Part shown: in pieces, positions 1-64,000 of the stretch
Layout of the letters: every line of letters starts with the position of its first letter
How positions within the stretch are numbered: the first letter of the stretch is position 1
Notes under the pieces: generated by a model
What the model was told of the DNA's origin: nothing
Seen by the model: the letters and a program-made list of their open reading frames with translations, nothing else
The model's database searches: none
DNA from: Blautia sp. MSJ-19
Lineage (GTDB): Bacteria > Bacillota > Clostridia > Lachnospirales > Lachnospiraceae
Reading direction: 5' to 3'
Assembly: GCF_018918125.1 (NCBI RefSeq)
Contig: NZ_JAHLQA010000025.1
Coordinates: forward strand, 1 to 64,000
Length of the DNA: 64,000 bases
Program-made: the position numbers and the translations under genes

Positions 1-255
1 ACCCCTGCTGCCACTATCAAATTATACAATGTCCATTGTGACACTAAAGAAGAATCAGAGCTTATTCTTTCTTATAGGAAATTGAATAAGCATAATCAGG
101 ATAGAATACTCACATACTCACAGAATCTTCTCTCCACCCAGCAGATGGAGGAAGACGTTCTTGCCGCCCACGCTCGCACAGATGTTGAACAGACATCTGA
201 AGGTATTCAGCATGATCTTGATATTATGAATGATGATTCAGAATGGGAGGAATGA
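1..255 (+). CDS. C-terminal fragment of a phage-type repressor (partial, open at left edge)
   Basis: An open frame enters from the left edge and ends with TGA at 253-255 after 84 codons. The residues (for example LILSYRKLNKHNQDRILTYS) look like the dimerisation tail that follows the HTH domain in XRE-family phage or ICE repressors; the HTH itself would lie outside the window. It is followed two bases later by the next start codon, so it probably heads the same transcript. Its position beside an ImmA/IrrE gene and a serine integrase fits a lysogeny-control module. The identification rests only on the tail and its neighbours, so the function is inferred. Confidence 0.5.
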   Translation, partial: TPAATIKLYNVHCDTKEESELILSYRKLNKHNQDRILTYSQNLLSTQQMEEDVLAAHARTDVEQTSEGIQHDLDIMNDDSEWEE

Positions 256-256
256 C

Positions 257-577
257 ATGGCATTAGATATATTGGAATTGCGTAAACTATGTATACCTAA
301 AAATATTCATATTACACTTCACGCTGCCAAAAGATTGGAACAGCGAGGAATATTTTTAAAAGATGTGATGGCCTGTATTATGAATGGAGAGATTATTGAG
401 CAATATCCAGATGATTATCCTTATCCCAGTTGTTTAATTCTAGGAATGAGCATTGAAGATAAGTATCTTCATGTAGTTATCGGACATCATGAATCTGATT
501 TGTTTCTTATAACAGCATATTTCCCAAGTGTTGATAAATGGGAAGCTGATTTCAAAACCAGAAAGGAGCATGCATAA
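257..577 (+). CDS. DUF4258-type small protein, possible toxin of a zinc-finger TA pair
   Basis: About 106 residues. I chose ATG 257 because GGGAGG (244-249) lies upstream; an in-frame ATG at 230 has no such site. The middle part (HAAKRLEQRGIF, then EQYPDDYPYPSCLILG and VIGHHESDLFLITAYFP) is the pattern of DUF4258 proteins, small RelE/MqsR-like folds often found in toxin-antitoxin pairs. The stop codon overlaps the start of the following zinc-finger gene by one base (TAATG), so the two are translationally coupled. In known MqsRA-type pairs the toxin likewise comes first and the zinc-finger antitoxin second. Toxin activity is inferred from fold and gene order only. Confidence 0.7.
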   Translation: MALDILELRKLCIPKNIHITLHAAKRLEQRGIFLKDVMACIMNGEIIEQYPDDYPYPSCLILGMSIEDKYLHVVIGHHESDLFLITAYFPSVDKWEADFKTRKEHA

Positions 578-804
578 TGACTTGTTTTTATTGCAAAGGT
601 GATATTGAACCTTCCACAACAACTTATATGACCGATTATCAGGGCTGCTACATCATCATCAAGAATGTTCCTTGCGAAAAGTGTTCTCAATGCGGTGAAG
701 AATATCTCAATGGTGAAACACTTGAACAAATCGAAAAAATCATTCAAAAAGTTAAAGGTATGCTGACTGAAATTGCGGTTATTGATTACAAGCAAACAGC
801 TTAA
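577..804 (+). CDS. YgiT-type zinc finger protein, possible antitoxin partner
   Basis: 75 residues. Zinc-binding cysteines are visible as CFYC near the N-terminus and as CEKCSQC around residues 28-34, matching the YgiT/MqsA N-terminal zinc finger. The short C-terminal helix (residues ~49-63) is all that remains; the Xre-type DNA-binding domain of full MqsA is absent, as is usual for these short versions. The gene starts within the stop codon of the DUF4258 gene, so the two are very probably an operon and may form a toxin-antitoxin pair. It could also be a stand-alone regulator. Confidence 0.75.
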   Translation: MTCFYCKGDIEPSTTTYMTDYQGCYIIIKNVPCEKCSQCGEEYLNGETLEQIEKIIQKVKGMLTEIAVIDYKQTA

Positions 805-817
805 GGAGAACTGTTTT

Positions 818-1117
818 ATGTTTACATTAAATGGAACTGTATACGCCAGTGAAAGACCTGAAACCATCCAGATACTTTCTGCCAAGCCGTTGGATGACAT
901 GATGATGCTTCTTACTTTCTCAACCGGAGAACAGCGTTTGTTTGATGCAACCATTTTGACTGGTCCTGCATTCACTCCACTGTCTGATGAGAAGATTTTT
1001 AACGACTGCAAAATAGTAGACGGTGTTGTTACATGGATGGATGAAGACATTGACTGTGCTCCTGAGTACATGTATGAACATAGCTATGCATATCCATCCT
1101 TAAAGTCCGCAATTTGA
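818..1117 (+). CDS. DUF2442 domain protein
   Basis: About 99 residues from ATG 818, preceded by AAGGAG (803-808); an in-frame ATG at 773 lies inside the previous gene and has no ribosome-binding site. The sequence, with LLTFSTGEQRLFDATILTGP followed by FNDCKIVDGVVTWMD, has the look of DUF2442 proteins, small beta-rich proteins often encoded beside DUF4160/DUF4258-type genes. It lies 13 bases after the zinc-finger gene, so it belongs to the same short operon. Function unknown; an accessory role in the toxin-antitoxin-like group is possible but not shown. Confidence 0.65.
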   Translation: MFTLNGTVYASERPETIQILSAKPLDDMMMLLTFSTGEQRLFDATILTGPAFTPLSDEKIFNDCKIVDGVVTWMDEDIDCAPEYMYEHSYAYPSLKSAI

Positions 1118-1136
1118 TTTAAAAGGGGTGAGCCCG

Positions 1137-1601
1137 TTGAACTACGAGCAACTTTTAACTACTGCCGATCAGAATGATTTGGTAGTAAAAGAACAGCCTC
1201 TGACAGATCATGATGGTCTGCTCAGGGGCAAACGGATAGCAATCCGAAAAGATATAGAAACACAAGCAGAAAAATCCTGTGTACTTGCAGAGGAAATTGG
1301 TCATCACTGTACCAGTGCCGGTGACATTTTGGATCAGACCGACATCATGAACCGTAAACAGGAATATCGCGCACGGTTCTATGGTTATAACCTTAAAATT
1401 GGATTAACCGGTCTGATCAGAGCCTATGAAGCTGGATGCAGGAATTTATATGAGATGGCAGACTTTCTGGATGCGACTGAGGAATACCTGAAAGGAGCTA
1501 TCCAGTGCTACAAATCTAAATACGGTGTGTGTACTGCTGTTGACAATTATGTTGTTTACTTTGAACCATTTGCTGTTATGCGAATAATCGCTACAGATTA
1601 A
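1137..1601 (+). CDS. ImmA/IrrE family metallopeptidase-like protein
   Basis: 154 residues if translation begins at TTG 1137, which has AAAAGGGG (1120-1127) at good distance; a GTG at 1128 is too close to that site. The motif LAEEIGHH corresponds to the ImmA/IrrE active site, with Glu in place of the first His of HExxH, a variant I recall in phage-encoded members. In ICEBs1 and related elements ImmA cleaves the partner repressor to induce the element after DNA damage or signalling. The repressor tail at the left edge would be the natural target here. The C-terminal half has no recognised domain. Confidence 0.75.
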   Translation: MNYEQLLTTADQNDLVVKEQPLTDHDGLLRGKRIAIRKDIETQAEKSCVLAEEIGHHCTSAGDILDQTDIMNRKQEYRARFYGYNLKIGLTGLIRAYEAGCRNLYEMADFLDATEEYLKGAIQCYKSKYGVCTAVDNYVVYFEPFAVMRIIATD

Positions 1602-1642
1602 TTCATTTCAGCATAAAAAATATAATATAAGGAGTTTTACTT

Positions 1643-1792
1643 ATGAAAAAGAAATGGTATCTACAAACTTGGCTTATTGCATTACTTTTCTTTTTTACTT
1701 TTTTCGGCATTGTGATATCCCCTCCTATTGGATTGACAATGCTTGTTATTGGTATTGTACCCAATTTTACATATTTTATAAAACCGAGGTGA
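1643..1792 (+). CDS. Small membrane protein
   Basis: 49 residues, ATG 1643 preceded by AAGGAG (1629-1634). After a short basic start (MKKKW) nearly all residues are hydrophobic, giving two probable membrane segments (about residues 7-25 and 27-45) separated by a Pro-Pro turn. The stop codon lies four bases before the integrase start. I do not recognise a family. Small membrane proteins are common in lysogeny modules but no function is assigned. Confidence 0.5.
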   Translation: MKKKWYLQTWLIALLFFFTFFGIVISPPIGLTMLVIGIVPNFTYFIKPR

Positions 1793-1796
1793 TATC

Positions 1797-3239
1797 ATGG
1801 CTCAAGTAATAGACAGTCCAAGATCTGTTCTCATTGGAGCATTGTATATTCGTGTTTCCACACACGAACAGGATGAACTATCCCCGGATGCTCAGATCAG
1901 GCTCGGACTGGAACATGCCAAAGCAAACAATATTATAGTCCCAAAGGAATTTATCTTTGTTGAAAGTGTTTCCGGCCGCAAAGCGAAAAACCGGCACGAG
2001 TTTCAACGAATGATCGGGATTGCAAAATCCCCAGAGCATCCTATTGATGTGATCCTTGTCTGGAAGTTTTCCAGATTTGCTCGTAACCAGGAGGAATCTA
2101 TTGTATACAAAAGTATGCTTAAAAAAGACCATGTGGAGGTAATCAGTATATCTGAACCTCTTATAGACGGTCCTTTTGGGTCTCTGATCGAGCGCATCAT
2201 CGAATGGATGGATGAATACTACTCTATCCGTCTCTCTGGAGAAGTATTGCGGGGCATGAAGGAGAAAGCACTGCGAAACGGCTACCAGACTTCTCCCTGC
2301 CTTGGATATGAGGCTGTAGGACACGGAAAGCCCTATCGGATCAACGAAGCTGAGTATGCCATGGTATCTTATATCATGGACCTATATGATAACCAGAACA
2401 TGGATGAAACCGCCATTGCAAGAAAATGTAATGATCTGGGTTATAAGACCAAACGTGGAAATCCATTTGAGCGACGAACCATTGACCGGATCCTGCAGAA
2501 TCCTTTTTACTGCGGAATCGTGTCATGGAATGGTGTAGAGTTTGAGGGCACACATGAGGTTCGGATTTCGAAAGAACGTTTTGACCGGAGACAAAGATTG
2601 ATTGCATCCCGTAAGCGTCCCATGAAAGCCCGGAATGTTTCCACGTGCAAGCACTGGTTATCCGGATTGCTGAAATGTTCTGTCTGTGGTGCTACGCTCT
2701 CCTATACCGGAAATAACAAGTGTCCATACTTCCAGTGTTGGAAATATGCAAAGGGATTCCATAAGACTTCCGTTGCTCTGTCTGTCAAGAAAGCAGAAGA
2801 AGCTGTGATTGCATATTTCGATCAGATTCTTTCCGGAGCAGATTTTACATATGTCCGTAAGGATGAACCAACCACAGATTACACTGCTGCAATTGAACAA
2901 ATTCAAAGGGAGTTGTCCAAACTCTCCACCCGCGAGACCAGGATCCGTGATGCATACGAAAGTGGAATCGACACGCTGGAAGAATACAAGGTCAACAAAG
3001 ACCGGCTGATCAGTAACCGACTACAGCTCGAAAACAAATTGGAAACACTGCAAAAGGAGCAGGAAGAAAAAGAATTGAATAAAGATGATGTTCTTCACGA
3101 GATCAAATCCGTGAATGATATTTTGAAAAATCCAGATGTAAGCTATGAAGAAAAAGGAACTCTGATACGGACAATTGTTGACCAGATTGTTTACGACAAA
3201 GAATCTGGCAAGATGTACTTTGACATTATCGTATCATAA
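1797..3239 (+). CDS. Large serine recombinase (element integrase)
   Basis: 480 residues. The N-terminal resolvase domain carries the catalytic serine in YIRVSTHEQ (about residue 22) and the conserved KFSRFARN stretch (about residues 90-97). A recombinase domain follows, then a zinc ribbon (KCSVCGATL, then the NKCPYFQCW region, about residues 299-320) and a C-terminal coiled coil (about residues 360-440). This is the layout of large serine integrases of phages and mobilizable elements, which insert DNA site-specifically using a short core. The gene is the last one before the element boundary, about 85 bases from the interrupted cotJC reading frame, as expected for an integrase next to its attachment site. 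Confidence 0.93.
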   Translation: MAQVIDSPRSVLIGALYIRVSTHEQDELSPDAQIRLGLEHAKANNIIVPKEFIFVESVSGRKAKNRHEFQRMIGIAKSPEHPIDVILVWKFSRFARNQEESIVYKSMLKKDHVEVISISEPLIDGPFGSLIERIIEWMDEYYSIRLSGEVLRGMKEKALRNGYQTSPCLGYEAVGHGKPYRINEAEYAMVSYIMDLYDNQNMDETAIARKCNDLGYKTKRGNPFERRTIDRILQNPFYCGIVSWNGVEFEGTHEVRISKERFDRRQRLIASRKRPMKARNVSTCKHWLSGLLKCSVCGATLSYTGNNKCPYFQCWKYAKGFHKTSVALSVKKAEEAVIAYFDQILSGADFTYVRKDEPTTDYTAAIEQIQRELSKLSTRETRIRDAYESGIDTLEEYKVNKDRLISNRLQLENKLETLQKEQEEKELNKDDVLHEIKSVNDILKNPDVSYEEKGTLIRTIVDQIVYDKESGKMYFDIIVS

Positions 3240-3266
3240 TTTTCATACCTTCTTCTCCCTTGCAAA

Positions 3267-3303
3267 GTGCCTGAAACCCGCATAAATACTGGGTTTTCGG
3301 CAC
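3267..3303. terminator. Hairpin at the element end, downstream of the integrase
   Basis: GTGCCTGAAACCC (3267-3279) pairs with GGGTTTTCGGCAC (3291-3303), with two mismatches in the middle of the stem. It lies just after the integrase stop and before the attachment site. It may end integrase transcription or take part in recombination; there is no long T-tract. Confidence 0.45.
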
Positions 3304-3317
3304 TATTATAGGGTATT

Positions 3318-3335
3318 ACACTCTGGTGGACCGGA
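3318..3335. other. Probable attachment junction (att) of the serine-integrase element in cotJC
   Basis: CotJC homology begins abruptly at GGTGGACCGGAC (3325-3336, coding Gly-Gly-Pro-Asp), while upstream the same frame meets a TAA at 3283-3285. The recombination core should therefore lie at or near GGTGGA (3325-3330). The exact dinucleotide cannot be fixed without the other end of the element or an empty site. Confidence 0.55.
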
Positions 3336-3864
3336 CGGTGAGATTGGCGCATCTATGCGATATCTTTCCCAGCGTTTTACAATGCCCAACCGCATGGCAA
3401 TGGCTGTGCTGAACGATATCGGTACAGAGGAACTTGCTCATCTGGAGATGGTCTCCACGATCGTCCATCAGCTTACCAGAAATCTTTCTATGGAAGAAAT
3501 TGAAAAAAGCGGACTGGGACCATACTATATCGACCATACTGTTGGCGTATGGCCGCAGGCCGCAGGCGGAGTCCCCTTCAACGCATGTGAATTCCAGAGC
3601 AAAGGCGACCCGATCACGGATCTGTTTGAAAATCTTGCCGCGGAGCAAAAAGCAAGGGCAACCTATGACAATATTCTTCGTGTTGTCCGCGATATCCCGG
3701 AAATTGCTGATCCAATCCGCTTTCTCCGTGCAAGAGAAGTCGTGCACTTCCAGAGATTCGGCGAAGCCCTGCGTTCTGTGCAGGAACAGCTTGATGCCAA
3801 AAATTTCTATGCATTCAATCCGAGCTTTGACTGTCCATGTGAAGCCTCGTGCAAAAATTCATGA
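3325..3864 (+). pseudogene. cotJC: cotJC, manganese-catalase-like spore coat protein, 5' end lost
   Basis: The frame from Gly-Gly-Pro-Asp-Gly-Glu at 3325 to TGA 3862-3864 encodes about 179 residues typical of CotJC/manganese catalases: RYLSQRF, then DIGTEELAHLEM with di-manganese ligands (Glu and His), YIDHTVGVWP, GDPITDLFENLAAEQKARAT and REVVHFQRFGEAL. The first ~30 codons and the start site are missing, replaced by the integrase end of the adjacent element. In Bacillus CotJC is made in the mother cell as an inner coat component. The frame is otherwise intact, so excision of the element could restore the gene, as in skin-type elements. Confidence 0.85.
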
Positions 3865-3877
3865 CCGTAAGCCCAAA

Positions 3878-3909
3878 ACAGCTCCCCTCGACCGGGGAGC
3901 TGTCCTTTT
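3878..3909. terminator. Bidirectional terminator between cotJC and the flavin reductase gene
   Basis: ACAGCTCCCC (3878-3887) and GGGGAGCTGT (3894-3903) form a perfect 10-bp stem with a 6-base loop. The + strand continues with CCTTTTC and the - strand with TTTT, so it can serve the convergent genes on both sides. Confidence 0.85.
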
Positions 3910-3922
3910 CATGATTTCATCT

Positions 3923-4459
3923 TTACTCGATCACATACGCATTTACGATCTCACCGTAATATGCCACATGTGTGTCTCTGTTGGAGCCGGTAAATGTACT
4001 GTCTACGTTCTGTGGATAGAATTTTTCCTGATCCTCTTTTGTCATTGCACTGATGTCCTGTGTCTGTTTGTAAACCACTTTGCATTCCAGAGTCAGCGGA
4101 AGTTCTCTGATTCCAGGCACAGAGATGGTTTCCGGTTCTTCATAGGTAAGACCAAGTTCTTTTTCCTTATCTACATCTCTTCCGGATTTTGAACCACAGA
4201 AACCAAGGATTTTCTTTGCACTGTCATCTATCGGAATATTAACTGTAAATTCTCCGTTTTTCTCAATAAGACTTCTTGTGAAACGACTCTCTCTGATAAA
4301 TGTCACAAATACAGGTTTGGCCCATTCAATGCCAACCATTCCCCAGGAAATCGTCATGGAATTTACTCTGCCATCCGCTTTACCTGTTACCAGCACGCCT
4401 GATTTGACTCCTTTGAGGATTTCTCCCATATATTCATACACATCTATTTTTTTCTTCAT
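3923..4459 (-). CDS. Flavin reductase family protein (FMN-binding split barrel)
   Basis: 178 residues from ATG 4459, which has AGGAGG (4470-4475) upstream; the longer frame from 4486 adds nine unsupported residues. The N-terminal part (VLVTGKADGRVNSMTISWG, then KPVFVTFIRESRFT and FTVNIP) is the FMN-binding fold of flavin reductase-like/FlaRed proteins, and CGSKSGRDVDKEKE follows as in clostridial homologues. Such proteins bind FMN and reduce flavins or act as small flavodoxin-like carriers. It is chromosomal, located between two insertion sites, and shares a bidirectional terminator with cotJC. Confidence 0.88.
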   Translation of the reverse strand: MKKKIDVYEYMGEILKGVKSGVLVTGKADGRVNSMTISWGMVGIEWAKPVFVTFIRESRFTRSLIEKNGEFTVNIPIDDSAKKILGFCGSKSGRDVDKEKELGLTYEEPETISVPGIRELPLTLECKVVYKQTQDISAMTKEDQEKFYPQNVDSTFTGSNRDTHVAYYGEIVNAYVIE

Positions 4460-4544
4460 GCTTCTGTTTCCTCCTGTTTTCTGCAAATCTCTTTTTCTGC
4501 ATTTTATCTTAAATTAAAAAAAGAAATCCGCAAGTATTTTATAC

Positions 4545-4573
4545 TTTCACGTATTTCCTTTTGCCTGTATAAT
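4545..4573 (+). promoter_or_regulatory. Probable sigma-A promoter of the MFS gene
   Basis: A perfect -10 box TATAAT (4568-4573) has a weak -35 match TTTCAC (4545-4550) 17 bases upstream. The start codon is at 4606 with AAAGGAG (4591-4597) before it. Confidence 0.5.
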
Positions 4574-4605
4574 AAGAAGTAATTCATATAAAGGAGACTT
4601 CAGTC

Positions 4606-5649
4606 ATGTCATCTGTCAAACAAAAAAATCTCACTGTCTTTTATTCTTTTATCCAGGGATTATACTGGATGAACTTTGCTGCAATCATGGGATACTCCGG
4701 CTTTTATCTGCTGGGCAGCGGCTTCTCCAATACAGAAATTGGTATTATCATCGCCATTGCCGGTATTCTCTCTGCTGTTCTTCAGCCTGCACTCGCAAGT
4801 TATGCAGACCGCCCCGACAGTCCGTCCCTGAAAAAATTCCTGCAATTACTTCTCATCCTGCAGTTACTTTTAGGAGTCCTGTTGCTTTTCTGTCAAACAG
4901 TTCTCCTGACCGGGCTTGTTTACGGATGTGGCGTTACACTTCTGCAGCTGCTGACACCCTTCATCAACGCTCTTGGCATGGAAAGCATTAACCAGGGCAA
5001 AAGCCTCAACTTCGGCATTGCGCGCGGAATGGGATCTGTTGCATATGCAGCACTCTCCTACGTTCTTGGACTGATCACTGCCAGAACCGGTATCACAGCA
5101 GTCCCGGTATGCATTACTCTGATCACACTGGTATTACTGGGCTGTCTGACTTTGTTTCCATTTTCCAAAACACCTGTCAGTCCTGTCAAAACATCCAGTA
5201 CAAAATCCAGCCTGAACCCATTGTCCTTTTTTATCAAATACAAACGCTTCACAATGGTTCTTATTGGCTGCGTTTTTGTCTATATCGGACATGTTCTTCT
5301 AAACAGTTTTACTTTCCAGATAGTAGAAAGCAAAGGCGGTGGAAGCTCCGAAATGGGAACCGCCGTCGCCATCGCTGCAATGTGCGAACTGCCAACTCTA
5401 TTTCTTTTTGCACACATGGTCAAAAAGCTCCGCTGCGACATATGGTTCCGCATTACAGGAATCTTTTTTACCTTAAAAGCCTTCGGTACTTTCCTGGCTC
5501 CAAACATGCCTGTCTTTTATGGAATCCAGGTATTTCAGATGCTTGGCTGGGGGCTGATGGCCGCTTCTTCTGTCTACTATGTAAATGCGATCATGGAACC
5601 AGAAGATGCGATCAAAGGTCAGGCATATATTGCCATGGCAGACAAATAA
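4606..5649 (+). pseudogene. MFS permease truncated at its 3' end by the ICE
   Basis: 347 residues with about ten membrane segments, of the LacY/nucleoside-permease-like MFS type (opening with FYSFIQGLYWMNFAAIMGYS). The usual length is about 390-400 residues with twelve segments. Here the frame runs normally to GQAYIAMA and then ends at once (DK, stop), so the last one or two helices are missing. The break coincides with the start of the Tn916-type element, whose integrase lies just to the right. The missing 3' piece should be at the far end of the ICE, beyond this window. The shortened protein may be inactive; excision would restore it. Confidence 0.75.
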
Positions 5650-5876
5650 CACACTTATCATTGCTTAAAACTCCTTGAAATGCTGTATTTACGCTGTTTG
5701 CAGGCATTTTCCGATAATCTTCAATCCTGTCATTTTCCTGTATATCACAGCATAAATTCGTATATTTTCTTATCCAAATTTAGTAACTTCTTAGTAATAA
5801 TCAGCCTGGAAAACAGGCTTTCTAAGAACCTTATAATCAGATTATTTTTAATTCTTTTTTCTATTATTTTATCATA
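5640..5876. other. Integrase-side end of the ICE (attachment and arm-site region)
   Basis: No gene is evident between the truncated permease and int. The region contains two direct copies of TTAGTAA (5780-5786 and 5791-5797) spaced 11 bases apart, candidates for arm-type integrase-binding sites, and a small hairpin AGCCTG-GAAAA-CAGGCT (5803-5819). The junction itself should lie near 5640, where the permease sequence stops matching its family. Assignment is by position and by analogy with Tn916-type ends. Confidence 0.45.
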
Positions 5877-7091
5877 CTATGCCAGTTTTGCAATCCTATT
5901 CATCTCTTCTTTTGCATCAATTAATCCCAGATGCGTATATACATTTAACGTAACCCCTATATCAGAATGTCCCATTAAATATTGGAGTGCTTTCGGATTC
6001 ATTCCAGCTTTCGCCATATTGGAACAATATGTATGCCTGCATACATGAGGCGTGATCTTTGGCATTTGTTCCTCATGAGTACGATTATACTTTCCTAACG
6101 CCCACTGAAAATGTTTTTCCCAATGAAGTGCTACCTCAGGCATATCTTTTTTATCCAGGAATAGAAATCGACTATATCCATCTATAATCGGCTCAACCCT
6201 TACTTTTTTACGGTTTTTCACAATCTGTTCAAAACATTCATAAACTTCATCTGTCATCGGTAACATTCGTGTTCCACTTGAAGTTTTGGTATCTTCAATG
6301 ACGTACTGCATTCCTCTGGTTCTCTGAAGCTGATGATTCACATTGATTTTTCTCTCCTGAAGATCAATATCTTTCACTGTCAATCCACAAAACTCAGAAA
6401 TACGAAGTCCAGTCTTAAACAAAATAAACATTCCATTATAGTATTTTGAGTAATGGTCATCATTTCGGATAAACTCCAGAAATAACTCTTCCTGTTCTTT
6501 TGTAATTGCCTGTCTTGTAACACTGTCATTTACGACAACTGTACATAATTGAAATTCAAAAGGATTCTTGCGCAGTAAATCATCTTCAACTGCCATCTGA
6601 AATGCAGGTCTTACAATTCCACGCACACTGTGAATGGAACTGTATCCTCTTCCATCTGCTTGCAGCTTAATAAACCATGCTTTTGCATCCGACAATTTTA
6701 TTTTATCTATTCTTCTGGTTCCGAATTCTTCTTTTTTTATTATATTGATCACAAAATCATAGTTCGCCTGAGTGTTATGACGAACCCCCTTTTTTTGTCC
6801 AATATATTTTTGAACCAAATCCAAAACTGTTAAATTTCCTCCGTAAGGTACTATACCATCATGTAAATCTCTTTGGATATTTTTTTCTTTTTCCCTTAGA
6901 GCTAAGCATGGTCTGCATCCAGTTGGCAGAGAATCTGTTGGCTCTAATTTCCAACTATACAAAAACTTCTGCTTTCCATAACAATCTGTATATACAAACG
7001 CATATCTTCCATCTTTTCTCTGACTTTCTCCGTTTCGTAAAATTCGACCTTTTTTATCTCGTCGTTTTTGGTCACGTTTTGTTTTACCCAA
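5877..7091 (-). CDS. int: Tn916-family tyrosine recombinase (ICE integrase)
   Basis: About 405 residues. I place the start at TTG 7089-7091, which has AAAGGGG (7101-7107) nine bases upstream; a GTG at 7127 gives twelve more residues with no such site. The N-terminal DNA-binding domain reads RRDKKGRILRNGESQRKDGR, very close to Tn916 Int. The catalytic residues are visible: Arg in TGLRISEF (~230), Lys in EDTKTSSGTR, His-x-x-Arg in TPHVCRHTY (~347), His in LMGHSDIG and the nucleophile Tyr in LNVYTHLG (~383). It excises and integrates the ICE with Xis, which is encoded just upstream on the same strand. Confidence 0.95.
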   Translation of the reverse strand: MGKTKRDQKRRDKKGRILRNGESQRKDGRYAFVYTDCYGKQKFLYSWKLEPTDSLPTGCRPCLALREKEKNIQRDLHDGIVPYGGNLTVLDLVQKYIGQKKGVRHNTQANYDFVINIIKKEEFGTRRIDKIKLSDAKAWFIKLQADGRGYSSIHSVRGIVRPAFQMAVEDDLLRKNPFEFQLCTVVVNDSVTRQAITKEQEELFLEFIRNDDHYSKYYNGMFILFKTGLRISEFCGLTVKDIDLQERKINVNHQLQRTRGMQYVIEDTKTSSGTRMLPMTDEVYECFEQIVKNRKKVRVEPIIDGYSRFLFLDKKDMPEVALHWEKHFQWALGKYNRTHEEQMPKITPHVCRHTYCSNMAKAGMNPKALQYLMGHSDIGVTLNVYTHLGLIDAKEEMNRIAKLA

Positions 7092-7195
7092 ACGTCTTCG
7101 CCCCTTTCTACGAAGAAGCCCTAGCACGATATAGGTATTATATCATACCAGGGCTAACATTTCCACTTTAAAGTGTTAAATTGTTCGTATATTTT

Positions 7196-7417
7196 TTACA
7201 AAGACGTAGTCTGATCCAGAAAGGCCTCAAATTTCTTACGGTTAATCAACGACTTACACCCCACCTGGACTGTAAAGCAACATTCTGAATTTAGATGTTC
7301 CGAAATAAGCATCCTTATTTTCTTTTCACCTATTCCAAAATATTGCACTGCTTCATCCACCGTAAGCATATATTTTTCCCAAATTGGAATCTTACCTTTT
7401 TCAATTTTAATCGCCAC
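7196..7417 (-). CDS. xis: Excisionase (Tn916 Xis-like)
   Basis: 73 residues starting with GTG 7415-7417 behind GGAGGAG (7423-7429). The protein is an HTH/winged excisionase: YMLTVDEAVQYFGIGEKKIR corresponds to the DNA-recognition helix region of Tn916 Xis, followed by VGCKSLINRKKFEAFLD, a typical MerR/excisionase wing. It directs Int towards excision. It lies about 100 bases upstream of int in the same direction, the normal arrangement in this family. Confidence 0.9.
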   Translation of the reverse strand: MAIKIEKGKIPIWEKYMLTVDEAVQYFGIGEKKIRMLISEHLNSECCFTVQVGCKSLINRKKFEAFLDQTTSL

Positions 7418-7840
7418 TCTTCTCTCCTCCTTTTCTCTTTGGACAAAACATTTTTATCTGCCCATGACAATTTACAATTTTATACACTGTCATCGGCAGA
7501 TAAAATTACAATACAGGTGGCAGTTCAGTACTCTGCCCACATCGGTTTTGCACCGTCATTAAATATGACCAGATTTTTTCTGGAAGTATCATTATCACAG
7601 ATATGCTTCGTCGCCCTGTGCAGCTGCTACACATTTTGTCAAATTCTTCTCGCTCCATACCTTTACTTCAATGTTATATTTCAGCATTTCCTCGTATTTA
7701 CTCCATTAACAGAGCAGATATATCATGGCGGATTTACCTAGTGGCTCTACATATCTTCACGTCCTGTATGTAAAACAATATACAATTTTCAAGGTACAAA
7801 ATTCCTGAAGGGGAAAAGGAATCTATATTAAATACTCCCT
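7418..7840. other. Intergenic region between xis and the HTH gene
   Basis: About 420 bases without a convincing gene. A 30-codon frame on the - strand (7595-7687, beginning MLKYNIEVKVWSEKN) has AGGA almost touching its ATG and is doubtful. A + strand frame across 7295-7741 is antisense to xis and has no recognisable content. The region probably holds the xis/int leader and promoter. Confidence 0.35.
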
Positions 7841-8113
7841 TTACTGATTACTTTTCCTTACATATGATTTCGTATCAAATCCCAAGGTCTTAGTAATCAG
7901 TTTTGTTTCCAGGCGTTGACGCAGAGTTTCATCTACACAGTAATGCACCTGTCCAAATTCGTCAAACATTTTTCTGGTAGCCAAAACTGTTATGTACCCT
8001 TCATAATGCTTTAACACTGCCTGGATTGCCTCAGTATCACCAGTTGATGCTGCCTCAATAACATGGAATGGCAGCAAATCAAATGCGCATTTCTGTTTTT
8101 TACTTTTTTTCAT
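7841..8113 (-). CDS. Conjugative-transposon HTH protein (Tn916 orf8-like)
   Basis: 90 residues (DLLPFHVIEAASTGDTEAIQ, then HYEGYITVLATRKMFDEFG and DETLRQRLETKLI), matching the helix-turn-helix family found beside sigma-like genes at the recombination end of Tn916-type elements. It overlaps the preceding sigma gene by 14 bases, so both are translated from one message. In Tn916 the corresponding orf7/orf8 pair drives transcription into xis and int; the same role is inferred here. Confidence 0.85.
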   Translation of the reverse strand: MKKSKKQKCAFDLLPFHVIEAASTGDTEAIQAVLKHYEGYITVLATRKMFDEFGQVHYCVDETLRQRLETKLITKTLGFDTKSYVRKSNQ

Positions 8114-8537
8114 TTGCAGATTCCTCCATATTTTTTCTCATCAGTTCCAGTGATCGTCTACGATGCTCATTAATTGTGCTGCGTACAAGATTCATTTCTC
8201 TGGCAATGTCTGTATCACTCATATCCATAAAATATGATAATAACACAACATTCCTTTTCTTTTCAGTAAGTGTCTGCAGTGCTTCAGCAATCAATGCATC
8301 TTTGACTTCTATATCGTAACCCAGGACCTGAAAACGATGTGTTTCCATTTCATGCTCATCCATTATAAAAAGTCTGCTCAACTCCTTTTCTGATAATTCT
8401 GACAACATCACTTCATACTTCTGGCGATATGCCATATGCTTTTCATAATTAATAACTTCGCTTTTCAATGCCAGCTTGCACAGAGAATCAAACTGATGTC
8501 TGACTGTCTGCTCATCTTGAAAAGAGGATTGCTCCAT
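8100..8537 (-). CDS. Sigma-70-like regulator (Tn916 orf7-like)
   Basis: 145 residues. The C-terminal half has a sigma region-4 helix-turn-helix (LTEKKRNVVLLSYFMDMSDT, then IAREMNLVRSTINEHRRRSL). The N-terminal half (VRHQFDSLCKLALKSEVINY) is the family's conserved but poorly defined region. GGAGGTGAAC precedes the start. Together with the overlapping HTH gene it is the likely activator of the excision/transfer module. A leader with a hairpin and a terminator-like structure lies upstream (8571-8741). Confidence 0.88.
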   Translation of the reverse strand: MEQSSFQDEQTVRHQFDSLCKLALKSEVINYEKHMAYRQKYEVMLSELSEKELSRLFIMDEHEMETHRFQVLGYDIEVKDALIAEALQTLTEKKRNVVLLSYFMDMSDTDIAREMNLVRSTINEHRRRSLELMRKNMEESANEKK

Positions 8538-8570
8538 AAGAGTTCACCTCCTTCCCCGCCGGTAGGCAAT

Positions 8571-8587
8571 AAGCAAAGTTCTTGCTT
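8571..8587 (-). promoter_or_regulatory. Short hairpin in the sigma-gene leader
   Basis: AAGCAA-AGTTC-TTGCTT is a perfect 6-bp inverted repeat about 35 bases upstream of the sigma-like start codon, close to its ribosome-binding site. It may influence translation; no T-tract follows. Confidence 0.35.
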
Positions 8588-8702
8588 CCCCTTCACACAT
8601 ATCCCAAACGGATAAGTGCATTTGTCGGGGTGTGGGAAGAAATTTTTAAAAAATTTCTTAATAAATACGAGAAAATTGTTTTTCCTGTATTTTGAGGTAT
8701 AT

Positions 8703-8741
8703 AAAAAACGTCCTAATGGGTAGTTTTTAGCCCATCGGACG
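8703..8741 (-). terminator. Intrinsic terminator or attenuator in the sigma-gene leader
   Basis: On the - strand GTCCGATGGG pairs with CCCATTAGGAC (8709-8720 with 8731-8741, one bulged/mismatched position) and is followed by TTTTTT (8703-8708 as A on the + strand). It lies downstream of any - strand promoter in 8750-9000 and about 170 bases ahead of the sigma gene, so read-through would be needed to express sigma, HTH, xis and int. Attenuation of this kind controls Tn916 transfer; here it is inferred from position. Confidence 0.6.
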
Positions 8742-8846
8742 CTATTTATATCAAAAGATAATATTTTGCCATCATTTCTTGTGGCATATAATTCACTTTT
8801 TGAGGTAAAGAAATTTATTTGCTTTTTTGAACTATTTATCTATTTC

Positions 8847-8867
8847 ATCCGTCACGTAATGACGGAT
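8847..8867. promoter_or_regulatory. 8-bp palindrome, candidate operator
   Basis: ATCCGTCA (8847-8854) and TGACGGAT (8860-8867) form a perfect inverted repeat around CGTAA. It stands alone in an AT-rich intergenic region between divergent regulators, so it is a good candidate binding site for the XRE protein encoded at 9042 or for the sigma/HTH control module. Confidence 0.45.
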
Positions 8868-8986
8868 ATGATACCAGACAATAAAATTCTTAATCTTTCC
8901 AATACCTCCGGATCTGTTTTACGGAAATTCAGAATTTTATATGTCTTTTAAAAAGTGAAATATCACCCTCTTTTTTAGTGAATTAT

Positions 8987-9016
8987 TAGTTCATTTTCTT
9001 TCAAGAAAGGGAACTA
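8987..9016. promoter_or_regulatory. Dyad just upstream of the XRE gene
   Basis: TAGTTC (8987-8992) and GAACTA (9011-9016) enclose CTTTC-AA-GAAAG (8998-9009), giving a nested inverted repeat about 25 bases before the XRE start codon. Placement suggests autoregulation. Read as RNA, it would be a hairpin in the 5' leader. Confidence 0.4.
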
Positions 9017-9041
9017 TACACTAAACATGGAGGTGTATCAT

Positions 9042-9401
9042 ATGCCAAAACAAACAGATAAAGAACTGGGATTGTTTTTTAAGAACGCCCGACACGAGCA
9101 AAAATTGACTTATGAAGAATTAGCTGAAAAAGCAGAAATGTCCAGCCGATATTTAAAGGAAATTGAAAATGGGGGCCGAGTTCCCAGTTTTCATAAAATC
9201 AGAAAACTGGTACGCGCTTTAAATGTTCCTCCTGAACCATTGTTTTATCCAAACAATCATACAGATAATCTTGATTATCAACGCCTGCTCATGTACCTGT
9301 CAAAATGCAACGATGAGCAAATTACCGCTATCCTTGCCATCGTAGAAGCATACCTGCGCACATACAAAATTCCTACAGATCACGATAAACAAGATCCCTG
9401 A
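9042..9401 (+). CDS. XRE-family transcriptional regulator (Tn916 orf9-like)
   Basis: 119 residues from ATG 9042, which has GGAGGT (9029-9034) upstream; ATG 9027 overlaps that site and is rejected. The N-terminal HTH is clear (LGLFFKNARHEQKLTYEELA, then EKAEMSSRYLKEIENGGRVP). The C-terminal part resembles ICE repressors that sense or oligomerise. Divergently placed from the sigma/HTH/xis/int operon, it is the likely repressor of that operon, as Orf9 is proposed to be in Tn916. Confidence 0.85.
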   Translation: MPKQTDKELGLFFKNARHEQKLTYEELAEKAEMSSRYLKEIENGGRVPSFHKIRKLVRALNVPPEPLFYPNNHTDNLDYQRLLMYLSKCNDEQITAILAIVEAYLRTYKIPTDHDKQDP

Positions 9402-9437
9402 AATTCATTTGAATTCTATCTGAATTATTCTGAAGAA

Positions 9438-9459
9438 GCGGTATGGTTTCCCATACCGC
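9438..9459. terminator. Hairpin between the XRE gene and the convergent unknown gene
   Basis: GCGGTATGG (9438-9446) and CCATACCGC (9451-9459) form a perfect 9-bp stem with a TTTC loop, placed between two convergent genes. T-tracts are weak on both sides, but position supports a bidirectional terminator. Confidence 0.6.
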
Positions 9460-9464
9460 CACTC

Positions 9465-9800
9465 TTAACGTGCATATTTTTCTATCATTCTCTTAACATT
9501 CGTGGATTTCTTTATTGCCCCTATATTAATAAGAAACTCAACTACATCCATCATTCCCTGGTAATAAGCCCGCTGCTCCTCTTCATAATGGAAATGTTCT
9601 AACTGATCCAGATATTTATTCCAGAAATTCTGCTCACGCTCTGGGATTTTTTCCAGATGTAGTGGTAGCTTCTTTTGTATTTGTTTCAAATTCTTCTCTG
9701 CTTCTTTCCATTCTTCCGGCTCTACTGTATATTCTCTTTCTCCGGAGTCACAGCGCAATTCCTCAAATAAATTCGATACTGCTTCATAAAATTCATTCAT
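9465..9800 (-). CDS. Hypothetical ICE protein
   Basis: 111 residues from ATG 9800, which has AGGTGG (9809-9814) upstream. The protein is charged and helical, rich in Glu and Lys, with aromatic clusters (EREQNFWNKYLDQLEHFHYE, then YYQGMMDVVEFLI). No domain is recognised. It lies alone between two XRE genes and is convergent with the first. Good ribosome-binding site and composition support a real gene; the function is unknown. Confidence 0.65.
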   Translation of the reverse strand: MNEFYEAVSNLFEELRCDSGEREYTVEPEEWKEAEKNLKQIQKKLPLHLEKIPEREQNFWNKYLDQLEHFHYEEEQRAYYQGMMDVVEFLINIGAIKKSTNVKRMIEKYAR

Positions 9801-9971
9801 CTTCTTTCCACCTCTCATTAGAATTATTTCTCATTACAGGCAGCATTATCATTTTCTTATTTCAAAAATCAAATAAACTTTCCAAAAACTTCATTTTTAG
9901 AAGTATAGTAACAATATTTTTCCTTAAAATCAATAACAATACTTCATCTTTAGAAACTTTTGAGGATCAGA

Positions 9972-10235
9972 ATGATTATTTATTGGGATAAAAAAACGAA
10001 CAGTAAAAACAGAATAGGACAACGGGTAAAAGAATTACGAAAGGCTCATAATCTTACTCAGAAAACACTCGCTGCCAAATTACAACTTGCAGGATATGAT
10101 TTTAATGATCTGGCAATCCTGCGAATTGAACAAGGCACACGTTTCGTTCCCGACTACGAAGTTGTCGCACTGGCCGAAGTATTTAATGTTTCCTGCGAAT
10201 ATCTTCTTGGTCTGACGGACGCTCCTGCAAAATAA
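9972..10235 (+). CDS. XRE-family transcriptional regulator
   Basis: 87 residues from ATG 9972 with TGAGGA (9961-9966) upstream. The HTH spans most of the protein (RIGQRVKELRKAHNLTQKTL, AILRIEQGTRFVPDYEVVAL) and ends with FNVSCEYLLGLTD, a common ending of short Firmicute XRE regulators. It may regulate the toxin-antitoxin genes that start about 95 bases downstream, or the relaxase operon; neither is shown by the sequence. Confidence 0.85.
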   Translation: MIIYWDKKTNSKNRIGQRVKELRKAHNLTQKTLAAKLQLAGYDFNDLAILRIEQGTRFVPDYEVVALAEVFNVSCEYLLGLTDAPAK

Positions 10236-10329
10236 TTCAATTGTATTGCTGCCCATTCTATGCTAAACTATGGATAGATACTTCTGAACAACATACACTA
10301 TTTATAAACCGTATGATTGGAGTGATTTC

Positions 10330-10503
10330 ATGGAATTAACAAAAAAAGTCCCTACAACCGATAAAAACCAGGAAAACAATCATCTTCTCCGCATGTTAGA
10401 CCGGGGAATTGATGATATGGAAGCTGGTCGTGAATTGCCACTGGAAGATGCTTTTCGCAAAATCACAGAATTAAGGGATGCACGAAGAAATGCAAGAATA
10501 TAA
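10330..10503 (+). CDS. Small antitoxin-like protein of a RelE/ParE pair
   Basis: 57 residues, ATG 10330. It is hydrophilic and helical with a short basic end (LRDARRNARI). Length, composition and direct overlap with a RelE/ParE-type toxin gene (14 bases from ATG 10490, 26 from ATG 10478) are what would be expected of a RelB/ParD-type antitoxin, of which this may be a short form lacking a clear DNA-binding domain. GGAGTGAT (10318-10325) is the ribosome-binding site. Confidence 0.65.
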   Translation: MELTKKVPTTDKNQENNHLLRMLDRGIDDMEAGRELPLEDAFRKITELRDARRNARI

Positions 10504-10828
10504 AATTATTTTAACCTGGGAAGCAATTTACGATGTCACAGACATTGCAGATTATATTGAAGAAGAATTCGGCCAGCAACGTGCTGACCGTTTTCAATCT
10601 GATCTGAAAGAACAAATGCAGAATTTAGGCCAGTTCAGTACTGCCTTTCCCCGAACTCAAATTCTGTACAGAGGATATTCCATACATAAAAGATCTTTTC
10701 CGCCATCTATTATTTTTTATATTATAATGGAAGAAACAAAAGAGATTCATATTCTCCGAGTGTTGCGCCATGAACGAGATTGGGAAAATATCCTGTTGCA
10801 AAGATCAACTTATACATATCCAGAATGA
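10490..10828 (+). CDS. Type II toxin, RelE/ParE family
   Basis: 112 residues. ATG 10490 gives the usual family beginning (MQEYKIILTWEAIYDVTDIA); ATG 10478 would add four residues. The core reads YIEEEFGQQRADRFQSDL, then YRGYSIHKRSFPPSIIFYII and ends IHILRVLRHERDWENIL, the RelE/ParE fold with basic residues near the C-terminus that cleave mRNA (RelE) or bind gyrase (ParE). Which of the two applies cannot be told. It overlaps the antitoxin gene and is followed by a terminator, so the pair is a self-contained unit, probably stabilising the ICE. Confidence 0.82.
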   Translation: MQEYKIILTWEAIYDVTDIADYIEEEFGQQRADRFQSDLKEQMQNLGQFSTAFPRTQILYRGYSIHKRSFPPSIIFYIIMEETKEIHILRVLRHERDWENILLQRSTYTYPE

Positions 10829-10834
10829 ATACCT

Positions 10835-10873
10835 GGGAGCCGATCAGAGATTTTTCTGAAAGGCTTCCTTTTT
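10835..10873 (+). terminator. Terminator after the toxin-antitoxin pair
   Basis: GGGAGCC (10835-10841) pairs with GGCTTCC (10862-10868), reinforced by TCAGA/TCTGA inside, and TTTTT follows (10869-10873). Confidence 0.75.
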
Positions 10874-10881
10874 AATTTTAA

Positions 10882-11240
10882 TTACTTCCCACTGTCAATT
10901 AAATCATAACTCATATCCAGAAAATCTAGCGTCTTAGCTTCACTGACAGATTCATCCAAAAGAATCGTAATCCAGTGTCGCTTATTCATATGATACCCCG
11001 GTAAAAATCCATACGTTTGAATTAACATCCCAACCAGATCAGGGTCACATTTTACATCAGGATATTAATTTTTCCATCTTCTTCTAATCCCAGTGTTTTC
11101 TTTTCCACTGCCATAATTATAGCATACCATTTTCCATTTTTATGTCGAAGCACCGCAGAATCAGGATCTTTTTTCCATAAATATTCCGGTTCCGTTCCAT
11201 ATTGCTCTTTCACATATTGAAAAATTTCCTCACGTTTCAA
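10882..11240 (-). pseudogene. MmcQ/YjbR-family gene broken by a frameshift
   Basis: From ATG 11240 the frame reads like the start of an MmcQ/YjbR (DUF419) protein (EPEYLWKKDPDSAVLRHKNG, then KWYAIIMAV) but stops at about 11052. The remaining part continues in another frame as DVKCDPDLVGMLIQTYGFLP, then GYHMNKRHWITILLDESVSE and ends at TAA 10882-10884. The change is at about 11058, where CTGATG probably derives from CTTGATG by loss of one T. Repaired, the protein would be about 119 residues, the normal family length. The family binds DNA or ligands through a cyclophilin-like/YjbR fold; here it is probably inactive. Confidence 0.8.
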
Positions 11241-11340
11241 ATTTATCCCTCACTTACGATTTCTTGCTTTGATTATACGCTATCAGGATTATATTCTCAA
11301 CCACTTCTCACAGTTCCATTTATGTTTTATAGCTTTTGCA

Positions 11341-11402
11341 TAGCCTGCAAAGCAGGCTACACCCCAAAAGAAGCAAGCACTGCCAGTGTCATGACAACTG
11401 GC
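11341..11402. other. Candidate ICE origin of transfer (oriT)
   Basis: Two perfect or near-perfect inverted repeats (TAGCCTGC/GCAGGCTA and GCCAGT/ACTGGC, the latter around a palindromic TGTCATGACA) lie within about 60 bases, some 240 bases before mobC and 530 before the relaxase gene. Relaxases of the MOBP class nick beside such dyads. No nick-site consensus was verified. Confidence 0.4.
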
Positions 11403-11567
11403 TCATTTTGTCAAATTCCCTTTCCGGTTCATTCTACCAAAATGTATCAGGGAGTATCCCTGGCCCTCTCATATTTTATAATTTCTTAATTTGACGCTTT
11501 CACCCAGTCCTGTTAAAATAACTTACAGATATATCTGTCCAAACCAACAAAAAACCAAGTACCATAA

Positions 11568-11601
11568 CTGTCATAGCCGAACTGGTTAGACAGTTTTTTT
11601 G
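11568..11601 (+). terminator. Hairpin with T-tract ahead of mobC
   Basis: AACTGTC (11568-11574) and GACAGTT (11590-11596) enclose 15 bases and are followed by five more T residues. It may insulate the mobilization operon from upstream transcription or act as an attenuator in its leader. Confidence 0.5.
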
Positions 11602-11640
11602 TACTCTTTTTTATAGAAAAAAACGAATTGGAGGATTTCA

Positions 11641-11982
11641 ATGAGCAAACGTACCAGAATTCATCCCGTACAATTTTATTTGAATGATGACGAACAATAC
11701 ATTTTAGAAGAAAAATATCGTCTTTCCAGGATGAAAAGCAAATCTGCCTTTCTACGGAAAATGATCTTATATGGATTTGTATATGAAGTAGACTACTCTC
11801 ATATCCGAAAAATGAATACCCTGCTGGGCAATATCAGCAGCAATTTGAATCAGATCACCCATCGTATAAACAGTACCAATACAGTTTACCCAAAGGACCT
11901 GGACGATATAAAGGAGTTAATGGAAAAAATATGGCAGTTACAAAAATCCATGGTATCAAAACAACCGTTGATAAAGCAATAG
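11641..11982 (+). CDS. mobC: MobC relaxosome accessory protein
   Basis: 113 residues with TTGGAGGA (11629-11636) before ATG 11641. It has a ribbon-helix-helix type N-terminus (VQFYLNDDEQYILEEKYRLS) followed by the MobC signature region (LLGNISSNLNQITHRINSTN, ELMEKIWQLQKSM). MobC opens or marks oriT for the relaxase. The relaxase gene starts 52 bases before its end, so translation is coupled. Confidence 0.9.
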   Translation: MSKRTRIHPVQFYLNDDEQYILEEKYRLSRMKSKSAFLRKMILYGFVYEVDYSHIRKMNTLLGNISSNLNQITHRINSTNTVYPKDLDDIKELMEKIWQLQKSMVSKQPLIKQ

Positions 11983-13310
11983 AATACATCTGCAATCCAG
12001 ATAAAACTGACCAGAATCTATATATTTCTTCCTTTGCCTGCTCTCCCGAAACAGCCGTTCTTGACTTTAAATACACTTTGGATCATACACATGACTGCAG
12101 AGATCCGCACAATACAAATAAGGCATTTCATCTGATTCAGGCATTTTCCCCTGGTGAAGTTTCCTATGAAGAAGCCCATCAGATTGGCAAAGAACTTGCG
12201 GATCGCTTACTGGAGGGAAAATACTCCTATGTTCTGACAACACACACTGATAAAGGTCATGTACATAACCATTTAATTTTCTGTTCTGCAGATAACATCA
12301 CTTTTTCTCATTACCATGACTGTAAAAAGAATTACTGGAAAATACGAAATCTCAGCGACACTTTATGCCAAGAACATAACCTGTCCACAATTATGCCAGA
12401 TGGTAAAAAAGGAATGAAATACAATGAATGGGCTGCAAATAAATCTGAATCCAGTAAAAAAGCGCAGCTGCGAAAAGATATCAACCAGACAATCCGAATT
12501 GTTTCCACTTACTCAGAATTTCTTGCATTTATGGAAGCTAAAGGATATGAAATAAAAAACGCAGAATTTGGCGAAAACAGCAGAAAATACATTACCTTTC
12601 GTTCTCCCGATATGTCCCGTCCAGTGCGTGGAAGTGCTAAATCTTTAGGAAAAAATTTTACTAAAGAACGTATCAAAGAACGCATTGAAAATAAACGTCA
12701 GAAAGCTATTTTTCCTTCTGTTCATAACAAATTAATAGATACCAATGCTCCCAATATAGCAGGAAACATTGGGCTTCAGAAATGGGCAAATAAGGAAAAT
12801 TTAAAAATTGTCTCTGCTGAATATAACAAGATGCTCACACATAATCTACATAATTTTTCAGAACTTGAAGACCGCATAGCCTTGTTACATATGCAGCAAA
12901 AAGAGGTAAATACCTCTGTTGTTTCTCTCGAGTCTCAGATACGTCATCTTCGAGAAATGCTAAAATATGCCAAACAATATCAGAAAAATAAAATTTACGA
13001 TGACCATTATAAAAGTTCCAAAGATCCGGATCGTTATTTCCGTAAATATGAATCTCAAATTATTCTTTTCGCTGGTGCTGAACATATTTTACAGGAAAAT
13101 GGTATAGACCTGAAACATCTTAATTCCAATAAGTTACAAGAGCAACTTTCAGATCTTATTTCCAGAAAGGAATCACTAAATACTCAATACGTTTCTTTTA
13201 AGCAAGAAATAAAAGAGTTGGAATTGATACATCAAAACCTGTCCAATTATCTCAAACAGGATGCTCCTGAAATACAAAGATCTTCTCATAACCAACTCCC
13301 TTCTTTGTAA
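11931..13310 (+). CDS. Relaxase, MOBP type (ICE)
   Basis: 459 residues. The N-terminal relaxase domain opens with MAVTKIHGIKTTVDKAIEYI and carries the three-histidine metal motif in HTDKGHVHNHLIF (about residues 105-117); the catalytic Tyr is probably in the first 40 residues. The C-terminal half is coiled coil (about residues 320-450). It nicks oriT and pilots the transferred strand through the ICE type IV secretion system. Tn1549-type ICEs carry the same MobC/relaxase pair near their accessory genes. A degenerate copy of its last 65 codons lies at 20804-21000. Confidence 0.93.
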   Translation: MAVTKIHGIKTTVDKAIEYICNPDKTDQNLYISSFACSPETAVLDFKYTLDHTHDCRDPHNTNKAFHLIQAFSPGEVSYEEAHQIGKELADRLLEGKYSYVLTTHTDKGHVHNHLIFCSADNITFSHYHDCKKNYWKIRNLSDTLCQEHNLSTIMPDGKKGMKYNEWAANKSESSKKAQLRKDINQTIRIVSTYSEFLAFMEAKGYEIKNAEFGENSRKYITFRSPDMSRPVRGSAKSLGKNFTKERIKERIENKRQKAIFPSVHNKLIDTNAPNIAGNIGLQKWANKENLKIVSAEYNKMLTHNLHNFSELEDRIALLHMQQKEVNTSVVSLESQIRHLREMLKYAKQYQKNKIYDDHYKSSKDPDRYFRKYESQIILFAGAEHILQENGIDLKHLNSNKLQEQLSDLISRKESLNTQYVSFKQEIKELELIHQNLSNYLKQDAPEIQRSSHNQLPSL

Positions 13311-13486
13311 AACCATAATAATAGGCAGCGATTTCACTCGCTGCCTAAATTCCCATTAAACCGATATCCTACACCTCGTACTGTTTGTATATATAATGGT
13401 TGTCCAGGATCATCTTCTATTTTTTCTCTGATATTGCAGATATGTCGCATGACCACATTATAATCACCGGAATAAGGTTCATTCCA
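13114..13486. repeat. Direct repeat, copy A (relaxase 3' end to winged-helix gene)
   Basis: This segment recurs at 20804-21176 in the same orientation, with a constant offset of 7690 bases and no gaps seen by eye; about nine of ten bases match. It covers the relaxase C-terminus, the hairpin at 13322 and the 3' half of the winged-helix gene. Beyond 13486 the two genes continue to resemble each other but far less closely. Confidence 0.85.
13322..13347. terminator. Hairpin between the relaxase and winged-helix genes
   Basis: TAGGCAGCGA (13322-13331) and TCGCTGCCTA (13338-13347) are a perfect 10-bp stem with a TTTCAC loop, between convergent genes and overlapping the end of the winged-helix gene. 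No strong T-tract. The same hairpin recurs at 21012-21037. Confidence 0.65.
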
Positions 13487-13747
13487 TACCAGATCATAAA
13501 CCATTTCTTTTCCAAATATTCTACCTGGACTTTTCGCTAAAAGAAGTAAAATATCATATTCATATTTTGAAAGATGAACATCACTATCATTCTTTTTAAC
13601 AATTCGTTCCTGTAGATATATTTTTAATTCTCCAAACCTTATAATTTCCGGTATGAATTGGTTTTTATGTTCCCAGCTAGTCAATATGTTTTCACTTATG
13701 CTTCCATTAGCATCTGTGATTCTCTCAATAATTTCTACCTTTTTCAC
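13334..13747 (-). CDS. OmpR-type winged-helix DNA-binding protein without receiver domain
   Basis: 137 residues. The C-terminal ~95 residues are a Trans_reg_C winged helix (LSKYEYDILLLLAKSPGRIF, then YDLVWNEPYSGDYNVVMRHI and YIQTVRGVGYRFNG). The first ~40 residues do not form a phospho-acceptor receiver. It is divergent from blaI across a 120-base promoter region, so it could affect or be affected by that promoter. Its 3' half is nearly identical to that of the gene at 21024, but the N-terminal parts differ, which points to recombination within the gene. Confidence 0.8.
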   Translation of the reverse strand: MKKVEIIERITDANGSISENILTSWEHKNQFIPEIIRFGELKIYLQERIVKKNDSDVHLSKYEYDILLLLAKSPGRIFGKEMVYDLVWNEPYSGDYNVVMRHICNIREKIEDDPGQPLYIQTVRGVGYRFNGNLGSE

Positions 13748-13797
13748 CTTTATTGCCTCTACATTATTAATTTTATATTCTATATATCATCTGCCAT

Positions 13798-13845
13798 TTG
13801 ACTTTTTTCTTCTACAAGTAATATAATATATTTATTACATATGTA
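13798..13845 (+). promoter_or_regulatory. blaI-blaR1 promoter with BlaI/MecI-type operators
   Basis: TTGACT (13798-13803) and TATAAT (13822-13827), 18 bases apart, form a strong sigma-A promoter. TACAAGTA (13813-13820) lies between the boxes and TACATATGTA (13836-13845) lies at the expected start of transcription. The latter is a perfect TACA-nn-TGTA dyad, the known core recognised by BlaI and MecI. Repression by the BlaI encoded just downstream is therefore expected. Confidence 0.8.
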
Positions 13846-13868
13846 GGATTTAGCAGGAGGATTTTATT

Positions 13869-14240
13869 ATGTCACTACCCCAGATTTCAGAAGCCGAATT
13901 TGAAGTTATGAAAATTGTATGGAAATATGCTCCCATCAATACAAATGAAATTACAGAAAAACTTACTCTAACTACCAGCTGGAGTCCAAAAACAATTCAA
14001 ACTCTTATCAAGAGACTTGTTTCCAAAAAAGCTCTTTCCTACGAAAAACAAAGCCGGGTATTTGTCTATACTCCATTAGTCCAAGAAGATGAATATATAC
14101 GCCAGGAAAGCAATTCTTTTTTAAAGCGATATTATAATGGAAATCTTTCTTCTATGCTGGCTTCTTACCTTGAAGACGATAAGCTCTCTTCAACAGAAAT
14201 TGATAACTTACGCCATTTATTATCAAAACATCAGAAATAG
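13869..14240 (+). CDS. blaI: BlaI/MecI family repressor
   Basis: 123 residues with CAGGAGG before ATG 13869. The winged-helix N-terminus is typical (ISEAEFEVMKIVWKYAPINT, then TTSWSPKTIQTLIKRLVSKK and ALSYEKQSRVFVYTPLV), and a C-terminal dimerisation helix pair follows, where BlaI/MecI are cleaved on induction. BlaI represses beta-lactamase or PBP2a genes until BlaR1/MecR1 senses a beta-lactam. The gene sits 10 bases before blaR1. Candidate operators are present before blaI itself, the DUF6070-like pair and the PBP gene. Confidence 0.93.
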   Translation: MSLPQISEAEFEVMKIVWKYAPINTNEITEKLTLTTSWSPKTIQTLIKRLVSKKALSYEKQSRVFVYTPLVQEDEYIRQESNSFLKRYYNGNLSSMLASYLEDDKLSSTEIDNLRHLLSKHQK

Positions 14241-14250
14241 GAGGTTTTGA

Positions 14251-16047
14251 ATGAGCAACTGGATCATCCACTTTTTAATCAGTAATATCTTCATATGTAT
14301 TTTTACACTTGTAATAATCGGAACAAAAAAACTTCTGAAAAAATATTTATCTGCGGCTACACAGTACCATCTCTGTTTTCTTTTATTTTTATTACTTGCC
14401 GTGCCATTTTTTCCTGTACAGATTCATGGCTCACAACTTTTTTCATGGTTACATTTTTTTCAAACTGACTCAGGACTTAACTCTGGTACCGACACGCTAT
14501 CCGAACTTACCAGTAATACACAAAATATTTTGTTAAACCAGGTGAATGATTTTTCAGTTTCCATCAGTAGTCAATTTTCTGGAGGCTTGAATACCATACT
14601 CTTTCTAATATGGATAACGGGTGTTATGATTATGTCAGTCCTCACCCTTCATTCATTAAACTATGTACGTTCCATAAAAAGATCTGCTCTCCCGCTTCAA
14701 AATCAGCAGGTAAAAACTATTTATTACAATTGTTTAAAGGAACTTAAAATCTCTCACCCAGTATCAGTCTACAGTACTGCATTTTTAAAATCACCAGTTT
14801 TAATCGGAATAATACATCCCAGGATTTACATTCCCATCCATTTAATTTCCGAACTGAATCCTGATGATATGCGTTTTATGCTGCTACACGAATTACAGCA
14901 TTACCGTCACAAAGATACATTTATTGGCTTCCTCATGGTCATAAGTAATATACTCTACTGGTTTAACCCTTTTGTTTGGTACACTTTAAAAGAAATTTTC
15001 TGTGACCGTGAAATAGCCTGTGATTCTGCTGTATTGCAGATGATTTCTGCTGATGAATACCAAGCTTATGGAACTACACTGATTAATTTTGCAGAAAAAA
15101 TATCCTCTTTTTCCTCTCCACTGGCAGTTGGAATGTCCGGAAATTTCAGGCAGATGAAACGACGTATTCTCAACATCGCCGTTTTTAGGAAAGAAACTCT
15201 TTATCAAAAAATGAGAGCATTGATAATTTATCTGGTCATTAGTGCTGTTTTTATTGGATGTACACCCATTTTATCCATTGATGCCTCTACTCAAAGCGTA
15301 TATCATTTTAGTGATACAGACAAAAATATCTCCCTGTTAGATATATCCGAAACATTTGGAACATATGATGGATCATTTGTTTTGTATGACAATAATTTGG
15401 ATTCCTGGAAAATATACGATCTTGAAGAAGCCACCAAACGTATTCCGCCAGAGTCTACCTACAAAATATACGATGCATTATTAGGGTTGGAATCCGGAAT
15501 CATCACACCAGAACACTCTTCCATGACATGGAATGGTGATGCCTTTCCTTTTCCATCCTGGGAAGCTGATCAGGATTTAAACTCTGCTATGCAAAATTCC
15601 GTTAACTGGTATTTCCAGGCAATTGATTCGCAGCTCGGAATTAACAGAGTCCAGGAATTTTTGAATAAAATAGAATATGGAAACCAGACAACCAGTTCAA
15701 ATCTGGATTTATACTGGTCCGATTTTTCATTAAAAATCTCGCCTTTAGAGCAAGTAACATTATTGAAAAAATTTAACACAAATGAATTCCATCTAAATTC
15801 CCAAAATGTATTTTCTGTTAAAAATGCTATAAAAATTGCCAGTACACCTAATGGTAATTTCTACGGAAAAACTGGAACCGGTCGTGTCAACGGACAGGAT
15901 ATCAACGGCTGGTTTATCGGATATGTAGAAACTTCCGATAACAGCTATTATTTTGCAACCAATATCCAAAGTGATTCTAATGCAACTGGCAAAAAGGCAT
16001 TTGAAATCACTTCTGATATCTTAAAAAAATTACATATATGGAATTAA
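14251..16047 (+). CDS. blaR1: BlaR1/MecR1-type beta-lactam sensor-transducer
   Basis: 598 residues, a usual BlaR1 length. The N-terminal half has four probable membrane segments and an M56 zinc-protease domain with HELQHYRHKD (~215-224) and the later DREIACD Glu. The C-terminal extracellular sensor is class D beta-lactamase-like: Ser-Thr-Tyr-Lys in PESTYKIYDAL (~Ser401), the YGN motif (EYGNQ) and KTGTG (~538-542). Beta-lactam acylation of the Ser is known to activate the protease and cause BlaI cleavage. All key residues are present, so it is probably functional. A terminator follows at 16055-16090. Confidence 0.94.
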   Translation: MSNWIIHFLISNIFICIFTLVIIGTKKLLKKYLSAATQYHLCFLLFLLLAVPFFPVQIHGSQLFSWLHFFQTDSGLNSGTDTLSELTSNTQNILLNQVNDFSVSISSQFSGGLNTILFLIWITGVMIMSVLTLHSLNYVRSIKRSALPLQNQQVKTIYYNCLKELKISHPVSVYSTAFLKSPVLIGIIHPRIYIPIHLISELNPDDMRFMLLHELQHYRHKDTFIGFLMVISNILYWFNPFVWYTLKEIFCDREIACDSAVLQMISADEYQAYGTTLINFAEKISSFSSPLAVGMSGNFRQMKRRILNIAVFRKETLYQKMRALIIYLVISAVFIGCTPILSIDASTQSVYHFSDTDKNISLLDISETFGTYDGSFVLYDNNLDSWKIYDLEEATKRIPPESTYKIYDALLGLESGIITPEHSSMTWNGDAFPFPSWEADQDLNSAMQNSVNWYFQAIDSQLGINRVQEFLNKIEYGNQTTSSNLDLYWSDFSLKISPLEQVTLLKKFNTNEFHLNSQNVFSVKNAIKIASTPNGNFYGKTGTGRVNGQDINGWFIGYVETSDNSYYFATNIQSDSNATGKKAFEITSDILKKLHIWN

Positions 16048-16054
16048 CAAATAT

Positions 16055-16090
16055 GAAAGGGCTGATAGTTGTTATCAGTTCTTTCTTTTT
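16055..16090 (+). terminator. Terminator after blaR1
   Basis: GAAAGGGCTGATA (16055-16067) pairs with TATCAGTTCTTTC (16073-16085), with a two-base mismatch, and TTTTT follows. It overlaps the end of the convergent DUF6070-like gene and may serve both directions. Confidence 0.75.
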
Positions 16091-17307
16091 ATTCTATATT
16101 GATATTTGGGAACTTCTTTCGTACCATTATTCAGAATTTTATTCCCCATATATTTAAAACTCTTATCATCGTTGAACTTAACAGTCAGCTCACTTGTAAT
16201 AACGGCATCATTACATATAAATGTATCACATACAGCATCAACAACCAGCACATTGTTTCCCTCTCCGCTATCTCTTATTTCAACGACCTCCGGTAAAGAT
16301 GTTCCAAAATAAGTAGGGCTATAATTTAAACAACCTAATCGTTCCCAGTCATAAGTTTGATGTTCCGAATCAAATACTGCCCATTTTTTAATTTGCTCCG
16401 CTGTTATCGGCAAAAACTCCATTATCAGATTTTCAAACTCTTCTGCCGGAATTCCACTTGAGTTACCTGAAAACTCATATCTCTCCCCGTATTTCATTCG
16501 ATATAAATATTCATATAAACCATTATAATCTAACCCTTCCATATCAGATCTATCCCAATCAGAACATAAAAGATTATTCCCCTGATATCCAAGCAAATAC
16601 ACACACCTCTTTGAAACTTCCCTGCATTCATCACTTAAAGGTTTAATTCTTATCATAGAACTGCCATCAACCGCTTCTGATACTTCCGGATATTTTGGAA
16701 CACATAGCGTATAACCAAACCAGCCTTTTTCTGTATATTTCCATTCTTCTATCCTTGTATACGAAACATATACAATAGATGGATTGTCGTTCATACCCCA
16801 AACAACTTTCACAGCCAGCAAATACATATCTGTCCCATCATAATTGAATTTGAGTCTTTCTATCCCACCATCCCTGTTAATCCTATATAAGACGATATCT
16901 CCTGGCAGATCCTGTTCTGCCTTGAAAAGAAATTCTTCCATTTTAGAATAATTAGCCATATTTGAATACGGCGCTGATGTAATAACAGGGACATTTTTTT
17001 CCTTTAATACTTCCTGCATTTCTTCCATTACTGTCTCAGAAACTACTACATTCGATGAAGTTCCTTTATCCGCCTTTTGATAAATGGCTTTCATCTGATT
17101 CATAACATTCTTACAATCTTCAATAGCTTCTTCTTTCACGACTTCATCTACTGGCAAATCATATCCTCTTTCTTGTACAGCATAATTCGCAGTTTCCTGT
17201 GAAATATATTCTAAATCAGCCCCTTTACATTTTGTATTTCCTATGAAAAAGCATCCCAAAATAAATAAAACACTCACCATCTTTTTCAGTTTTCTTTTTG
17301 TACTCAT
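16075..17307 (-). CDS. Exported DUF6070-like protein
   Basis: About 410 residues from ATG 17307, which has GGAGAT (17314-17319) upstream and begins two bases after the stop of the preceding gene. An N-terminal hydrophobic stretch (VSVLFILGCFFIG) acts as signal peptide or anchor. The rest is a mixed soluble domain (EEFLFKAEQDLPGDIVLYRI, WKYTEKGWFGYTLCVP, VYLLGYQGNNLLCSDWDRSD, PEEVV-like end region) shared with the neighbouring lipoprotein; I recall this pattern as DUF6070. The function is unknown. Tandem arrangement and a BlaI-type operator upstream of the pair suggest a role during beta-lactam exposure, perhaps at the cell envelope. Confidence 0.7.
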   Translation of the reverse strand: MSTKRKLKKMVSVLFILGCFFIGNTKCKGADLEYISQETANYAVQERGYDLPVDEVVKEEAIEDCKNVMNQMKAIYQKADKGTSSNVVVSETVMEEMQEVLKEKNVPVITSAPYSNMANYSKMEEFLFKAEQDLPGDIVLYRINRDGGIERLKFNYDGTDMYLLAVKVVWGMNDNPSIVYVSYTRIEEWKYTEKGWFGYTLCVPKYPEVSEAVDGSSMIRIKPLSDECREVSKRCVYLLGYQGNNLLCSDWDRSDMEGLDYNGLYEYLYRMKYGERYEFSGNSSGIPAEEFENLIMEFLPITAEQIKKWAVFDSEHQTYDWERLGCLNYSPTYFGTSLPEVVEIRDSGEGNNVLVVDAVCDTFICNDAVITSELTVKFNDDKSFKYMGNKILNNGTKEVPKYQYRIKRKN

Positions 17308-17308
17308 A

Positions 17309-18466
17309 TCAATTATCTCCATAACATTCCTCCCACTTTTCGTCTGATAATCTTTCCGTATACCAGGTAACCTCTATTTCTGACCTTGATACATAATTGG
17401 ATACATATTGAAATCTATCTTTATCTAACAGCCGAATGGTTACGCTATGACAAAACGCCTGATCTAATTCTTTTTGTGGCCATACCGCATTTACTTCCAG
17501 TGTTATTGTTCCATCTTGATTTTCTATGTAGGAAACAACTTCCGGATATGGAATATATGGTGTGGAAGCAAAATCATATACGATTCCTCTGGTTCGATAC
17601 CGATATGTCTGTGTTTCCGTGTGAAATACCGTTCCTGTCTGCAGTATCTCTGCGCTTATATTAAAATATTTTTGAAATATCGCTTCAAATGATTCTTTTG
17701 GGATTTCATAAGTCTTTCCTTCCTTAAATTCATCAGCTTTTTCTTCCATTGAAAGTAAACGGTCAAAAACATCATAAAAATTTATTCCATCATAATTTTT
17801 TTCACTCCAATTAGAAGTAAACAATTTATTAAGTGTATATCCAAAAGGAAGTATATATTTTCGATTCAGCTCCCTGCATTTTTTATTTAACGGCACTACC
17901 CGAAAGGCCCGATATCCAGACGGTCCATCATATCCAGCCGGATGATATTCTTCCATAAAGAAATACCCGTTTTCTGTATATTTCCATGAATTAGCTCTAA
18001 ACTCATGATAATATGTTTCCTGCCAAGTATCCTCTTTCCATTTAAAAGAGCTTACTTCAACGTCTATTTTCCCCTGTTTGGTTTTCAGATCATACCGAAT
18101 AAAATGATCCCCTGCTATAACTTGAAATATAGTAGTTTTTCCATTTTTCTCTTTTTCTGCTTTTTTCAAAAAATCATCTACTTTAATACTTTGAACCATA
18201 TCCAGCTGATTGTAGGAATCAATTACTGCATATCCATATTTTCCAAAATAATCCATACTTTTTTGTATTGTACTCAGCTCATATAGTGCATTTTCTTTCA
18301 CAGCATTCTCATATATGCTCTGATAGCCTTCTGCTAGCATTTCACACTCTCTGTAAATTTTTTCTTTCGTATCTTCAATTGTCTTTTTCTGCTCTTTCTT
18401 TATGCCACATCCACTACAGACAGCAAGAAAAATAACTCCCACAAATATTTTCCAAATTTTTTTCAT
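17309..18466 (-). CDS. Probable lipoprotein, DUF6070-like
   Basis: 385 residues. The start has a signal peptide ending in a Cys-rich site (VIFLAVCSGCGIKK), consistent with a lipoprotein. The mature part parallels the next gene: FLKKAEKEKNGKTTIFQVIA, SWKYTENGYFFMEEYHPAGY, LPFGYTLNKLFTSNWSEKNY and PYPEVVSYIENQDGTITLEV. The two are therefore diverged paralogues. The gene begins 13 bases downstream of a TTACATTTGTAA dyad (18479-18490), a BlaI/MecI-type operator. A sensor, chaperone or PBP-helper role outside the membrane is possible but not shown. Confidence 0.72.
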   Translation of the reverse strand: MKKIWKIFVGVIFLAVCSGCGIKKEQKKTIEDTKEKIYRECEMLAEGYQSIYENAVKENALYELSTIQKSMDYFGKYGYAVIDSYNQLDMVQSIKVDDFLKKAEKEKNGKTTIFQVIAGDHFIRYDLKTKQGKIDVEVSSFKWKEDTWQETYYHEFRANSWKYTENGYFFMEEYHPAGYDGPSGYRAFRVVPLNKKCRELNRKYILPFGYTLNKLFTSNWSEKNYDGINFYDVFDRLLSMEEKADEFKEGKTYEIPKESFEAIFQKYFNISAEILQTGTVFHTETQTYRYRTRGIVYDFASTPYIPYPEVVSYIENQDGTITLEVNAVWPQKELDQAFCHSVTIRLLDKDRFQYVSNYVSRSEIEVTWYTERLSDEKWEECYGDN

Positions 18467-18478
18467 ATCATTTTCCTC

Positions 18479-18490
18479 TTACATTTGTAA
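18479..18490. promoter_or_regulatory. BlaI/MecI-type operator before the DUF6070-like pair
   Basis: TTACATTTGTAA is a TACA-nn-TGTA dyad with 5-bp arms, located between the PBP stop codon and the lipoprotein start codon. The flanking ATATT makes it resemble the larger operator at 20641. It suggests that the pair has its own BlaI-controlled promoter. Confidence 0.7.
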
Positions 18491-18506
18491 TATTTAAAGG
18501 TAAAAA

Positions 18507-20609
18507 TTATTCATTACCAAGATATTCATCCAGTATCGCCTTATCCTTTTCCACCACATAACCGCTTCCTCCAATATCTTTCACATTCTCTACCATACTG
18601 ATGAGCAAAATAGGATTCTTTGTATCTCTGTCTGTAGTAAAAACTGTAAACCAGCCAATTTCTGTTCCAGATGTATCTTCTTTTGTAGCTTTCAGTTCCG
18701 CTGTTCCGGTTTTTCCTGCTAATCTAATGTCTTCCCTGCATGCTCCATAACCAGTTCCTTCCGGGTTATTCACTACACCCTCTAACCCCTCCATAACCTC
18801 CGAAACAATTTGTGGTGAAAAAGCATCTTTTATCCAGATTTCACTGGAAGTGCTTCCACCATCCGCGTGAAGATATGGCTTTATCATATTTCCATCATTT
18901 AGAAAAGCCGTATAAATGCTTGCAAGATGCAAAGGATTTACCAGAATCTGTCCCTGTCCATACCCACTGTCAGCAAGCTGGATTTCTGTTTCTATCTTGT
19001 CCATATTAGAATATTTGGACTCTGACATTTTAATATCAAATGGAAGTTCCTGATTAAATCCTATTTGATTTAGAGACTGCATCAGTTGATCCGCACCAAT
19101 TTTTAATGCTGCTTTTGCAAAATAAATATTATCTGAATAAATAAGCGCATTTTTCAAAATCACAGGTTCATAATCATGAAGTGTAGTCACTGTATAATCT
19201 CCCCACGAGGAATCTTTCTGCCACGCCAGACCCTCATTTCCAAAATCGTCATTTGCAGTAAATGCCCCCACTTTTAATCCAATTGCAGCAATTACAGGTT
19301 TAAAAGTTGAGCCAGGACACCATGTCTGGCGAAAGCGGTTGTATAAAGGCCTATCTTCATTTTCATTTAATGCACTCCACTGGCTGTTGTCCATTCCACG
19401 TACAAAATCATTATCATCATAAGATGGCGTACTTACCAACGCCAATACTTCCCCTGTGTAAGGATTCAAAGCCACAGAACATCCTCTGTCTTCTTTAAAT
19501 TGTTCATAAAGAGTACTTTGAAGATCACCATCAATCGTAGTATGGATATCTTCTCCATCTTTTCTAGGCTCATATGCAATAACACTTTTTTTATTTCCAT
19601 TTGCATCTACAATACAGATTTCACACCCATCTGTTCCTTTTAGTTCTTTTTCATAAAGCGTTTCCAGTCCAGTCTTTCCAATCACACTGTTTGTACGATA
19701 CCCTTCCCCTTTATGTTCCTGCAAATCTTCGGCTGTAACCGCCTGTACATACCCTACCAGATGAGAGGCAGCTTCTTTTAGATAATAAGTTCGTACTTTT
19801 ACATCAGATAACATAATACCTGGAATCTTCAATAATGTGTCCTGCTTTTCTTTTTCTTCCAGAACAGTTTTATCCGGATTCACTGTCAGAAGATCGACCT
19901 CTTGTATTTTAGGAATTGTTGCTACTGGTACAAAAGAATCTGCTTTTACCCAACCGGCTTCTAACTTATCCTCAATTTCGTCTGCTCCAATTCCAAGATA
20001 CTCTGCCAGTTTTTTTATTGTATCTTCTCTGTTCTCCATCCTGCCCGGAACAATTCCTACCGAAGATGCAGTTCCCTCTCCAGCCAACTGACGACCATTT
20101 CTGTCTAAAATATCTCCTCTCTTTGCCTCTTCTGACGTTACCTGAACTTTATCCGTTGCAGATAACTCTGGAAAAATCAACTGATCCTGCCAGATTAAAT
20201 GATATCCTGTCCAATCATGTGAAAATACCGCATCGTTGGTAAATTCTACATTTCCTGCAGCAGTCTGCATATTTGTTGTATAGGAAACTGCCGCATTTCC
20301 GTTTTCTTGTCTTTTTACTGTAATATCGGTTATGGACAGATCAGACATCTCAATGCCTTCATATATTTTAGAATTTCGTTCTATAAATTCTTCCTTACTG
20401 TTCATGCTGCTTTTTTTCTGATCCAGCATGGCATACATTTGCTCATATTCCCCTTTTTCAATATATTTCATATATTCCATTAGTCTTTTTTCAGGAACAT
20501 TACAATTCATTATTGTTACAATACCGATTTCACCACCAATCAATATACCGCTAAATAAAACTATTTTTGTGATAATCTTCGTGAGTTTTTTTCTTTTCTT
20601 TTTTCTCAT
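18507..20609 (-). CDS. MecA/PBP2a-type penicillin-binding protein (class B transpeptidase)
   Basis: 700 residues. An N-terminal membrane anchor (~11-33) is followed by a MecA_N NTF2-like domain (~38-150: LMEYMKYIEKGEYEQMYAML, DAVFSHDWTGYHLIWQDQLI), a PBP dimerisation domain (RGDILDRNGRQLAGEG, ~165-180) and the transpeptidase domain. Catalytic motifs are intact: Ser-Thr-Phe-Lys in CPGSTFKPV (~Ser434), SDN in YSDNIYFAK (~492) and KTGTAE (~633). This is the layout of low-affinity class B PBPs such as PBP2a and Pbp5 of enterococci, which cross-link peptidoglycan when other PBPs are blocked. A 12-bp-arm BlaI/MecI operator overlaps its promoter. Resistance is inferred, not shown. Confidence 0.92.
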   Translation of the reverse strand: MRKKKRKKLTKIITKIVLFSGILIGGEIGIVTIMNCNVPEKRLMEYMKYIEKGEYEQMYAMLDQKKSSMNSKEEFIERNSKIYEGIEMSDLSITDITVKRQENGNAAVSYTTNMQTAAGNVEFTNDAVFSHDWTGYHLIWQDQLIFPELSATDKVQVTSEEAKRGDILDRNGRQLAGEGTASSVGIVPGRMENREDTIKKLAEYLGIGADEIEDKLEAGWVKADSFVPVATIPKIQEVDLLTVNPDKTVLEEKEKQDTLLKIPGIMLSDVKVRTYYLKEAASHLVGYVQAVTAEDLQEHKGEGYRTNSVIGKTGLETLYEKELKGTDGCEICIVDANGNKKSVIAYEPRKDGEDIHTTIDGDLQSTLYEQFKEDRGCSVALNPYTGEVLALVSTPSYDDNDFVRGMDNSQWSALNENEDRPLYNRFRQTWCPGSTFKPVIAAIGLKVGAFTANDDFGNEGLAWQKDSSWGDYTVTTLHDYEPVILKNALIYSDNIYFAKAALKIGADQLMQSLNQIGFNQELPFDIKMSESKYSNMDKIETEIQLADSGYGQGQILVNPLHLASIYTAFLNDGNMIKPYLHADGGSTSSEIWIKDAFSPQIVSEVMEGLEGVVNNPEGTGYGACREDIRLAGKTGTAELKATKEDTSGTEIGWFTVFTTDRDTKNPILLISMVENVKDIGGSGYVVEKDKAILDEYLGNE

Positions 20610-20640
20610 ATAGTTTTATTTCTCCTTTTTTCATATTTTC

Positions 20641-20674
20641 TTAAATATTACACTTGTAATATTTAAACGTCAAG
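20641..20674 (-). promoter_or_regulatory. PBP promoter with long BlaI/MecI operator
   Basis: On the - strand TTGACG (20669-20674) and TAATAT (20646-20651), 17 bases apart, form the promoter. The spacer and -10 box are covered by a dyad with perfect 12-bp arms, TTAAATATTACA (20641-20652) and TGTAATATTTAA (20655-20666), centred on TACA-nn-TGTA. This matches the mecA/blaZ operator design, where the repressor covers the promoter. Confidence 0.88.
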
Positions 20675-20803
20675 CTTTTTCTTAGGTTTATATATGTAAA
20701 CAAGAGGAAAGATTTGGATAAAAAAAGAAAGGGCATCTCAAAGCCTTCTTTGATAAAGAACTTTACGACACCCTGAGGTAATGGTTTCTCCGGATGTTTC
20801 CCA

Positions 20804-21000
20804 AGCATCTTAATACTAATAAGTTACAGGAGCAACTTTCAAATCTTATTTCCAAAAAGAAGTCAATAAATACTCAATACGTTTCCTTTAAGCAAGAAAC
20901 AAAAGAGTTGGAATTGATACATCAAAACCTGTCCAAATATCTCAAACAGGATGCTCCTGAAATACAAAGATCTTCTCATAACAAACTTCCTTCTTTGTAA
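20804..21000 (+). pseudogene. Relaxase 3'-end remnant
   Basis: 65 codons corresponding to the end of the relaxase at 11931-13310 (TNKLQEQLSNLISKKKSINT, ELELIHQNLSKYLKQDAPEI, stop at 20998-21000). The upstream part of the gene is absent; homology begins at about 20804. It is the left part of direct repeat copy B. Confidence 0.85.
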
Positions 21001-21011
21001 AACCATAATAA

Positions 21012-21037
21012 TAGGCAGCGATTTCACTCGCTGCCTA
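21012..21037. terminator. Hairpin, second copy
   Basis: TAGGCAGCGA and TCGCTGCCTA as at 13322-13347, between the relaxase remnant and the convergent winged-helix gene. Confidence 0.6.
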
Positions 21038-21410
21038 AATTTCCGTTAAACCGATATCCTACACCGCGCACCGTTTGTATATATACCGGATGTCTAGGAT
21101 CATCTTCTATCTTTTCTCTAATGTTGCAGATATGTCGCATAACAACATTGTAATCACCCGAATAGGGTTCATTCCAGATTATATCATATATTTGTTCTTT
21201 ACTAAACACTCTTCCAGGACTTCGCATTAATAAATGCAAAATTTCAAACTCTGTAAAAGACAGATCTATTTTTTTCTGCTTTCGGAATAATTCTCTTGTG
21301 GCTAATAAAATAACAATATCTCCATAATGTATTTTCAATGGATTTATATTTTTTTCATCACAATATATATTTCGTCCGGTTTTCAAAGCAGCAAGAACAG
21401 ACTCTATCAT
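21024..21410 (-). CDS. OmpR-type winged-helix protein, second copy
   Basis: 128 residues from ATG 21410. The same frame is open further upstream (to about 21480) without ATG, GTG or TTG, so the true start is uncertain or the N-terminus has been lost. The C-terminal winged helix (LSFTEFEILHLLMRSPGRVF, IIWNEPYSGDYNVVMRHICN, IQTVRGVGYRFNG) is nearly the same as in the gene at 13334, while the N-terminal halves differ. No receiver domain. It follows the ABC transporter genes on the same strand and may regulate them. Confidence 0.7.
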   Translation of the reverse strand: MIESVLAALKTGRNIYCDEKNINPLKIHYGDIVILLATRELFRKQKKIDLSFTEFEILHLLMRSPGRVFSKEQIYDIIWNEPYSGDYNVVMRHICNIREKIEDDPRHPVYIQTVRGVGYRFNGNLGSE

Positions 21411-21487
21411 TTCTTCTTCACTATCTTTAAACGATAATAATAATATTTTTCCTATGTTTTCACTCCCTCTAACAGATGTTTCTTCAT

Positions 21488-22717
21488 CTAATTATAAACT
21501 TCTTTTCTGCGATATATAAAATAAATAACTGGAACAATCAATAATAGCAGAATGGAGTACGATATTATTAAAATAGGAACTGCGCAAAACACTTTTCCTC
21601 CGATTTCATACAAGTTAAAAAATTTAACTACCTGATTCATTTGAAGCATTTGATCTGGAAGAAGTCCCAAAATTTTATTTAATAATGGTAGACTTGTTCC
21701 TGATAAAAATGATGGAAGAAAAATCAAAATAAAAGGCACGATTACCGCTATTACTGATGAGTTTGTCTTCGCAGAAACCAACATAGTTAGAGATTGCATA
21801 AATAAACATCCCAGATATCCACCCAGAACTATCAAAATATATTCCTGAGCATTCGTGATATTATAAATACTCTTCCACCCACTCATACTAGACTGTATGG
21901 GACAATTTGCTCCGTCTACACCAAGAATTCCCAAAACAAGCATAGTGTATAACAACATAACCGCCCAGTAAATAGCCGTTATTATGATTGCTCCTGCTTT
22001 CACTTTTGCCCATACAGCCTTATTTCTGCCATAATAAGAAGAATAAAAAACTGCATTCGCTTTCAGCTGAAATTCACCTGAAAAAATACCTGCACAAAGG
22101 AAACCTAATACCAATGTCAAAATCATAATTATTGAGGGTGAATATTGAAATAAGTTTTTCCATCCCGCTTGATAATTATAATATAAAGGGGTTTTCATTT
22201 TTTCATACGCTCTTATTAAATAACTTTTTTCCTTTTCAGAAAACTGATCCTTTCCATCAGTTTCTAACCAATTTTTCAAATTTTTGATACGATTAGAATA
22301 AAAATCTACTGCTTCATCAGGAGAAAGAGAATCTGCCAGATAATAATTATAATCGTTAAACTCTCCATAATCACAATTTAGTAAATCCCTTATATCCATG
22401 AAACCCTGTCTTTGACTATATGCTATATCATTCTGTCTAAAATCATTCGACTTAGCTTCCGGTGTCTGTGAAATCCTGACATTTTCTTCAATAATTTTTC
22501 TAAGCACATCCTCTGTCAGTTCTCCTGACCATTCTTTTTTCAACTCACGAACCTTTAACATAGCCGATATTCCACTTTCCGCATCACCATTACGATTCAC
22601 ATATTTATTATCCCCGATGATAAAAGACAAGACTACTGAAATTACAATAAAAATAAATATCAGCGCAACCTTACTTCCTTTTTTTGAAAAAACTTTTTTT
22701 ATTTCATAATACGTCAT
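21488..22717 (-). CDS. ABC-2-type transporter permease
   Basis: About 409 residues from ATG 22717 (AGGTG lies upstream; GTG 22726 and ATG 22723 also possible). It starts in the MTYYEIKKVFSKKGSKVALI style of ABC-2 membrane components, with one N-terminal membrane segment, a large outside loop (~40-190) and five or more membrane segments in the C-terminal half. It overlaps the end of the ATPase gene, so the two form one exporter. The substrate is unknown; related exporters remove peptides or antibiotics, or act in envelope stress. Confidence 0.85.
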   Translation of the reverse strand: MTYYEIKKVFSKKGSKVALIFIFIVISVVLSFIIGDNKYVNRNGDAESGISAMLKVRELKKEWSGELTEDVLRKIIEENVRISQTPEAKSNDFRQNDIAYSQRQGFMDIRDLLNCDYGEFNDYNYYLADSLSPDEAVDFYSNRIKNLKNWLETDGKDQFSEKEKSYLIRAYEKMKTPLYYNYQAGWKNLFQYSPSIIMILTLVLGFLCAGIFSGEFQLKANAVFYSSYYGRNKAVWAKVKAGAIIITAIYWAVMLLYTMLVLGILGVDGANCPIQSSMSGWKSIYNITNAQEYILIVLGGYLGCLFMQSLTMLVSAKTNSSVIAVIVPFILIFLPSFLSGTSLPLLNKILGLLPDQMLQMNQVVKFFNLYEIGGKVFCAVPILIISYSILLLLIVPVIYFIYRRKEVYN

Positions 22718-23591
22718 AATCATCACCTGTTTTCTCTCCGAAATAATATAAGAATATGTCCTCCAAAGTCATCGTTTCCTCTTTCGCATTATAGTGTGGA
22801 GATTTTTCAGACAAAATGCGTAATTCTATTCCATCCGAAAGTGTTTTCATATTTGAGACTTTAAACTGTTTTTGCCACATTTCAACTTCATTATTTGCAA
22901 CTACACAACTCCATACTTTTACTGGTACTGACTGAATAATCTCTTCTTGTGTTCCTGAATGGCTAATCTTTCCATCTTTCATCAATAACACCTGGTTGGC
23001 AATGTATTCAATATCCGACACAATATGTGTTGATAATAGCACGAGACGATCCTGTGACAATTCACTGATCAGATTTCGAAAACGTATCCTTTCATTCGGA
23101 TCCAGACCTGCAGTAGGCTCATCGAGGATCAAAATCTTTGGGTTATTTAGCATAGCTTGGGCAATCCCTGCACGGCGTTTCATTCCTCCAGACAATTTTT
23201 TCATTTTTCTATTCTGCATTTTAGCCAACCCAACCTGCCGCAGAAGTTCTGTTACACGCTTTCGTGCAATACTTGTTCGCATTCCTTTAATTGACGCAAT
23301 ATACATTAAATAATCATGAACCGAAAACTCCGGATAAAATCCAAATTCTTGAGGTAAATAACCAAGAATTCTCCTATATTCGCCATCCAATGCAAAAATA
23401 TCTTTTCCATCACATAATATGCTTCCCGAAGTAGGTTTAATAAGTGTGCAGAGCATTCTCATCAGCGTTGTTTTTCCAGCACCGTTGACACCAAGAAGCC
23501 CATAAACTCCATTACTCATCGTCAGCGTGATATCATCAACTGCTTTAAATCCCTGAAATTCTTTTGTTAATTTTTTCAATTCTAATTCCAT
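22704..23591 (-). CDS. ABC transporter ATP-binding protein
   Basis: About 295 residues from ATG 23591 with GAGGA upstream; GTG 23606 is less likely. Walker A is GVNGAGKTTLM, the signature is LSGGMKRRAGIAQ and Walker B is ILILDEPTAGLD, followed by a switch His in LLSTHIVSDIEYIANQ. It is of the drug/lantibiotic-type ABC-2 exporter class. Encoded with the permease just downstream and with a sigma factor and membrane protein upstream. Confidence 0.93.
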   Translation of the reverse strand: MELELKKLTKEFQGFKAVDDITLTMSNGVYGLLGVNGAGKTTLMRMLCTLIKPTSGSILCDGKDIFALDGEYRRILGYLPQEFGFYPEFSVHDYLMYIASIKGMRTSIARKRVTELLRQVGLAKMQNRKMKKLSGGMKRRAGIAQAMLNNPKILILDEPTAGLDPNERIRFRNLISELSQDRLVLLSTHIVSDIEYIANQVLLMKDGKISHSGTQEEIIQSVPVKVWSCVVANNEVEMWQKQFKVSNMKTLSDGIELRILSEKSPHYNAKEETMTLEDIFLYYFGEKTGDDYDVL

Positions 23592-23660
23592 AATCAAATT
23601 CCTCACATTTCTCTGATTACGACCGTTGTGTGATTTCTCGTAATTGACACCATAATAGTC

Positions 23661-24425
23661 TTATACACTTGCCCCATTACTCTCGTAATATCTTTCACTG
23701 CATTTCCATACTCGCCAAATACTGTAACACAAACATAAAACAGATAATATCATCATTCCACACCATATTGATGTAGATATATGCTCATAAATACTATCTT
23801 TGAGAACTACAAGCGTCCAAACAGCGATCCAAATCAGACAGGAAAATAATGTGGAAGATACATAATCATCTCCTTTACTGCAAAGTAATCGAAAACATAT
23901 GCAGCATGTCACATTCATTGGCAAAATAAATTGTATTAAGATATCCATAAATGCAATCTGTAACACAAAAGTGCTGGTTATCAAAAACACACTCAATAGG
24001 CAAACATCTACCATGCCGAAGAGTAGCATTCGTGCGGCATATATATTCTTTATGGAAAAAAATGTTGCACCTTCTACTTCCATAGCCCCATTGCTTCTAT
24101 TTTTCCAGAGTTCCGGAAGTATCAATATTACAAAACTCGGTGCCAAAATCCCCATGCAGCGCCTTGTATAAATACTACTGTCTGATAAGAACATTGTCAT
24201 CCAAAGGATTAGTAATACTGCCCCTTGAGCAAACCACCAGTGCTTCTGTATATACGAAGCTTGCTGATATAAAAATTCTAACCATGACATATTTCTTTCG
24301 ATTTCTCCATCCCAATATGCTTCTTTCGATTTTATAATGGTCTGTTGTAATTTTTTCTCATCTATATTTCTATCCTTCTGATTTTTTGCATACGCATGCA
24401 ATTTTTCATCAACTGTCATCATCAT
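23661..24425 (-). CDS. Membrane protein encoded with an ECF-type sigma factor
   Basis: 254 residues with a cytoplasmic N-terminal part (~1-65) and about six membrane segments. The start overlaps the sigma gene's stop (ATGA). Position suggests an anti-sigma factor or a regulator of the sigma factor, but I do not recognise a zinc anti-sigma motif. Other possibilities are a transporter accessory protein. Confidence 0.7.
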   Translation of the reverse strand: MMMTVDEKLHAYAKNQKDRNIDEKKLQQTIIKSKEAYWDGEIERNMSWLEFLYQQASYIQKHWWFAQGAVLLILWMTMFLSDSSIYTRRCMGILAPSFVILILPELWKNRSNGAMEVEGATFFSIKNIYAARMLLFGMVDVCLLSVFLITSTFVLQIAFMDILIQFILPMNVTCCICFRLLCSKGDDYVSSTLFSCLIWIAVWTLVVLKDSIYEHISTSIWCGMMILSVLCLCYSIWRVWKCSERYYESNGASV

Positions 24426-24934
24426 TTCTTATCCCCCAGATAAACACTCAACAATTCTTTTGCTTTTCCTATCCTATATTTTACAAGAGGAAGTCCTATG
24501 CCAATAATATCTGCTACTTCTTTTAATTTCAAATCCTGAAAATAATGTAGAATAACTACTTCCTGCAAATCTTCTGGAAGTTTTTTTATTGATTCTTCTA
24601 TATCTATTTTATTCTCAATTACAGCAATTGGATTTTCCCCCTTATCTGGTAACGCTTCCATCACAATATCTCTTTTTTTCTTATAACTATCCCGACATAA
24701 ATTTCGAGCAATCACATACAAATAATTAGCAGTCTTTCCTAAATGATGATACGACCTAAATGATCGAAAAAAGTGTTCAAATGTTGCTTGAGTAATATCT
24801 TCTGCATCACAGTCTGTGTATGTATGTAATCGACAATAATTCCGTATAGTTGAATAGTATTTTTTTACGAATACCTCTATAGCTTCTTCATCACCATTTT
24901 TCATTTTGTGAATCAAAAGAAAATCTGCATCCAC
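24422..24934 (-). CDS. ECF-type RNA polymerase sigma factor
   Basis: 170 residues. Region 2 is visible (VKKYYSTIRNYCRLHTYTDC, then AEDITQATFEHFFRSF) and region 4 follows (LPEDLQEVVILHYFQDLKLK, EVADIIGIGLPLVKYRIGKA). ECF factors activate a small set of promoters, usually including their own operon. It heads an operon of membrane protein, ABC ATPase, permease and winged-helix protein. CAAGAAAGGAGG-like sequence (24938-24949) precedes the start. Confidence 0.9.
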   Translation of the reverse strand: MDADFLLIHKMKNGDEEAIEVFVKKYYSTIRNYCRLHTYTDCDAEDITQATFEHFFRSFRSYHHLGKTANYLYVIARNLCRDSYKKKRDIVMEALPDKGENPIAVIENKIDIEESIKKLPEDLQEVVILHYFQDLKLKEVADIIGIGLPLVKYRIGKAKELLSVYLGDKK

Positions 24935-25211
24935 TTCTTTCCTCCTTTTTCTACTGAAAGCACTTTCTATTATATATAACGAATAAATTGTACAAAAAGA
25001 TAGTCAAAAATATTTTTCTTGCTTTTTATTACATCATTAATTACACTGCTCTTTTACATACTCGCTTTATTTTACTATGATGCATTGTGAAATTTAAAAG
25101 TCAATAATAAAATTTATGATATTAATAATATGTGCCAGTTTCTTAATCGGATTGGCTACTTTCTCCAATTTAAATAAATTCTATCTAACACTAATTCACA
25201 CAAAATATTCT
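24935..25211. other. AT-rich intergenic region, probably with the sigma operon promoter
   Basis: About 277 bases of very AT-rich DNA between the sigma operon and the TTRAP gene. No gene, dyad or strong promoter was identified with confidence. Confidence 0.4.
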
Positions 25212-25463
25212 CTATTTTTTATAATTATCTTCCAAATCCACTTTATAATCTTCCAGATCCATAAGAAAAATCTCATAGCCTTCATCACTCATGCAGAACA
25301 GCTTTCTTATGGTATTGCAGACCAGCCCGATCATATCCGCATCCCCCTTCAGAAATGGAATGATATTGTCGATAGCTTCCATCGTATCATTTCGGTTGCC
25401 TTTATCAAACATTGCGGTCACTAAGCATTCATCTGTATCAAAGTTCATTGCCAGATTCATCAT
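25212..25463 (-). CDS. Transposon-transfer assisting family protein (TTRAP)
   Basis: 83 residues (MNFDTDECLVTAMFDKGNRN, DTMEAIDNIIPFL, then IGLVCNTIRKLFCMSDEGYE), a pattern I recall as the TTRAP family of ICEs. Its start overlaps the stop of the preceding 1.6 kaa gene (TTATGATG), so the two are coupled. The molecular role is unknown; the name reflects association with transfer regions. Confidence 0.75.
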   Translation of the reverse strand: MMNLAMNFDTDECLVTAMFDKGNRNDTMEAIDNIIPFLKGDADMIGLVCNTIRKLFCMSDEGYEIFLMDLEDYKVDLEDNYKK

Positions 25464-28400
25464 AATTCTACATTCCCCTTCTTATGTGCTTTGGATTTTT
25501 CAGTTGCCATTTCTTTCTGCTCCTGTGCTTTTGCTCTTGCCTGGAACTCTTTTAACGACTGCAGCACGGATTTTTTCAGTTCCCCTTTTCCACCCTTTGC
25601 AGGCTCTTTGTTTTGTTCCCGGTTCGGTTCTACTGATACGGATTCTTTCTTGAATGGTGTTTCTGAAACTTTCTGTTTCACTTCCACGGTCTGTTCTGCC
25701 TCCTGCACTTTTCCATGTTTCTCATTCAGATACTTTTCCATGTCATTGATTGCTTTCTGTACCAATGGGCTTTCCTTATAATGTGGAATCATATCAATCA
25801 GATCCCTGTCTATCCTGTCTCCACTCATGAGTCCATATTCCCCGGAATAATCTTCATCACCATCTTGCAGATCAAATCCGATTCCTTTAATCCCATGCAG
25901 TCTCTCTGCTGGGATACTCTCATATATTTTAATGGCTTCTTCTAAAGTGAGGTTATTATGGTACTCTCCCATGACCGGAAACTCCATGCACTCTGCGACA
26001 TAAAAACTGATCGTGGCTTCTGGCTGTTCCTGCTCTGGCTGTTTGTCAAAGATAGAAAATCTCTCTGCGTCCTCCAAACGGGAAAGTAAAGAACGGGCAG
26101 TTATAACATCGCTGTCTATATCGGATTCTTCAGATACTTCAACCAGCCAGTCCTTTAAACACTCTGTTTTCTTATTCAGAATGTCCTCTGTGATTTTCTC
26201 CACCTGTTCTTCCCTGTTCTCAACGGTATCTTTATATTCGTAAGTGTCATATTCATAGCTGAAATTATCTAAATCCACCGCCAGCTTTTTAATCTCCTGC
26301 TGATCAAGGTAAGCATCTGCTTCCTTCATATATTCTGCCAGAGTGATTCTTTTTTCTGCGATAGGATTGATGTCCACCTTAATGCCTGCCATTGCTATAC
26401 CATGAGCATTTAATTCATTGAAGAAACTGTCTTCACGGATATTGCCACGATAAGAAAGCACTACATCAAGGTCAGAATCTTCCCGGTAGAGGTCTTGTCT
26501 GCTTCTGGAACCATACACTCTTGCAGCAAGCAGCTCTACCTCCTGTTCCATTCCCATATCTTCTAATACTGCCTGTGCATGATACAGGACACCTCTTTCA
26601 ACTTCTGCCCTGCTCAGGCTATTTAATGCCAGTTCATTTCTTCCAATCTCAGAAGTCGCACGAAGTTCCCCCTCCTGCAATAAATCCTTAGAGTGCTGGA
26701 TCGTCATTTCTTCAAATTCTTTATAATCCACTTTGACACATTCCAGGTCATCCATTCTTTCACTTTTAAGGATTTCATAAGCAGCTTCCTGAATGGATGC
26801 GTCTGGATTATCGTAATCACCACTCTGGATTTCATGCAGATCAGAGTCATAAAAAATAAACGAATATCCTTCTTCTGTTGCCTGTATGGTCAGATACCCT
26901 TTACTCCTGATAAACTGCATTGCGATTCCTTCATAGGTTTGCATTGCTTCTTCCCTGCGAAATCCTTCAAAAATACTTGCTGGGCAGTTTTTTTCTAATT
27001 GTATCCGCTGCATCTGTTCTTCCTGAACTTCTTCCACATCTGCCATCAGTTCTTCATAATCCACTACTTTTGCGTCTTCCAATGAGTACCCTTTATCTTC
27101 CAAAATATCACTGGCAGCTTCATCTACATAAATTGTCGGATTGTCATAGATTCCTCCATCATCCTCCTGATAATCTTCATTGTAAAATGTATAATCATAG
27201 CCATCTTCAGCAGTCTGGATTGTAAAGTATTGTTTTCCAATCTGATATGCAATCTGTACCTCATTCCAGTCCAGCATATTTTCCATTTTATTTACCGCTT
27301 CATATATTTCCGGATTCAGCCACCCTCCGATCTGTTCATATGCATGGGTCAGCTGATCTATTCCGTTTTCACATCGGATAAAATCCATGCTTTCCTGCAT
27401 TGTTTCCGTATTCTGGATACCAAGCACTTTTTCCTGATGATTTGGCAGGTGTAAATATTCCTGCATCGCTTCATCCAGTGATTCATACCGGTTTACTTTT
27501 ACTACACCCTCTGCATTTACATCTTCCATCACATAAAAATTATCAACGTAATGAATCTCTGGCATTTTCAACTTTATGCCTTCTGGCAGCTGCACCTCAC
27601 TGACTGCATGGAAATTAAACCGGACATCCGTTCCAGATTCATTTTTTCCTGCCATCGTTTCTTCCCAGGTATCTTTCTGTACTGCCTGTATTTCTTCGAT
27701 TGTAAGTGTCTGTCCACTCCGCAGGGTTACAACAGAATCTTTCGGGAATTCCGTCAAGTCATAAAGTGTTGTTCCATTTTCCTGCAAATATTCTGATACA
27801 GCTTCTAACGCTCCTGCATCAAACCCATTCCATAAATCCTCCGCTACAAGCTTTCCATTTTCTGCTACGATAATCCCTGCCACATCGGAGCCAAATTCAT
27901 CATGTTCCATTAAGAAGAACTTCTCCCCCGCATATTCCTTTTCATCAACCGTATGCCATGTCCCGTTATGTCCTTCTGCTTCATATCCTCTTGTCTCTGC
28001 CGTGATTGTCACTTCGTTTTCTCCTATCGCCTGTTCTATCCTCTGCATCCGGATCTCAGCTCTTGCCATGTCGATAAACCCATCTAAAACTGCCGGGTGG
28101 CTTTCGATCACATAATCCAGGTTTAGATTTCTACCCCGGCTGACATTTTCCGGGACTTCGATATGCTCCGCCCAGTCTTTGTTCTGTCTGGAAAATCTTC
28201 CATCATGGGAAAGTTCACGGATGGTATTTGCCATAACAAAATTCATACGTTCTTCCCCGAAGCGTTCCACGACTTCTTTTGCCGCATCCTGCTTTAAGTG
28301 CAGCCCATCAAAATTCTCCCGGATGGCTTCTTCGATTGCTTTCTTACAGTCCAGGTTTAACTTTCTGGAATCCAGATAAGCATCCACATCCCGTTCTCCC

Positions 28401-30277
28401 ATTGCCTGTTCCAATGTTCCTTTATAAACTGGCGGATATGCCCTGACGGAATTATGTTCCAGTATGTTCATTCTCTGCTGGACAAACTCCGGAAGTTTCT
28501 GAAATCCAAAAGAATCTACATAATAGGCTGTGATCTCTGCACCCCTGTTTATCACGATCACATCACTTACCGATAAGGAATGACCACGGAAATCTTCCGG
28601 TCGGTCAATGTTAAAGCGTTCAAATATATTGTCTAACGTGATCGTTGGCATCCACGGTGCTGCATAAACCATTCGGTAATCCTTTCCGTCAATGGTATAG
28701 CCCAGACTCTTTGCGGATTCTATTCCCATAAACTGATAAATATGCTCATCTCCACTATCCATCTGATAAATAGCAAACCTTCTGCTTTCTCCATGCAGAA
28801 GAAGTGTCTCATCAATCTTTTCTGCACTGTCCTGTTCCAGTTTTTCCTGTCTGGCGGCAGCTGCTTCTCTTTCTTTATGTACTTCCCATTCTGCTTCCGT
28901 GATACCAAAAATACCGTCATGTCCCAGGATTGCATTTTCTGTTTCTGCAAGAATCTGTCCTGCCTGCTCTGGATTGTCTGGATTTCCATGTAAGAGAAAA
29001 ACTTCCGCACCCTCACGATACAATTCTACTGCCCTGTTTTTTTCAAGAGGATACATGTGTTCCAGTCGGATTCCTGCTTCGTGCATTTCTGTAAAACCGA
29101 TCACGCCATCTGGGAAATTGTCAATCTGTGCCTGTGTTTCATTCATAAGGCTTCTCGTATATTCACTTCCCGGTCTGCGGATTGCAGTCATCATACGGTT
29201 CACCAGTCCAAGCACTTCGTCTTTGTCGTCCATCTTATATGCAAAATTCACAATAAGATTTCTCTGACTATCCGTAAAATTTCCCCTACTTGCATCCTCT
29301 GCCGCTTCGATCAGCCGGTGGGCATACTGCATAGCTGTTTCTTCTATATTTTCAAGACTTGCATCTTCGATTGGTCTTTCCATTTCCAGCTCGTGTATCT
29401 GTGTTTCGATATTCCCAATGACTTCCGCAGACGTTTTCCGGATAGTATCCATAGATGCTCGAAGTGCTTTCATATCCTTGCTCTCACACCAGCTGGCGAT
29501 ATAGGTAAACGAATATTCTGAAGTATCCAGACCAAAATGATTGCAGACAATATAAGCAATACTTTCTGCTTCCACTTCCTTTGTTGTCTGGTCTTTTAAG
29601 ACTCCTTCCGCATCCATTACCTCCCGGTCATGCAGCAATGCGTGGCTCACCTCATGGACTCCGGTTTTCATGGTCTGGAGATTGCTCATATCTTCCTGAA
29701 TTGCGATATACTTTTCTGTCTGATGGTAATACCCCTTTGCTTCCCCTTCTATCTGCATCATGCGGATTGGCACAGGGGAAATGTTCTGCAATGCTTCCAT
29801 GAACGTGTCATAAAACTGTACGCTCCCGGTAAGTTCCGGTACTTCCAGTTCTGCAATCGGCTCTCCCTCTGTCTGGCTGACATCAAATACTGTTGTCACA
29901 CGAAACCTTGGAATGACCATCTCCACAATCTCTGTTTCCGGCTGACCGTCATCCCCGATCACTGGCTCTTTTGTTACAGGGTCAATCTTTTCAATCTCCT
30001 GTTTCTCACGGATGGGTGCCGGTGCGATGATCTGGATTCCTTTTTCCCCTCTCTTTACATGGCGGTTAAACTTCTTCTGCCACGCCTGATACCCTGCCAC
30101 CAGAGTAGCCTCCGGTTTCTGCATGGTGATCAGAAGGGTGTTATTAAAACTGTAATTATGGAACTTGGACATGGTATTCAGATATTCTGTATATCTCTCC
30201 GAAGTAAAGATTTCTTTTACTCCCTGCTCCAGCCGTTCCGATATTTCTTTTAACTGTTTTTCTATATTATTTGCCAT
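25460..30277 (-). CDS. Very large ICE protein: ArdC-like and metallopeptidase N-terminus, nucleotidyltransferase domain
   Basis: About 1605 residues from ATG 30277, with GGAGGG (30284-30289) upstream. The N-terminus is ArdC-like, an ssDNA-binding antirestriction domain (~1-125: FHNYSFNNTLLITMQKPEAT, WQKKFNRHVKRGEKGIQI), followed by an IrrE-like zinc-peptidase site (GVHEVSHALLHD, ~206-217). The long middle resembles the YodL/DUF3849/LPD modules of large ICE polyproteins. A nucleotidyltransferase motif follows (GSRSRQDLYREDSDLDVVLS, ~1257-1276), then a Lys/Glu-rich tail. It may protect incoming single-stranded DNA. Domain names beyond ArdC and the nucleotidyltransferase are recalled and uncertain. 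Confidence 0.8.
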   Translation of the reverse strand: MANNIEKQLKEISERLEQGVKEIFTSERYTEYLNTMSKFHNYSFNNTLLITMQKPEATLVAGYQAWQKKFNRHVKRGEKGIQIIAPAPIREKQEIEKIDPVTKEPVIGDDGQPETEIVEMVIPRFRVTTVFDVSQTEGEPIAELEVPELTGSVQFYDTFMEALQNISPVPIRMMQIEGEAKGYYHQTEKYIAIQEDMSNLQTMKTGVHEVSHALLHDREVMDAEGVLKDQTTKEVEAESIAYIVCNHFGLDTSEYSFTYIASWCESKDMKALRASMDTIRKTSAEVIGNIETQIHELEMERPIEDASLENIEETAMQYAHRLIEAAEDASRGNFTDSQRNLIVNFAYKMDDKDEVLGLVNRMMTAIRRPGSEYTRSLMNETQAQIDNFPDGVIGFTEMHEAGIRLEHMYPLEKNRAVELYREGAEVFLLHGNPDNPEQAGQILAETENAILGHDGIFGITEAEWEVHKEREAAAARQEKLEQDSAEKIDETLLLHGESRRFAIYQMDSGDEHIYQFMGIESAKSLGYTIDGKDYRMVYAAPWMPTITLDNIFERFNIDRPEDFRGHSLSVSDVIVINRGAEITAYYVDSFGFQKLPEFVQQRMNILEHNSVRAYPPVYKGTLEQAMGERDVDAYLDSRKLNLDCKKAIEEAIRENFDGLHLKQDAAKEVVERFGEERMNFVMANTIRELSHDGRFSRQNKDWAEHIEVPENVSRGRNLNLDYVIESHPAVLDGFIDMARAEIRMQRIEQAIGENEVTITAETRGYEAEGHNGTWHTVDEKEYAGEKFFLMEHDEFGSDVAGIIVAENGKLVAEDLWNGFDAGALEAVSEYLQENGTTLYDLTEFPKDSVVTLRSGQTLTIEEIQAVQKDTWEETMAGKNESGTDVRFNFHAVSEVQLPEGIKLKMPEIHYVDNFYVMEDVNAEGVVKVNRYESLDEAMQEYLHLPNHQEKVLGIQNTETMQESMDFIRCENGIDQLTHAYEQIGGWLNPEIYEAVNKMENMLDWNEVQIAYQIGKQYFTIQTAEDGYDYTFYNEDYQEDDGGIYDNPTIYVDEAASDILEDKGYSLEDAKVVDYEELMADVEEVQEEQMQRIQLEKNCPASIFEGFRREEAMQTYEGIAMQFIRSKGYLTIQATEEGYSFIFYDSDLHEIQSGDYDNPDASIQEAAYEILKSERMDDLECVKVDYKEFEEMTIQHSKDLLQEGELRATSEIGRNELALNSLSRAEVERGVLYHAQAVLEDMGMEQEVELLAARVYGSRSRQDLYREDSDLDVVLSYRGNIREDSFFNELNAHGIAMAGIKVDINPIAEKRITLAEYMKEADAYLDQQEIKKLAVDLDNFSYEYDTYEYKDTVENREEQVEKITEDILNKKTECLKDWLVEVSEESDIDSDVITARSLLSRLEDAERFSIFDKQPEQEQPEATISFYVAECMEFPVMGEYHNNLTLEEAIKIYESIPAERLHGIKGIGFDLQDGDEDYSGEYGLMSGDRIDRDLIDMIPHYKESPLVQKAINDMEKYLNEKHGKVQEAEQTVEVKQKVSETPFKKESVSVEPNREQNKEPAKGGKGELKKSVLQSLKEFQARAKAQEQKEMATEKSKAHKKGNVEL

Positions 30278-30300
30278 AAACAAACCCTCCATTTTATGTC

Positions 30301-30324
30301 CCCGCCAGAGAAAACTCTGACGGG
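30301..30324. other. Hairpin between the two giant genes
   Basis: CCCGCCAGAG (30301-30310) and CTCTGACGGG (30315-30324) pair with one mismatch around AAAA, between the stop of the helicase gene and the ribosome-binding site of the ArdC-type gene. No T-tract, so possibly an RNA-processing or stability element. Confidence 0.4.
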
Positions 30325-30331
30325 AAATCTT

Positions 30332-33300
30332 TTATAACTCCTGTTCGTGTTTTTTCTTTGCAGTTTTCTGTACAGGTGGCTGTTCCGCCGTATTCTGCTG
30401 TGTCTTCTCCTGCTTTAAGCGTTCCAGAATAGATGGCTTATGGATTCTGTCTGCTGTTTCCGGAAGTTCTTTTTCTTCTACAGCATCCCTGCTATCTGTG
30501 CTGCTTCCTTCTCTGCCAATATCCTCATCTGCCATAATCGTCTCATTGCCCTTTTCATCCATGTTCAGCAACGCATTTAACTCGGATAACCGTTCCATCT
30601 TTTCATTCAGCTCTGCTTCTTTCGGGAATGGTTTCTTTACCTCTTCCTGTGCAGTCGCAAGCTGCTGTTGTACGGTTTCCAGTTTCTGTTCGCTTTCCGT
30701 CAGCTTCCTGTCAATGGAAGAAAGGGTGTTATGGATACGCTGCATATTTCCTACCGGGTCTTTTCCGATCTCCAGTTTATAAGAGCATTTTCCTTTGACC
30801 GTCAGCTCAAACGCATTGGAGAACATATTGTAGGAAGCAGATAACGTAAACCCATGATATTCCCCGACCTTTCCGCCGGTGCTAACGGTTTTTAGTCCTG
30901 CACAGGCAGCAATCAATGCCTCGCCTGCTTCTTTCTTATCTTCATAAAGGACATTTCCTACTGTCATGGCAAATGTGTCATTATCCTGTAAATCCACGCT
31001 TTTTACTACCTGCGAATCCACCTGCATCCCGGCAATCCGCTCTTTCAATGCACTGATCTGTATCGGGAAATTCTTTGCAATATCGGATTCCAGACGGTAA
31101 ATCTGACTGGTATGGTTTGCCTTTAAGAGTTTCAGCTTACTTACCTGCACATCCAGATCCATTTTTTCCTTAATGTACGGATTGCCTGTAGCAAGTGCCT
31201 TGATCTCTGCATAGGACAGTGCCGTATCATCCACATCTTCACAAGCCCTGACCGGGGATTTACTGGTCATGATCTGACTGATGAACTTCTGCTTATTCTC
31301 CAAAATCTGCCACATATACGCATCAAAAGTGTTCTCCGTCACATACCGGAATATCTTTACTTTGTCATTCTGGTTTCCCTGTCTTAAGATACGTCCTTCC
31401 TGCTGTTCCAGATCAGACGGCTTCCACGGACAGTCAAGGTGATGAAGGGCAATGAGCCTGTCCTGTACGTTGGTACCAGCACCGAGTTTTGGAGTGGAAC
31501 CCATAAGGATTCTCACCTGCCCGGCCCGTACCTTTGCAAACAAATCTGCTTTCTTTGTCTCCGTGTTGTATTCATGGATAAACGCAATCTCTTCTTTCGG
31601 GATTCCCCTGGCAACCAGTTTGTTTCGGACATCATCATATACATTGAAAGTCCCATCCCCTTTTGGAGTAGACAAGTCACAGAAGATCAGCTGTGTTGTC
31701 CGATCTGCTTTTCCCTCGTCCCATACCTGAAAAGCATTTTCCACACAGGTATTGACCTTGCTTTTTTCTGCATCCGGAAGGAGTTCATTTAATAGCCTCT
31801 GATCCAATGCACATTTTCTTCCGTCATTGGTAATCTTGAGCATGTTGTCCACCGTTGGATTCACAAGACCGGCTCTTACTTCTTCCGCACGTTCCGAAAA
31901 GGCACTGACCATTTCCTGCTGTTCTTCACTTGGTTTTAAGACTTCATTGATAAACTCTGCTTCCGGTACAGGAAGATTCAGCATATCCGATGTCTGAATA
32001 TCCGCAGCTTCCTTAAAAATAGAGATCAGCTCTGGAAGATTAAAAAAACGGGCAAACCGTGTTTTCGCACGATAGCCCGTTCCTTCCGGTGATAATTCGA
32101 TTGCGGTTACTGTCTCCCCAAACGTTGCCGCCCAGGAATCAAAGTGTCCCATACCCATACGCATAAGTGTGTCATACTGGAGATAACGCATGATAGTGTA
32201 AAGCTCGGTCATACTATTTGATACAGGAGTACCTGTAGCAAAGGTGATTCCTCTGCCGCCTGTCAGTTCATCCATATACCGGCATTTCATAAACATATCC
32301 GAACTTTTCTGTGCATCCGTCTGTGAGATACCCGCCACATTCCGCATTTTTGTATACAAAAAAAGGTTCTTAAAACTATGGCTCTCATCCACAAACAGCC
32401 GGTCTACACCCAACTGCTCAAAAGTTACTACATCATCCTTTCTGGTCTGGTCATTGAGTTTCTTCATCCTCGCCTGCAGACTTTTCTTTGTTTTTTCCAA
32501 CTGCTTGATGGTATAATTCTGCCCTGCCTGATGTGCCGCTTCTTCAATGGAAAACGTAATATCTGCGATCTGATCTTCCAGCATGGCAATCTGCCGTTCT
32601 CTTGAAAGAGGGATTTTCTCAAACTGCGTATGGCCGATGATCACGGCATCATAATCCCCTGTCGCAATACGGGAACAGAACCGTTTTCGGTTTGCCGGCT
32701 CAAAGTCTTTCTTCGTTGCCACCAGGATATTTGCTCCCGGATAGAGACGTAGGAAATCACTGCCCCACTGCTCGGTCAGATGGTTTGGCACAACATAAAG
32801 ATTCTTTTGTGAGAGTCCCAGCCGTTTTGATTCCATACCGGCTGCGATCATCTGGAACGTCTTTCCTGCTCCTACGCAATGAGCCAGTAACGTATTATTT
32901 CCATACAGCACATGAGCCACTGCGTTTTTCTGATGCGGCATCAGGGTGATCTCCGGGTTCATGCCGACAAACTGAATATGGCTTCCATCATATTCCCGTG
33001 GACGGATGCTGTTAAATCGTTCATTATAAATTTTACAGAGATCTTCCCGTCGGTGCAGGTCTTTAAATATCCACTCCTTAAATTCCTCTTTGATCAGCTC
33101 CTGCTTCTGCTGTGCCAGCATCGTTTCCTTCCGATTTAATTCCCGGTGTTCCCCATCGGCATCCTGTACCGTGTCATAAATCTTGGTATCTCTAAGGTTT
33201 AAGGCATCTTCCAAAAGGCGGTAGGCATTGGCTCTCTGTGTTCCATATGTGGAAGTAACAAGGGCATTTCCGTAGCTGTCCACATTTTTTCCCATAACAT

Positions 33301-36300
33301 TCCACTGTCCGGTCACTTCGGCATACTGGACTTTGACCTTGCTCCCTACATAATATCTTGGTGTATGAAATGTCTCTGCCATGAACCTTGTAATGTAATC
33401 CTCGGAGATCCAGGTTGCCCCAAGTCTTGCCTCAATCTCTGACGCATCCAGATCTTTTGGCTGTACCTGCTCCAAATACTGCACGTTCACCTGATATTCC
33501 GAGTGATCTTCTGCAAACTGTTTGGCAATCTGAAGTTTCTCCCTCACATTTCCAGAAAGATATTCGTCCGACGGCTCCCATTTTTCACCGATTGGATTCT
33601 TAAAGATCACCCCTGCCAGTTCTTCAGTAAGCTCCTCTTCTGTTTTCCCGGAAAGCTGTGCCATATAGGAAAGGTCAACGCCTGCCCTCTCACCAATAGA
33701 AACCGCAAGTGCTTCACTGGCAGTATCCACGGAAGTTACCGTTTCTGCCCTACGGATTGTCCTTTTGGTAAAAATATCCGCTTTCCGTTTCAGTTCTCCC
33801 TTATCATCCAGAAATTCCAGAGAAGTCAAAAGACAATAACTACTGTCCTGACTAAATGCCCTCTTATTGGCATTGCTGCTGAGAAGACCATATTTTGCTG
33901 TAAAGGTATCGTATTCTTCATTGAGTTTTTCCTGCAGCTTTGTGATCTGTTCATCGCTTCCCTCTTCCATCTGGCACTGGATCAGTTCATTCGTAACATC
34001 ACGGATATTCACCAGCCCTTTGACACGTTCCGCTGTCATAGCCGGAAGATCCATGCGGTTCATCACAGAATTTTCCCGGTAATAGACTTCATCATTCACT
34101 ACGGTAAAACTGAAATTCTTTACATTCGGGTCTGCCGGGATAGAGACAACATCCTCCTCCAACTCTGTATCCGAAAGTTCCAGTTCCGTGATCGTACCAT
34201 GGATATTCTGGACAGCTTCTTTTAATTGTTCTTCTAAGGTAATTCCTTCTTTTGGTTTTACGGTCACTTCCTGCTTTCCATACTGGGTACTTTCTGTAGT
34301 AAACTCACCAAGCACCATTTCCGGATGCTCTGCAAAATAAGCATTGACTGAATAGCCTTTCGGCATTTCCTTTAAATTTAACCATTCCGGTTCCTCAATG
34401 GATGCCCTGTCTCTTTTCTGGAAAAACAGAATATCAGAAACAACGCTGGTATTGGCATTTCTCTGGAACGCATTATTCGGTAATCGGATGGCTCCAAGCA
34501 GTTCTGCCCGGTTTGCGATATACTGTCTCACTGCCGGATTCTGCTTATCCATCGTTCCACAGGAAGTTACCACAGCCACTACGCCACCGGGACGCACCAG
34601 ATCAAGGGATTTTGCAATAAAATAATCATGGATCATAAAATGATGCCGGTCATATCTGCGGTCACTGACCTGATACGCTCCAAACGGAACATTGCCTATC
34701 ACACAGTCAAAAAAGCTGTCCGGATAACTGGTTTCCTCAAATCCCTGCACGGCAATCTTATTTTTCTGGTAAAGCTGTTTTGCAATCCTGCCCGAAACCG
34801 GGTCGAGTTCCACACCGTACATATTGGTTTTGCCCATACTCTCCGGGATCAGTCCCATAAAGTTACCGACACCACAGGACGGTTCCAGAATATTTCCCTG
34901 TTTCAGTCCCATATTTTCCAGTGCTTCATACATACTTCGGATCACGGTCGGGAATGTATAAAAAGCATTTAAGGTCGATGCCTTTGCTGCACTGTATTCT
35001 TCCGGTGATAAGGTATTCTTTAACTCCAGATACTCATTCGCCCAGCTGCTGTTATTCTCTTCAAATGCCTGTGGGATACCACCCCAGCCAACATAACGGG
35101 ATAAGATTTCCTGCTCTTCGGGTGTTGCCAGACGCTCTTCTTTCTCCAACGTCTGTAACAAATGGATGGCTTCCATATTTGCCTTATACTTTGACTTCGG
35201 TCCGCCTGCACCAAGGTCATTATCCTGGATACGGAAGTTGTGTGGTTCTAACACAGCTTTTTCCTGTTCCTGACTTTCCGGAATATCTTCTTTGGCAGTA
35301 ACCTCTTCCTCTTCTATTTCCTCCACATCTGACATATCTACTACGGTCGGTTCTGTCACTGCCTTCGTATCCAAGAAATCAAACATGGTCATCTGGTGTC
35401 CGGATAGTTCCGCAAAAGACGGTTCTGCTTCCGGTGTCGGGAATATCGTATAAGTTCCTTCTGCATACTGGTGGAGTTCCGAAAGAAGTTCTGTTTTCTG
35501 CTGATAGTTTGTCCCATACGCTTCAAAATCCAATGGCAGAGCTGCCAATGCTGCATCCATCTTCTGTAACAGTTCTTCTGTCTGCTCTGGATTCTCTAAT
35601 ACTGCGACCATTTCTTTTCCTGGTTTTTCCCAGAAGAAGTCATCCGTAAATGGTCTGTCTATCTCTTCCGGAAGACGGTCATAAAAGCGGAGTACCTTAT
35701 TCGCCATCTGCTCCCGTTCATATTCCGGCATACGAGCATAATCTTCTGCCTGCAGGAACTGGTCATTCTTTATCAGATAAGCTACTCTGTTTGCAACTTT
35801 ATTCCAGGATAATAAAATTGACGTATATGGATTCCCATAAGCACCTCTTGCAAGAAACAATCCTTTTCCATCATAGTTTGCGTGTGAATCATCGGCACCA
35901 GACAGTGCATGACTGCTTCCACCGATTCCATACTGTTCCTTGATAAAACCTGTCCTCGATCTTTCATCTTCATGAAGTAGATAAAAGGAATACGTCCTAA
36001 GCCTGCCCTGCGAATACGCTCCACCTCCTGCAAGATAAGCATCAATCTCATCCTGTGTAATGAACATCGGATGTTCTTTCCAGGCAAAGCCGTCCCTAGC
36101 CTGATAAGGAATCACCTCATCCGCAAACTTTTGAAACTGCTTTGAGATATTTATAGGATTATAAAGATGGAAACGCATAATAGAATGATTTTCTTCATAG
36201 GCTTCTGCCAGTGCATCCAGTCTTTCATTCAGTTCCGAAAGCCACTGGGGATCCTCCAGCTTTTCTTCCAGATAATCCGTAATCTCCGGATAGATACTGC

Positions 36301-38116
36301 GAAGATGTGGTAAGTCCTCTTCGTCAAAAACAATCTCCGCTACTCCTTCTGCCATATCCCCTTTCATATAGGCAAGAGCCTGGGCGTGTTCTTTTACTGC
36401 ATTACTTCTTGCCGCATCCAATACAGACTGCGGTGCATATTCACCCTGGTCTAAAAGCTGATGGATACGTCCGCTGACATCTTCCCATGATAAAAATGCC
36501 TTATCTAAGATATGGTCTGTAACCGTATGCCCTACTGCGATCTGCATCCCGGTTTCATCAAACCAGACTGAATATTCATTTCCATCAATCTGAAAACCTT
36601 TTCCACCTTTACGGTATTCACGCTTCACAAACTCCGTATATTCCTCCGGTGTCTGTTCACTCATGAAATTATAGATGATCCGAAGCTGGCTGGCTTTCCG
36701 GTTTCCTCCTGTCCGTAAGATCTCATCAACAACTTGCTCTGGAATCGGAATTTCTCCGGCATAAAGGGCAGCTGCCCTTTCCTCGATCTGCCGTCTTTGT
36801 TCATTTGCGGTGGGATATTCGGGCAAAGATAAAGCAGAGGCGATCTCTTCCTCTGCTTTACTCAATCCATCTTCTCTTGTATCTTCGACTAACTGTATAC
36901 CAATTCCGTCAAGATGCTCTCTTCCGCTGTTGCCATCAGTGCGTTCATGTGTGCTGTCCATGCCATCGGATCTGCTTCCTTGTCCGGTGCCGGATTCTTC
37001 TCCAGTAATTTCTCCATCTGGCTGTCCATTCTCTCCTGTGCTGCTTTCTCGATCTGTTCCAGATGGCTGTTCAGCTTCCCGGTCAGGGACAGGCTCTGAT
37101 AAAGGCTGTTCTTGTGTTCTTTCAGAAATGTCCTCCGCAGCATCCCATATTTCCCGATCGTCACTTCTTCCTCTTCGACGGTCAGATTCGGAAACAGGTA
37201 ATCTCCCTTGCGATGATATGTCAGTTCCATAATCGTTTCCTCCTTCATTTTCAATATTTTCTTCTTTTTTCGTTTCTGCATCCTGATTTTTAATTTCTCG
37301 CATTAACGTGGTAAAGTTATTATAATTCCTTTCATTGGATTTTTCAACCTCTTTTCTCGCTTCTTCCAGAGAAATTTTATGTACGGTCTTTCCAATATCA
37401 ATCAGAATACTCTCACTGAGCTGGCTTGCCGCATTTCCAAGGAAGGTGAGAACTGACAGACGGTTATAATCTGTGATATGCATGAAGTCCTCTTCTTCCA
37501 GAAGTTCCATCGGGTCAAGCCCGCATCGCCTGGAAAGCAGATAGTAAACACTGTCTGTTGCCAGCTGACGAAAATCACTGCGGATCGTCACCTCATCCAG
37601 ATCTTCCAGATAAGTACCTTCTACAGCATATTCCAATCCATCCAGGTATTCCTCCAGATTGTCATTGACCATTTCCCTTGCGACCGCCATCAATGCGTCC
37701 TGCAAAGTTGCCGCATCCTTTTCTTCCAGAGCATAGACTTCTGCCAGATGGGTGAGGATCTCTTCTCTCTGGTGTTCCTGCATCTTCCAAAGATATGGGC
37801 TTCTGCCTCCGGCTACCATGTGGGTATCCGAAATATCAAACACATAACGAAGTTTGGTATTCTGCCAGGTTTCATCAAACAAGGCAATTCCTCTTGCACC
37901 ACGATTTACCCAGCGTAACATCTTTTCATTCCATAGTTCCAGTGATGCACAGGCTGTTGCGTCTGGACGCTGTGCATGGATCAGAAGCTGGTCTGAAAAA
38001 GAATAACGATATAACCTTGATGCTGTGTCCATATAATCCATCCAATCCCCTGGCGAACTGCTCACTGATACGGCATGTTCCTGCACCAAGTTTCGGATGT
38101 CCTGTAGTTTAGACAT
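30332..38116 (-). CDS. Giant methylase-helicase (N6-adenine methyltransferase-like plus SNF2 helicase)
   Basis: 2594 residues with AGGAGGG before ATG 38116. The N-terminal ~270 residues are an ArdC-like/plasmid domain, followed by a hydrophilic linker (~280-420) that also encodes tnpV in another frame. A DNA methyltransferase core follows: motif I in [15 protein letters not shown] (~1075-1090) and motif IV as GNVPFG (~1140) in place of the usual NPPY/F. The helicase has Walker A in [10 protein letters not shown] (~1747), DESHSFKN (~1910) and a C-terminal helicase domain with [15 protein letters not shown] (~2240). Such proteins are conserved in Tn1549-type ICEs and are thought to protect or process transferred DNA. 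Confidence 0.9.
36889..37230 (-). CDS. tnpV: TnpV family protein, nested in another frame of the helicase gene
   Basis: 113 residues, fully inside the helicase gene, same strand, one frame shifted. ATG 37230 has AGGAGG (37239-37244) eight bases upstream. The protein reads [16 protein letters not shown], then [40 protein letters not shown] and ends [25 protein letters not shown], closely matching the TnpV family of Tn4451-type elements (YHRQGDYLLPDL...). The helicase frame across it is low-complexity acidic/polar (many Gly, Glu, Ser, Asp, Gln), as expected when the other frame is constrained. The function of TnpV is unknown. Recognition of the family is strong; expression is inferred. Confidence 0.82.
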
Positions 38117-38136
38117 TAAACTTCCCTCCTATCAAT

Positions 38137-38170
38137 AAAAAAACAGCCCACTCTTTTTTAGAATTGGCTG
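38137..38170 (-). terminator. Terminator of the holin-like toxin transcript
   Basis: On the - strand CAGCC (38166-38170 as GGCTG) pairs with GGCTG (38144-38148 as CAGCC), and seven T residues follow (38137-38143 as A). It lies about 150 bases past the small toxin gene and just ahead of the giant helicase gene. Confidence 0.6.
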
Positions 38171-38182
38171 CATAAAATGTAC

Positions 38183-38211
38183 TTTACTTTTCGGAGAGAA
38201 AATGCTATATT
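38183..38211 (+). promoter_or_regulatory. Promoter of a putative antisense antitoxin RNA
   Basis: TTTACT (38183-38188) and TATATT (38206-38211) are 17 bases apart on the + strand, giving a predicted start near 38218. It points at the 3' end of the holin-like toxin gene. Confidence 0.55.
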
Positions 38212-38217
38212 CTAATT

Positions 38218-38327
38218 GAAAAGAGTAACCGCCCACAAGGTGGATGCTCCTGGATTAGGTTTTAATTTATTTTGCTCTCAAAGAGAGCTGCCTATCCTGT
38301 TGGCAGACAGGGTAGGCTATTTTTTTC
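38218..38327 (+). ncRNA. Putative antisense RNA antitoxin (RatA-like arrangement)
   Basis: About 110 bases from the predicted start to a strong terminator (GCCTATCCTG...CAGGGTAGGC, 38290-38317, followed by ATTTTTTT). The terminator overlaps the last codons of the small toxin gene on the opposite strand, so toxin mRNA and RNA would pair over their 3' parts, as in the TxpA/RatA pair of Bacillus. Not experimentally known; inferred from promoter, terminator and geometry. Confidence 0.6.
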
Positions 38328-38418
38328 GCTTGTTGTCCCTATTATCCAAATAGGCAAGCAAAGCAATCAGAAACGTACCGCCTAAGAACAATAAGCTCAA
38401 GACTTCGTATGTATCCAT
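38317..38418 (-). CDS. Putative holin-like type I toxin
   Basis: 33 residues (start MDTYEVLSLLFLGGTFLIAL, end LDNRDNKRKK): one membrane helix and a basic tail, the pattern of the TxpA/BsrG-like 'putative holin-like toxin' family. GGGAGGTGG (38424-38432) lies before ATG 38418. It is too short for most gene callers. Overexpression of such peptides damages the membrane; the opposite-strand RNA would prevent this. It probably stabilises the ICE. Confidence 0.75.
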   Translation of the reverse strand: MDTYEVLSLLFLGGTFLIALLAYLDNRDNKRKK

Positions 38419-38548
38419 TCGCTCCACCTCCCTTCTTCTGTATCCCTTAACGGAATCTGAAAATCCAGGAGGTTTTTACCAACCCTGTACACGGTTACTC
38501 CAGTAATATTCTAACAGGTAACTCTCCGCAAAGCAATTCCTTTTTACT

Positions 38549-39019
38549 TCATACGGTTTTATATTCTGTTTTTCTCTTATTCTCTGGCCAATGCAGTTTC
38601 CATTCCAGATATTCCTCTTCTGTGATTCTTCCATCGCCCAATTTCTGCTTTTTCCCCATCCATTCCTGCAGATAAGACATTGTTTTTTTATCCCTTATTG
38701 TGATTCCAACTATTTCACTTTCTGAATCATTTAGCAGGAACAGATGAAAAAGCCCTCTATTTTCTTCATCCATCCAGAATAAAGTTTCCATTAATTCGTC
38801 CATTGTCGCAATTCCAGGACTTAAAAAATTTCGGACATCAACTTCCAATATTTCTGCTATCCGGATAAGCGTTTCCTGCTTCGGTGTACGCTGTCCACTT
38901 TCATATTGGGCGATTCTCACATCCGCACTACTTTCCCCATATCCTAATCTGCGTCCCAATTCCTTTTGAGTTATGTTGCGAAACATACGGATTTTTCTTA
39001 TTCTTGCTCCTAATTTCAA
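38549..39019 (-). CDS. XRE-family transcriptional regulator
   Basis: 156 residues from TTG 39019, which has AAGGAG (39026-39031) upstream; the frame is open to GTG 39058, but that part overlaps the terminator hairpin of the previous gene. The HTH is clear (KLGARIRKIRMFRNITQKEL, GRRLGYGESSADVRIAQYES, GQRTPKQETL). The C-terminal part contains YLQEWMGKKQKLGDGRITEE and a DE-rich helix. It follows the surface-protein operon and could control the large transfer operon. Confidence 0.85.
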   Translation of the reverse strand: MKLGARIRKIRMFRNITQKELGRRLGYGESSADVRIAQYESGQRTPKQETLIRIAEILEVDVRNFLSPGIATMDELMETLFWMDEENRGLFHLFLLNDSESEIVGITIRDKKTMSYLQEWMGKKQKLGDGRITEEEYLEWKLHWPENKRKTEYKTV

Positions 39020-39035
39020 TTTCTTCTCCTTTTCA

Positions 39036-39064
39036 AAATGGGGCTGTGCAGTAACCACAGCCCC
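39036..39064 (-). terminator. Terminator after the surface-protein gene
   Basis: GGGGCTGTG (39040-39048) and CACAGCCCC (39056-39064) form a perfect 9-bp stem; on the - strand ATTTT follows. It separates the adhesin gene from the XRE gene. Confidence 0.75.
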
Positions 39065-39082
39065 AGAACACTATTTATATTA

Positions 39083-42000
39083 TCATTTGCGTTTTCTCTT
39101 AACTGCCACTACAGTTCCCAGACATCCTGCTGATACCGCAAGAGTCAGAACAAAAATAGCAATATTTGTATTATCTCCTGTTTTTGGTGAATTGGATACA
39201 GAAGTCGCATCAGAACCATGGGAACCAGGAGTGCTGCCTTCCTGATTTTCTGATGTTTCTGGAGTATCTTTTTCCGGAGCTTTCTTATTTGTCAGATCCA
39301 GAGTATATTCAATCACAGGAGTACGGTCATTGACATATTCAAACTGAATCTTATGCTCTGTTTCATCAAGCTGATAGCCATCCAGTGTTTTTGTTTCTTT
39401 CAGGATATATGTAATTGCTTTTTTATACTGCCCATTCTTAAAAGTCGCAACCGGATAATTCTTTGATTCTGCATGGCCGGCACTGTCTGTTACCAGAGTT
39501 TCCAGAACTTTACCTTTACTGTCACAAAGGGCAAATTCTACACCTTTCATTGGCTTCTTGGTGTCTTTATCTGTTTTGTTTAAGATTACCTTTCCCATTG
39601 CCTGTTCATCTTCCATTTTGGCTCCCTGAACATCTCCGGTGTCCTTAACCTCAAATGTCACTTTATTTGCCACAATATAGCCTTTCGGTGCTGTTTCCTC
39701 CAATAATGTATAAGTACCGATTGGAAGTTTCTCTACATAATGGGGCTGATCACCAGATGTCCAGCTTTCCATAACTTCCTGGTTTTCATTAAGGATATAC
39801 AGTTTAGCACCTTTGACCTCGCTGCTTCCATCTGTCATATCAACTTTACTGATCAGAATTTTTGTTGTATCGTCCTGCATTTCTACTTTCTGTATATCTG
39901 CAGTATTTTCTACTACAAACGTAATGGATTCTGCAGTTGCATAGCCATCAGCAGGAATTGTCTCTGTTAATGTATATTTCTTTCCAACTTCCAGTTCCTT
40001 AAGGATGTGTGGTGTGCTTCCGGATGTCCACTCATCCACAACGTTTCCCTCTGAATCGGATACTTTCAGTTTTGCACCTGGTAATTCTTCCCCGGTTGTA
40101 ATATCTGATTTTGTGATTTCAAAAGTAGTTGGCTCATCTTCATAAGTGAACTCAAAGGATACTTCTGCAACCTCTTCTCCCGCATAAGCAAAATCAAATT
40201 CCTTGATTTCTTCTGTTGTCACAAATCCAGCAGGAGCCTGCACTTCTTTTACATAGTAGTTGCCATTGATTGGAAGATCTGCCGTAAATACAATTCTTCC
40301 ATCCTGATCCGTAGCTTTCTGCTCGATCATGGTATCTGCTTTCAGGATTACTTCGCCTTCTGCATTTAAAATATCATTCTTTGTATAAAGTGCAAATACT
40401 CCGCCTTCCAGAACACGGTCTGCATTTTTTTCTTTCTTAACTACAGTTACTTTTGCTTTCTGGCGGTTATTCTGCCAGTCCTCATCATAAGTCACAACCG
40501 GAGTATTCTGATCACGATAAGTCAGATCAACCTCTCTGATTTCTCCATCCAGAACATATCCATCCGCCGTCTCTTTTTCCTTTACATAATATTTGCCTAA
40601 AGGAAGATCTTCTGATCTCGCATATCCAAGAGCATCTGTCGTAATTGTTGCTACCAGTTCGTCCTTTTTATAATAATCACTGCTTTCCCCATCTGCAGCC
40701 TTGATATCCTCCGCTGCATAAATTTCAAAAGTAACATCTTTCAAAGAACCTGTAACATAACCAAATGCTGCGTCCATGCCGCCTGCCAGCATATCTTTCC
40801 AGGTAACTTCTTTGACAAATTCACCTTTTTTATTGATGATGATTCGTCCAACCGGAACAGCATCCTTCATTTCTACTTTTTGAACATCTGCAGTATCAGA
40901 AACTGTAAATTTCACTTCCTCTGCCTGCAGATAACCATATGGTGCAAACTCTTCCCGAAGTGTGTAATTTTCTCCCACATGAAGTCTCTTTATTACATGA
41001 GCTTTTCCTTTTACAGAAGTCCATTTTTCTACTTCTTTTCCATCTGAATCCAAAATCGTCAGTGTTGCTCCGTCAAGTTCCACACCTGTTGTAATATCTG
41101 ATTTCGTAAATTCAGTTGTTGTCGGCTCATTATTAAAAACGGTTTCCAGTTTTACTGTTTTTACTTCCTGTCCCTGATATTTCGCAGTCACCTCAATCTG
41201 CTCATCAGAAGATACAAAACCATCTGGTGCTGCCAGTTCTTTTATATAATAAGTTCCAAATGGCAGATCCTGCTCAAAAACAGCTTTTCCATCTTCACCT
41301 GTTACCGCTTTTGTAAGCAGTTCGTCTGCTTTTACCAGTACCTTATCCCCTGCTTTTATATCCTCTTTTGCGTAAAGACCAAACTCTGCTCCAGAAAGCC
41401 CTTTCTCATTTTCAGCATCTTTTTTCACAACTGACACTTCTACTTTCTGGCGGTCATTTATAAACTCTGCACTCTGTGAGATCACTGGTGTATCCTGGTC
41501 TGCATAGACGAAAGAAATTTTCTGTTCTTCTTTATTTAATACAAATCCCTCTGGTGCAGTCTTTTCTACCACTTTGTATTCTCCTAAAGGCAGATTATCA
41601 AGATCTGCTTTTCCGGATTCATCCGTTGTCAGTTCTGCAACTTTTGCACCCTTTGCATATTCCAGGATTCTTTTTCCTGTGTCATCTTTCTGGAAATCAG
41701 CTGTATAAATGTCCTCTGCAGCATACACTTCATATACTGCACCGGAAAGATTCTGAACTTCATACTTAAAATCATTCTTATAGGTCGAAAGAACCTCTCC
41801 TTTTTTCTGTACAGTGAGTTTTCCTTTCACCGGATGATTCTCATATACAACTTCAATGATTGCATCACCTGATACCGGATCAGTCTGATACAGGGTATTG
41901 GTGTCCACCTGTATTTCGACATAATTTTTGTTAATGGTATAACCGTCCGGTGCTGTTACCTCTTCGATTCTATAATGACCGATTTTTAAATTCTGCGGCA

Positions 42001-45000
42001 AGATCAGATATCCGTCTATATCTGTGAAATAAGAGGTATGTGTAACGGTTGTCGGGTATGTAGTTACCTGCTCTACATATTTTTCATGATCCAGATCATA
42101 AATTTTAAACTCTGTTCCCGGAATTAAAACTGATTTTTTAGTCTCGTCATCCTGTTTGATGATTTTCAGTTTTGCAGAAAATTCTTTATCCAAAAGAACT
42201 CTCCATGTCTGCGGCTCTGTTGGTTTATTCTCTGTAATCCGGACAATAAAATCATCTACAGGTTTGTAATTATGGGGTGTTGTAGTTTCTCTCACCAGAT
42301 ATGTTCCATATGGAATTGCAATGGATTTTACATAACCTTTCTCATTTGTAAAAATTTCTGTTGCCCCATTTTCACCGATCACAACCGGCTCTGCAGAGGA
42401 AAAATCATAATTTCCATCCTCTTTTACCACCAAAGAAGATACCAGATATGCACTAAATCCAGCTCCGGATAATAATGCAGCATCTGTATCTCCATTATTG
42501 GCAGCTTTAATAAGTTCAAACGGCTGTTTTTTTACAGTTTCCAGCGAAGTACATTCTTTTTCTACAACCGCTGTCAGATCACCTTCATCACTGCATACAA
42601 GGTCATATTCATTCTCATCTGTCAGATATCCTACGGAAGGGGTAATTTCCTTGATATAATACTCTCCAAGATAAAGATTCTTTATCCTTGCTTTTCCCTC
42701 TTTATCTGTGGTCAGCGTACCGATTTGGCTTCCTGCTTTATAAATAACACCGGTTTTTCCATCTGGATGGGTAATATCGTTTCTTGCATAAAGTCCATAC
42801 ACCGCATTTTTCAGGGAAGCATCTCCCTGTGCCTTATTTTCTTTTGTCTCGGCATCTTTTTTATTCAAAGAGATTGTAGCACTGACCCTGTCATTCACAA
42901 AAGTATGACTGAAAGAAATTTTTGCCTGTTCATCATTGGTATAACTGAACTGGAAAGAATAAGTATCTTTCTCATTTCTGACATAACCAGCCGGAGCCTG
43001 GACTTCTTTTACATAATAAGAAAATCCCACTGGAAGATCTGCTTTAAATGCTGCTTTTCCATCAGTACCAGTAATTGCAGTCTCAATCAGAGCATCTTTT
43101 TTTACTGCTACTTTTCCATCCACAGTTTTCATATCCTGCGCTGCAAACAGAGCAAAATGCCCTCCGGATAGTGTATTTTCAGTATCTTTGTCTTTCTTTA
43201 TCACCTGCACCACTGCTTTCTGACGGTCATTTGTAAAGGTAGTCTCTGAGAAAGCCGCTTCTGCAGTCTGCCCTGCATAAGAAATGGTTACTTTTTTTGT
43301 TTCTTTTGCATTATAAAAATTTTCCGGGGCCTGTGCTTCTGTTACATTATAGCTTCCAAGCGGAAGATTCTTTACCGTTACAGAACCGTTCTCACCTGTG
43401 ATCAGATTTTTCGCTACTTCTGCGCCTTTTTTGTAAACTGTTTTTCCACCTGCTGTTACAATATCCTCGGCAGCATATACGTTATAAACGGCTCCTTTCT
43501 GACGGCGTTTCTCATACTGGAATAAAGTTCCATTTTCATCAGATACAGCTCCTACGAAAACCTCACCCTCTTTATAAACGGTCAGATTTCCTTTCTGCTC
43601 TTTGTCCGTTACAGTCTGTTTGGTCGTACTGCCAACTACTAATTTCACTCCATAAGAGGAAGCCTGGACAACATAACCTTCTGGTGCTGTAATTTCCTTT
43701 AAGTAAACTGTATCCTGTGTCTTAGTAAGAGTTACACGTGAAGAACCATTGCTGTCTGTTGGCGGCATTTTAGCAATCAGCTTTGTGCAGGCGTTATCAC
43801 TATATACCCCATACACGGCTCCAGCTATATTTTTTCCAGTATCTCCATCTTTCTTTGTAATTTCAATAACTGCTTCTTCCGGCCAGTCAACTGTAATCTG
43901 CAGGTCAGAGGAATCTGTATAGTAGCCAAAACCAATGTCCTGTGAACTCTCCAATTTTAAGAGCATTGCATGGAAATCCAAAGGGAAATTAGATGTAATC
44001 GCATACTTTCCTTTCAGGCTACCCATATTGGCTGTTGTAGCTACAAGATGGAATTTCTCTCCACCCTTTACAGTGACATTTCCAGATGCCGTTTTTCCTG
44101 TGGTTTCATTAACAAGGCTTACTCCGTTCTCCAGATGAATGGTAATGGTAAATGCTTCATTTGCCTTCCAGGTAAAACTTTCTGTTTCCTTTCCCGTTGC
44201 ATTAACGGAAAGTCCTGGAAGAAGTTTCATTGCTGTCGGATCAGGCATTTTAGCAAGAGCTGCTTTAATCTCTTTCAGCATATTTTTAGCGGTTGTAGAA
44301 AGCGCACCTCCAAATCCGGATTCGCCATCATATAAATAGTCAACCAGGTAATGCTGCATGGCTCTTGTCTCAGAACTGCATCCATATTTTTCCATAATGG
44401 ATTTTACATTATATCCGTTGAATGTATGTCCCCATCCAGGACCGCCATATCCATAGAACAAAGCTTTCCGCAGATACTTATCATCTCCGCCCTCATCCAG
44501 TTCAACCATATTTTTATATGTTGTCCCACTTGGAGGTGACTGCATGGAGTGCTGCATACAATACGCATTTACTGTATAAGTCTTTCCGCCTGCTTTGTAA
44601 CGAACATATTTGTAGCTGTCATTTCCACCCTGTCCCATAACTGTATCAAACGGATGAAGCTGGCCATCTGAATAATAGTAATATTTATTTGCTTCAATAT
44701 TTGTTGCATCATCCCATGGAGTATCGGTTGCAAGTAACATGATACCATTTTCTGCCTGATCTATGGAAACACTTAGGTCAATGTCATCTGCTGGCATTTC
44801 AAAACTGAATTTGTCCGATTCTTCGTGATAAGTCACCTCTGAATACAATAAATCTTCTGTATTCTCTGTCTGGTTTGCCTGTACTTTTGTTGTTCCTACT
44901 GCAATTAAGCTGCCTTGCGGCATATCTCCGGAAAATACAACGGTTTCTCCTGGCTGATACTGTCCATCTTCATGGTTCAGCTCAATATGAAATTCCTCTC

Positions 45001-45820
45001 CACGAACAATATTTACCTGATAATTTCCATCTGCATCTTCTGTTTTCTCTGTTCCATCTGTAAAAGAGTCGTCTGTCGCCTCTGGCATTTCTTCCGGATC
45101 TGTATCTGTAATTTCTTCAAATGTGCTGTCTGTATCCGGATTATCATCTATGGCAGGTTCTTCTGTTGAAACTTCCTCAGACGGATTTTCCGGGATTGGT
45201 GTATCTATTGGCTCTTCCTCAACCGGAATTTCTGTCGGAGTTACTTCTTCATAGATTTCATCCTCTGACGGAATTTCTACATTTACCTCATCCTGCACAG
45301 GTTCTTCACTCTCTGCAGTGCCTATGGCTGGTTCCTCGCCTTCTGCTTCATTCTCATCTTCCTGGTTGCTTACAGATTCCTGATTCTCAGATTCAGCAAC
45401 CTGCACCACCGCTTCCTTTACAATCAGCTTACGATTGATCTGATAAATTGGGTGGCCACTTACTGGCTCTACATAATAAACAGCTTTGTATGTATCTTCG
45501 TAATCTGTTGTAAAGTCCTGCTTTTCCTCATTTTTTGCCTCATGGAAAGTGATCTTCACCTTTTTTTCATCTGGTATTTCCAGTCCGGTAAAATCTTTCT
45601 CCACTTCAAAAATCCTGCCTGTTTCCAGTTCCAGATCTTTTGCTTTTACCACTTCATCTGCATCCAGCTCATTTTTTACCTCTTCATATAACGGTGGCTC
45701 TTCTGGCACTGGTACTACATCTGCCGCATAAGACAACATTGGTGATAAAATTGTAGATAACACTGTAAGCATTGCCAGGAATCCCGACAAAAATCTTCTC
45801 ATATTTTTTTTATTCTTCAT
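39083..45820 (-). CDS. Giant cell-wall surface protein with SpaA/Cna-B repeats
   Basis: 2245 residues. A signal peptide (~1-33, MRRFLSGFLAMLTVL...SYAAD) is followed by an acidic Pro/Glu/Thr-rich stretch (~140-260), a folded N-terminal domain with Cys (TVNAYCMQHSMQSPPSG, ~400-540) resembling thioester-type adhesin domains, about 14 SpaA/Cna-B domains (each with a GA-x-F/Y-x-L/V-Y core and a ...E-x-x-AP-x-GY end) and a sortase signal NSPKTGD with hydrophobic anchor and KRKRK tail. Cna-B domains usually form Lys-Asn isopeptide bonds. Such proteins of ICEs may promote donor-recipient contact. The start overlaps the topoisomerase gene by 11 bases. Confidence 0.92.
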   Translation of the reverse strand: MKNKKNMRRFLSGFLAMLTVLSTILSPMLSYAADVVPVPEEPPLYEEVKNELDADEVVKAKDLELETGRIFEVEKDFTGLEIPDEKKVKITFHEAKNEEKQDFTTDYEDTYKAVYYVEPVSGHPIYQINRKLIVKEAVVQVAESENQESVSNQEDENEAEGEEPAIGTAESEEPVQDEVNVEIPSEDEIYEEVTPTEIPVEEEPIDTPIPENPSEEVSTEEPAIDDNPDTDSTFEEITDTDPEEMPEATDDSFTDGTEKTEDADGNYQVNIVRGEEFHIELNHEDGQYQPGETVVFSGDMPQGSLIAVGTTKVQANQTENTEDLLYSEVTYHEESDKFSFEMPADDIDLSVSIDQAENGIMLLATDTPWDDATNIEANKYYYYSDGQLHPFDTVMGQGGNDSYKYVRYKAGGKTYTVNAYCMQHSMQSPPSGTTYKNMVELDEGGDDKYLRKALFYGYGGPGWGHTFNGYNVKSIMEKYGCSSETRAMQHYLVDYLYDGESGFGGALSTTAKNMLKEIKAALAKMPDPTAMKLLPGLSVNATGKETESFTWKANEAFTITIHLENGVSLVNETTGKTASGNVTVKGGEKFHLVATTANMGSLKGKYAITSNFPLDFHAMLLKLESSQDIGFGYYTDSSDLQITVDWPEEAVIEITKKDGDTGKNIAGAVYGVYSDNACTKLIAKMPPTDSNGSSRVTLTKTQDTVYLKEITAPEGYVVQASSYGVKLVVGSTTKQTVTDKEQKGNLTVYKEGEVFVGAVSDENGTLFQYEKRRQKGAVYNVYAAEDIVTAGGKTVYKKGAEVAKNLITGENGSVTVKNLPLGSYNVTEAQAPENFYNAKETKKVTISYAGQTAEAAFSETTFTNDRQKAVVQVIKKDKDTENTLSGGHFALFAAQDMKTVDGKVAVKKDALIETAITGTDGKAAFKADLPVGFSYYVKEVQAPAGYVRNEKDTYSFQFSYTNDEQAKISFSHTFVNDRVSATISLNKKDAETKENKAQGDASLKNAVYGLYARNDITHPDGKTGVIYKAGSQIGTLTTDKEGKARIKNLYLGEYYIKEITPSVGYLTDENEYDLVCSDEGDLTAVVEKECTSLETVKKQPFELIKAANNGDTDAALLSGAGFSAYLVSSLVVKEDGNYDFSSAEPVVIGENGATEIFTNEKGYVKSIAIPYGTYLVRETTTPHNYKPVDDFIVRITENKPTEPQTWRVLLDKEFSAKLKIIKQDDETKKSVLIPGTEFKIYDLDHEKYVEQVTTYPTTVTHTSYFTDIDGYLILPQNLKIGHYRIEEVTAPDGYTINKNYVEIQVDTNTLYQTDPVSGDAIIEVVYENHPVKGKLTVQKKGEVLSTYKNDFKYEVQNLSGAVYEVYAAEDIYTADFQKDDTGKRILEYAKGAKVAELTTDESGKADLDNLPLGEYKVVEKTAPEGFVLNKEEQKISFVYADQDTPVISQSAEFINDRQKVEVSVVKKDAENEKGLSGAEFGLYAKEDIKAGDKVLVKADELLTKAVTGEDGKAVFEQDLPFGTYYIKELAAPDGFVSSDEQIEVTAKYQGQEVKTVKLETVFNNEPTTTEFTKSDITTGVELDGATLTILDSDGKEVEKWTSVKGKAHVIKRLHVGENYTLREEFAPYGYLQAEEVKFTVSDTADVQKVEMKDAVPVGRIIINKKGEFVKEVTWKDMLAGGMDAAFGYVTGSLKDVTFEIYAAEDIKAADGESSDYYKKDELVATITTDALGYARSEDLPLGKYYVKEKETADGYVLDGEIREVDLTYRDQNTPVVTYDEDWQNNRQKAKVTVVKKEKNADRVLEGGVFALYTKNDILNAEGEVILKADTMIEQKATDQDGRIVFTADLPINGNYYVKEVQAPAGFVTTEEIKEFDFAYAGEEVAEVSFEFTYEDEPTTFEITKSDITTGEELPGAKLKVSDSEGNVVDEWTSGSTPHILKELEVGKKYTLTETIPADGYATAESITFVVENTADIQKVEMQDDTTKILISKVDMTDGSSEVKGAKLYILNENQEVMESWTSGDQPHYVEKLPIGTYTLLEETAPKGYIVANKVTFEVKDTGDVQGAKMEDEQAMGKVILNKTDKDTKKPMKGVEFALCDSKGKVLETLVTDSAGHAESKNYPVATFKNGQYKKAITYILKETKTLDGYQLDETEHKIQFEYVNDRTPVIEYTLDLTNKKAPEKDTPETSENQEGSTPGSHGSDATSVSNSPKTGDNTNIAIFVLTLAVSAGCLGTVVAVKRKRK

Positions 45821-47912
45821 CCCTTTTTCCTTTCTTCCGTTCCGGGAAAATCAACTGAAACTTTGGATTTCCGGTTTCTGAAATCTCCATCTTTATAGTT
45901 GCTTCATACTTCCTTTTTGTTTTCTCTGATACCAGATCTTTGAAATGCACCTGCTTCTCACTCAGCAGTTTCCTGACAGTTACTTCATCAAGTGTTTTTC
46001 CCTGACTCTCAAAAAATCGGTTATTTTTCCATAAAGTAAAACTGCAATCACTTCCTGAACAATAATAATTTCTCTTTCCCACATAAACCTTATTGCCGCA
46101 TCTTGGGCATTTTCCAATTTCTTTCCGACCATCTGAAAATAGTTTCTGGTATTCTTCCACTGGCTGTCCATTATCACTTACCAATTTGGTAACCATTTTT
46201 TCAATTTCGAAGAGAAATTCTTCTACATTTTTCTGGCCTCTGGAAATCAGTGTCAGGTCATTTTCCCATTCTGCTGTAAGTTTTGGTGATTTGATCATTT
46301 CCGGAAGAATCCTGATCAGATTTCTTCCATCTGCTGTAGGTAATATCTGCTTCTTTTTACGCTCAACAAAGCCTTTCTCAATCAGTTTTTCAATAATCGC
46401 TGCCCTGGTAGCCGGAGTTCCAAGCCCTTTTCTCTCTGCGTCTTCTATCATATCCGAGCTTCCAGCGTGTTCCATGGCACTAAGGAGCGTATCCTCCGTA
46501 TAATGTTTCGGCGGTGCTGTAAAATGTTCACTAAATTTTACAACAACACTTTCAAATACCTGTCCCATTTTTATATCTGGAAAATCACTTTCCTCCTCTT
46601 CTGGATTTTCTGCATTTTTCCCATATGATTTAAAGAACCGTTCTTCCACTTCTTTCCATCCATATTGGAGAACATTCTTTCCAGATGCAGTAAACAGTTC
46701 TCCATGACAGGAAATTTCAGTCTTAATACTCTCATATATGTATTCCTGTTCCGATGCACATAATAACTTTGATGCAATCAGCATGAGAATTTTCTTTTCT
46801 CCACCCGGAAGTGCTTTTAAATCCATGTTTGTAATTTCTACCGTTGGTATAATTGCATGATGATCTGATACCTTTTTACTGTTCAAAAGTCTCTTTATAT
46901 CTGGTTCTGAACCCTTTATTGACATTTCAGGAAACATACTATTTACTGCCCCGACAACTAGAAGAGCATTTTCTTCCATATCATCTGTAAGATATTGGCT
47001 ATCCGTCCTTGGATACGTCACCAGTTTCTTCTCATAAAGGCTTTGGGTATAGTCCAAGGTTTGCTGTGCCGTAAATCCAAGAAGACGATTTGCTTCCCTC
47101 TGTAATGTGGTCAGATCATATAATTTCGGCGGCTGTACCTTTTTCTTCTCTTTCTTTACTGAAAGAATCTGTGCAGTTTCATCCTTCATATCCTCCATCA
47201 TCTGAACGGCAGCACTTTTCTCTTTTATCCGGTTGCTTACAGCATCCAATCCATCCATCAGAAGATGAACCAGATAATACTTCTCTTTCTGGAAGTTCTC
47301 GATGCTCTTTTCCCGTTCCACCAGCATTGCAAGTGTAGGTGTCTGCACCCGACCTACAATCAACCGATGGTGATACAGTACCGTAAACAGTCTGGTGGCA
47401 TTAATTCCTACCAGCCAGTCTGCTTCACTTCGCGCCACTGCAGAATAATAAAGATCATCATATTCATGTCCATCTTTCAGCTGCTGAAATCCTTCCAGAA
47501 TTGCTTTTTCCTCCATGGAAGAAATCCACAGTCTTTTAAAGGGAAGTTTACATTCTGCCTGGTTATATACCAGACGGAAAATCAACTCCCCTTCTCTTCC
47601 TGCATCTGTTGCACATATAACTTCTGTGATATCTGCTCTGTGAAGCAATTCCTTTAAAACCCGAAACTGCCCTTTTGTACTTTCTTTAATCTGATATTTC
47701 CAATTCTCCGGAATCATGGGAAGTGTTTCATATTTCCATGCTTTCCAGTCATCCCGGTACTGATCTGCACTAGCCAGTTCAATCAAATGCCCAATACACC
47801 AGGAAACCAGATACTCTTTTCCTTCCAGATAGCCATCTTTTACGTTTGTGGCATGAAGCACCTTCGCAATGTTTCTGGCTACGCTGGGTTTTTCCGCAAT
47901 TACAAGCTGCAA
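45810..47912 (-). CDS. topB: DNA topoisomerase III (type IA), ICE-encoded
   Basis: About 700 residues. TTG 47912 has AAAGGAGAT (47919-47927) upstream and gives the usual start MQLVIAEKPSVARNIAKVLH; ATG 47933 would add seven residues. The Toprim domain (ICATDAGREGELIFR), the active-site Tyr in LVTYPRTDSQYLTDDM (~Tyr317) and the RLIVGRVQTPTLAMLVEREK signature are intact. A zinc-binding C-terminus (CPRCGNKVYVG, CSGSDCSF) ends the protein. TopB homologues in ICEs are thought to resolve transfer or replication intermediates. It lies in the conserved transfer operon. Confidence 0.95.
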   Translation of the reverse strand: MQLVIAEKPSVARNIAKVLHATNVKDGYLEGKEYLVSWCIGHLIELASADQYRDDWKAWKYETLPMIPENWKYQIKESTKGQFRVLKELLHRADITEVICATDAGREGELIFRLVYNQAECKLPFKRLWISSMEEKAILEGFQQLKDGHEYDDLYYSAVARSEADWLVGINATRLFTVLYHHRLIVGRVQTPTLAMLVEREKSIENFQKEKYYLVHLLMDGLDAVSNRIKEKSAAVQMMEDMKDETAQILSVKKEKKKVQPPKLYDLTTLQREANRLLGFTAQQTLDYTQSLYEKKLVTYPRTDSQYLTDDMEENALLVVGAVNSMFPEMSIKGSEPDIKRLLNSKKVSDHHAIIPTVEITNMDLKALPGGEKKILMLIASKLLCASEQEYIYESIKTEISCHGELFTASGKNVLQYGWKEVEERFFKSYGKNAENPEEEESDFPDIKMGQVFESVVVKFSEHFTAPPKHYTEDTLLSAMEHAGSSDMIEDAERKGLGTPATRAAIIEKLIEKGFVERKKKQILPTADGRNLIRILPEMIKSPKLTAEWENDLTLISRGQKNVEEFLFEIEKMVTKLVSDNGQPVEEYQKLFSDGRKEIGKCPRCGNKVYVGKRNYYCSGSDCSFTLWKNNRFFESQGKTLDEVTVRKLLSEKQVHFKDLVSEKTKRKYEATIKMEISETGNPKFQLIFPERKKGKRDEE

Positions 47913-47960
47913 TTTTCTATCTCCTTTCTGCACCTGTCGCTGTAATTAAGTGAAACAAAG

Positions 47961-49457
47961 TTATTCCTCTGATTCTTCGTCTTCTACTTCACCTTCCATT
48001 TCATATTCTTCTAATTCTTCATCATCCTCACGAATTGTATCTTCCTCCTCATCGTCGTCCTCGTCCTCTTCATAATCAAAAGAAGTATTTCTTCCTTTCA
48101 TAAATTTCCAATAATAGTAAGCACCACAAACTCCTGCCAGAACCAGCAGCATTAATAAAATCGTGCCGGAATTATTGCTTTTCTTCTCAGGTTCTTCCTT
48201 TTCTTCCGGTATGATCGTAACTTCTGGTTCCGGTATCTCTTTGATCTTCTCTGTTTCAAGTGGCAGTGCGGATTCTGCAATAGCCTGGTTCTGTGGAAGT
48301 GTGACCATGTTGGTATCCGTAAAGTTCAACAGATCATTTTCGCCTACCTCTGTAAGAAGATAAACATTTTCATCCGTTTTATCCTTATCTACAATCAGAT
48401 AAAAAACCTTATCACTTTTTGTCTTGATCGTATAAAATTCCTTTCCCCCCTTGTCCTGAACTGTTCCTGTTGTCATGCCGGAAGCAGAACTTTCTCCCTG
48501 CATCCGCCCGGTATCTGCTTCTGTATCCGTTTCATTTCCTGTGTTTTCTGGTTCTGTTGGTGCAGTAGCAGTCTCGTTCGTTGTCTGATGTTCCGTTACG
48601 GTTGCCGTAGCACTGGTGGGCTTACTTGCAGTTCCATCGGCTGGCAAAGAAGCTGCATTCTGCTCCGTTCCGGAAACCTCTGTATTCTCTTTTACTGCAT
48701 CTGGATTTTCATAATAAGGGTTTCCTACTTTATAGATCTCTGACATATTTCCTGCTTTGTCTTTTGCCTGCAGGGTAAAGTATTCATAGGAAGTATCCGC
48801 TTTTTGCAAACGGACATTTAATGTATTATTCGTCAGTTCTGTGAATTCATTTCCATTGACATACAAAGCAGCAATTCCCGATTCCGCATCAACTCCCTGC
48901 ACGATCAGTATCCCATTCTTCGCAGCCGCAATAATAGTTGGTTTGGTTTTATCAAAACACTCTATGTAACGATTCTGCTCATAAGTATTTCCATTCTGAT
49001 CAGTAACTCTCACATAAACACTACAATTAGAAGAGATGGATACTTCCATATTTCCGGTTATGTCTGACCATCCTCCATTTTCTGAAAGTCTTGCTTCTAC
49101 TTTTGCAATAGAAAAAGCACCTGTATTCTTTGTATCTTCCACTTGAATTTTTACGGTTGCCGTATCTGTCTGCCAGCCTTCGGGTTCTGTAAAGGTAATC
49201 CCTACTTCTGGTGTTTCCGTCACATCATTTCCTGCATCTTCCTGTGCCTGTTCCACTGGATCTGCATGAATTTCAACTTCTGATCCATCTGAAAAATCAA
49301 CATCTTCCGGGCTGCTTTCTTCTGATGATTCCACTTCTACATTATCTGCCCATACAGTCAGACTTCCGGGCGAACTATAAAAGAAAGCTCCTGCCGGAAG
49401 TCCTGCTAACGTAGCTGCGGTTAAAAATACAGCTGCTCTTTTATGAAATTTCTTCAT
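47961..49457 (-). CDS. DUF4366-type membrane-anchored ICE protein
   Basis: About 498 residues from ATG 49457 (MKKFHKRAAVFLTAATLAGL); the longer frame to 49520 lacks a ribosome-binding site. A signal peptide is followed by Ig-like repeats (GITFTEPEGWQTDTATVKIQ, KTKPTIIAAAKNGILIVQGV), a Thr/Ala/Pro-rich linker (~290-345), the DUF4366 core (GKEFYTIKTKSDKVFYLIVD, VYLLTEVGENDLLNFTD), a C-terminal membrane segment and an extremely acidic tail. It is the CD1107-type mobile-element protein next to the wall hydrolase and VirB4. Probably an envelope part of the transfer apparatus. Confidence 0.88.
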   Translation of the reverse strand: MKKFHKRAAVFLTAATLAGLPAGAFFYSSPGSLTVWADNVEVESSEESSPEDVDFSDGSEVEIHADPVEQAQEDAGNDVTETPEVGITFTEPEGWQTDTATVKIQVEDTKNTGAFSIAKVEARLSENGGWSDITGNMEVSISSNCSVYVRVTDQNGNTYEQNRYIECFDKTKPTIIAAAKNGILIVQGVDAESGIAALYVNGNEFTELTNNTLNVRLQKADTSYEYFTLQAKDKAGNMSEIYKVGNPYYENPDAVKENTEVSGTEQNAASLPADGTASKPTSATATVTEHQTTNETATAPTEPENTGNETDTEADTGRMQGESSASGMTTGTVQDKGGKEFYTIKTKSDKVFYLIVDKDKTDENVYLLTEVGENDLLNFTDTNMVTLPQNQAIAESALPLETEKIKEIPEPEVTIIPEEKEEPEKKSNNSGTILLMLLVLAGVCGAYYYWKFMKGRNTSFDYEEDEDDDEEEDTIREDDEELEEYEMEGEVEDEESEE

Positions 49458-49689
49458 TTTCTGTCTGCTCCTTTTCTCTGGTTTCCAATATCTTTTTTTG
49501 TTCCTCCTTGCTGATATCAATCATCAACTGAAGTTCCTCTGCGGAAACTCCATTGCTTCGGATAATTTTCAGATACTCCATATCCTCTGCCTGTTTCTTC
49601 TGTTCTTCCAGATCCCTTGCTTTTTTCTGTAGCTTTTCAATCTTAGCGTAGGTTCTTGCAAGTTCTTCTTTTATTCGTTCAATGTTCAA
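49441..49689 (-). CDS. DUF4315 family protein
   Basis: 82 residues: a coiled coil (NIERIKEELARTYAKIEKLQ, KKARDLEEQKKQAEDMEYLK) followed by VSAEELQLMID, the standard DUF4315 pattern always found between the DUF4366 and wall-hydrolase genes in these ICEs. It overlaps the following gene's start by 17 bases. Role unknown; probably a small structural or regulatory part of the transfer system. Confidence 0.88.
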   Translation of the reverse strand: MNIERIKEELARTYAKIEKLQKKARDLEEQKKQAEDMEYLKIIRSNGVSAEELQLMIDISKEEQKKILETREKEQTENEEIS

Positions 49690-49701
49690 ATACGCCCCTC
49701 C

Positions 49702-52542
49702 TTATGGCCTGCCAAAAGCATAAAAATGAGACTGCCAGTATGCAGAATTAATGGACGTATACTGAATTGGATTTCCACAATGGATCATCTGTCCATCTCC
49801 GGCATAAATTCCTACGTGGGTAACCGGCTCTCCCGCATCATACGTCCCAGTGAAAAAGATAATATCTCCTGGCCTTGCTTCTTCTGGTGATACAGACATA
49901 CAAATGTCATAAATTCCCTGTGCAGTAAGTCTTCCCATATTGCAGACACCCGAATTGGTAAACACATAGCTTACAAAACCAGAACAGTCAAAAGAAGTCT
50001 CCGGGCTGGAACCGCCCCATACATACGGCATACCAAGATATTTGTCTGCTTCCGCAAATAATCTCCGCACAGTCTCATCATCATAACTGCCGCCTCCACC
50101 ATACAGCCCGCTATCTCCGGTACTGATATAAAAAACAGGATTATAATATTCCCCATCTTTGACCAGTTCCAAATATAACTGGCTTCCGGTTGCACTTCCT
50201 GTACTTCCCGTTGTACCAATTACAGTATCTGTTGTTACTTCCTGACCATTTGCTACCGAAATGCTCTGCAGATAAGCGTATTTAATCTGCACACCTTTTT
50301 TATCCTGCGTAACTACATAATTTCCAAAAGTTCCGCTATATCCTACATCTACAACAAAACCATTCATCGCTGACTTCACTTCTGTTCCCTGTCGTACATT
50401 AATCGTCACACCTCTGTGAAGTTGTGTCTGCCCGGTTCCATTGTTTACAGAATACCCATAATAGGTACTGATATAGGCATACCAGTTTAACTCAACCGGA
50501 GTTTTATATGTCTGTAAATTTCCTCTGTTGGAATAGACCTCTTCATAAATTTCCTGCTCATCCTCTTCCATTCTGGACAGAATAACACTTCTAAGCGGTT
50601 TTGCCTGAACAGAAACATTCAGTACATCTGCAGTTACTGTACGGGTAACTTCCACAGAGTTCTGATTGCCCTCTGCCAGAAAACATTCCCAGGTCTGATG
50701 ACCATGTGCCTCAGCTACTGCGTGATTATCATAATAAACATCAAACTGGACACCATACTGGGCAAAGTTTCCAGTATCTTCTACGGTGTACTCAATCCCA
50801 TTCATCACTACTTTCGTCCCCATTGGAAGAAATGGGTTTGCAGCATCAACCGCAAGCGTATGATTAGCCTGTGGCATTGCCCCTGAAGCAGTAGGTCCTC
50901 CACTCCACACGCCACAGCAGATGGGACAATTACAGTATCCACTGGTCACAACATTTCCCAATGACTGCCCTACCTGTATTGTAGATGTTTCCTGCCGGGT
51001 TTCACTTTTTTCCTCTACGGTGATTCCGTACTGTAAAGAAAAAATTGTTTCCAGTTCTCCTTTTATCTCATCAAACTTAAAATCCCCATAACTGGCAGTC
51101 AGATAACTGATCAATGTATGAGGATCATGGCCGATTTCACCAATGTTATATCTGTATTCATCTTTTCCTGGATACCGGGCTTCCATCTGGTTTATTTTCT
51201 GTTGAAGACTGGCTTCCAACTGCGTATAATACAACTCTGCTTTTTCAATTTCGTCCGGATCCGCAATGTAACTGGAAGCGATTACCGTAGAAATTCCATT
51301 AGAAAACATAGCCGAACAGGAAGCAAATCCTGTCATTACGGAAAGAAGCAAAATCAATAACAACCCCATTGAGATCAGAGTAGTTACATTTCTTACAAAT
51401 ACTTCCTGTGCCTTTCTTGCAATTTTAGTAGCAAGATTTACTGACCGGATTGAGGTGTCTTTTGTTTCTTTTGCAATCTTCCCAGCCCGGTATGCCATCT
51501 GATACTCTCGCTTAATCCTCTGCTTCTGTATTAATTTTCTGATCAGCTTTTTCTGCATCTCTGGATGTTCTTCCAGATATTTCTGATATTGATACCTGGA
51601 TGCACTCTTCCAGACTCTTTTCTCTAAACGGTTTTCTTTATGTATCTGACTGCGGTTCTTCCGGATATTTCTACTGCTATGTTCCTGTAATATCCACTCA
51701 CCTGAACGCACCAGCTTATGTGCTGCATCTACAGCACTGTTTTCCTTTTCGTCTTCGCCTGCTTTCTGATATACTGCATTTTTTAATGCTTTCTTTGGAA
51801 CAGAAGACAAGGTTTTCTTTTTACCATCCGTTTTCCCTGTTTTTTTGTCGAAATATAAATGGTACTTTACCTTTGCTTTCTGTTCCTCATTTGTTTTCTT
51901 GGTATAAACAGAATCTTTCGGAATTTTGTTCTGCCTCTCAGCTTCCTGTTTTCTTGCAGCCTTATCCACTTCCTGATAAGTTTTTATTGTTTTTCGGCTA
52001 TATTTCTGCTTTCCTTTTTTTCGGTTTGTAGAAACATCATTCTTCTCTGCCTGAAAATGTCCTCCATCTGTTTCAGCCGAAGTTTTCTTTTCTTTCTTCA
52101 GACTTCCATCTGTCTCCAGTTTTCCAAACTGCAGTCTCTGCTGTTTCTTTTTCTGTCGCTGATACTGGCTCCTGTGTTTTTCTTTGCGCTCACGTATTTC
52201 TACCGCTGAATCCACAGATACACCTGCAGGCTTGTCCCGGTATCTGTACCGTCCCTGTGTTTTTCGTTTTCCCGGAGGACTGTTTGCAGCCTCTTCTTTT
52301 TTGGCAGGATTTCCCTCCTGAACTTTTTCGGAAAATTGTTTCTTTTCAGCTTTTTTATGAGAGTTTTTCTTCTTTTCAGAAGTAATAAATGCCTGTTCTA
52401 CATCCTTCTGTTTATAAGGCAACTCCTGATCGCTGTTTGTAACTTTTCTGGTCTCCTTTGTTGCAAGATTTTCCTCAACCAGACCATTTCTGGTCATACG
52501 GCTGACTTTCTTCTCTTTCGCCGTATATTTTTGTTTTCCCAA
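49702..52542 (-). CDS. Multidomain cell-wall hydrolase of the conjugation machinery (VirB1-like role)
   Basis: 946 residues from TTG 52542. A basic, disordered ~370-residue N-terminus is followed by one membrane segment (VTTLISMGLLLILLLSVMTG, ~390-410), a 3D/RlpA-like domain (SGYCNCPICCGVWSGGPTAS, TGNFAQYGVQFDVYYDN), an M23-like peptidase-fold domain (GVTINVRQGTEVKSAMNGFV, with GSTGSATGSQLYLEL in place of the H-x-H end, so possibly inactive) and a C-terminal NlpC/P60 peptidase (YVWGGSSPETSFDCSGFVSY catalytic Cys, THVGIYAGDGQMIHC catalytic His). It opens peptidoglycan for DNA transfer. The CD1108-type position, between DUF4315 and VirB4, is conserved. Confidence 0.9.
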   Translation of the reverse strand: MGKQKYTAKEKKVSRMTRNGLVEENLATKETRKVTNSDQELPYKQKDVEQAFITSEKKKNSHKKAEKKQFSEKVQEGNPAKKEEAANSPPGKRKTQGRYRYRDKPAGVSVDSAVEIRERKEKHRSQYQRQKKKQQRLQFGKLETDGSLKKEKKTSAETDGGHFQAEKNDVSTNRKKGKQKYSRKTIKTYQEVDKAARKQEAERQNKIPKDSVYTKKTNEEQKAKVKYHLYFDKKTGKTDGKKKTLSSVPKKALKNAVYQKAGEDEKENSAVDAAHKLVRSGEWILQEHSSRNIRKNRSQIHKENRLEKRVWKSASRYQYQKYLEEHPEMQKKLIRKLIQKQRIKREYQMAYRAGKIAKETKDTSIRSVNLATKIARKAQEVFVRNVTTLISMGLLLILLLSVMTGFASCSAMFSNGISTVIASSYIADPDEIEKAELYYTQLEASLQQKINQMEARYPGKDEYRYNIGEIGHDPHTLISYLTASYGDFKFDEIKGELETIFSLQYGITVEEKSETRQETSTIQVGQSLGNVVTSGYCNCPICCGVWSGGPTASGAMPQANHTLAVDAANPFLPMGTKVVMNGIEYTVEDTGNFAQYGVQFDVYYDNHAVAEAHGHQTWECFLAEGNQNSVEVTRTVTADVLNVSVQAKPLRSVILSRMEEDEQEIYEEVYSNRGNLQTYKTPVELNWYAYISTYYGYSVNNGTGQTQLHRGVTINVRQGTEVKSAMNGFVVDVGYSGTFGNYVVTQDKKGVQIKYAYLQSISVANGQEVTTDTVIGTTGSTGSATGSQLYLELVKDGEYYNPVFYISTGDSGLYGGGGSYDDETVRRLFAEADKYLGMPYVWGGSSPETSFDCSGFVSYVFTNSGVCNMGRLTAQGIYDICMSVSPEEARPGDIIFFTGTYDAGEPVTHVGIYAGDGQMIHCGNPIQYTSINSAYWQSHFYAFGRP

Positions 52543-52569
52543 TGTACCTCACCTCTGCTTTTTTGTCCG

Positions 52570-55092
52570 TTAAGTCTGAATCTCATCCGGTTTAGTACTC
52601 ATCAAAGCATAGGTTCTGGTATCCTGCGGATATCTGTCTGCAAAAGGTATGATTACATTTCCGTAAAAAAGCAGCCCTTCTCCTGCATTACTGTTATTTA
52701 CAAAAGAAATCTGATGCTTGGAAATATTCAATTTCTCCGCAAGGATCTTCTGATCCCCGCTGTGCTGATTTAACATCAGGATAAAATCACTGTTTCCCAC
52801 AATACTTTCTACTGCCAGAGAGCCAAGAAAATCTGTTACATTCTGACTGATTCCTGTAATGATTCCACCCCACTTACGAAATCTCTTCCACATTTCAATA
52901 GAATAATTAGCAGTCTGTGGCTGGTTCAGCAAAAGGTGAAATTCATCCACATAATAACGGGTTGATTTCCTGCGACTGCGGTTCTGTGATACTCTTGTCC
53001 AAACCATATGCTGGACAATCAACATCCCTGCTTTTCGTAGTGTGGTTCCAAGTTCCCGGATATCAAAGCATACCACTCTGTTCTGCGTATCGACATTACT
53101 TCGATGGTTGAATACATTCTGCGATCCTGTTACATACAACTGCAGACTGTTGGCAATGTTCTGTGCTGCTGGTTTATCTGGTGCATAAAAGTTCAGACGT
53201 TCATAGAAATCCTGCAAAGTCGGCATATTTTCCGGTTTTGGATCATTGTAAAGATATTTTTTATAAATGTCTTTTACACACAGGTCAATCATGGAAACCT
53301 CATCACCATTTAATTCTGCATTTTGAGGTTTCTTCATAATGACCTCGCAGAAAGATGTGATAAACTCTGCTTTATCAGCAATAATGGTATCAATATCCTC
53401 CACATCGCCATTAATCCTGTATTTCTCCGGATGATAAATAACATCCAGGTTCACTTCCATAGGATTGATGTAATCATTACTTTTTGCACTGATTTTAATA
53501 ACTTCACCATTTAAGGCATTTACCAGCGGAAAATATTCTCCCTCCGGGTCACAGATAATAATGTCATCGTCTGTAATCAGGAAAACATTGAGAATTTCTC
53601 TTTTCGTTGCAAAACTCTTACCGGAACCAGGAGTACCCAAAATCAGGCCGTTGGGTGTTTTCAATCGTTTCCGATCCACCATAATGAGATTGTTTGACAG
53701 TGCATTTAAGCCATAGTAAAGAGCTTCACCGCCTTGGAAAAGTTCCTGTGTGGTAAACGGAACAAAGATTGCTGTAGAAGTCGTAGTCATAATTCTCTGT
53801 ATTCCAGTCTGGTTCATTCCCAGTGGTAGTGATGCCACAAGTCCCTGTTCCTGCTGATATTGAAGTCTCCGTATATTGCAATTATATTTCTGGGCGATTC
53901 CTGCAGTCTGATACACAATATTGTCCAGTTTTCTCTTATTGTCCGCTGTATTCATCAGCAAAAAAGTAAGTTCAAAAAGTTTCTCATTCCTGGACTGGAT
54001 TTCATTGAGCAATCCCTCCACATCCTCTCCGTATGTAGAAATGTCCGTTGGAATAATATCCATATCATATCCGCTTCTGACCGCTTTCTTCTGTTCTTCA
54101 ATTTTCATTTTCTGAATATTTGACAGCGTACTTTTCAGGCTTTTAATAGCTGCCTTGGGATCAATTGGACGCAGGTGCATATTGATGATAAGATTCTCTT
54201 CCAGATCCAGCAGATCTGCCAGCAGTTTATCCGTAAGTTCTGGTGATGTAATCTGTAAATATGACACGCATCCAAAAGTCTGTCCCATCCGAAAATAGCT
54301 GTCATTGCGAAAATCAAATCCGGTAGGTGCAATAAAGTCTTTTGTCTGCAGACCTGTTTTTGCAACCATCCCATAATGGAAATGAAAAGATTCTTTTGTG
54401 TCCATATTCATCACATCATGCAGAATTTTCAGACGTTCTACCCCATTTAAAGGCTCTGCCATGGCTCCCATCACCTTAAAATTATTCAATACACTGGCTT
54501 CAATTCTCTCCAGCCTGGATTTTGCATTTCGCAGATTATCCGCTTTAATGGAAAATGTAATATATTTTGTTTTTACAAGCCCATTATTTCCTTTGGAAAG
54601 CTGCATTTTCAACATATCCGAATATTCTTTCCGGATATCATTGAAACAGTCATCCTGCTCTGGAATATCAATATTTTTTGCATACTCATCAAAATTCACC
54701 TGTTGATTAAGAAATGTAATTTGTACCTCGACAGAGCTGTCAAATGAATTCAGGAACTCACAATAGTTTTCAAAAATAGCCGCTTTGTCATCATTCTGCG
54801 CTAACTGGTAATTTATATCGTAAAACTGCACCATTTTTGAATAATAATTATCATCCGTCCTGCAGATACCATCCTTATATATTTCCTTATATGGAATCGT
54901 ATCCTGCGCTGTAAAAGGCTTTCTCTTCTTCTGATTCTCCGCTTTTATCATTCGAAGTTCTTTCAGACGCTTTTTTTCTTCTTTCGTAAGCCCGGTTTTC
55001 TGTTTCTTATTTTTTTCGGTCTGCTTTTTTAAAGAAATGGAACGGATTTCTCGCTTCCCTGGCTTCTTTTGCCTTTTTCTCAAGCCATGCAC
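52570..55092 (-). CDS. virB4: VirB4/TraE-type conjugation ATPase
   Basis: 840 residues at most. GTG 55092 is possible; TTG 55083 has AGAGGG at better distance. The gene overlaps prgI by about 86 bases, so the true start may lie still further in. Walker A is GTPGSGKSFATKRE (~490) and the Walker B region is YYVDEFHLLL (~712). N-terminal TraC-like features (QVNFDEYAKNIDIPEQD) are present. It powers assembly and DNA movement through the ICE type IV secretion channel and is encoded with PrgI and a VirB6-like protein. Confidence 0.95.
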   Translation of the reverse strand: MHGLRKRQKKPGKREIRSISLKKQTEKNKKQKTGLTKEEKKRLKELRMIKAENQKKRKPFTAQDTIPYKEIYKDGICRTDDNYYSKMVQFYDINYQLAQNDDKAAIFENYCEFLNSFDSSVEVQITFLNQQVNFDEYAKNIDIPEQDDCFNDIRKEYSDMLKMQLSKGNNGLVKTKYITFSIKADNLRNAKSRLERIEASVLNNFKVMGAMAEPLNGVERLKILHDVMNMDTKESFHFHYGMVAKTGLQTKDFIAPTGFDFRNDSYFRMGQTFGCVSYLQITSPELTDKLLADLLDLEENLIINMHLRPIDPKAAIKSLKSTLSNIQKMKIEEQKKAVRSGYDMDIIPTDISTYGEDVEGLLNEIQSRNEKLFELTFLLMNTADNKRKLDNIVYQTAGIAQKYNCNIRRLQYQQEQGLVASLPLGMNQTGIQRIMTTTSTAIFVPFTTQELFQGGEALYYGLNALSNNLIMVDRKRLKTPNGLILGTPGSGKSFATKREILNVFLITDDDIIICDPEGEYFPLVNALNGEVIKISAKSNDYINPMEVNLDVIYHPEKYRINGDVEDIDTIIADKAEFITSFCEVIMKKPQNAELNGDEVSMIDLCVKDIYKKYLYNDPKPENMPTLQDFYERLNFYAPDKPAAQNIANSLQLYVTGSQNVFNHRSNVDTQNRVVCFDIRELGTTLRKAGMLIVQHMVWTRVSQNRSRRKSTRYYVDEFHLLLNQPQTANYSIEMWKRFRKWGGIITGISQNVTDFLGSLAVESIVGNSDFILMLNQHSGDQKILAEKLNISKHQISFVNNSNAGEGLLFYGNVIIPFADRYPQDTRTYALMSTKPDEIQT

Positions 55093-55435
55093 CCTCTTTC
55101 TCTAATTTATCGTACTCTATAATCCGGTCATATAAGTTTTGGGAACGATAGACCCTGATTCCAGGTCTTAAAAATTTCTGCCGGATAATGTGAAGCAATA
55201 TTTTCTCTGCTGGAAATCCATCCTTTTCATACATTGCAAAAAAGAAAAATGGCAGCATCACTATGATCATAAGCGTTGCTGCCACATCTGTTCCCATTCC
55301 TGCTTTTGTCAGCAAATAGACCGGAACACCACAAATTCCTGCCAGAGAAAAACATATAATTTGTCTTTTAGTTAAATTCAGTGCTAATTTTGTCTTTATT
55401 TTTGAAAAATCTTTCGGCACTGGAACATATGCCAT
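55007..55435 (-). CDS. prgI: PrgI family conjugation membrane protein
   Basis: 142 residues with AGGAGG (55446-55451) before ATG 55435. Starts MAYVPVPKDFSKIKTKLALN with two adjacent membrane segments (~26-45 and ~52-72) as in PrgI/VirB3-like proteins, then a cytoplasmic helix ending FHFFKKADRKK. It is a component of the inner part of the Gram-positive conjugation channel, partnering VirB4. Confidence 0.92.
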   Translation of the reverse strand: MAYVPVPKDFSKIKTKLALNLTKRQIICFSLAGICGVPVYLLTKAGMGTDVAATLMIIVMLPFFFFAMYEKDGFPAEKILLHIIRQKFLRPGIRVYRSQNLYDRIIEYDKLEKEGAWLEKKAKEAREARNPFHFFKKADRKK

Positions 55436-55449
55436 ATTCTTGTTTCCTC

Positions 55450-56322
55450 CTAATGTGCATTGAAGATTGATTTTGCCAGGGAACTGGTCTTAAACAGGCT
55501 GAAACATAAAATAACTGTATATGCTGCAACTGACCAGATAGCTGTATGAAGATTATCCGCAACTGTAATAGCATTTACCAGAACTGCATAAATCGCAACA
55601 CATACCATCATAAAAAATCCCTGGAATCCCAACGCTAATAATGCCTTCACGTAATTATTTCCAATACTTCCCCATTCCCTGTTCGTAAATGTTGAAAACG
55701 GAATAGGTGCCACAGAGACATAAAGATATATTTCTATCATTCGTCCATATAAAATGACGGTAATCAGGACTGATATGATTTTTAGACATAAACTGACCAG
55801 CATCGTTTCCAGACCAAGCCCCAGTAATTCTCCGATTCCCATATCTTCAATCTGTGTTTCAAGAAGCGTTTTCAATGCTTCTGTAACATCAATAGATGCG
55901 GAACCGGTTATCATACCACCAGCATTGGATACCACATGATTCGCTACATCAAAAATTGCCATCGCAATATCAAAAGTATGAGTAACCAGATATACCGCTA
56001 CCCACATCTTAAAAATGTATTTGAAAAACATAAACGTATCCGTATCGTGCATATTGTTTTTTTCCATAATCATGGAAATCAGCTCATAACACAGTACAAA
56101 TGTAATAATCATCCCCGCAATGGGGACAATGACATTATCCGACAGATTTTTTATCATGGAAAAAATGCCACTGTTCCAATTTTGGGGTGTTTTCCCAACC
56201 TCTGTAGCAATCGTTTCTACTTTGGTATTTACATCGGTGAACATGGTATCCAGGTTTGATGTGATCCAGCCTGTTAGCAGATCCTTTATGAACTCTGTTA
56301 TTTTTTCGGTTATTCCACCCAT
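55450..56322 (-). CDS. VirB6/TrbL-like conjugation membrane protein (CD1112 type)
   Basis: 290 residues with five or more membrane segments (NVIVPIAGMIITFVLCYELI, FKMWVAVYLVTHTFDIAMAI, VSLCLKIISVLITVILYGRM, ALGFQGFFMMVCVAIYAVLV, WSVAAYTVILCFSLF) and a typical GGITEKITEFIKDLLTGWIT N-terminus. It forms part of the channel. It begins five bases after the end of the maff2 remnant, the order known in Tn1549-type ICEs. Confidence 0.92.
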   Translation of the reverse strand: MGGITEKITEFIKDLLTGWITSNLDTMFTDVNTKVETIATEVGKTPQNWNSGIFSMIKNLSDNVIVPIAGMIITFVLCYELISMIMEKNNMHDTDTFMFFKYIFKMWVAVYLVTHTFDIAMAIFDVANHVVSNAGGMITGSASIDVTEALKTLLETQIEDMGIGELLGLGLETMLVSLCLKIISVLITVILYGRMIEIYLYVSVAPIPFSTFTNREWGSIGNNYVKALLALGFQGFFMMVCVAIYAVLVNAITVADNLHTAIWSVAAYTVILCFSLFKTSSLAKSIFNAH

Positions 56323-56326
56323 TTAT

Positions 56327-56425
56327 TTATCCAAACAAAGTTGCAAGCTGTGGAATCAGGTTTATTCCAATCAGTACGATGCCACCGCCCGCCATCAACT
56401 GTTTTATGTCTTTTATGAGAAAATA
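56327..56425 (-). pseudogene. maff2: maff2 3'-end remnant, interrupted by the second element
   Basis: The last ~27 codons of a Maff2 family mobile-element protein (KQLMAGGGIVLIGINLIPQL, then ATLFG, TAA at 56327-56329). Full Maff2 has about 70 residues with two membrane helices; here the first ~45 are missing and upstream sequence is unrelated. The serine recombinase gene of the adjacent element lies just beyond, so integration into maff2 is the simplest explanation. The junction is about 56400-56425. Confidence 0.75.
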
Positions 56426-56482
56426 TTGGCTCGAAATGAGCCTTGAAAAGATTAAAATAGATTAAATTTTGATAGATTTTTC

Positions 56483-58180
56483 TTATTTATGGGAGCCGGA
56501 ACCTCTTTCGATGGTTCCAAGCTCCGGTATTGATTTTAAATTGAAATGAATTTCCATTGTAACCGTTTCAGGAGTACGGCGGTAATTTTCTGTTCCGTCT
56601 TTCTCCTGCGGTTCTGAGATAATGATTTTACTGATCAGCCGGTTCAGAAGATTGGCATCCAGTTCTTTGATATCCGCATACTCGCTGATATCGTCAATCC
56701 ACTGTTGGGACTGTGCGTCCAGTTTTTCTTCTGTGTTCAGCACACTCTCATTCTGGGAAAGTTCCTTTTTGATGTCCGACTGCTCTTTCTGCGTCTTCTC
56801 CAACATCTTATCAAAAACAGATTCTGTAATCTTGTCATTGATGAGGTCGTCATACAGTTTTGCAATCAGCCGGTCTAACGTCTCCAGACGGTCTTTCTGC
56901 TTTGATACCAGCTTCTCCAGACTGTCTCTGTGTCCCTGCGTATCTTCCTCACACAACTCTTTTACCCTGTCTTCCAGTTCTGTTCCATCTCCGGTGACTG
57001 CTTTTGCACATTCCTGGATTCTGGTAAGGACTGCATCATACAGATCATCAGCGTCCACTCGGTGCTGAGTGCAGTGTGCTTTCCCCTTATGGATATAAGT
57101 GGAACAGGTATAAACTTCATGTTGGTCTTTGGTGTGTGTCTTCTTTAATGTTAATGCACCGCCACACTCTGCACAGCGGAGTAAACCGGCAAACATACTG
57201 TATTCTCCCTGTTCTGTCTGGCGTTTCCTGCCTTTCATCTTCGCCTGTACCAGAGCAAATACATCCTGTGGAATGATTGCTTCGTGGGTATCCCTGACTG
57301 TGATCCAGTCCTCCGGAGCTTTATCTCCCTGATTGCCAATCTTAAAACGGTAGTACCTCTTCTGGGAAGCCATGTCACCACAGTAAACGGGATTCATCAG
57401 CAGGGATTTCAGATAGGATTCATCCCATACATATTTCCCATTTTCAGGGTCTTTCTTTTCCCATTTTGTGTAATAGGTACGGAGTCCCCGTTTCCGGTGC
57501 CACCATGACGGGCAGGGAATCTGCTGGCGTTCCAGTTCTCTGGATATGAAGTTAATCCCATGACCATCCACCGCCCACTGAAAGATTTTCCGGACAATCG
57601 GTGCTGTCTCATCGTCAATCAGGAGATGTCCCTTTTCCTCCGGGTCTTTCTGATATCCCAGTGGTGGAACAACGCCTGTAAACTTGCCCTTGGTTGCCTG
57701 CAGATGATAGGACGCATGGACTTTCTTGGAAATGTCTCTGGAATACATCTCATTCAGTACATTCTTAAACGGAGCAATCTCATTGTCCCCGTCAAAGGTA
57801 TCCACATTGTCGTATAATGCGATATACCTTACTCCATGCTTCGGAAAAAACTCTTCCATCAGAAATCCTGTCTGTACATGGTTTCGTCCCAGTCGGCTCT
57901 GATCTTTGGTGATTACAAGATTCACCAGTCCTTTTTCACAGGCTTTGAGAAGTCTCTGTAAGTCCGGTCGGTCTGTGTTCAATCCTGTATAACCATCGTC
58001 TTGAAACACATCCACCACCTGCCAGCCCTGTGACTGACAGTAATTCACCAGAATGTCCCTTTGGTTGGAGATGCTGGCGCTCTCTCCGGTCAGTTCGTCA
58101 TCTTTGGAAAGTCGGCAATATACGCCAACTCTCCATGTTGCATTTCTGTCTGTATTGTTACTCATATATCTGTTGTTCAT
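56483..58180 (-). CDS. Large serine recombinase of the nested element (TnpX/TndX type)
   Basis: 565 residues with GGAGGT before ATG 58180. The resolvase domain has the catalytic Ser in VYCRLSKDDELTGES (~24) and KDQSRLGRNH (~96-105). The recombinase domain (GVVPPLGYQKD) and a zinc ribbon (LLRCAECGGALTLKK, ~345-360) follow, then a coiled coil and a C-terminal DUF4368-like region (~500-560). TnpX/TndX enzymes excise and insert mobilizable elements at short sites. It is next to the interrupted maff2 gene, as expected of its attachment site. Confidence 0.94.
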   Translation of the reverse strand: MNNRYMSNNTDRNATWRVGVYCRLSKDDELTGESASISNQRDILVNYCQSQGWQVVDVFQDDGYTGLNTDRPDLQRLLKACEKGLVNLVITKDQSRLGRNHVQTGFLMEEFFPKHGVRYIALYDNVDTFDGDNEIAPFKNVLNEMYSRDISKKVHASYHLQATKGKFTGVVPPLGYQKDPEEKGHLLIDDETAPIVRKIFQWAVDGHGINFISRELERQQIPCPSWWHRKRGLRTYYTKWEKKDPENGKYVWDESYLKSLLMNPVYCGDMASQKRYYRFKIGNQGDKAPEDWITVRDTHEAIIPQDVFALVQAKMKGRKRQTEQGEYSMFAGLLRCAECGGALTLKKTHTKDQHEVYTCSTYIHKGKAHCTQHRVDADDLYDAVLTRIQECAKAVTGDGTELEDRVKELCEEDTQGHRDSLEKLVSKQKDRLETLDRLIAKLYDDLINDKITESVFDKMLEKTQKEQSDIKKELSQNESVLNTEEKLDAQSQQWIDDISEYADIKELDANLLNRLISKIIISEPQEKDGTENYRRTPETVTMEIHFNLKSIPELGTIERGSGSHK

Positions 58181-58206
58181 CTGATACCTCCGTTACGTTG
58201 CACATC

Positions 58207-58389
58207 CTACGCAGATTTCAGATTACTGAACTCATAATCATTATACTGCTTATCTTTCATTATTGCAAGTTTATCTTTTGTTTTCGTGTCACGTATTTTC
58301 TGTGCGATCACTTCGGCAAATACTTCTTTTGCGTCCTGATCACCGTCAAAATATACTTTGATATTGATGATTTTCTTCATCGCTGCCAT
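58207..58389 (-). CDS. Small element protein, TnpW-like position
   Basis: 60 residues from ATG 58389, which has GGAGGT (58397-58402) upstream; the frame to 58431 is not supported. Reads MAAMKKIINIKVYFDGDQDA, then KEVFAEVIAQKIRDT. It resembles the short TnpW-type proteins (a beta strand pair plus helix) encoded beside TnpX-type recombinases, but the match is not strong. Function unknown. Confidence 0.55.
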   Translation of the reverse strand: MAAMKKIINIKVYFDGDQDAKEVFAEVIAQKIRDTKTKDKLAIMKDKQYNDYEFSNLKSA

Positions 58390-58521
58390 TGTAAAACCTC
58401 CATTTTGGGTAAAAAAAAGCAGGTAATCCATTTTTACAGATTAACTGCCCAGACTGTTGATTGCCTTTTTGAATTTTCGTATGGATACCTACTGTTTTCG
58501 TTCGATTGCCTTGCACGGGCA

Positions 58522-58582
58522 GACGGCAGGCGGCAGGTAGGGTATCTATAAAGCCTGCCGTCCACTCCAAAATCCTGCCGTC
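58522..58582. repeat. GC-rich repeat cluster, possible origin or terminator
   Basis: GACGGCAGGC (58522-58531), a further GGCAGG, GCCTGCCGTC (58553-58562) and CCTGCCGTC (58574-58582) make an inverted-repeat cluster with a 10-bp perfect stem, in a non-coding gap between the primase-helicase gene and the small protein gene. In such elements a replication origin, oriT or terminator is plausible. Confidence 0.45.
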
Positions 58583-58594
58583 ACCCATTCTCTT

Positions 58595-60463
58595 TTATTT
58601 TTTTAATCGAATGGTATTTTCCTGTTTTTCATTCATCTGATAATCCAGTTCTTCTTTCATTCGGCTTCTGGCTTCACGCATGGTTCTCTGGGAGATTCCC
58701 TGTGATTTTGCCTTTTCATCCAATTCCCGAATTGTGACTGCATTTCCGTCCGCAAGCAGTTCATAGATCAGTTTCGTTCCTCGTTGCAGCTTTGTTTCTG
58801 TCGGCTTTCCTTCCTTTCCATCCAGAAGATCATCGGAAGAAATCTCATAAGCTCCCACCCATCGGAAACCTTCTTCATCTCCAAGTTTAAATGCCATCGT
58901 CTCACCCGGAGGTGCAAGAGAACTTTTCTCATGAATCAGCACTCTTGTTGTCGGGTCTTTCTTTACTTTTCCGATGAAAAGCAGGCTTCTCACTGCCGCC
59001 ATGATATCAATAGAGCCAAGTCCCCGGTAAGTACTCTGCGTACCCGAAGATTTATTCAGATGTCCAATCAACACAATCGCACAGCCGGTCTTTTCAGCAA
59101 TCATTCCCAGTTTTCGAAATACCGGACGGACTTCATTTGCCCGGTTCATATCCACGTCGGCACCGATAAATGCCTGTACCGGATCAATGATTAAAAGTCT
59201 GACCTGATTCTGACGGATTGCCTTTTCGATACGGTCATCGGATAATGTCAGTGCTTCTTCTGTATCATCAATGACCATAACCCGGCTCAGATCAGCACCG
59301 GCTTCTACCAGTCTCGGCTTGATTGTGTCTCCCATACCGTCTTCTGCAGTCTGGTATATTACATTGAATGGTTCAATCTCTTCCATATTCGGGAAAGTCT
59401 TCCGGTTCGTACAGGCTGCGGTCAGCATCATGGCAAAATAAGTTTTTCCCTCTCCCGGATTGCCCTGGATAATTGTCAGCTTTCCAAATGGCAGATAGGG
59501 AAACCACAGCCATTCTACACTGGTCTGCTCAATATCTTCATAGCACAGCATCGGCACTAGTTCTTCCGGTGCTTTCATTGTAACTGTTTCAATGATTGCT
59601 TTCTTCCTGTCCGCACTTTTATCGCAAAGGATTTCATTCCAGTCCTTTCGGGACGGTTTCAGACGGATGACACTGTATCCGTCCGGGATTTCTTCTGCCA
59701 GTTTCTCACAGGCTTCATTCCCTGGCTGGTCATTATCCAGGCACAAAAATACAGAAGTAATCTGAGGGCGTTCAGAAAGAAAAGCCATCAGTGCCACACC
59801 GGAGATGCCACCCAGACTCAGGTAGCTTCGTTTCTTCCAGTCTTTGGGAAACAACTGGATAAAAGAAAGCAGATCAATGGCTGCCTCAAACACAAACAAC
59901 TGATTATCCGTCCCTCTGTGACTGAATCCGCAAGATTTATCAGATCCAGCCACATCTCCCCGGTATTTTATTTCACCTGTCCCCCTGCAATGGGCATATC
60001 TTGGAATACCATCTGCATCTTTTCCAACAAACACCACATTATGGTGCTTCTTTTCTTCATAAATATCCCCACTGCTGATCCATTTCTCCACCAGATTTTT
60101 TTCAATCCCTCTGTTTTCTGTCAGATATCTGATGATTCTATCATTATTTTCCTCTTTCTCTGGCAACCGGAAGTCAGGGGACGGGGCGGGGCAGGCACTG
60201 TTCCTGCCTTCGCCTTCCTCCCCGGTCAGCATCTTGACAGCTTCCGGAAACGTAGCATTGTAAAATTCCATCACAAAATCCACCGGATAGCCACCCCTCC
60301 CCTGACTGTGCCTGTACCACCTATTTCCAGACACTGTTACACTGTCATGCTTTTTCCAACGGTATTCCTTTCCGCTTTTCATCAGTTGTTCTCCCTGTGC
60401 GTTCAGAAAAGATACAAGATCTGTCTGGTTTGCTCTTATAATCTGTTCTTCCGTATACTGCAT
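58595..60463 (-). CDS. Primase-helicase fusion (DUF3991/Toprim plus RepA-like AAA ATPase)
   Basis: About 622 residues from ATG 60463; ATG 60472 is also possible. The N-terminal part (~15-90: YRWKKHDSVTVSGNRWYRHS) resembles the DnaG CHC2 region but lacks Cys ligands. A DUF3991 region (~105-175) and a Toprim domain (VFEAAIDLLSFI, FLCLDNDQPG, ~200-260) follow. The AAA/RepA helicase has Walker A GNPGEGKTYF (~325) and Walker B LLIIDPVQAFIGADVDMN (~418). An HTH-like C-terminus ends it. It probably replicates the mobilizable element during transfer. Encoded with the MOBQ relaxase. Confidence 0.88.
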   Translation of the reverse strand: MQYTEEQIIRANQTDLVSFLNAQGEQLMKSGKEYRWKKHDSVTVSGNRWYRHSQGRGGYPVDFVMEFYNATFPEAVKMLTGEEGEGRNSACPAPSPDFRLPEKEENNDRIIRYLTENRGIEKNLVEKWISSGDIYEEKKHHNVVFVGKDADGIPRYAHCRGTGEIKYRGDVAGSDKSCGFSHRGTDNQLFVFEAAIDLLSFIQLFPKDWKKRSYLSLGGISGVALMAFLSERPQITSVFLCLDNDQPGNEACEKLAEEIPDGYSVIRLKPSRKDWNEILCDKSADRKKAIIETVTMKAPEELVPMLCYEDIEQTSVEWLWFPYLPFGKLTIIQGNPGEGKTYFAMMLTAACTNRKTFPNMEEIEPFNVIYQTAEDGMGDTIKPRLVEAGADLSRVMVIDDTEEALTLSDDRIEKAIRQNQVRLLIIDPVQAFIGADVDMNRANEVRPVFRKLGMIAEKTGCAIVLIGHLNKSSGTQSTYRGLGSIDIMAAVRSLLFIGKVKKDPTTRVLIHEKSSLAPPGETMAFKLGDEEGFRWVGAYEISSDDLLDGKEGKPTETKLQRGTKLIYELLADGNAVTIRELDEKAKSQGISQRTMREARSRMKEELDYQMNEKQENTIRLKK

Positions 60464-60501
60464 TTTCCTCATCCTTTCCTGTCTGTCCTGCTGACAGACT
60501 G

Positions 60502-62136
60502 TTATAAACTCATCTCATAGTTCCGTTTTTTCTTCACTGCCTGTTGTTTTGCATCACGCTCTGCACATTCTTTCTTCTTTTCATCCAGTTTTCTCAAGAG
60601 GGAAGTCTTCTTTTCTGGTTTCTGCTCCTCCATTTTTTCTTCTGAACGCCCGGAAGTATCTGCTTCTGCCATTTCCCGGTCACGTCTGGCAATGTCTGCA
60701 CAGCTCTGTACCTTTTTTACAAACGCAAGTTCCTCCTGATACGGCTGATTGTCTGCTTTCAGCTCTTCGATCACCGACTGGAGTTCTTCTTTCTCCCGTT
60801 TCCATCTGGCAGTTGGGACTTTCCCATTTTGATCCAGATGCTGTTTTAGTTCCCGTTCACATTTACGGTAATAATTGATTTCTTTTTTGTGCTGCTGATA
60901 ATATTTCTCCCGTTTTTTCTGGAAAAAAAAATGATTGTACTCATCAATCAATGGCTGGTTCGTCTTGATTACCTCTGCCATTTTTTCCAGATTCTCCAGT
61001 TCCTTTAACTGTTTCCGCTTTTCGGAAATTTCTTTTTTACTGACAGAAACAACACCGTTCAATTCCTCAATCCGTTCCTGCAAGTCCTCCATCGTCTCTA
61101 TCTGATGTGTCTGAAGATAATTGATGGATTTTGAAAATTCCTGTAGATTTGAGAGATTCTTACCTCTTCGTTTCATCTCCGCATAGAAATTAGGAAGTGG
61201 CGGTCTTCCCTGTGTCTTTTTATCATAATAGTCCTGCAGGCTTTCCAGGAGTGTCGGGTTCTGCCTGCGATCCAGCTCGGCTTTCATTTCTTCATAAACA
61301 GTCTTCATCCACTGAATGGATTCTTTCAGGGAAATGAACATCTGGTTGAACTGCCGGATTGCCCGGTTCAATTCTCCGATCACCGTTTTGATTCCCTTTT
61401 TCTCCATTGCCCGGACTTCATATCCCTCGTGGATAGTCGGGATCAGGTCAATCCCCTGTTCTTTGTAGGAACGGTGGTCGATTCTGGCTGCCATGTGGCA
61501 CTCTCGAAATTTTCCATTTACTTTCTCTGTCCATGCTCTCCGCCACTCCTTTAAAAGCTCCGGATCATTCCAACCGGTAGTGGAAACAGCATTGAACATC
61601 TCCTTTCCTTTAGCATCCTTCACCCGGTTTCCATCCTCATCAAGAATATATTCCCGCCTCTGCTTATTGCCCCAGATTCCTTCCTCTGTAAAAGGACGGA
61701 TTGGTACAAGCACATGGAAATGTGGATTATCCGGTTCTTCTTCATTGTCCGATTTTCCCTCATGGATTGCCAGATCTACGATCATGCCACGTGCCACAAA
61801 CTGCTCCTGGCAGAACTCTTTCGCCAATCTGATATTTTCCTCAAGTGTCAGTTCATTCTGCAGGGCAATGTCAAACGAATAGGCAAGCTGCGCCTTGTTG
61901 TTCCTTTCCACATGCTCCACCTCGTTCCAGAGGGTTTCCCTGTCAGTCAGACGCTCCGGCACATACTCCGGTGTCAGGATTTCTGTAAATACCACACCCG
62001 ACTTGCTTGTATAATCGTGTATCTTGTTGTAATAACTGTCAAAAATCCTCTGCCCGGAAATATAGGCTGCGGAAGCGATCACCATCTGTCCTTTCCCTCT
62101 GGATACATGTCTTACTGAAAAATGATACAGTGCCAT
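60502..62136 (-). CDS. mobL: MobA/MobL-type relaxase (MOBQ) of the nested element
   Basis: 544 residues. Starts MALYHFSVRHVSRGKGQMVI with the relaxase fold and catalytic Tyr region (AAYISGQRIFDSYYNKIHDY), and the metal-binding histidines are in DNPHFHVLVPIRPF (~140-150). Coiled-coil C-terminal half. It starts within the stop of the DUF3847 gene (TAATG), so they are coupled. The relaxase lets the element use the ICE or another conjugation system; it is distinct from the MOBP relaxase of the ICE. Confidence 0.93.
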   Translation of the reverse strand: MALYHFSVRHVSRGKGQMVIASAAYISGQRIFDSYYNKIHDYTSKSGVVFTEILTPEYVPERLTDRETLWNEVEHVERNNKAQLAYSFDIALQNELTLEENIRLAKEFCQEQFVARGMIVDLAIHEGKSDNEEEPDNPHFHVLVPIRPFTEEGIWGNKQRREYILDEDGNRVKDAKGKEMFNAVSTTGWNDPELLKEWRRAWTEKVNGKFRECHMAARIDHRSYKEQGIDLIPTIHEGYEVRAMEKKGIKTVIGELNRAIRQFNQMFISLKESIQWMKTVYEEMKAELDRRQNPTLLESLQDYYDKKTQGRPPLPNFYAEMKRRGKNLSNLQEFSKSINYLQTHQIETMEDLQERIEELNGVVSVSKKEISEKRKQLKELENLEKMAEVIKTNQPLIDEYNHFFFQKKREKYYQQHKKEINYYRKCERELKQHLDQNGKVPTARWKREKEELQSVIEELKADNQPYQEELAFVKKVQSCADIARRDREMAEADTSGRSEEKMEEQKPEKKTSLLRKLDEKKKECAERDAKQQAVKKKRNYEMSL

Positions 62137-62501
62137 TAGCTGTCATCTCCCTTCTCTGTTTTTTTAACTGCTTCGGCAATCTCTTGTCTGTCTTTTTGTG
62201 AAGCAGCTATATAATTCTGCCGCACAACACTCTTGTTGTAACTGCTGTTACGCATCTGGTTCATTACCTCCTGAAATTCTTCCTGTTCCAGATCTCTTGA
62301 CAATGGAAACGCTTTCTCAAACTCTGCCCCTTTGACAATCAGCCGGTGGGAACGTTCTCTGCGTTCCACCAGCTTTTTCCTCTGTTCCAGAAGATTTTTA
62401 TTGTGGATTGCCGCCTCCAGTTCCTGTCTGCTCTTTTCCATATTTGCCTTCAATTCTTCCAGCGACATGGATTCGTATTTCGGATTTTTTGCTCTGCTCA
62501 C
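62136..62501 (-). CDS. DUF3847 family protein
   Basis: 121 residues from GTG 62501, with GGAGGA (62508-62514) upstream; the frame to 62546 is not supported. Helical, charged: SMSLEELKANMEKSRQELEA, HNKNLLEQRKKLVERRERSH, then FPLSRDLEQEEFQEVMNQM. DUF3847 is consistently encoded just before MobL relaxases in Firmicutes and is probably a relaxosome accessory (MobC-like) protein. Function not shown. Confidence 0.82.
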   Translation of the reverse strand: MSRAKNPKYESMSLEELKANMEKSRQELEAAIHNKNLLEQRKKLVERRERSHRLIVKGAEFEKAFPLSRDLEQEEFQEVMNQMRNSSYNKSVVRQNYIAASQKDRQEIAEAVKKTEKGDDS

Positions 62502-62569
62502 TCTGTCGTCCTCCTTCTTTTCTGTAAATAAAAAGAACCGGTTCATTCATAAATGCCGATTCCTGGGTA

Positions 62570-62618
62570 TAAAAAAACTGAGGTCATTGTTCCATAATTA
62601 GGAAATGCTGACCTCAGT
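62570..62618 (-). terminator. Terminator between the DUF3990 module and the mob operon
   Basis: ACTGAGGTCA (62577-62586) and TGACCTCAGT (62609-62618) are a perfect 10-bp pair; on the - strand TTTTTTT follows (62570-62576 as A). A smaller TTCC/GGAA dyad lies in the loop. Confidence 0.8.
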
Positions 62619-62692
62619 AACTTTTGAAATATTTAGTTGTCACAACGATATAATAGCGGAAGTTTTCAACACAATCCGAATATGCATTCATC

Positions 62693-62935
62693 TCAAATCT
62701 GATATCCGGATTTCTTTAACTCTTCCCTATACAATTCAGCAATATATGCTGGACCATTGCACCACAGCTTTGTGTTCTCATCATACAGTGCTTTTCCTGT
62801 CTTTGAACAAAGAAAATCTGTCAATATCTCTTTTCTGTCCTTGCCCGTTTCTTCTGCAATCTCATCTGTCACCATAGTGATAAGAAGGTCGATTGTATAA
62901 TTCATTTTTTCCTTTGGAATTGTTACTTCAGCCAT
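62693..62935 (-). CDS. DUF3791-like/unknown small protein of the DUF3990 operon
   Basis: 80 residues (KEKMNYTIDLLITMVTDEIA, EETGKDRKEILTDFLCSKTG, then NGPAYIAELYREELKKSGYQ). The style of short helical proteins encoded beside DUF3990 genes; the exact family is not recognised. It overlaps the preceding gene by 13 bases, so one operon. Could be an antidote or partner of the DUF3990 protein. Confidence 0.6.
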   Translation of the reverse strand: MAEVTIPKEKMNYTIDLLITMVTDEIAEETGKDRKEILTDFLCSKTGKALYDENTKLWCNGPAYIAELYREELKKSGYQI

Positions 62936-63489
62936 ATCTTCTCACCTTTCATAAATTTCAGGCACTCAATAGCTGCTTCCGTTTTGAAGCAATATTGATC
63001 TTTTAGTTTATTGGGCAACAACTGTCTGATGCAGAAATCGTCTGCCTCCTTATCGCCTGCTGTCCCGAAAGCCCCGGCAAGGTAAGCAGTAAGGGTAGCG
63101 TTTGTTGCATCATCCGCAATCTTTCCTGCAATGATATCATACCTTGCCATTTCACGTTCCACTTCGATAAACATTTTTTTCTTTCGATGAGCGGCAATGC
63201 AATGTAACCAGTCTACATCTGCATTTTCAAAAATATGCATTTCAAGATTTCCTGAAAGGTTGAATTCAAAAGTTGAAATATATCCAAACTTCTGTCCTTC
63301 TTCAATTGTTCCGGTTGCGATTGCTTTGGCTATTGAGGTTCTCAGAAAACTTTCTGCCTGCTCCTTGGATGTAGTTAAATAAAATCCCTGCCCAAAATCT
63401 TTTCTCTTTGCACATTTGGCAAGATCTGGCTCTTTTACCTCACAATAACTTCCATGATAGAGAACAAATCCATCTTTTAACTCAAGCAC
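62923..63489 (-). CDS. DUF3990 domain protein (ADP-ribosyltransferase-like)
   Basis: 188 residues. N-terminal LYHGSYCEVKEPDLAK and DFGQGFYLTTSKEQAESFL are typical of DUF3990, a group with the ADP-ribosyltransferase (ART) fold whose R/H-Y-E-like active site begins with YHGS. The C-terminal half (NATLTAYLAGAFGTAGDK, ADDFCIRQLLPNKLKDQYCF) follows the family. It overlaps the DUF3791 gene by eight bases. Pairs of DUF3990/DUF3791 are recurrent on mobile DNA and look like toxin-antitoxin or defence pairs; this is inference. Confidence 0.82.
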   Translation of the reverse strand: MLELKDGFVLYHGSYCEVKEPDLAKCAKRKDFGQGFYLTTSKEQAESFLRTSIAKAIATGTIEEGQKFGYISTFEFNLSGNLEMHIFENADVDWLHCIAAHRKKKMFIEVEREMARYDIIAGKIADDATNATLTAYLAGAFGTAGDKEADDFCIRQLLPNKLKDQYCFKTEAAIECLKFMKGEKIWLK

Positions 63490-63706
63490 TAATCTTTATC
63501 CCCTTTCCTTCCAGAAATTCTGTAATGTCTTCAAGCACAGCTTCATCACCCTCACAATGAAAAATCCCATAGCATTTTTCTATATATCCAAGAACATCGG
63601 CTTCTTTAAACAAGTGGATAATCTGTTCAACAGGTAAATGCCACTCTTCTGAAGCAAGCCGAATTAATCTTGTCTGCATGAAAGTAATCTCTGTTTTCTC
63701 ACTCAT
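63482..63706 (-). CDS. DUF3791 domain protein
   Basis: 74 residues (FMQTRLIRLASEEWHLPVEQ, IIHLFKEADVLGYIEKCYGI, FHCEGDEAVLEDITEFLEGK). Matches the DUF3791 pattern, a small helical protein regularly placed in front of DUF3990. AGGAGG precedes the start (63711-63720 region). Proposed partner or neutraliser of the DUF3990 protein. Confidence 0.8.
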   Translation of the reverse strand: MSEKTEITFMQTRLIRLASEEWHLPVEQIIHLFKEADVLGYIEKCYGIFHCEGDEAVLEDITEFLEGKGIKISA

Positions 63707-63756
63707 TATGAATCCTCCTCAATTTCTTGGTCAATAAAATTAGAATTTATCTGTTA

Positions 63757-64000
63757 TTAAACATCTGCAACAAATTCTTCTATTAAACTGTTTATCAATT
63801 CCGGTTTGTCTGTATTAGAATTATGTCCAGCTCCTTCGATCCACTTCAAAGGAATTTTTCTCTTTTGGTGCCATGCTTTGTTATACCGTATACATGAACC
63901 AGCGTGGTCTTGCGTTCCGCATATTAACAGAGATGGACACTTCAGCTCATATGGCAGATTCTTTTCCATTGCATCTGCCAAAATGCGAAAGCCATGCCCC
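63757..64000 (-). CDS. Alpha/beta-fold hydrolase, C-terminal part (open at right edge)
   Basis: The frame continues off the right edge; visible part is about 80 residues. CPSLLICGTQDHAGSCIRYN carries the acid residue (Asp after GTQ) and WIEGAGHNSN the catalytic His of alpha/beta hydrolases. The nucleophile elbow lies outside the window. Substrate unknown. It is about 50 bases upstream of the DUF3791 gene on the same strand and may be cargo of the mobile element. Confidence 0.75.
   Translation of the reverse strand, partial: GHGFRILADAMEKNLPYELKCPSLLICGTQDHAGSCIRYNKAWHQKRKIPLKWIEGAGHNSNTDKPELINSLIEEFVADV

Follow-up and report, generated by a model that had tools for sequence, protein, structure and literature searches.

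In staphylococci, mecI-mecR1-mecA (PBP2a) joins a BlaR1/MecR1-type sensor and a BlaI/MecI-type repressor to a MecA_N class B PBP; mec is located on SCC elements, and its operators are TACA/TGTA-type dyads. Enterococcal PBP4/PBP5 are not known to be under BlaI/BlaR1 control or to be accompanied by DUF6070 genes. According to PMC3305447, mec is a divergon, the S. aureus cleavage pair is N101-F102, and in the blaP-blaI-blaR1 system of Bacillus licheniformis blaI precedes blaR1 and BlaI acts through operators. For Clostridioides difficile ribotype 017, PMC5875251 describes PBP5 as an extra class B PBP of 696 aa on a mobile element, and PMC10128037 describes C. difficile PBP5 as variable in its occurrence but fixed in its chromosomal position.

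Composition of the cassette and its relation to described systems

We analysed a 64,000-nt stretch of Blautia sp. MSJ-19 DNA (the window), in which a sequence-only reading had proposed a cluster of blaI, blaR1, two DUF6070-like genes and a MecA-type PBP gene. Gene calls and profiles confirmed every member of the cluster, the last as a MecA_N PBP. Its anatomy supports a putative BlaI-regulated, MecA_N-type accessory PBP, and the block is likely to be a beta-lactam-inducible cell-wall bypass cassette that moves with a Tn916/Tn1549-type ICE in Blautia. The features are as follows.

13113..13556, no strand: left copy of a 444-bp direct repeat, covering the relaxase 3' end and a response-regulator C-terminal gene
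13798..13827, + strand: putative blaI promoter TTGACT-18-TATAAT, by eye from the sequence
13836..13845, no strand: operator dyad TACATATGTA, immediately 3' of the blaI -10 (dyad scan)
13869..14240, + strand: BlaI repressor (PF03965, 119 bits)
14251..16047, + strand: BlaR1 sensor-protease (NF000326 blaR1_generic, 623 bits; cut-off 400)
14304..14313, no strand: dyad TACACTTGTA within blaR1 (dyad scan)
16075..17322, - strand: second DUF6070 protein, signal-like N-terminus by eye (PF19546, 399 bits)
17309..18466, - strand: first DUF6070 protein, lipobox-like N-terminus by eye (PF19546, 416 bits)
18480..18489, no strand: operator dyad between the first DUF6070 start and the PBP stop (dyad scan)
18507..20609, - strand: accessory class B PBP with MecA_N domain; STFK, SDN and KTGTA kept (profile search)
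20641..20666, no strand: PBP operator, 12-bp arms flanking CT (dyad scan and sequence)
20645..20673, - strand: PBP promoter TTGACG-17-TAATAT with the operator inside (promoter-spacing analysis)
20803..21246, no strand: right copy of the 444-bp direct repeat

The PBP contains MecA_N, PBP_dimer and Transpeptidase domains, and KTGTA was present in 39/39 complete distinct loci. As a statement of family membership, "MecA-type" did not hold: the PBP scored 441.9 bits against the NCBIfam mec model (NF000237, cut-off 750) and 345-402 bits against the MecA, A1, A2, B, C and D models (cut-offs 1450-1525). The nearest curated model was that of enterococcal PBP4(5) (NF051842), with which it shares equal domains, although here too the score, 587 bits, fell below the cut-off of 700. 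Related PBPs occurred in 56/299 sampled family genomes and none was detected at E <= 1e-80 in the other 243, indicating that the gene is accessory. The search of plasmids returned 54 records, all below 60% identity, and clostridial genera were absent from the tally.

The staphylococcal arrangement that had been proposed was not borne out either. Whereas mec is divergent (PMC3305447), the window PBP is convergent with blaR1 and blaI lies upstream of blaR1, as in most complete distinct loci (PBP convergent in 37/39, blaI first in 38/39); the cassette also adds DUF6070 genes and sits on an ICE. With B. licheniformis, as described there, it shares the order of blaI before blaR1, BlaI operators (here predicted) and, as the nearest solved structure of its BlaI, a penicillinase repressor (1p6r), but its output is a PBP plus DUF6070 proteins rather than a beta-lactamase, and there is no divergon. 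C. difficile ribotype 017 PBP5 is similar, by description alone, as an extra class B PBP on a mobile element; the consulted parts of PMC5875251 and PMC10128037 name no regulator for it.

The window BlaR1 exceeded the blaR1_generic cut-off, aligned with the solved BlaR1 8exs across residues 9-597, and retained the protease and sensor motifs that the earlier reading had called intact (HELQH, matching HExxH; STYK, matching SxxK; and KTGT). HExxH was present in 39/39 complete distinct loci and the sensor STYK/STFK in 38/39. The class-D-type sensor with STYK and KTGT points to a beta-lactam as the signal. BlaI carries a Penicillinase_R domain and remained below the NCBIfam BlaI and MecI exception-model cut-offs (best 124 versus 180 bits). 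By eye, the N101-F102 pair was not found in the window BlaI, and its inactivation may therefore differ from that in S. aureus.

Operators and promoters

The dyad TACANNTGTA occurred five times in the window (13836, 14304, 18480, 20649 and 56095) against 0.77 expected, a count reached in 0/100 shuffles. Genome-wide, plain dyads numbered 111 in 3.57 Mb versus 52 for the reversed control. The longer 16-mer TATTACANNTGTAATA gave 32 sites with <=2 mismatches versus 29 for the control; its sole 0-mismatch site was the PBP promoter, and the sole two 1-mismatch sites (14301 and 18477) both lay within the cassette, so that the three best long-armed dyads of the whole genome all fall there, with the reservation that the 16-mer was derived from the PBP site and only the other sites are independent of it. 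The blaI site had 2 mismatches, as did most remaining sites. TACA-nn-TGTA dyads stand at the target promoters, in keeping with a BlaI regulon. Dyads had been claimed at three control regions and were found at 13836, 18480 and 20649; the 12-bp arms over the PBP promoter were likewise real (20641-20666).

The claimed control region of the DUF6070 pair at 18479 survived in part. Its dyad is present, and positions 18480-18504, which include it, form a degenerate copy (repeat D7) of the PBP promoter-operator; the TTGAC-N10-dyad unit has 2 exact occurrences in the genome. A full separate promoter was rejected, since by eye there is no room for a -10 clear of the ribosome-binding site, which makes it likelier that the DUF6070 pair, 40 bp from the PBP gene, is read through from the PBP promoter. 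The blaR1-internal dyad was also rejected as a general feature: 6/39 blaR1 genes had one within their first 250 nt, and five of these six were the window copy and its four near-identical counterparts in Blautia.

Among relatives, the exact unit TTGAC-N10-TACANNTGTA was found upstream of 15/40 BlaRI-linked PBPs versus 1/1904 control ORFs, upstream of 8/46 PBPs without BlaRI in view, and at 0/53 blaI genes. In 2.25 Mb of collected loci it had 27 distinct 80-nt contexts, comprising 21 at PBPs, 5 at DUF6070 and 1 elsewhere. A leave-one-locus-out matrix placed 16/21 linked PBPs above the 99th percentile of the control scores (n = 1393; Fisher p ~1e-25). The exact dyad was present at 13/21 linked PBPs and 16/31 blaI genes, and many loci were without one. 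The BlaRI-dyad link was not significant by independent pairs on the tree (median p 0.5, too few informative pairs).

Recurrence among relatives and carriage on an ICE

In an 88-sequence PBP tree, BlaI/BlaR1 adjoined 37/54 PBPs of one supported clade and 4/34 outside it. They lay within the available stretch at 22/58 collected PBP loci. The condition set to refute the earlier reading, that the PBP and BlaRI are always separate, non-regulated genes, therefore does not hold. PBP and BlaR1 identities were correlated (Pearson 0.97; 0/2000 Mantel permutations). DUF6070 and PBP shared a strand in all cases (35:0), and DUF6070 was opposite in strand to blaR1 at 41:0, 39 convergent and 2 divergent. Related loci are not statistically independent of one another. 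By independent pairs on the tree, the BlaRI-DUF6070 link was not significant (median p 1, too few informative pairs).

Carriage on an ICE, as previously claimed, was upheld for this gut Lachnospiraceae host. A Tn916-type integrase, a relaxase and a conjugation ATPase lie within one element in the window (PF02920+PF00589, PF03432, PF19044 and PF19478), with TraG, TrbL, CD1107-like and topoisomerase genes as in Tn916/Tn1549-type ICEs. It differs from these in its cargo, the PBP/BlaRI/DUF6070 cassette. The PBPs are 98-99% identical in four Blautia species, and the cassette DNA is 98.3% identical to that of a same-genus genome, which matches a single chromosomal stretch of 3.4 kb at four places with 69-86% identity. 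Contiguous homology to 3/4 Blautia copies ends at the right repeat copy (20803..21246). Genes resembling those of this ICE were present in the available flanks of 7/42 PBP+BlaR1 loci, a figure in which two contigs appear twice; carriage on an ICE is thus not general and is shown mainly for Blautia copies. PADLOC gave one weak methyltransferase match, taken as chance.

DUF6070 proteins, alternative explanations and significance

Both DUF6070 proteins far exceeded the Pfam gathering score (416 and 399 versus 27 bits). Profile comparison (hhalign) revealed no kinship with MecA_N or between the two halves, and the best profile match to solved structures was not convincing (E 0.033). An AF2 model of the first protein (pLDDT 83) had no match among PDB structures at E <= 0.001. 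For the C-terminal domain, 21 of the 50 matches listed carry NTF2 or ketosteroid isomerase in their names, with one protein represented by several chains, and none reached E <= 0.001; a viral structure library gave one uninformative match, an uncharacterised Caudovirales protein (E 2e-5, TM 0.29). The plasmid search found no DUF6070.

The DUF6070 proteins could be hitchhikers outside the beta-lactam response: 26/57 survey loci had neither PBP nor BlaRI in the available stretch (some contigs short), PBP, BlaI and BlaR1 were all retained at 7 of the 8 survey loci that have PBP+BlaRI but show no DUF6070, and 23/30 lone copies were without an exact dyad. We consider this unlikely, given the fixed strand relative to BlaR1, the 11 survey loci with BlaRI and DUF6070 but without this PBP (7 with at least 5.7 kb upstream available), and the exact dyad at 7/30 lone copies versus 30/1393 controls, with 5/30 above the 99th percentile by matrix. 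The occurrence of DUF6070 with BlaI/BlaR1 without the PBP, and dyads at lone copies, suggest that the family is by itself an output of BlaR1/BlaI. We give an even chance to the broader proposal that DUF6070 is a third kind of output besides beta-lactamases and low-affinity PBPs, mostly in Lachnospiraceae: beta-lactam-induced surface proteins, possibly of two NTF2-like domains, that join the accessory PBP in guarding the wall and, at some loci, do so in its absence.

If the PBP instead served against cell-wall stress in general under BlaI/BlaR1 control, with a role other than beta-lactam resistance, this could account for the dyads that precede PBPs without BlaRI in view (9/18 high-scoring, 5/18 low-scoring) and for a second BlaI/M56 locus in the same genome, which has its own dyads and no transpeptidase-type sensor domain. 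The class-D-type sensor kept in BlaR1, conserved in nearly all loci, and the accessory distribution of the PBP make that distinctly improbable. Least credible, and very hard to sustain, is a chance pile-up of cargo in an ICE hot spot with non-functional dyads: the 444-bp direct repeats (copies 88% identical) do flank the block beside other cargo with which it shares low G+C, but the cassette has the same order and orientation in genomes whose flanks lack matching ICE genes, and dyad-promoter spacing is fixed.

The inducible-PBP reading is well supported, and BlaI/BlaR1 very probably switches on the PBP and two DUF6070 proteins upon exposure to penicillin-like drugs. Without drug, BlaI would sit on the dyads at the blaI and PBP promoters and keep both transcripts low. 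A beta-lactam would acylate the BlaR1 sensor, activating the protease domain and leading to BlaI inactivation; the accessory PBP, presumably of low drug affinity, and the two exported DUF6070 proteins would then be made from one transcript. The PBP could go on cross-linking peptidoglycan while resident PBPs are blocked, with the DUF6070 proteins acting beside it at the cell surface, and in Blautia the cassette would travel with the Tn916/Tn1549-type ICE.

The new part of the finding is the tie of DUF6070 to BlaR1/BlaI. Neither "DUF6070" nor a description of a PBP/BlaRI/DUF6070 cassette was found in the literature searched, subscription papers being mostly outside the search. The tie offers an uncharacterised Pfam family a functional lead, a beta-lactam response. 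Related cassette sets recur within the Lachnospiraceae. They would represent a widespread, partly mobile store of inducible accessory PBPs among gut commensals, one overlooked by mec models at the curated cut-offs, and they yield a testable prediction on how gut Clostridia may survive through beta-lactam courses.

Organization and conservation of the cassette

The window is part of contig 17 of a 3.57 Mb genome (47 contigs), and its cassette comprises the PBP gene and then two DUF6070 (PF19546) genes, convergent to blaI and blaR1.

Within 13869-20609, plus strand: blaI and blaR1 (gene and family calls)
Within 13869-20609, minus strand: PBP gene and two DUF6070 genes (gene and family calls)

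BlaR1 passed the curated equivalog cut-off in a profile search, and a solved BlaR1 aligned over nearly its full length, with HExxH, STYK and KTGT kept. The PBP combines a MecA_N domain with dimerisation and transpeptidase domains. It is 98-99% identical to the PBPs of the window's nearest named kin, Blautia luti, B. massiliensis, B. glucerasea and B. schinkii. Its best curated model was enterococcal PBP4(5) (587 bits, below the required 700), followed by PBP2a; with 442 of the required 750 bits for the latter, the "MecA-type" label of the sequence-only reading does not extend to membership of the mec family by the tests made.

Of the 299 family genomes sampled, 56 carried the PBP (E <= 1e-80); second copies may be missed because at most three candidates were scored per genome. 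DUF6070 was found in 53 of the 299, and in 2 of 398 phylum-sample genomes, one being the window's own. BlaI or BlaR1 lay within the examined stretch at 22 of 58 PBP loci (window's own excluded), namely 22/40 scoring >= 735 bits and 0/18 below, one of which had a weak sub-threshold BlaI-like match. With 38 added DUF6070 stretches, the resulting 96 loci held all three families in 15 cases, PBP and BlaRI in 8, DUF6070 and PBP in 5, DUF6070 and BlaRI in 11, PBP alone in 31 and DUF6070 alone in 26; absences are upper bounds, since many contigs are short.

Gene order recurred: DUF6070 always shared the strand of the PBP (35:0; 34 downstream, 1 upstream) and opposed that of BlaR1 (41:0; 39 convergent, 2 divergent). 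Among 39 complete distinct loci, the PBP and blaR1 were convergent in 37 and divergent in 2, blaI preceded blaR1 in 38, and PBP and BlaR1 identities were correlated (Pearson 0.97, reached by 0 of 2000 permutations). The gene calls, the dyads and this recurring order bear out the earlier proposal of a cassette, which is real and conserved. One copy, in [Ruminococcus] faecis (L127, 9986-12119), has its PBP frame split into several pieces.

We built a tree of 88 distinct full-length PBPs after removing entries whose final 450 residues were identical and those of <600 residues or <500 bits (including L127). By hand count on the tree, a clade of 54 (SH-aLRT 99) contained 37 PBPs with BlaRI in view, 5 without and 12 on stretches too short to decide, and the 34 outside it comprised 4 with, 25 without and 5 undecidable. 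Linkage changed at least 9 times for BlaRI and at least 10 times for DUF6070; independent-pairs tests for linkage on this tree gave no significance.

Candidate BlaI operators

The window contains five TACANNTGTA dyads versus 0.77 expected, and the plain dyad occurs 111 times genome-wide versus 52 for the reversed control. The long-armed form TATTACANNTGTAATA with up to two mismatches gave 32 genome sites versus 29 for the control; all sites with zero (n=1) or one mismatch (n=2) are inside the cassette, and the weight rests on the latter two because the perfect site is the source of the pattern. In the PBP promoter (TTGACG-17-TAATAT), the dyad lies between the boxes and over the -10. The exact TTGAC-N10-dyad unit has two sites genome-wide, at the PBP and at contig 6:8738, adjoining a second BlaI/M56 locus; one mismatch adds four further sites, one before the DUF6070 pair, with similar totals in the reversed control. 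The contig 6 locus (L172, 5479-8762) encodes a second BlaI and an M56 protease that lacks a sensor domain of the transpeptidase type; the unit there belongs to a neighbouring exported-protein gene. Cross-talk between the two loci is possible. Another dyad lies inside blaR1 (14304-14313) and is possibly an internal roadblock; of the 39 loci compared, the window and four near-identical Blautia copies alone have a dyad at that position.

Across loci, excluding genes with <100 bases of upstream sequence available, an exact dyad preceded 13/21 BlaRI-linked PBPs, 9/18 high-scoring and 5/18 low-scoring unlinked PBPs, 16/31 blaI and 7/30 lone DUF6070 genes, versus 30/1393 control ORFs and 123/5000 random stretches. 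An operator matrix from 30 training sites (consensus AAATCTTACATATGTAAGATTT), scored leaving one locus out, exceeded the 99th percentile of controls for 16/21 linked PBPs, 7/18 high-scoring and 3/18 low-scoring unlinked PBPs, 10/31 blaI, 5/30 lone DUF6070 genes and 7/47 DUF6070 genes adjoining PBP or BlaRI. The exact promoter-operator unit preceded 15/40 linked and 8/46 unlinked PBPs versus 1/1904 controls, and was found at 0/53 blaI and 0/29 lone DUF6070 genes (2/29 with the spacing and one base relaxed). In 2.25 Mb of loci, it occupied 27 distinct 80-nt contexts (21 PBP, 5 DUF6070, 1 elsewhere). The dyad, matrix and unit tests share related loci and are statistically non-independent.

The unit also occurs at PBPs that have no BlaRI close by, a distribution suggesting that this PBP family came under BlaI control before the linkage arose. 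Four distant PBPs (L067, L072, L074 and L076) carry the exact unit upstream with no BlaI or BlaR1 in view, suggesting that they would be controlled in trans.

Predicted mobility of the cassette

The following features surround the cassette.

5877-7127: Tn916-type integrase (family search)
13113-13556 and 20803-21246: 444-bp direct repeats (88%) flanking the cassette

Other ICE genes in the window encode a relaxase, TraG, TrbL, a CD1107-like protein, a topoisomerase and a Toprim/AAA replication protein. Each repeat contains a relaxase 3' end and a response-regulator C-terminal gene. Homology ends at the right repeat in three of four Blautia copies, with other DNA beyond, and continues through neighbouring ABC-transporter cargo in B. 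glucerasea, so that the repeat looks, from these alignments, like a cargo-swap junction. The cargo adjoining the cassette (21488-24934: sigma factor, ABC ATPase, membrane proteins) is common to the B. glucerasea copy. The cassette DNA is 98.3% identical to that of L087, a contig of the same-genus genome G263, whose four matches to one 3.4-kb chromosomal stretch of the window's genome are 69-86% identical.

ICE-like genes (E <= 1e-25 against those of the window) occurred in the examined flanks of 7/42 PBP+BlaR1, 5/44 PBP-only and 0/27 DUF6070-only loci. The seven represent five contigs, four from Blautia and one from Faecalicatena contorta, two being counted twice. The claimed ICE carriage is supported for the window, with its Tn916-type genes, and these counts do not extend it to the related loci in general.

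DUF6070 and relation to known systems

Both window DUF6070 proteins look exported, the first having a lipobox-like N-terminus by eye. Its structure model had a pLDDT of 83, as did the C-terminal domain alone. In PDB searches, the whole-protein model had no match at E <= 0.001 and the C-terminal domain reached E 0.25 at best; 21 of its 50 listed matches, none at E <= 0.001 and several being chains of the same protein, were named NTF2/ketosteroid isomerase. Pfam describes MecA_N as NTF2-like, and DUF6070 and MecA_N sequence profiles did not match. At least 5.7 kb upstream was covered in 7 of 11 BlaRI+DUF6070 loci without PBP, and the nearest upstream genes in five such loci (10 proteins scanned) were ordinary, including GalT, an ABC transporter, a cytidylate kinase-like gene and a two-component system. 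On a viral-collection contig (L166, 7854-9985), one complete DUF6070 gene and a fragment of another are flanked by mobilisation genes and a recombinase at one end and by phage genes at the other (named by eye).

The available text of PMC3305447 describes the mec and bla systems as divergons, with three bla operators and N101-F102 cleavage, whereas the present cassette is convergent with blaI before blaR1. Clostridioides difficile has an additional class B PBP5 of variable presence, for which the available parts of PMC5875251 and PMC10128037 name no regulator; it resembles the window PBP, by description only, in being an extra class B PBP. Available portions of other reports tabulate blaR1 and mecI homologues for C. 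difficile isolates (PMC6435816), and mention a blaR gene (PMC6469969) and a PBP3 substitution (PMC6291485); we found no cassette of this type in those of the first two.

The cassette belongs with the BlaRI/mec systems as a new form, and is probably a working beta-lactam-inducible accessory-PBP cassette. We read DUF6070 as a cell-surface output of the BlaR1/BlaI switch, and its link is the feature of the cassette that specialists would not anticipate.
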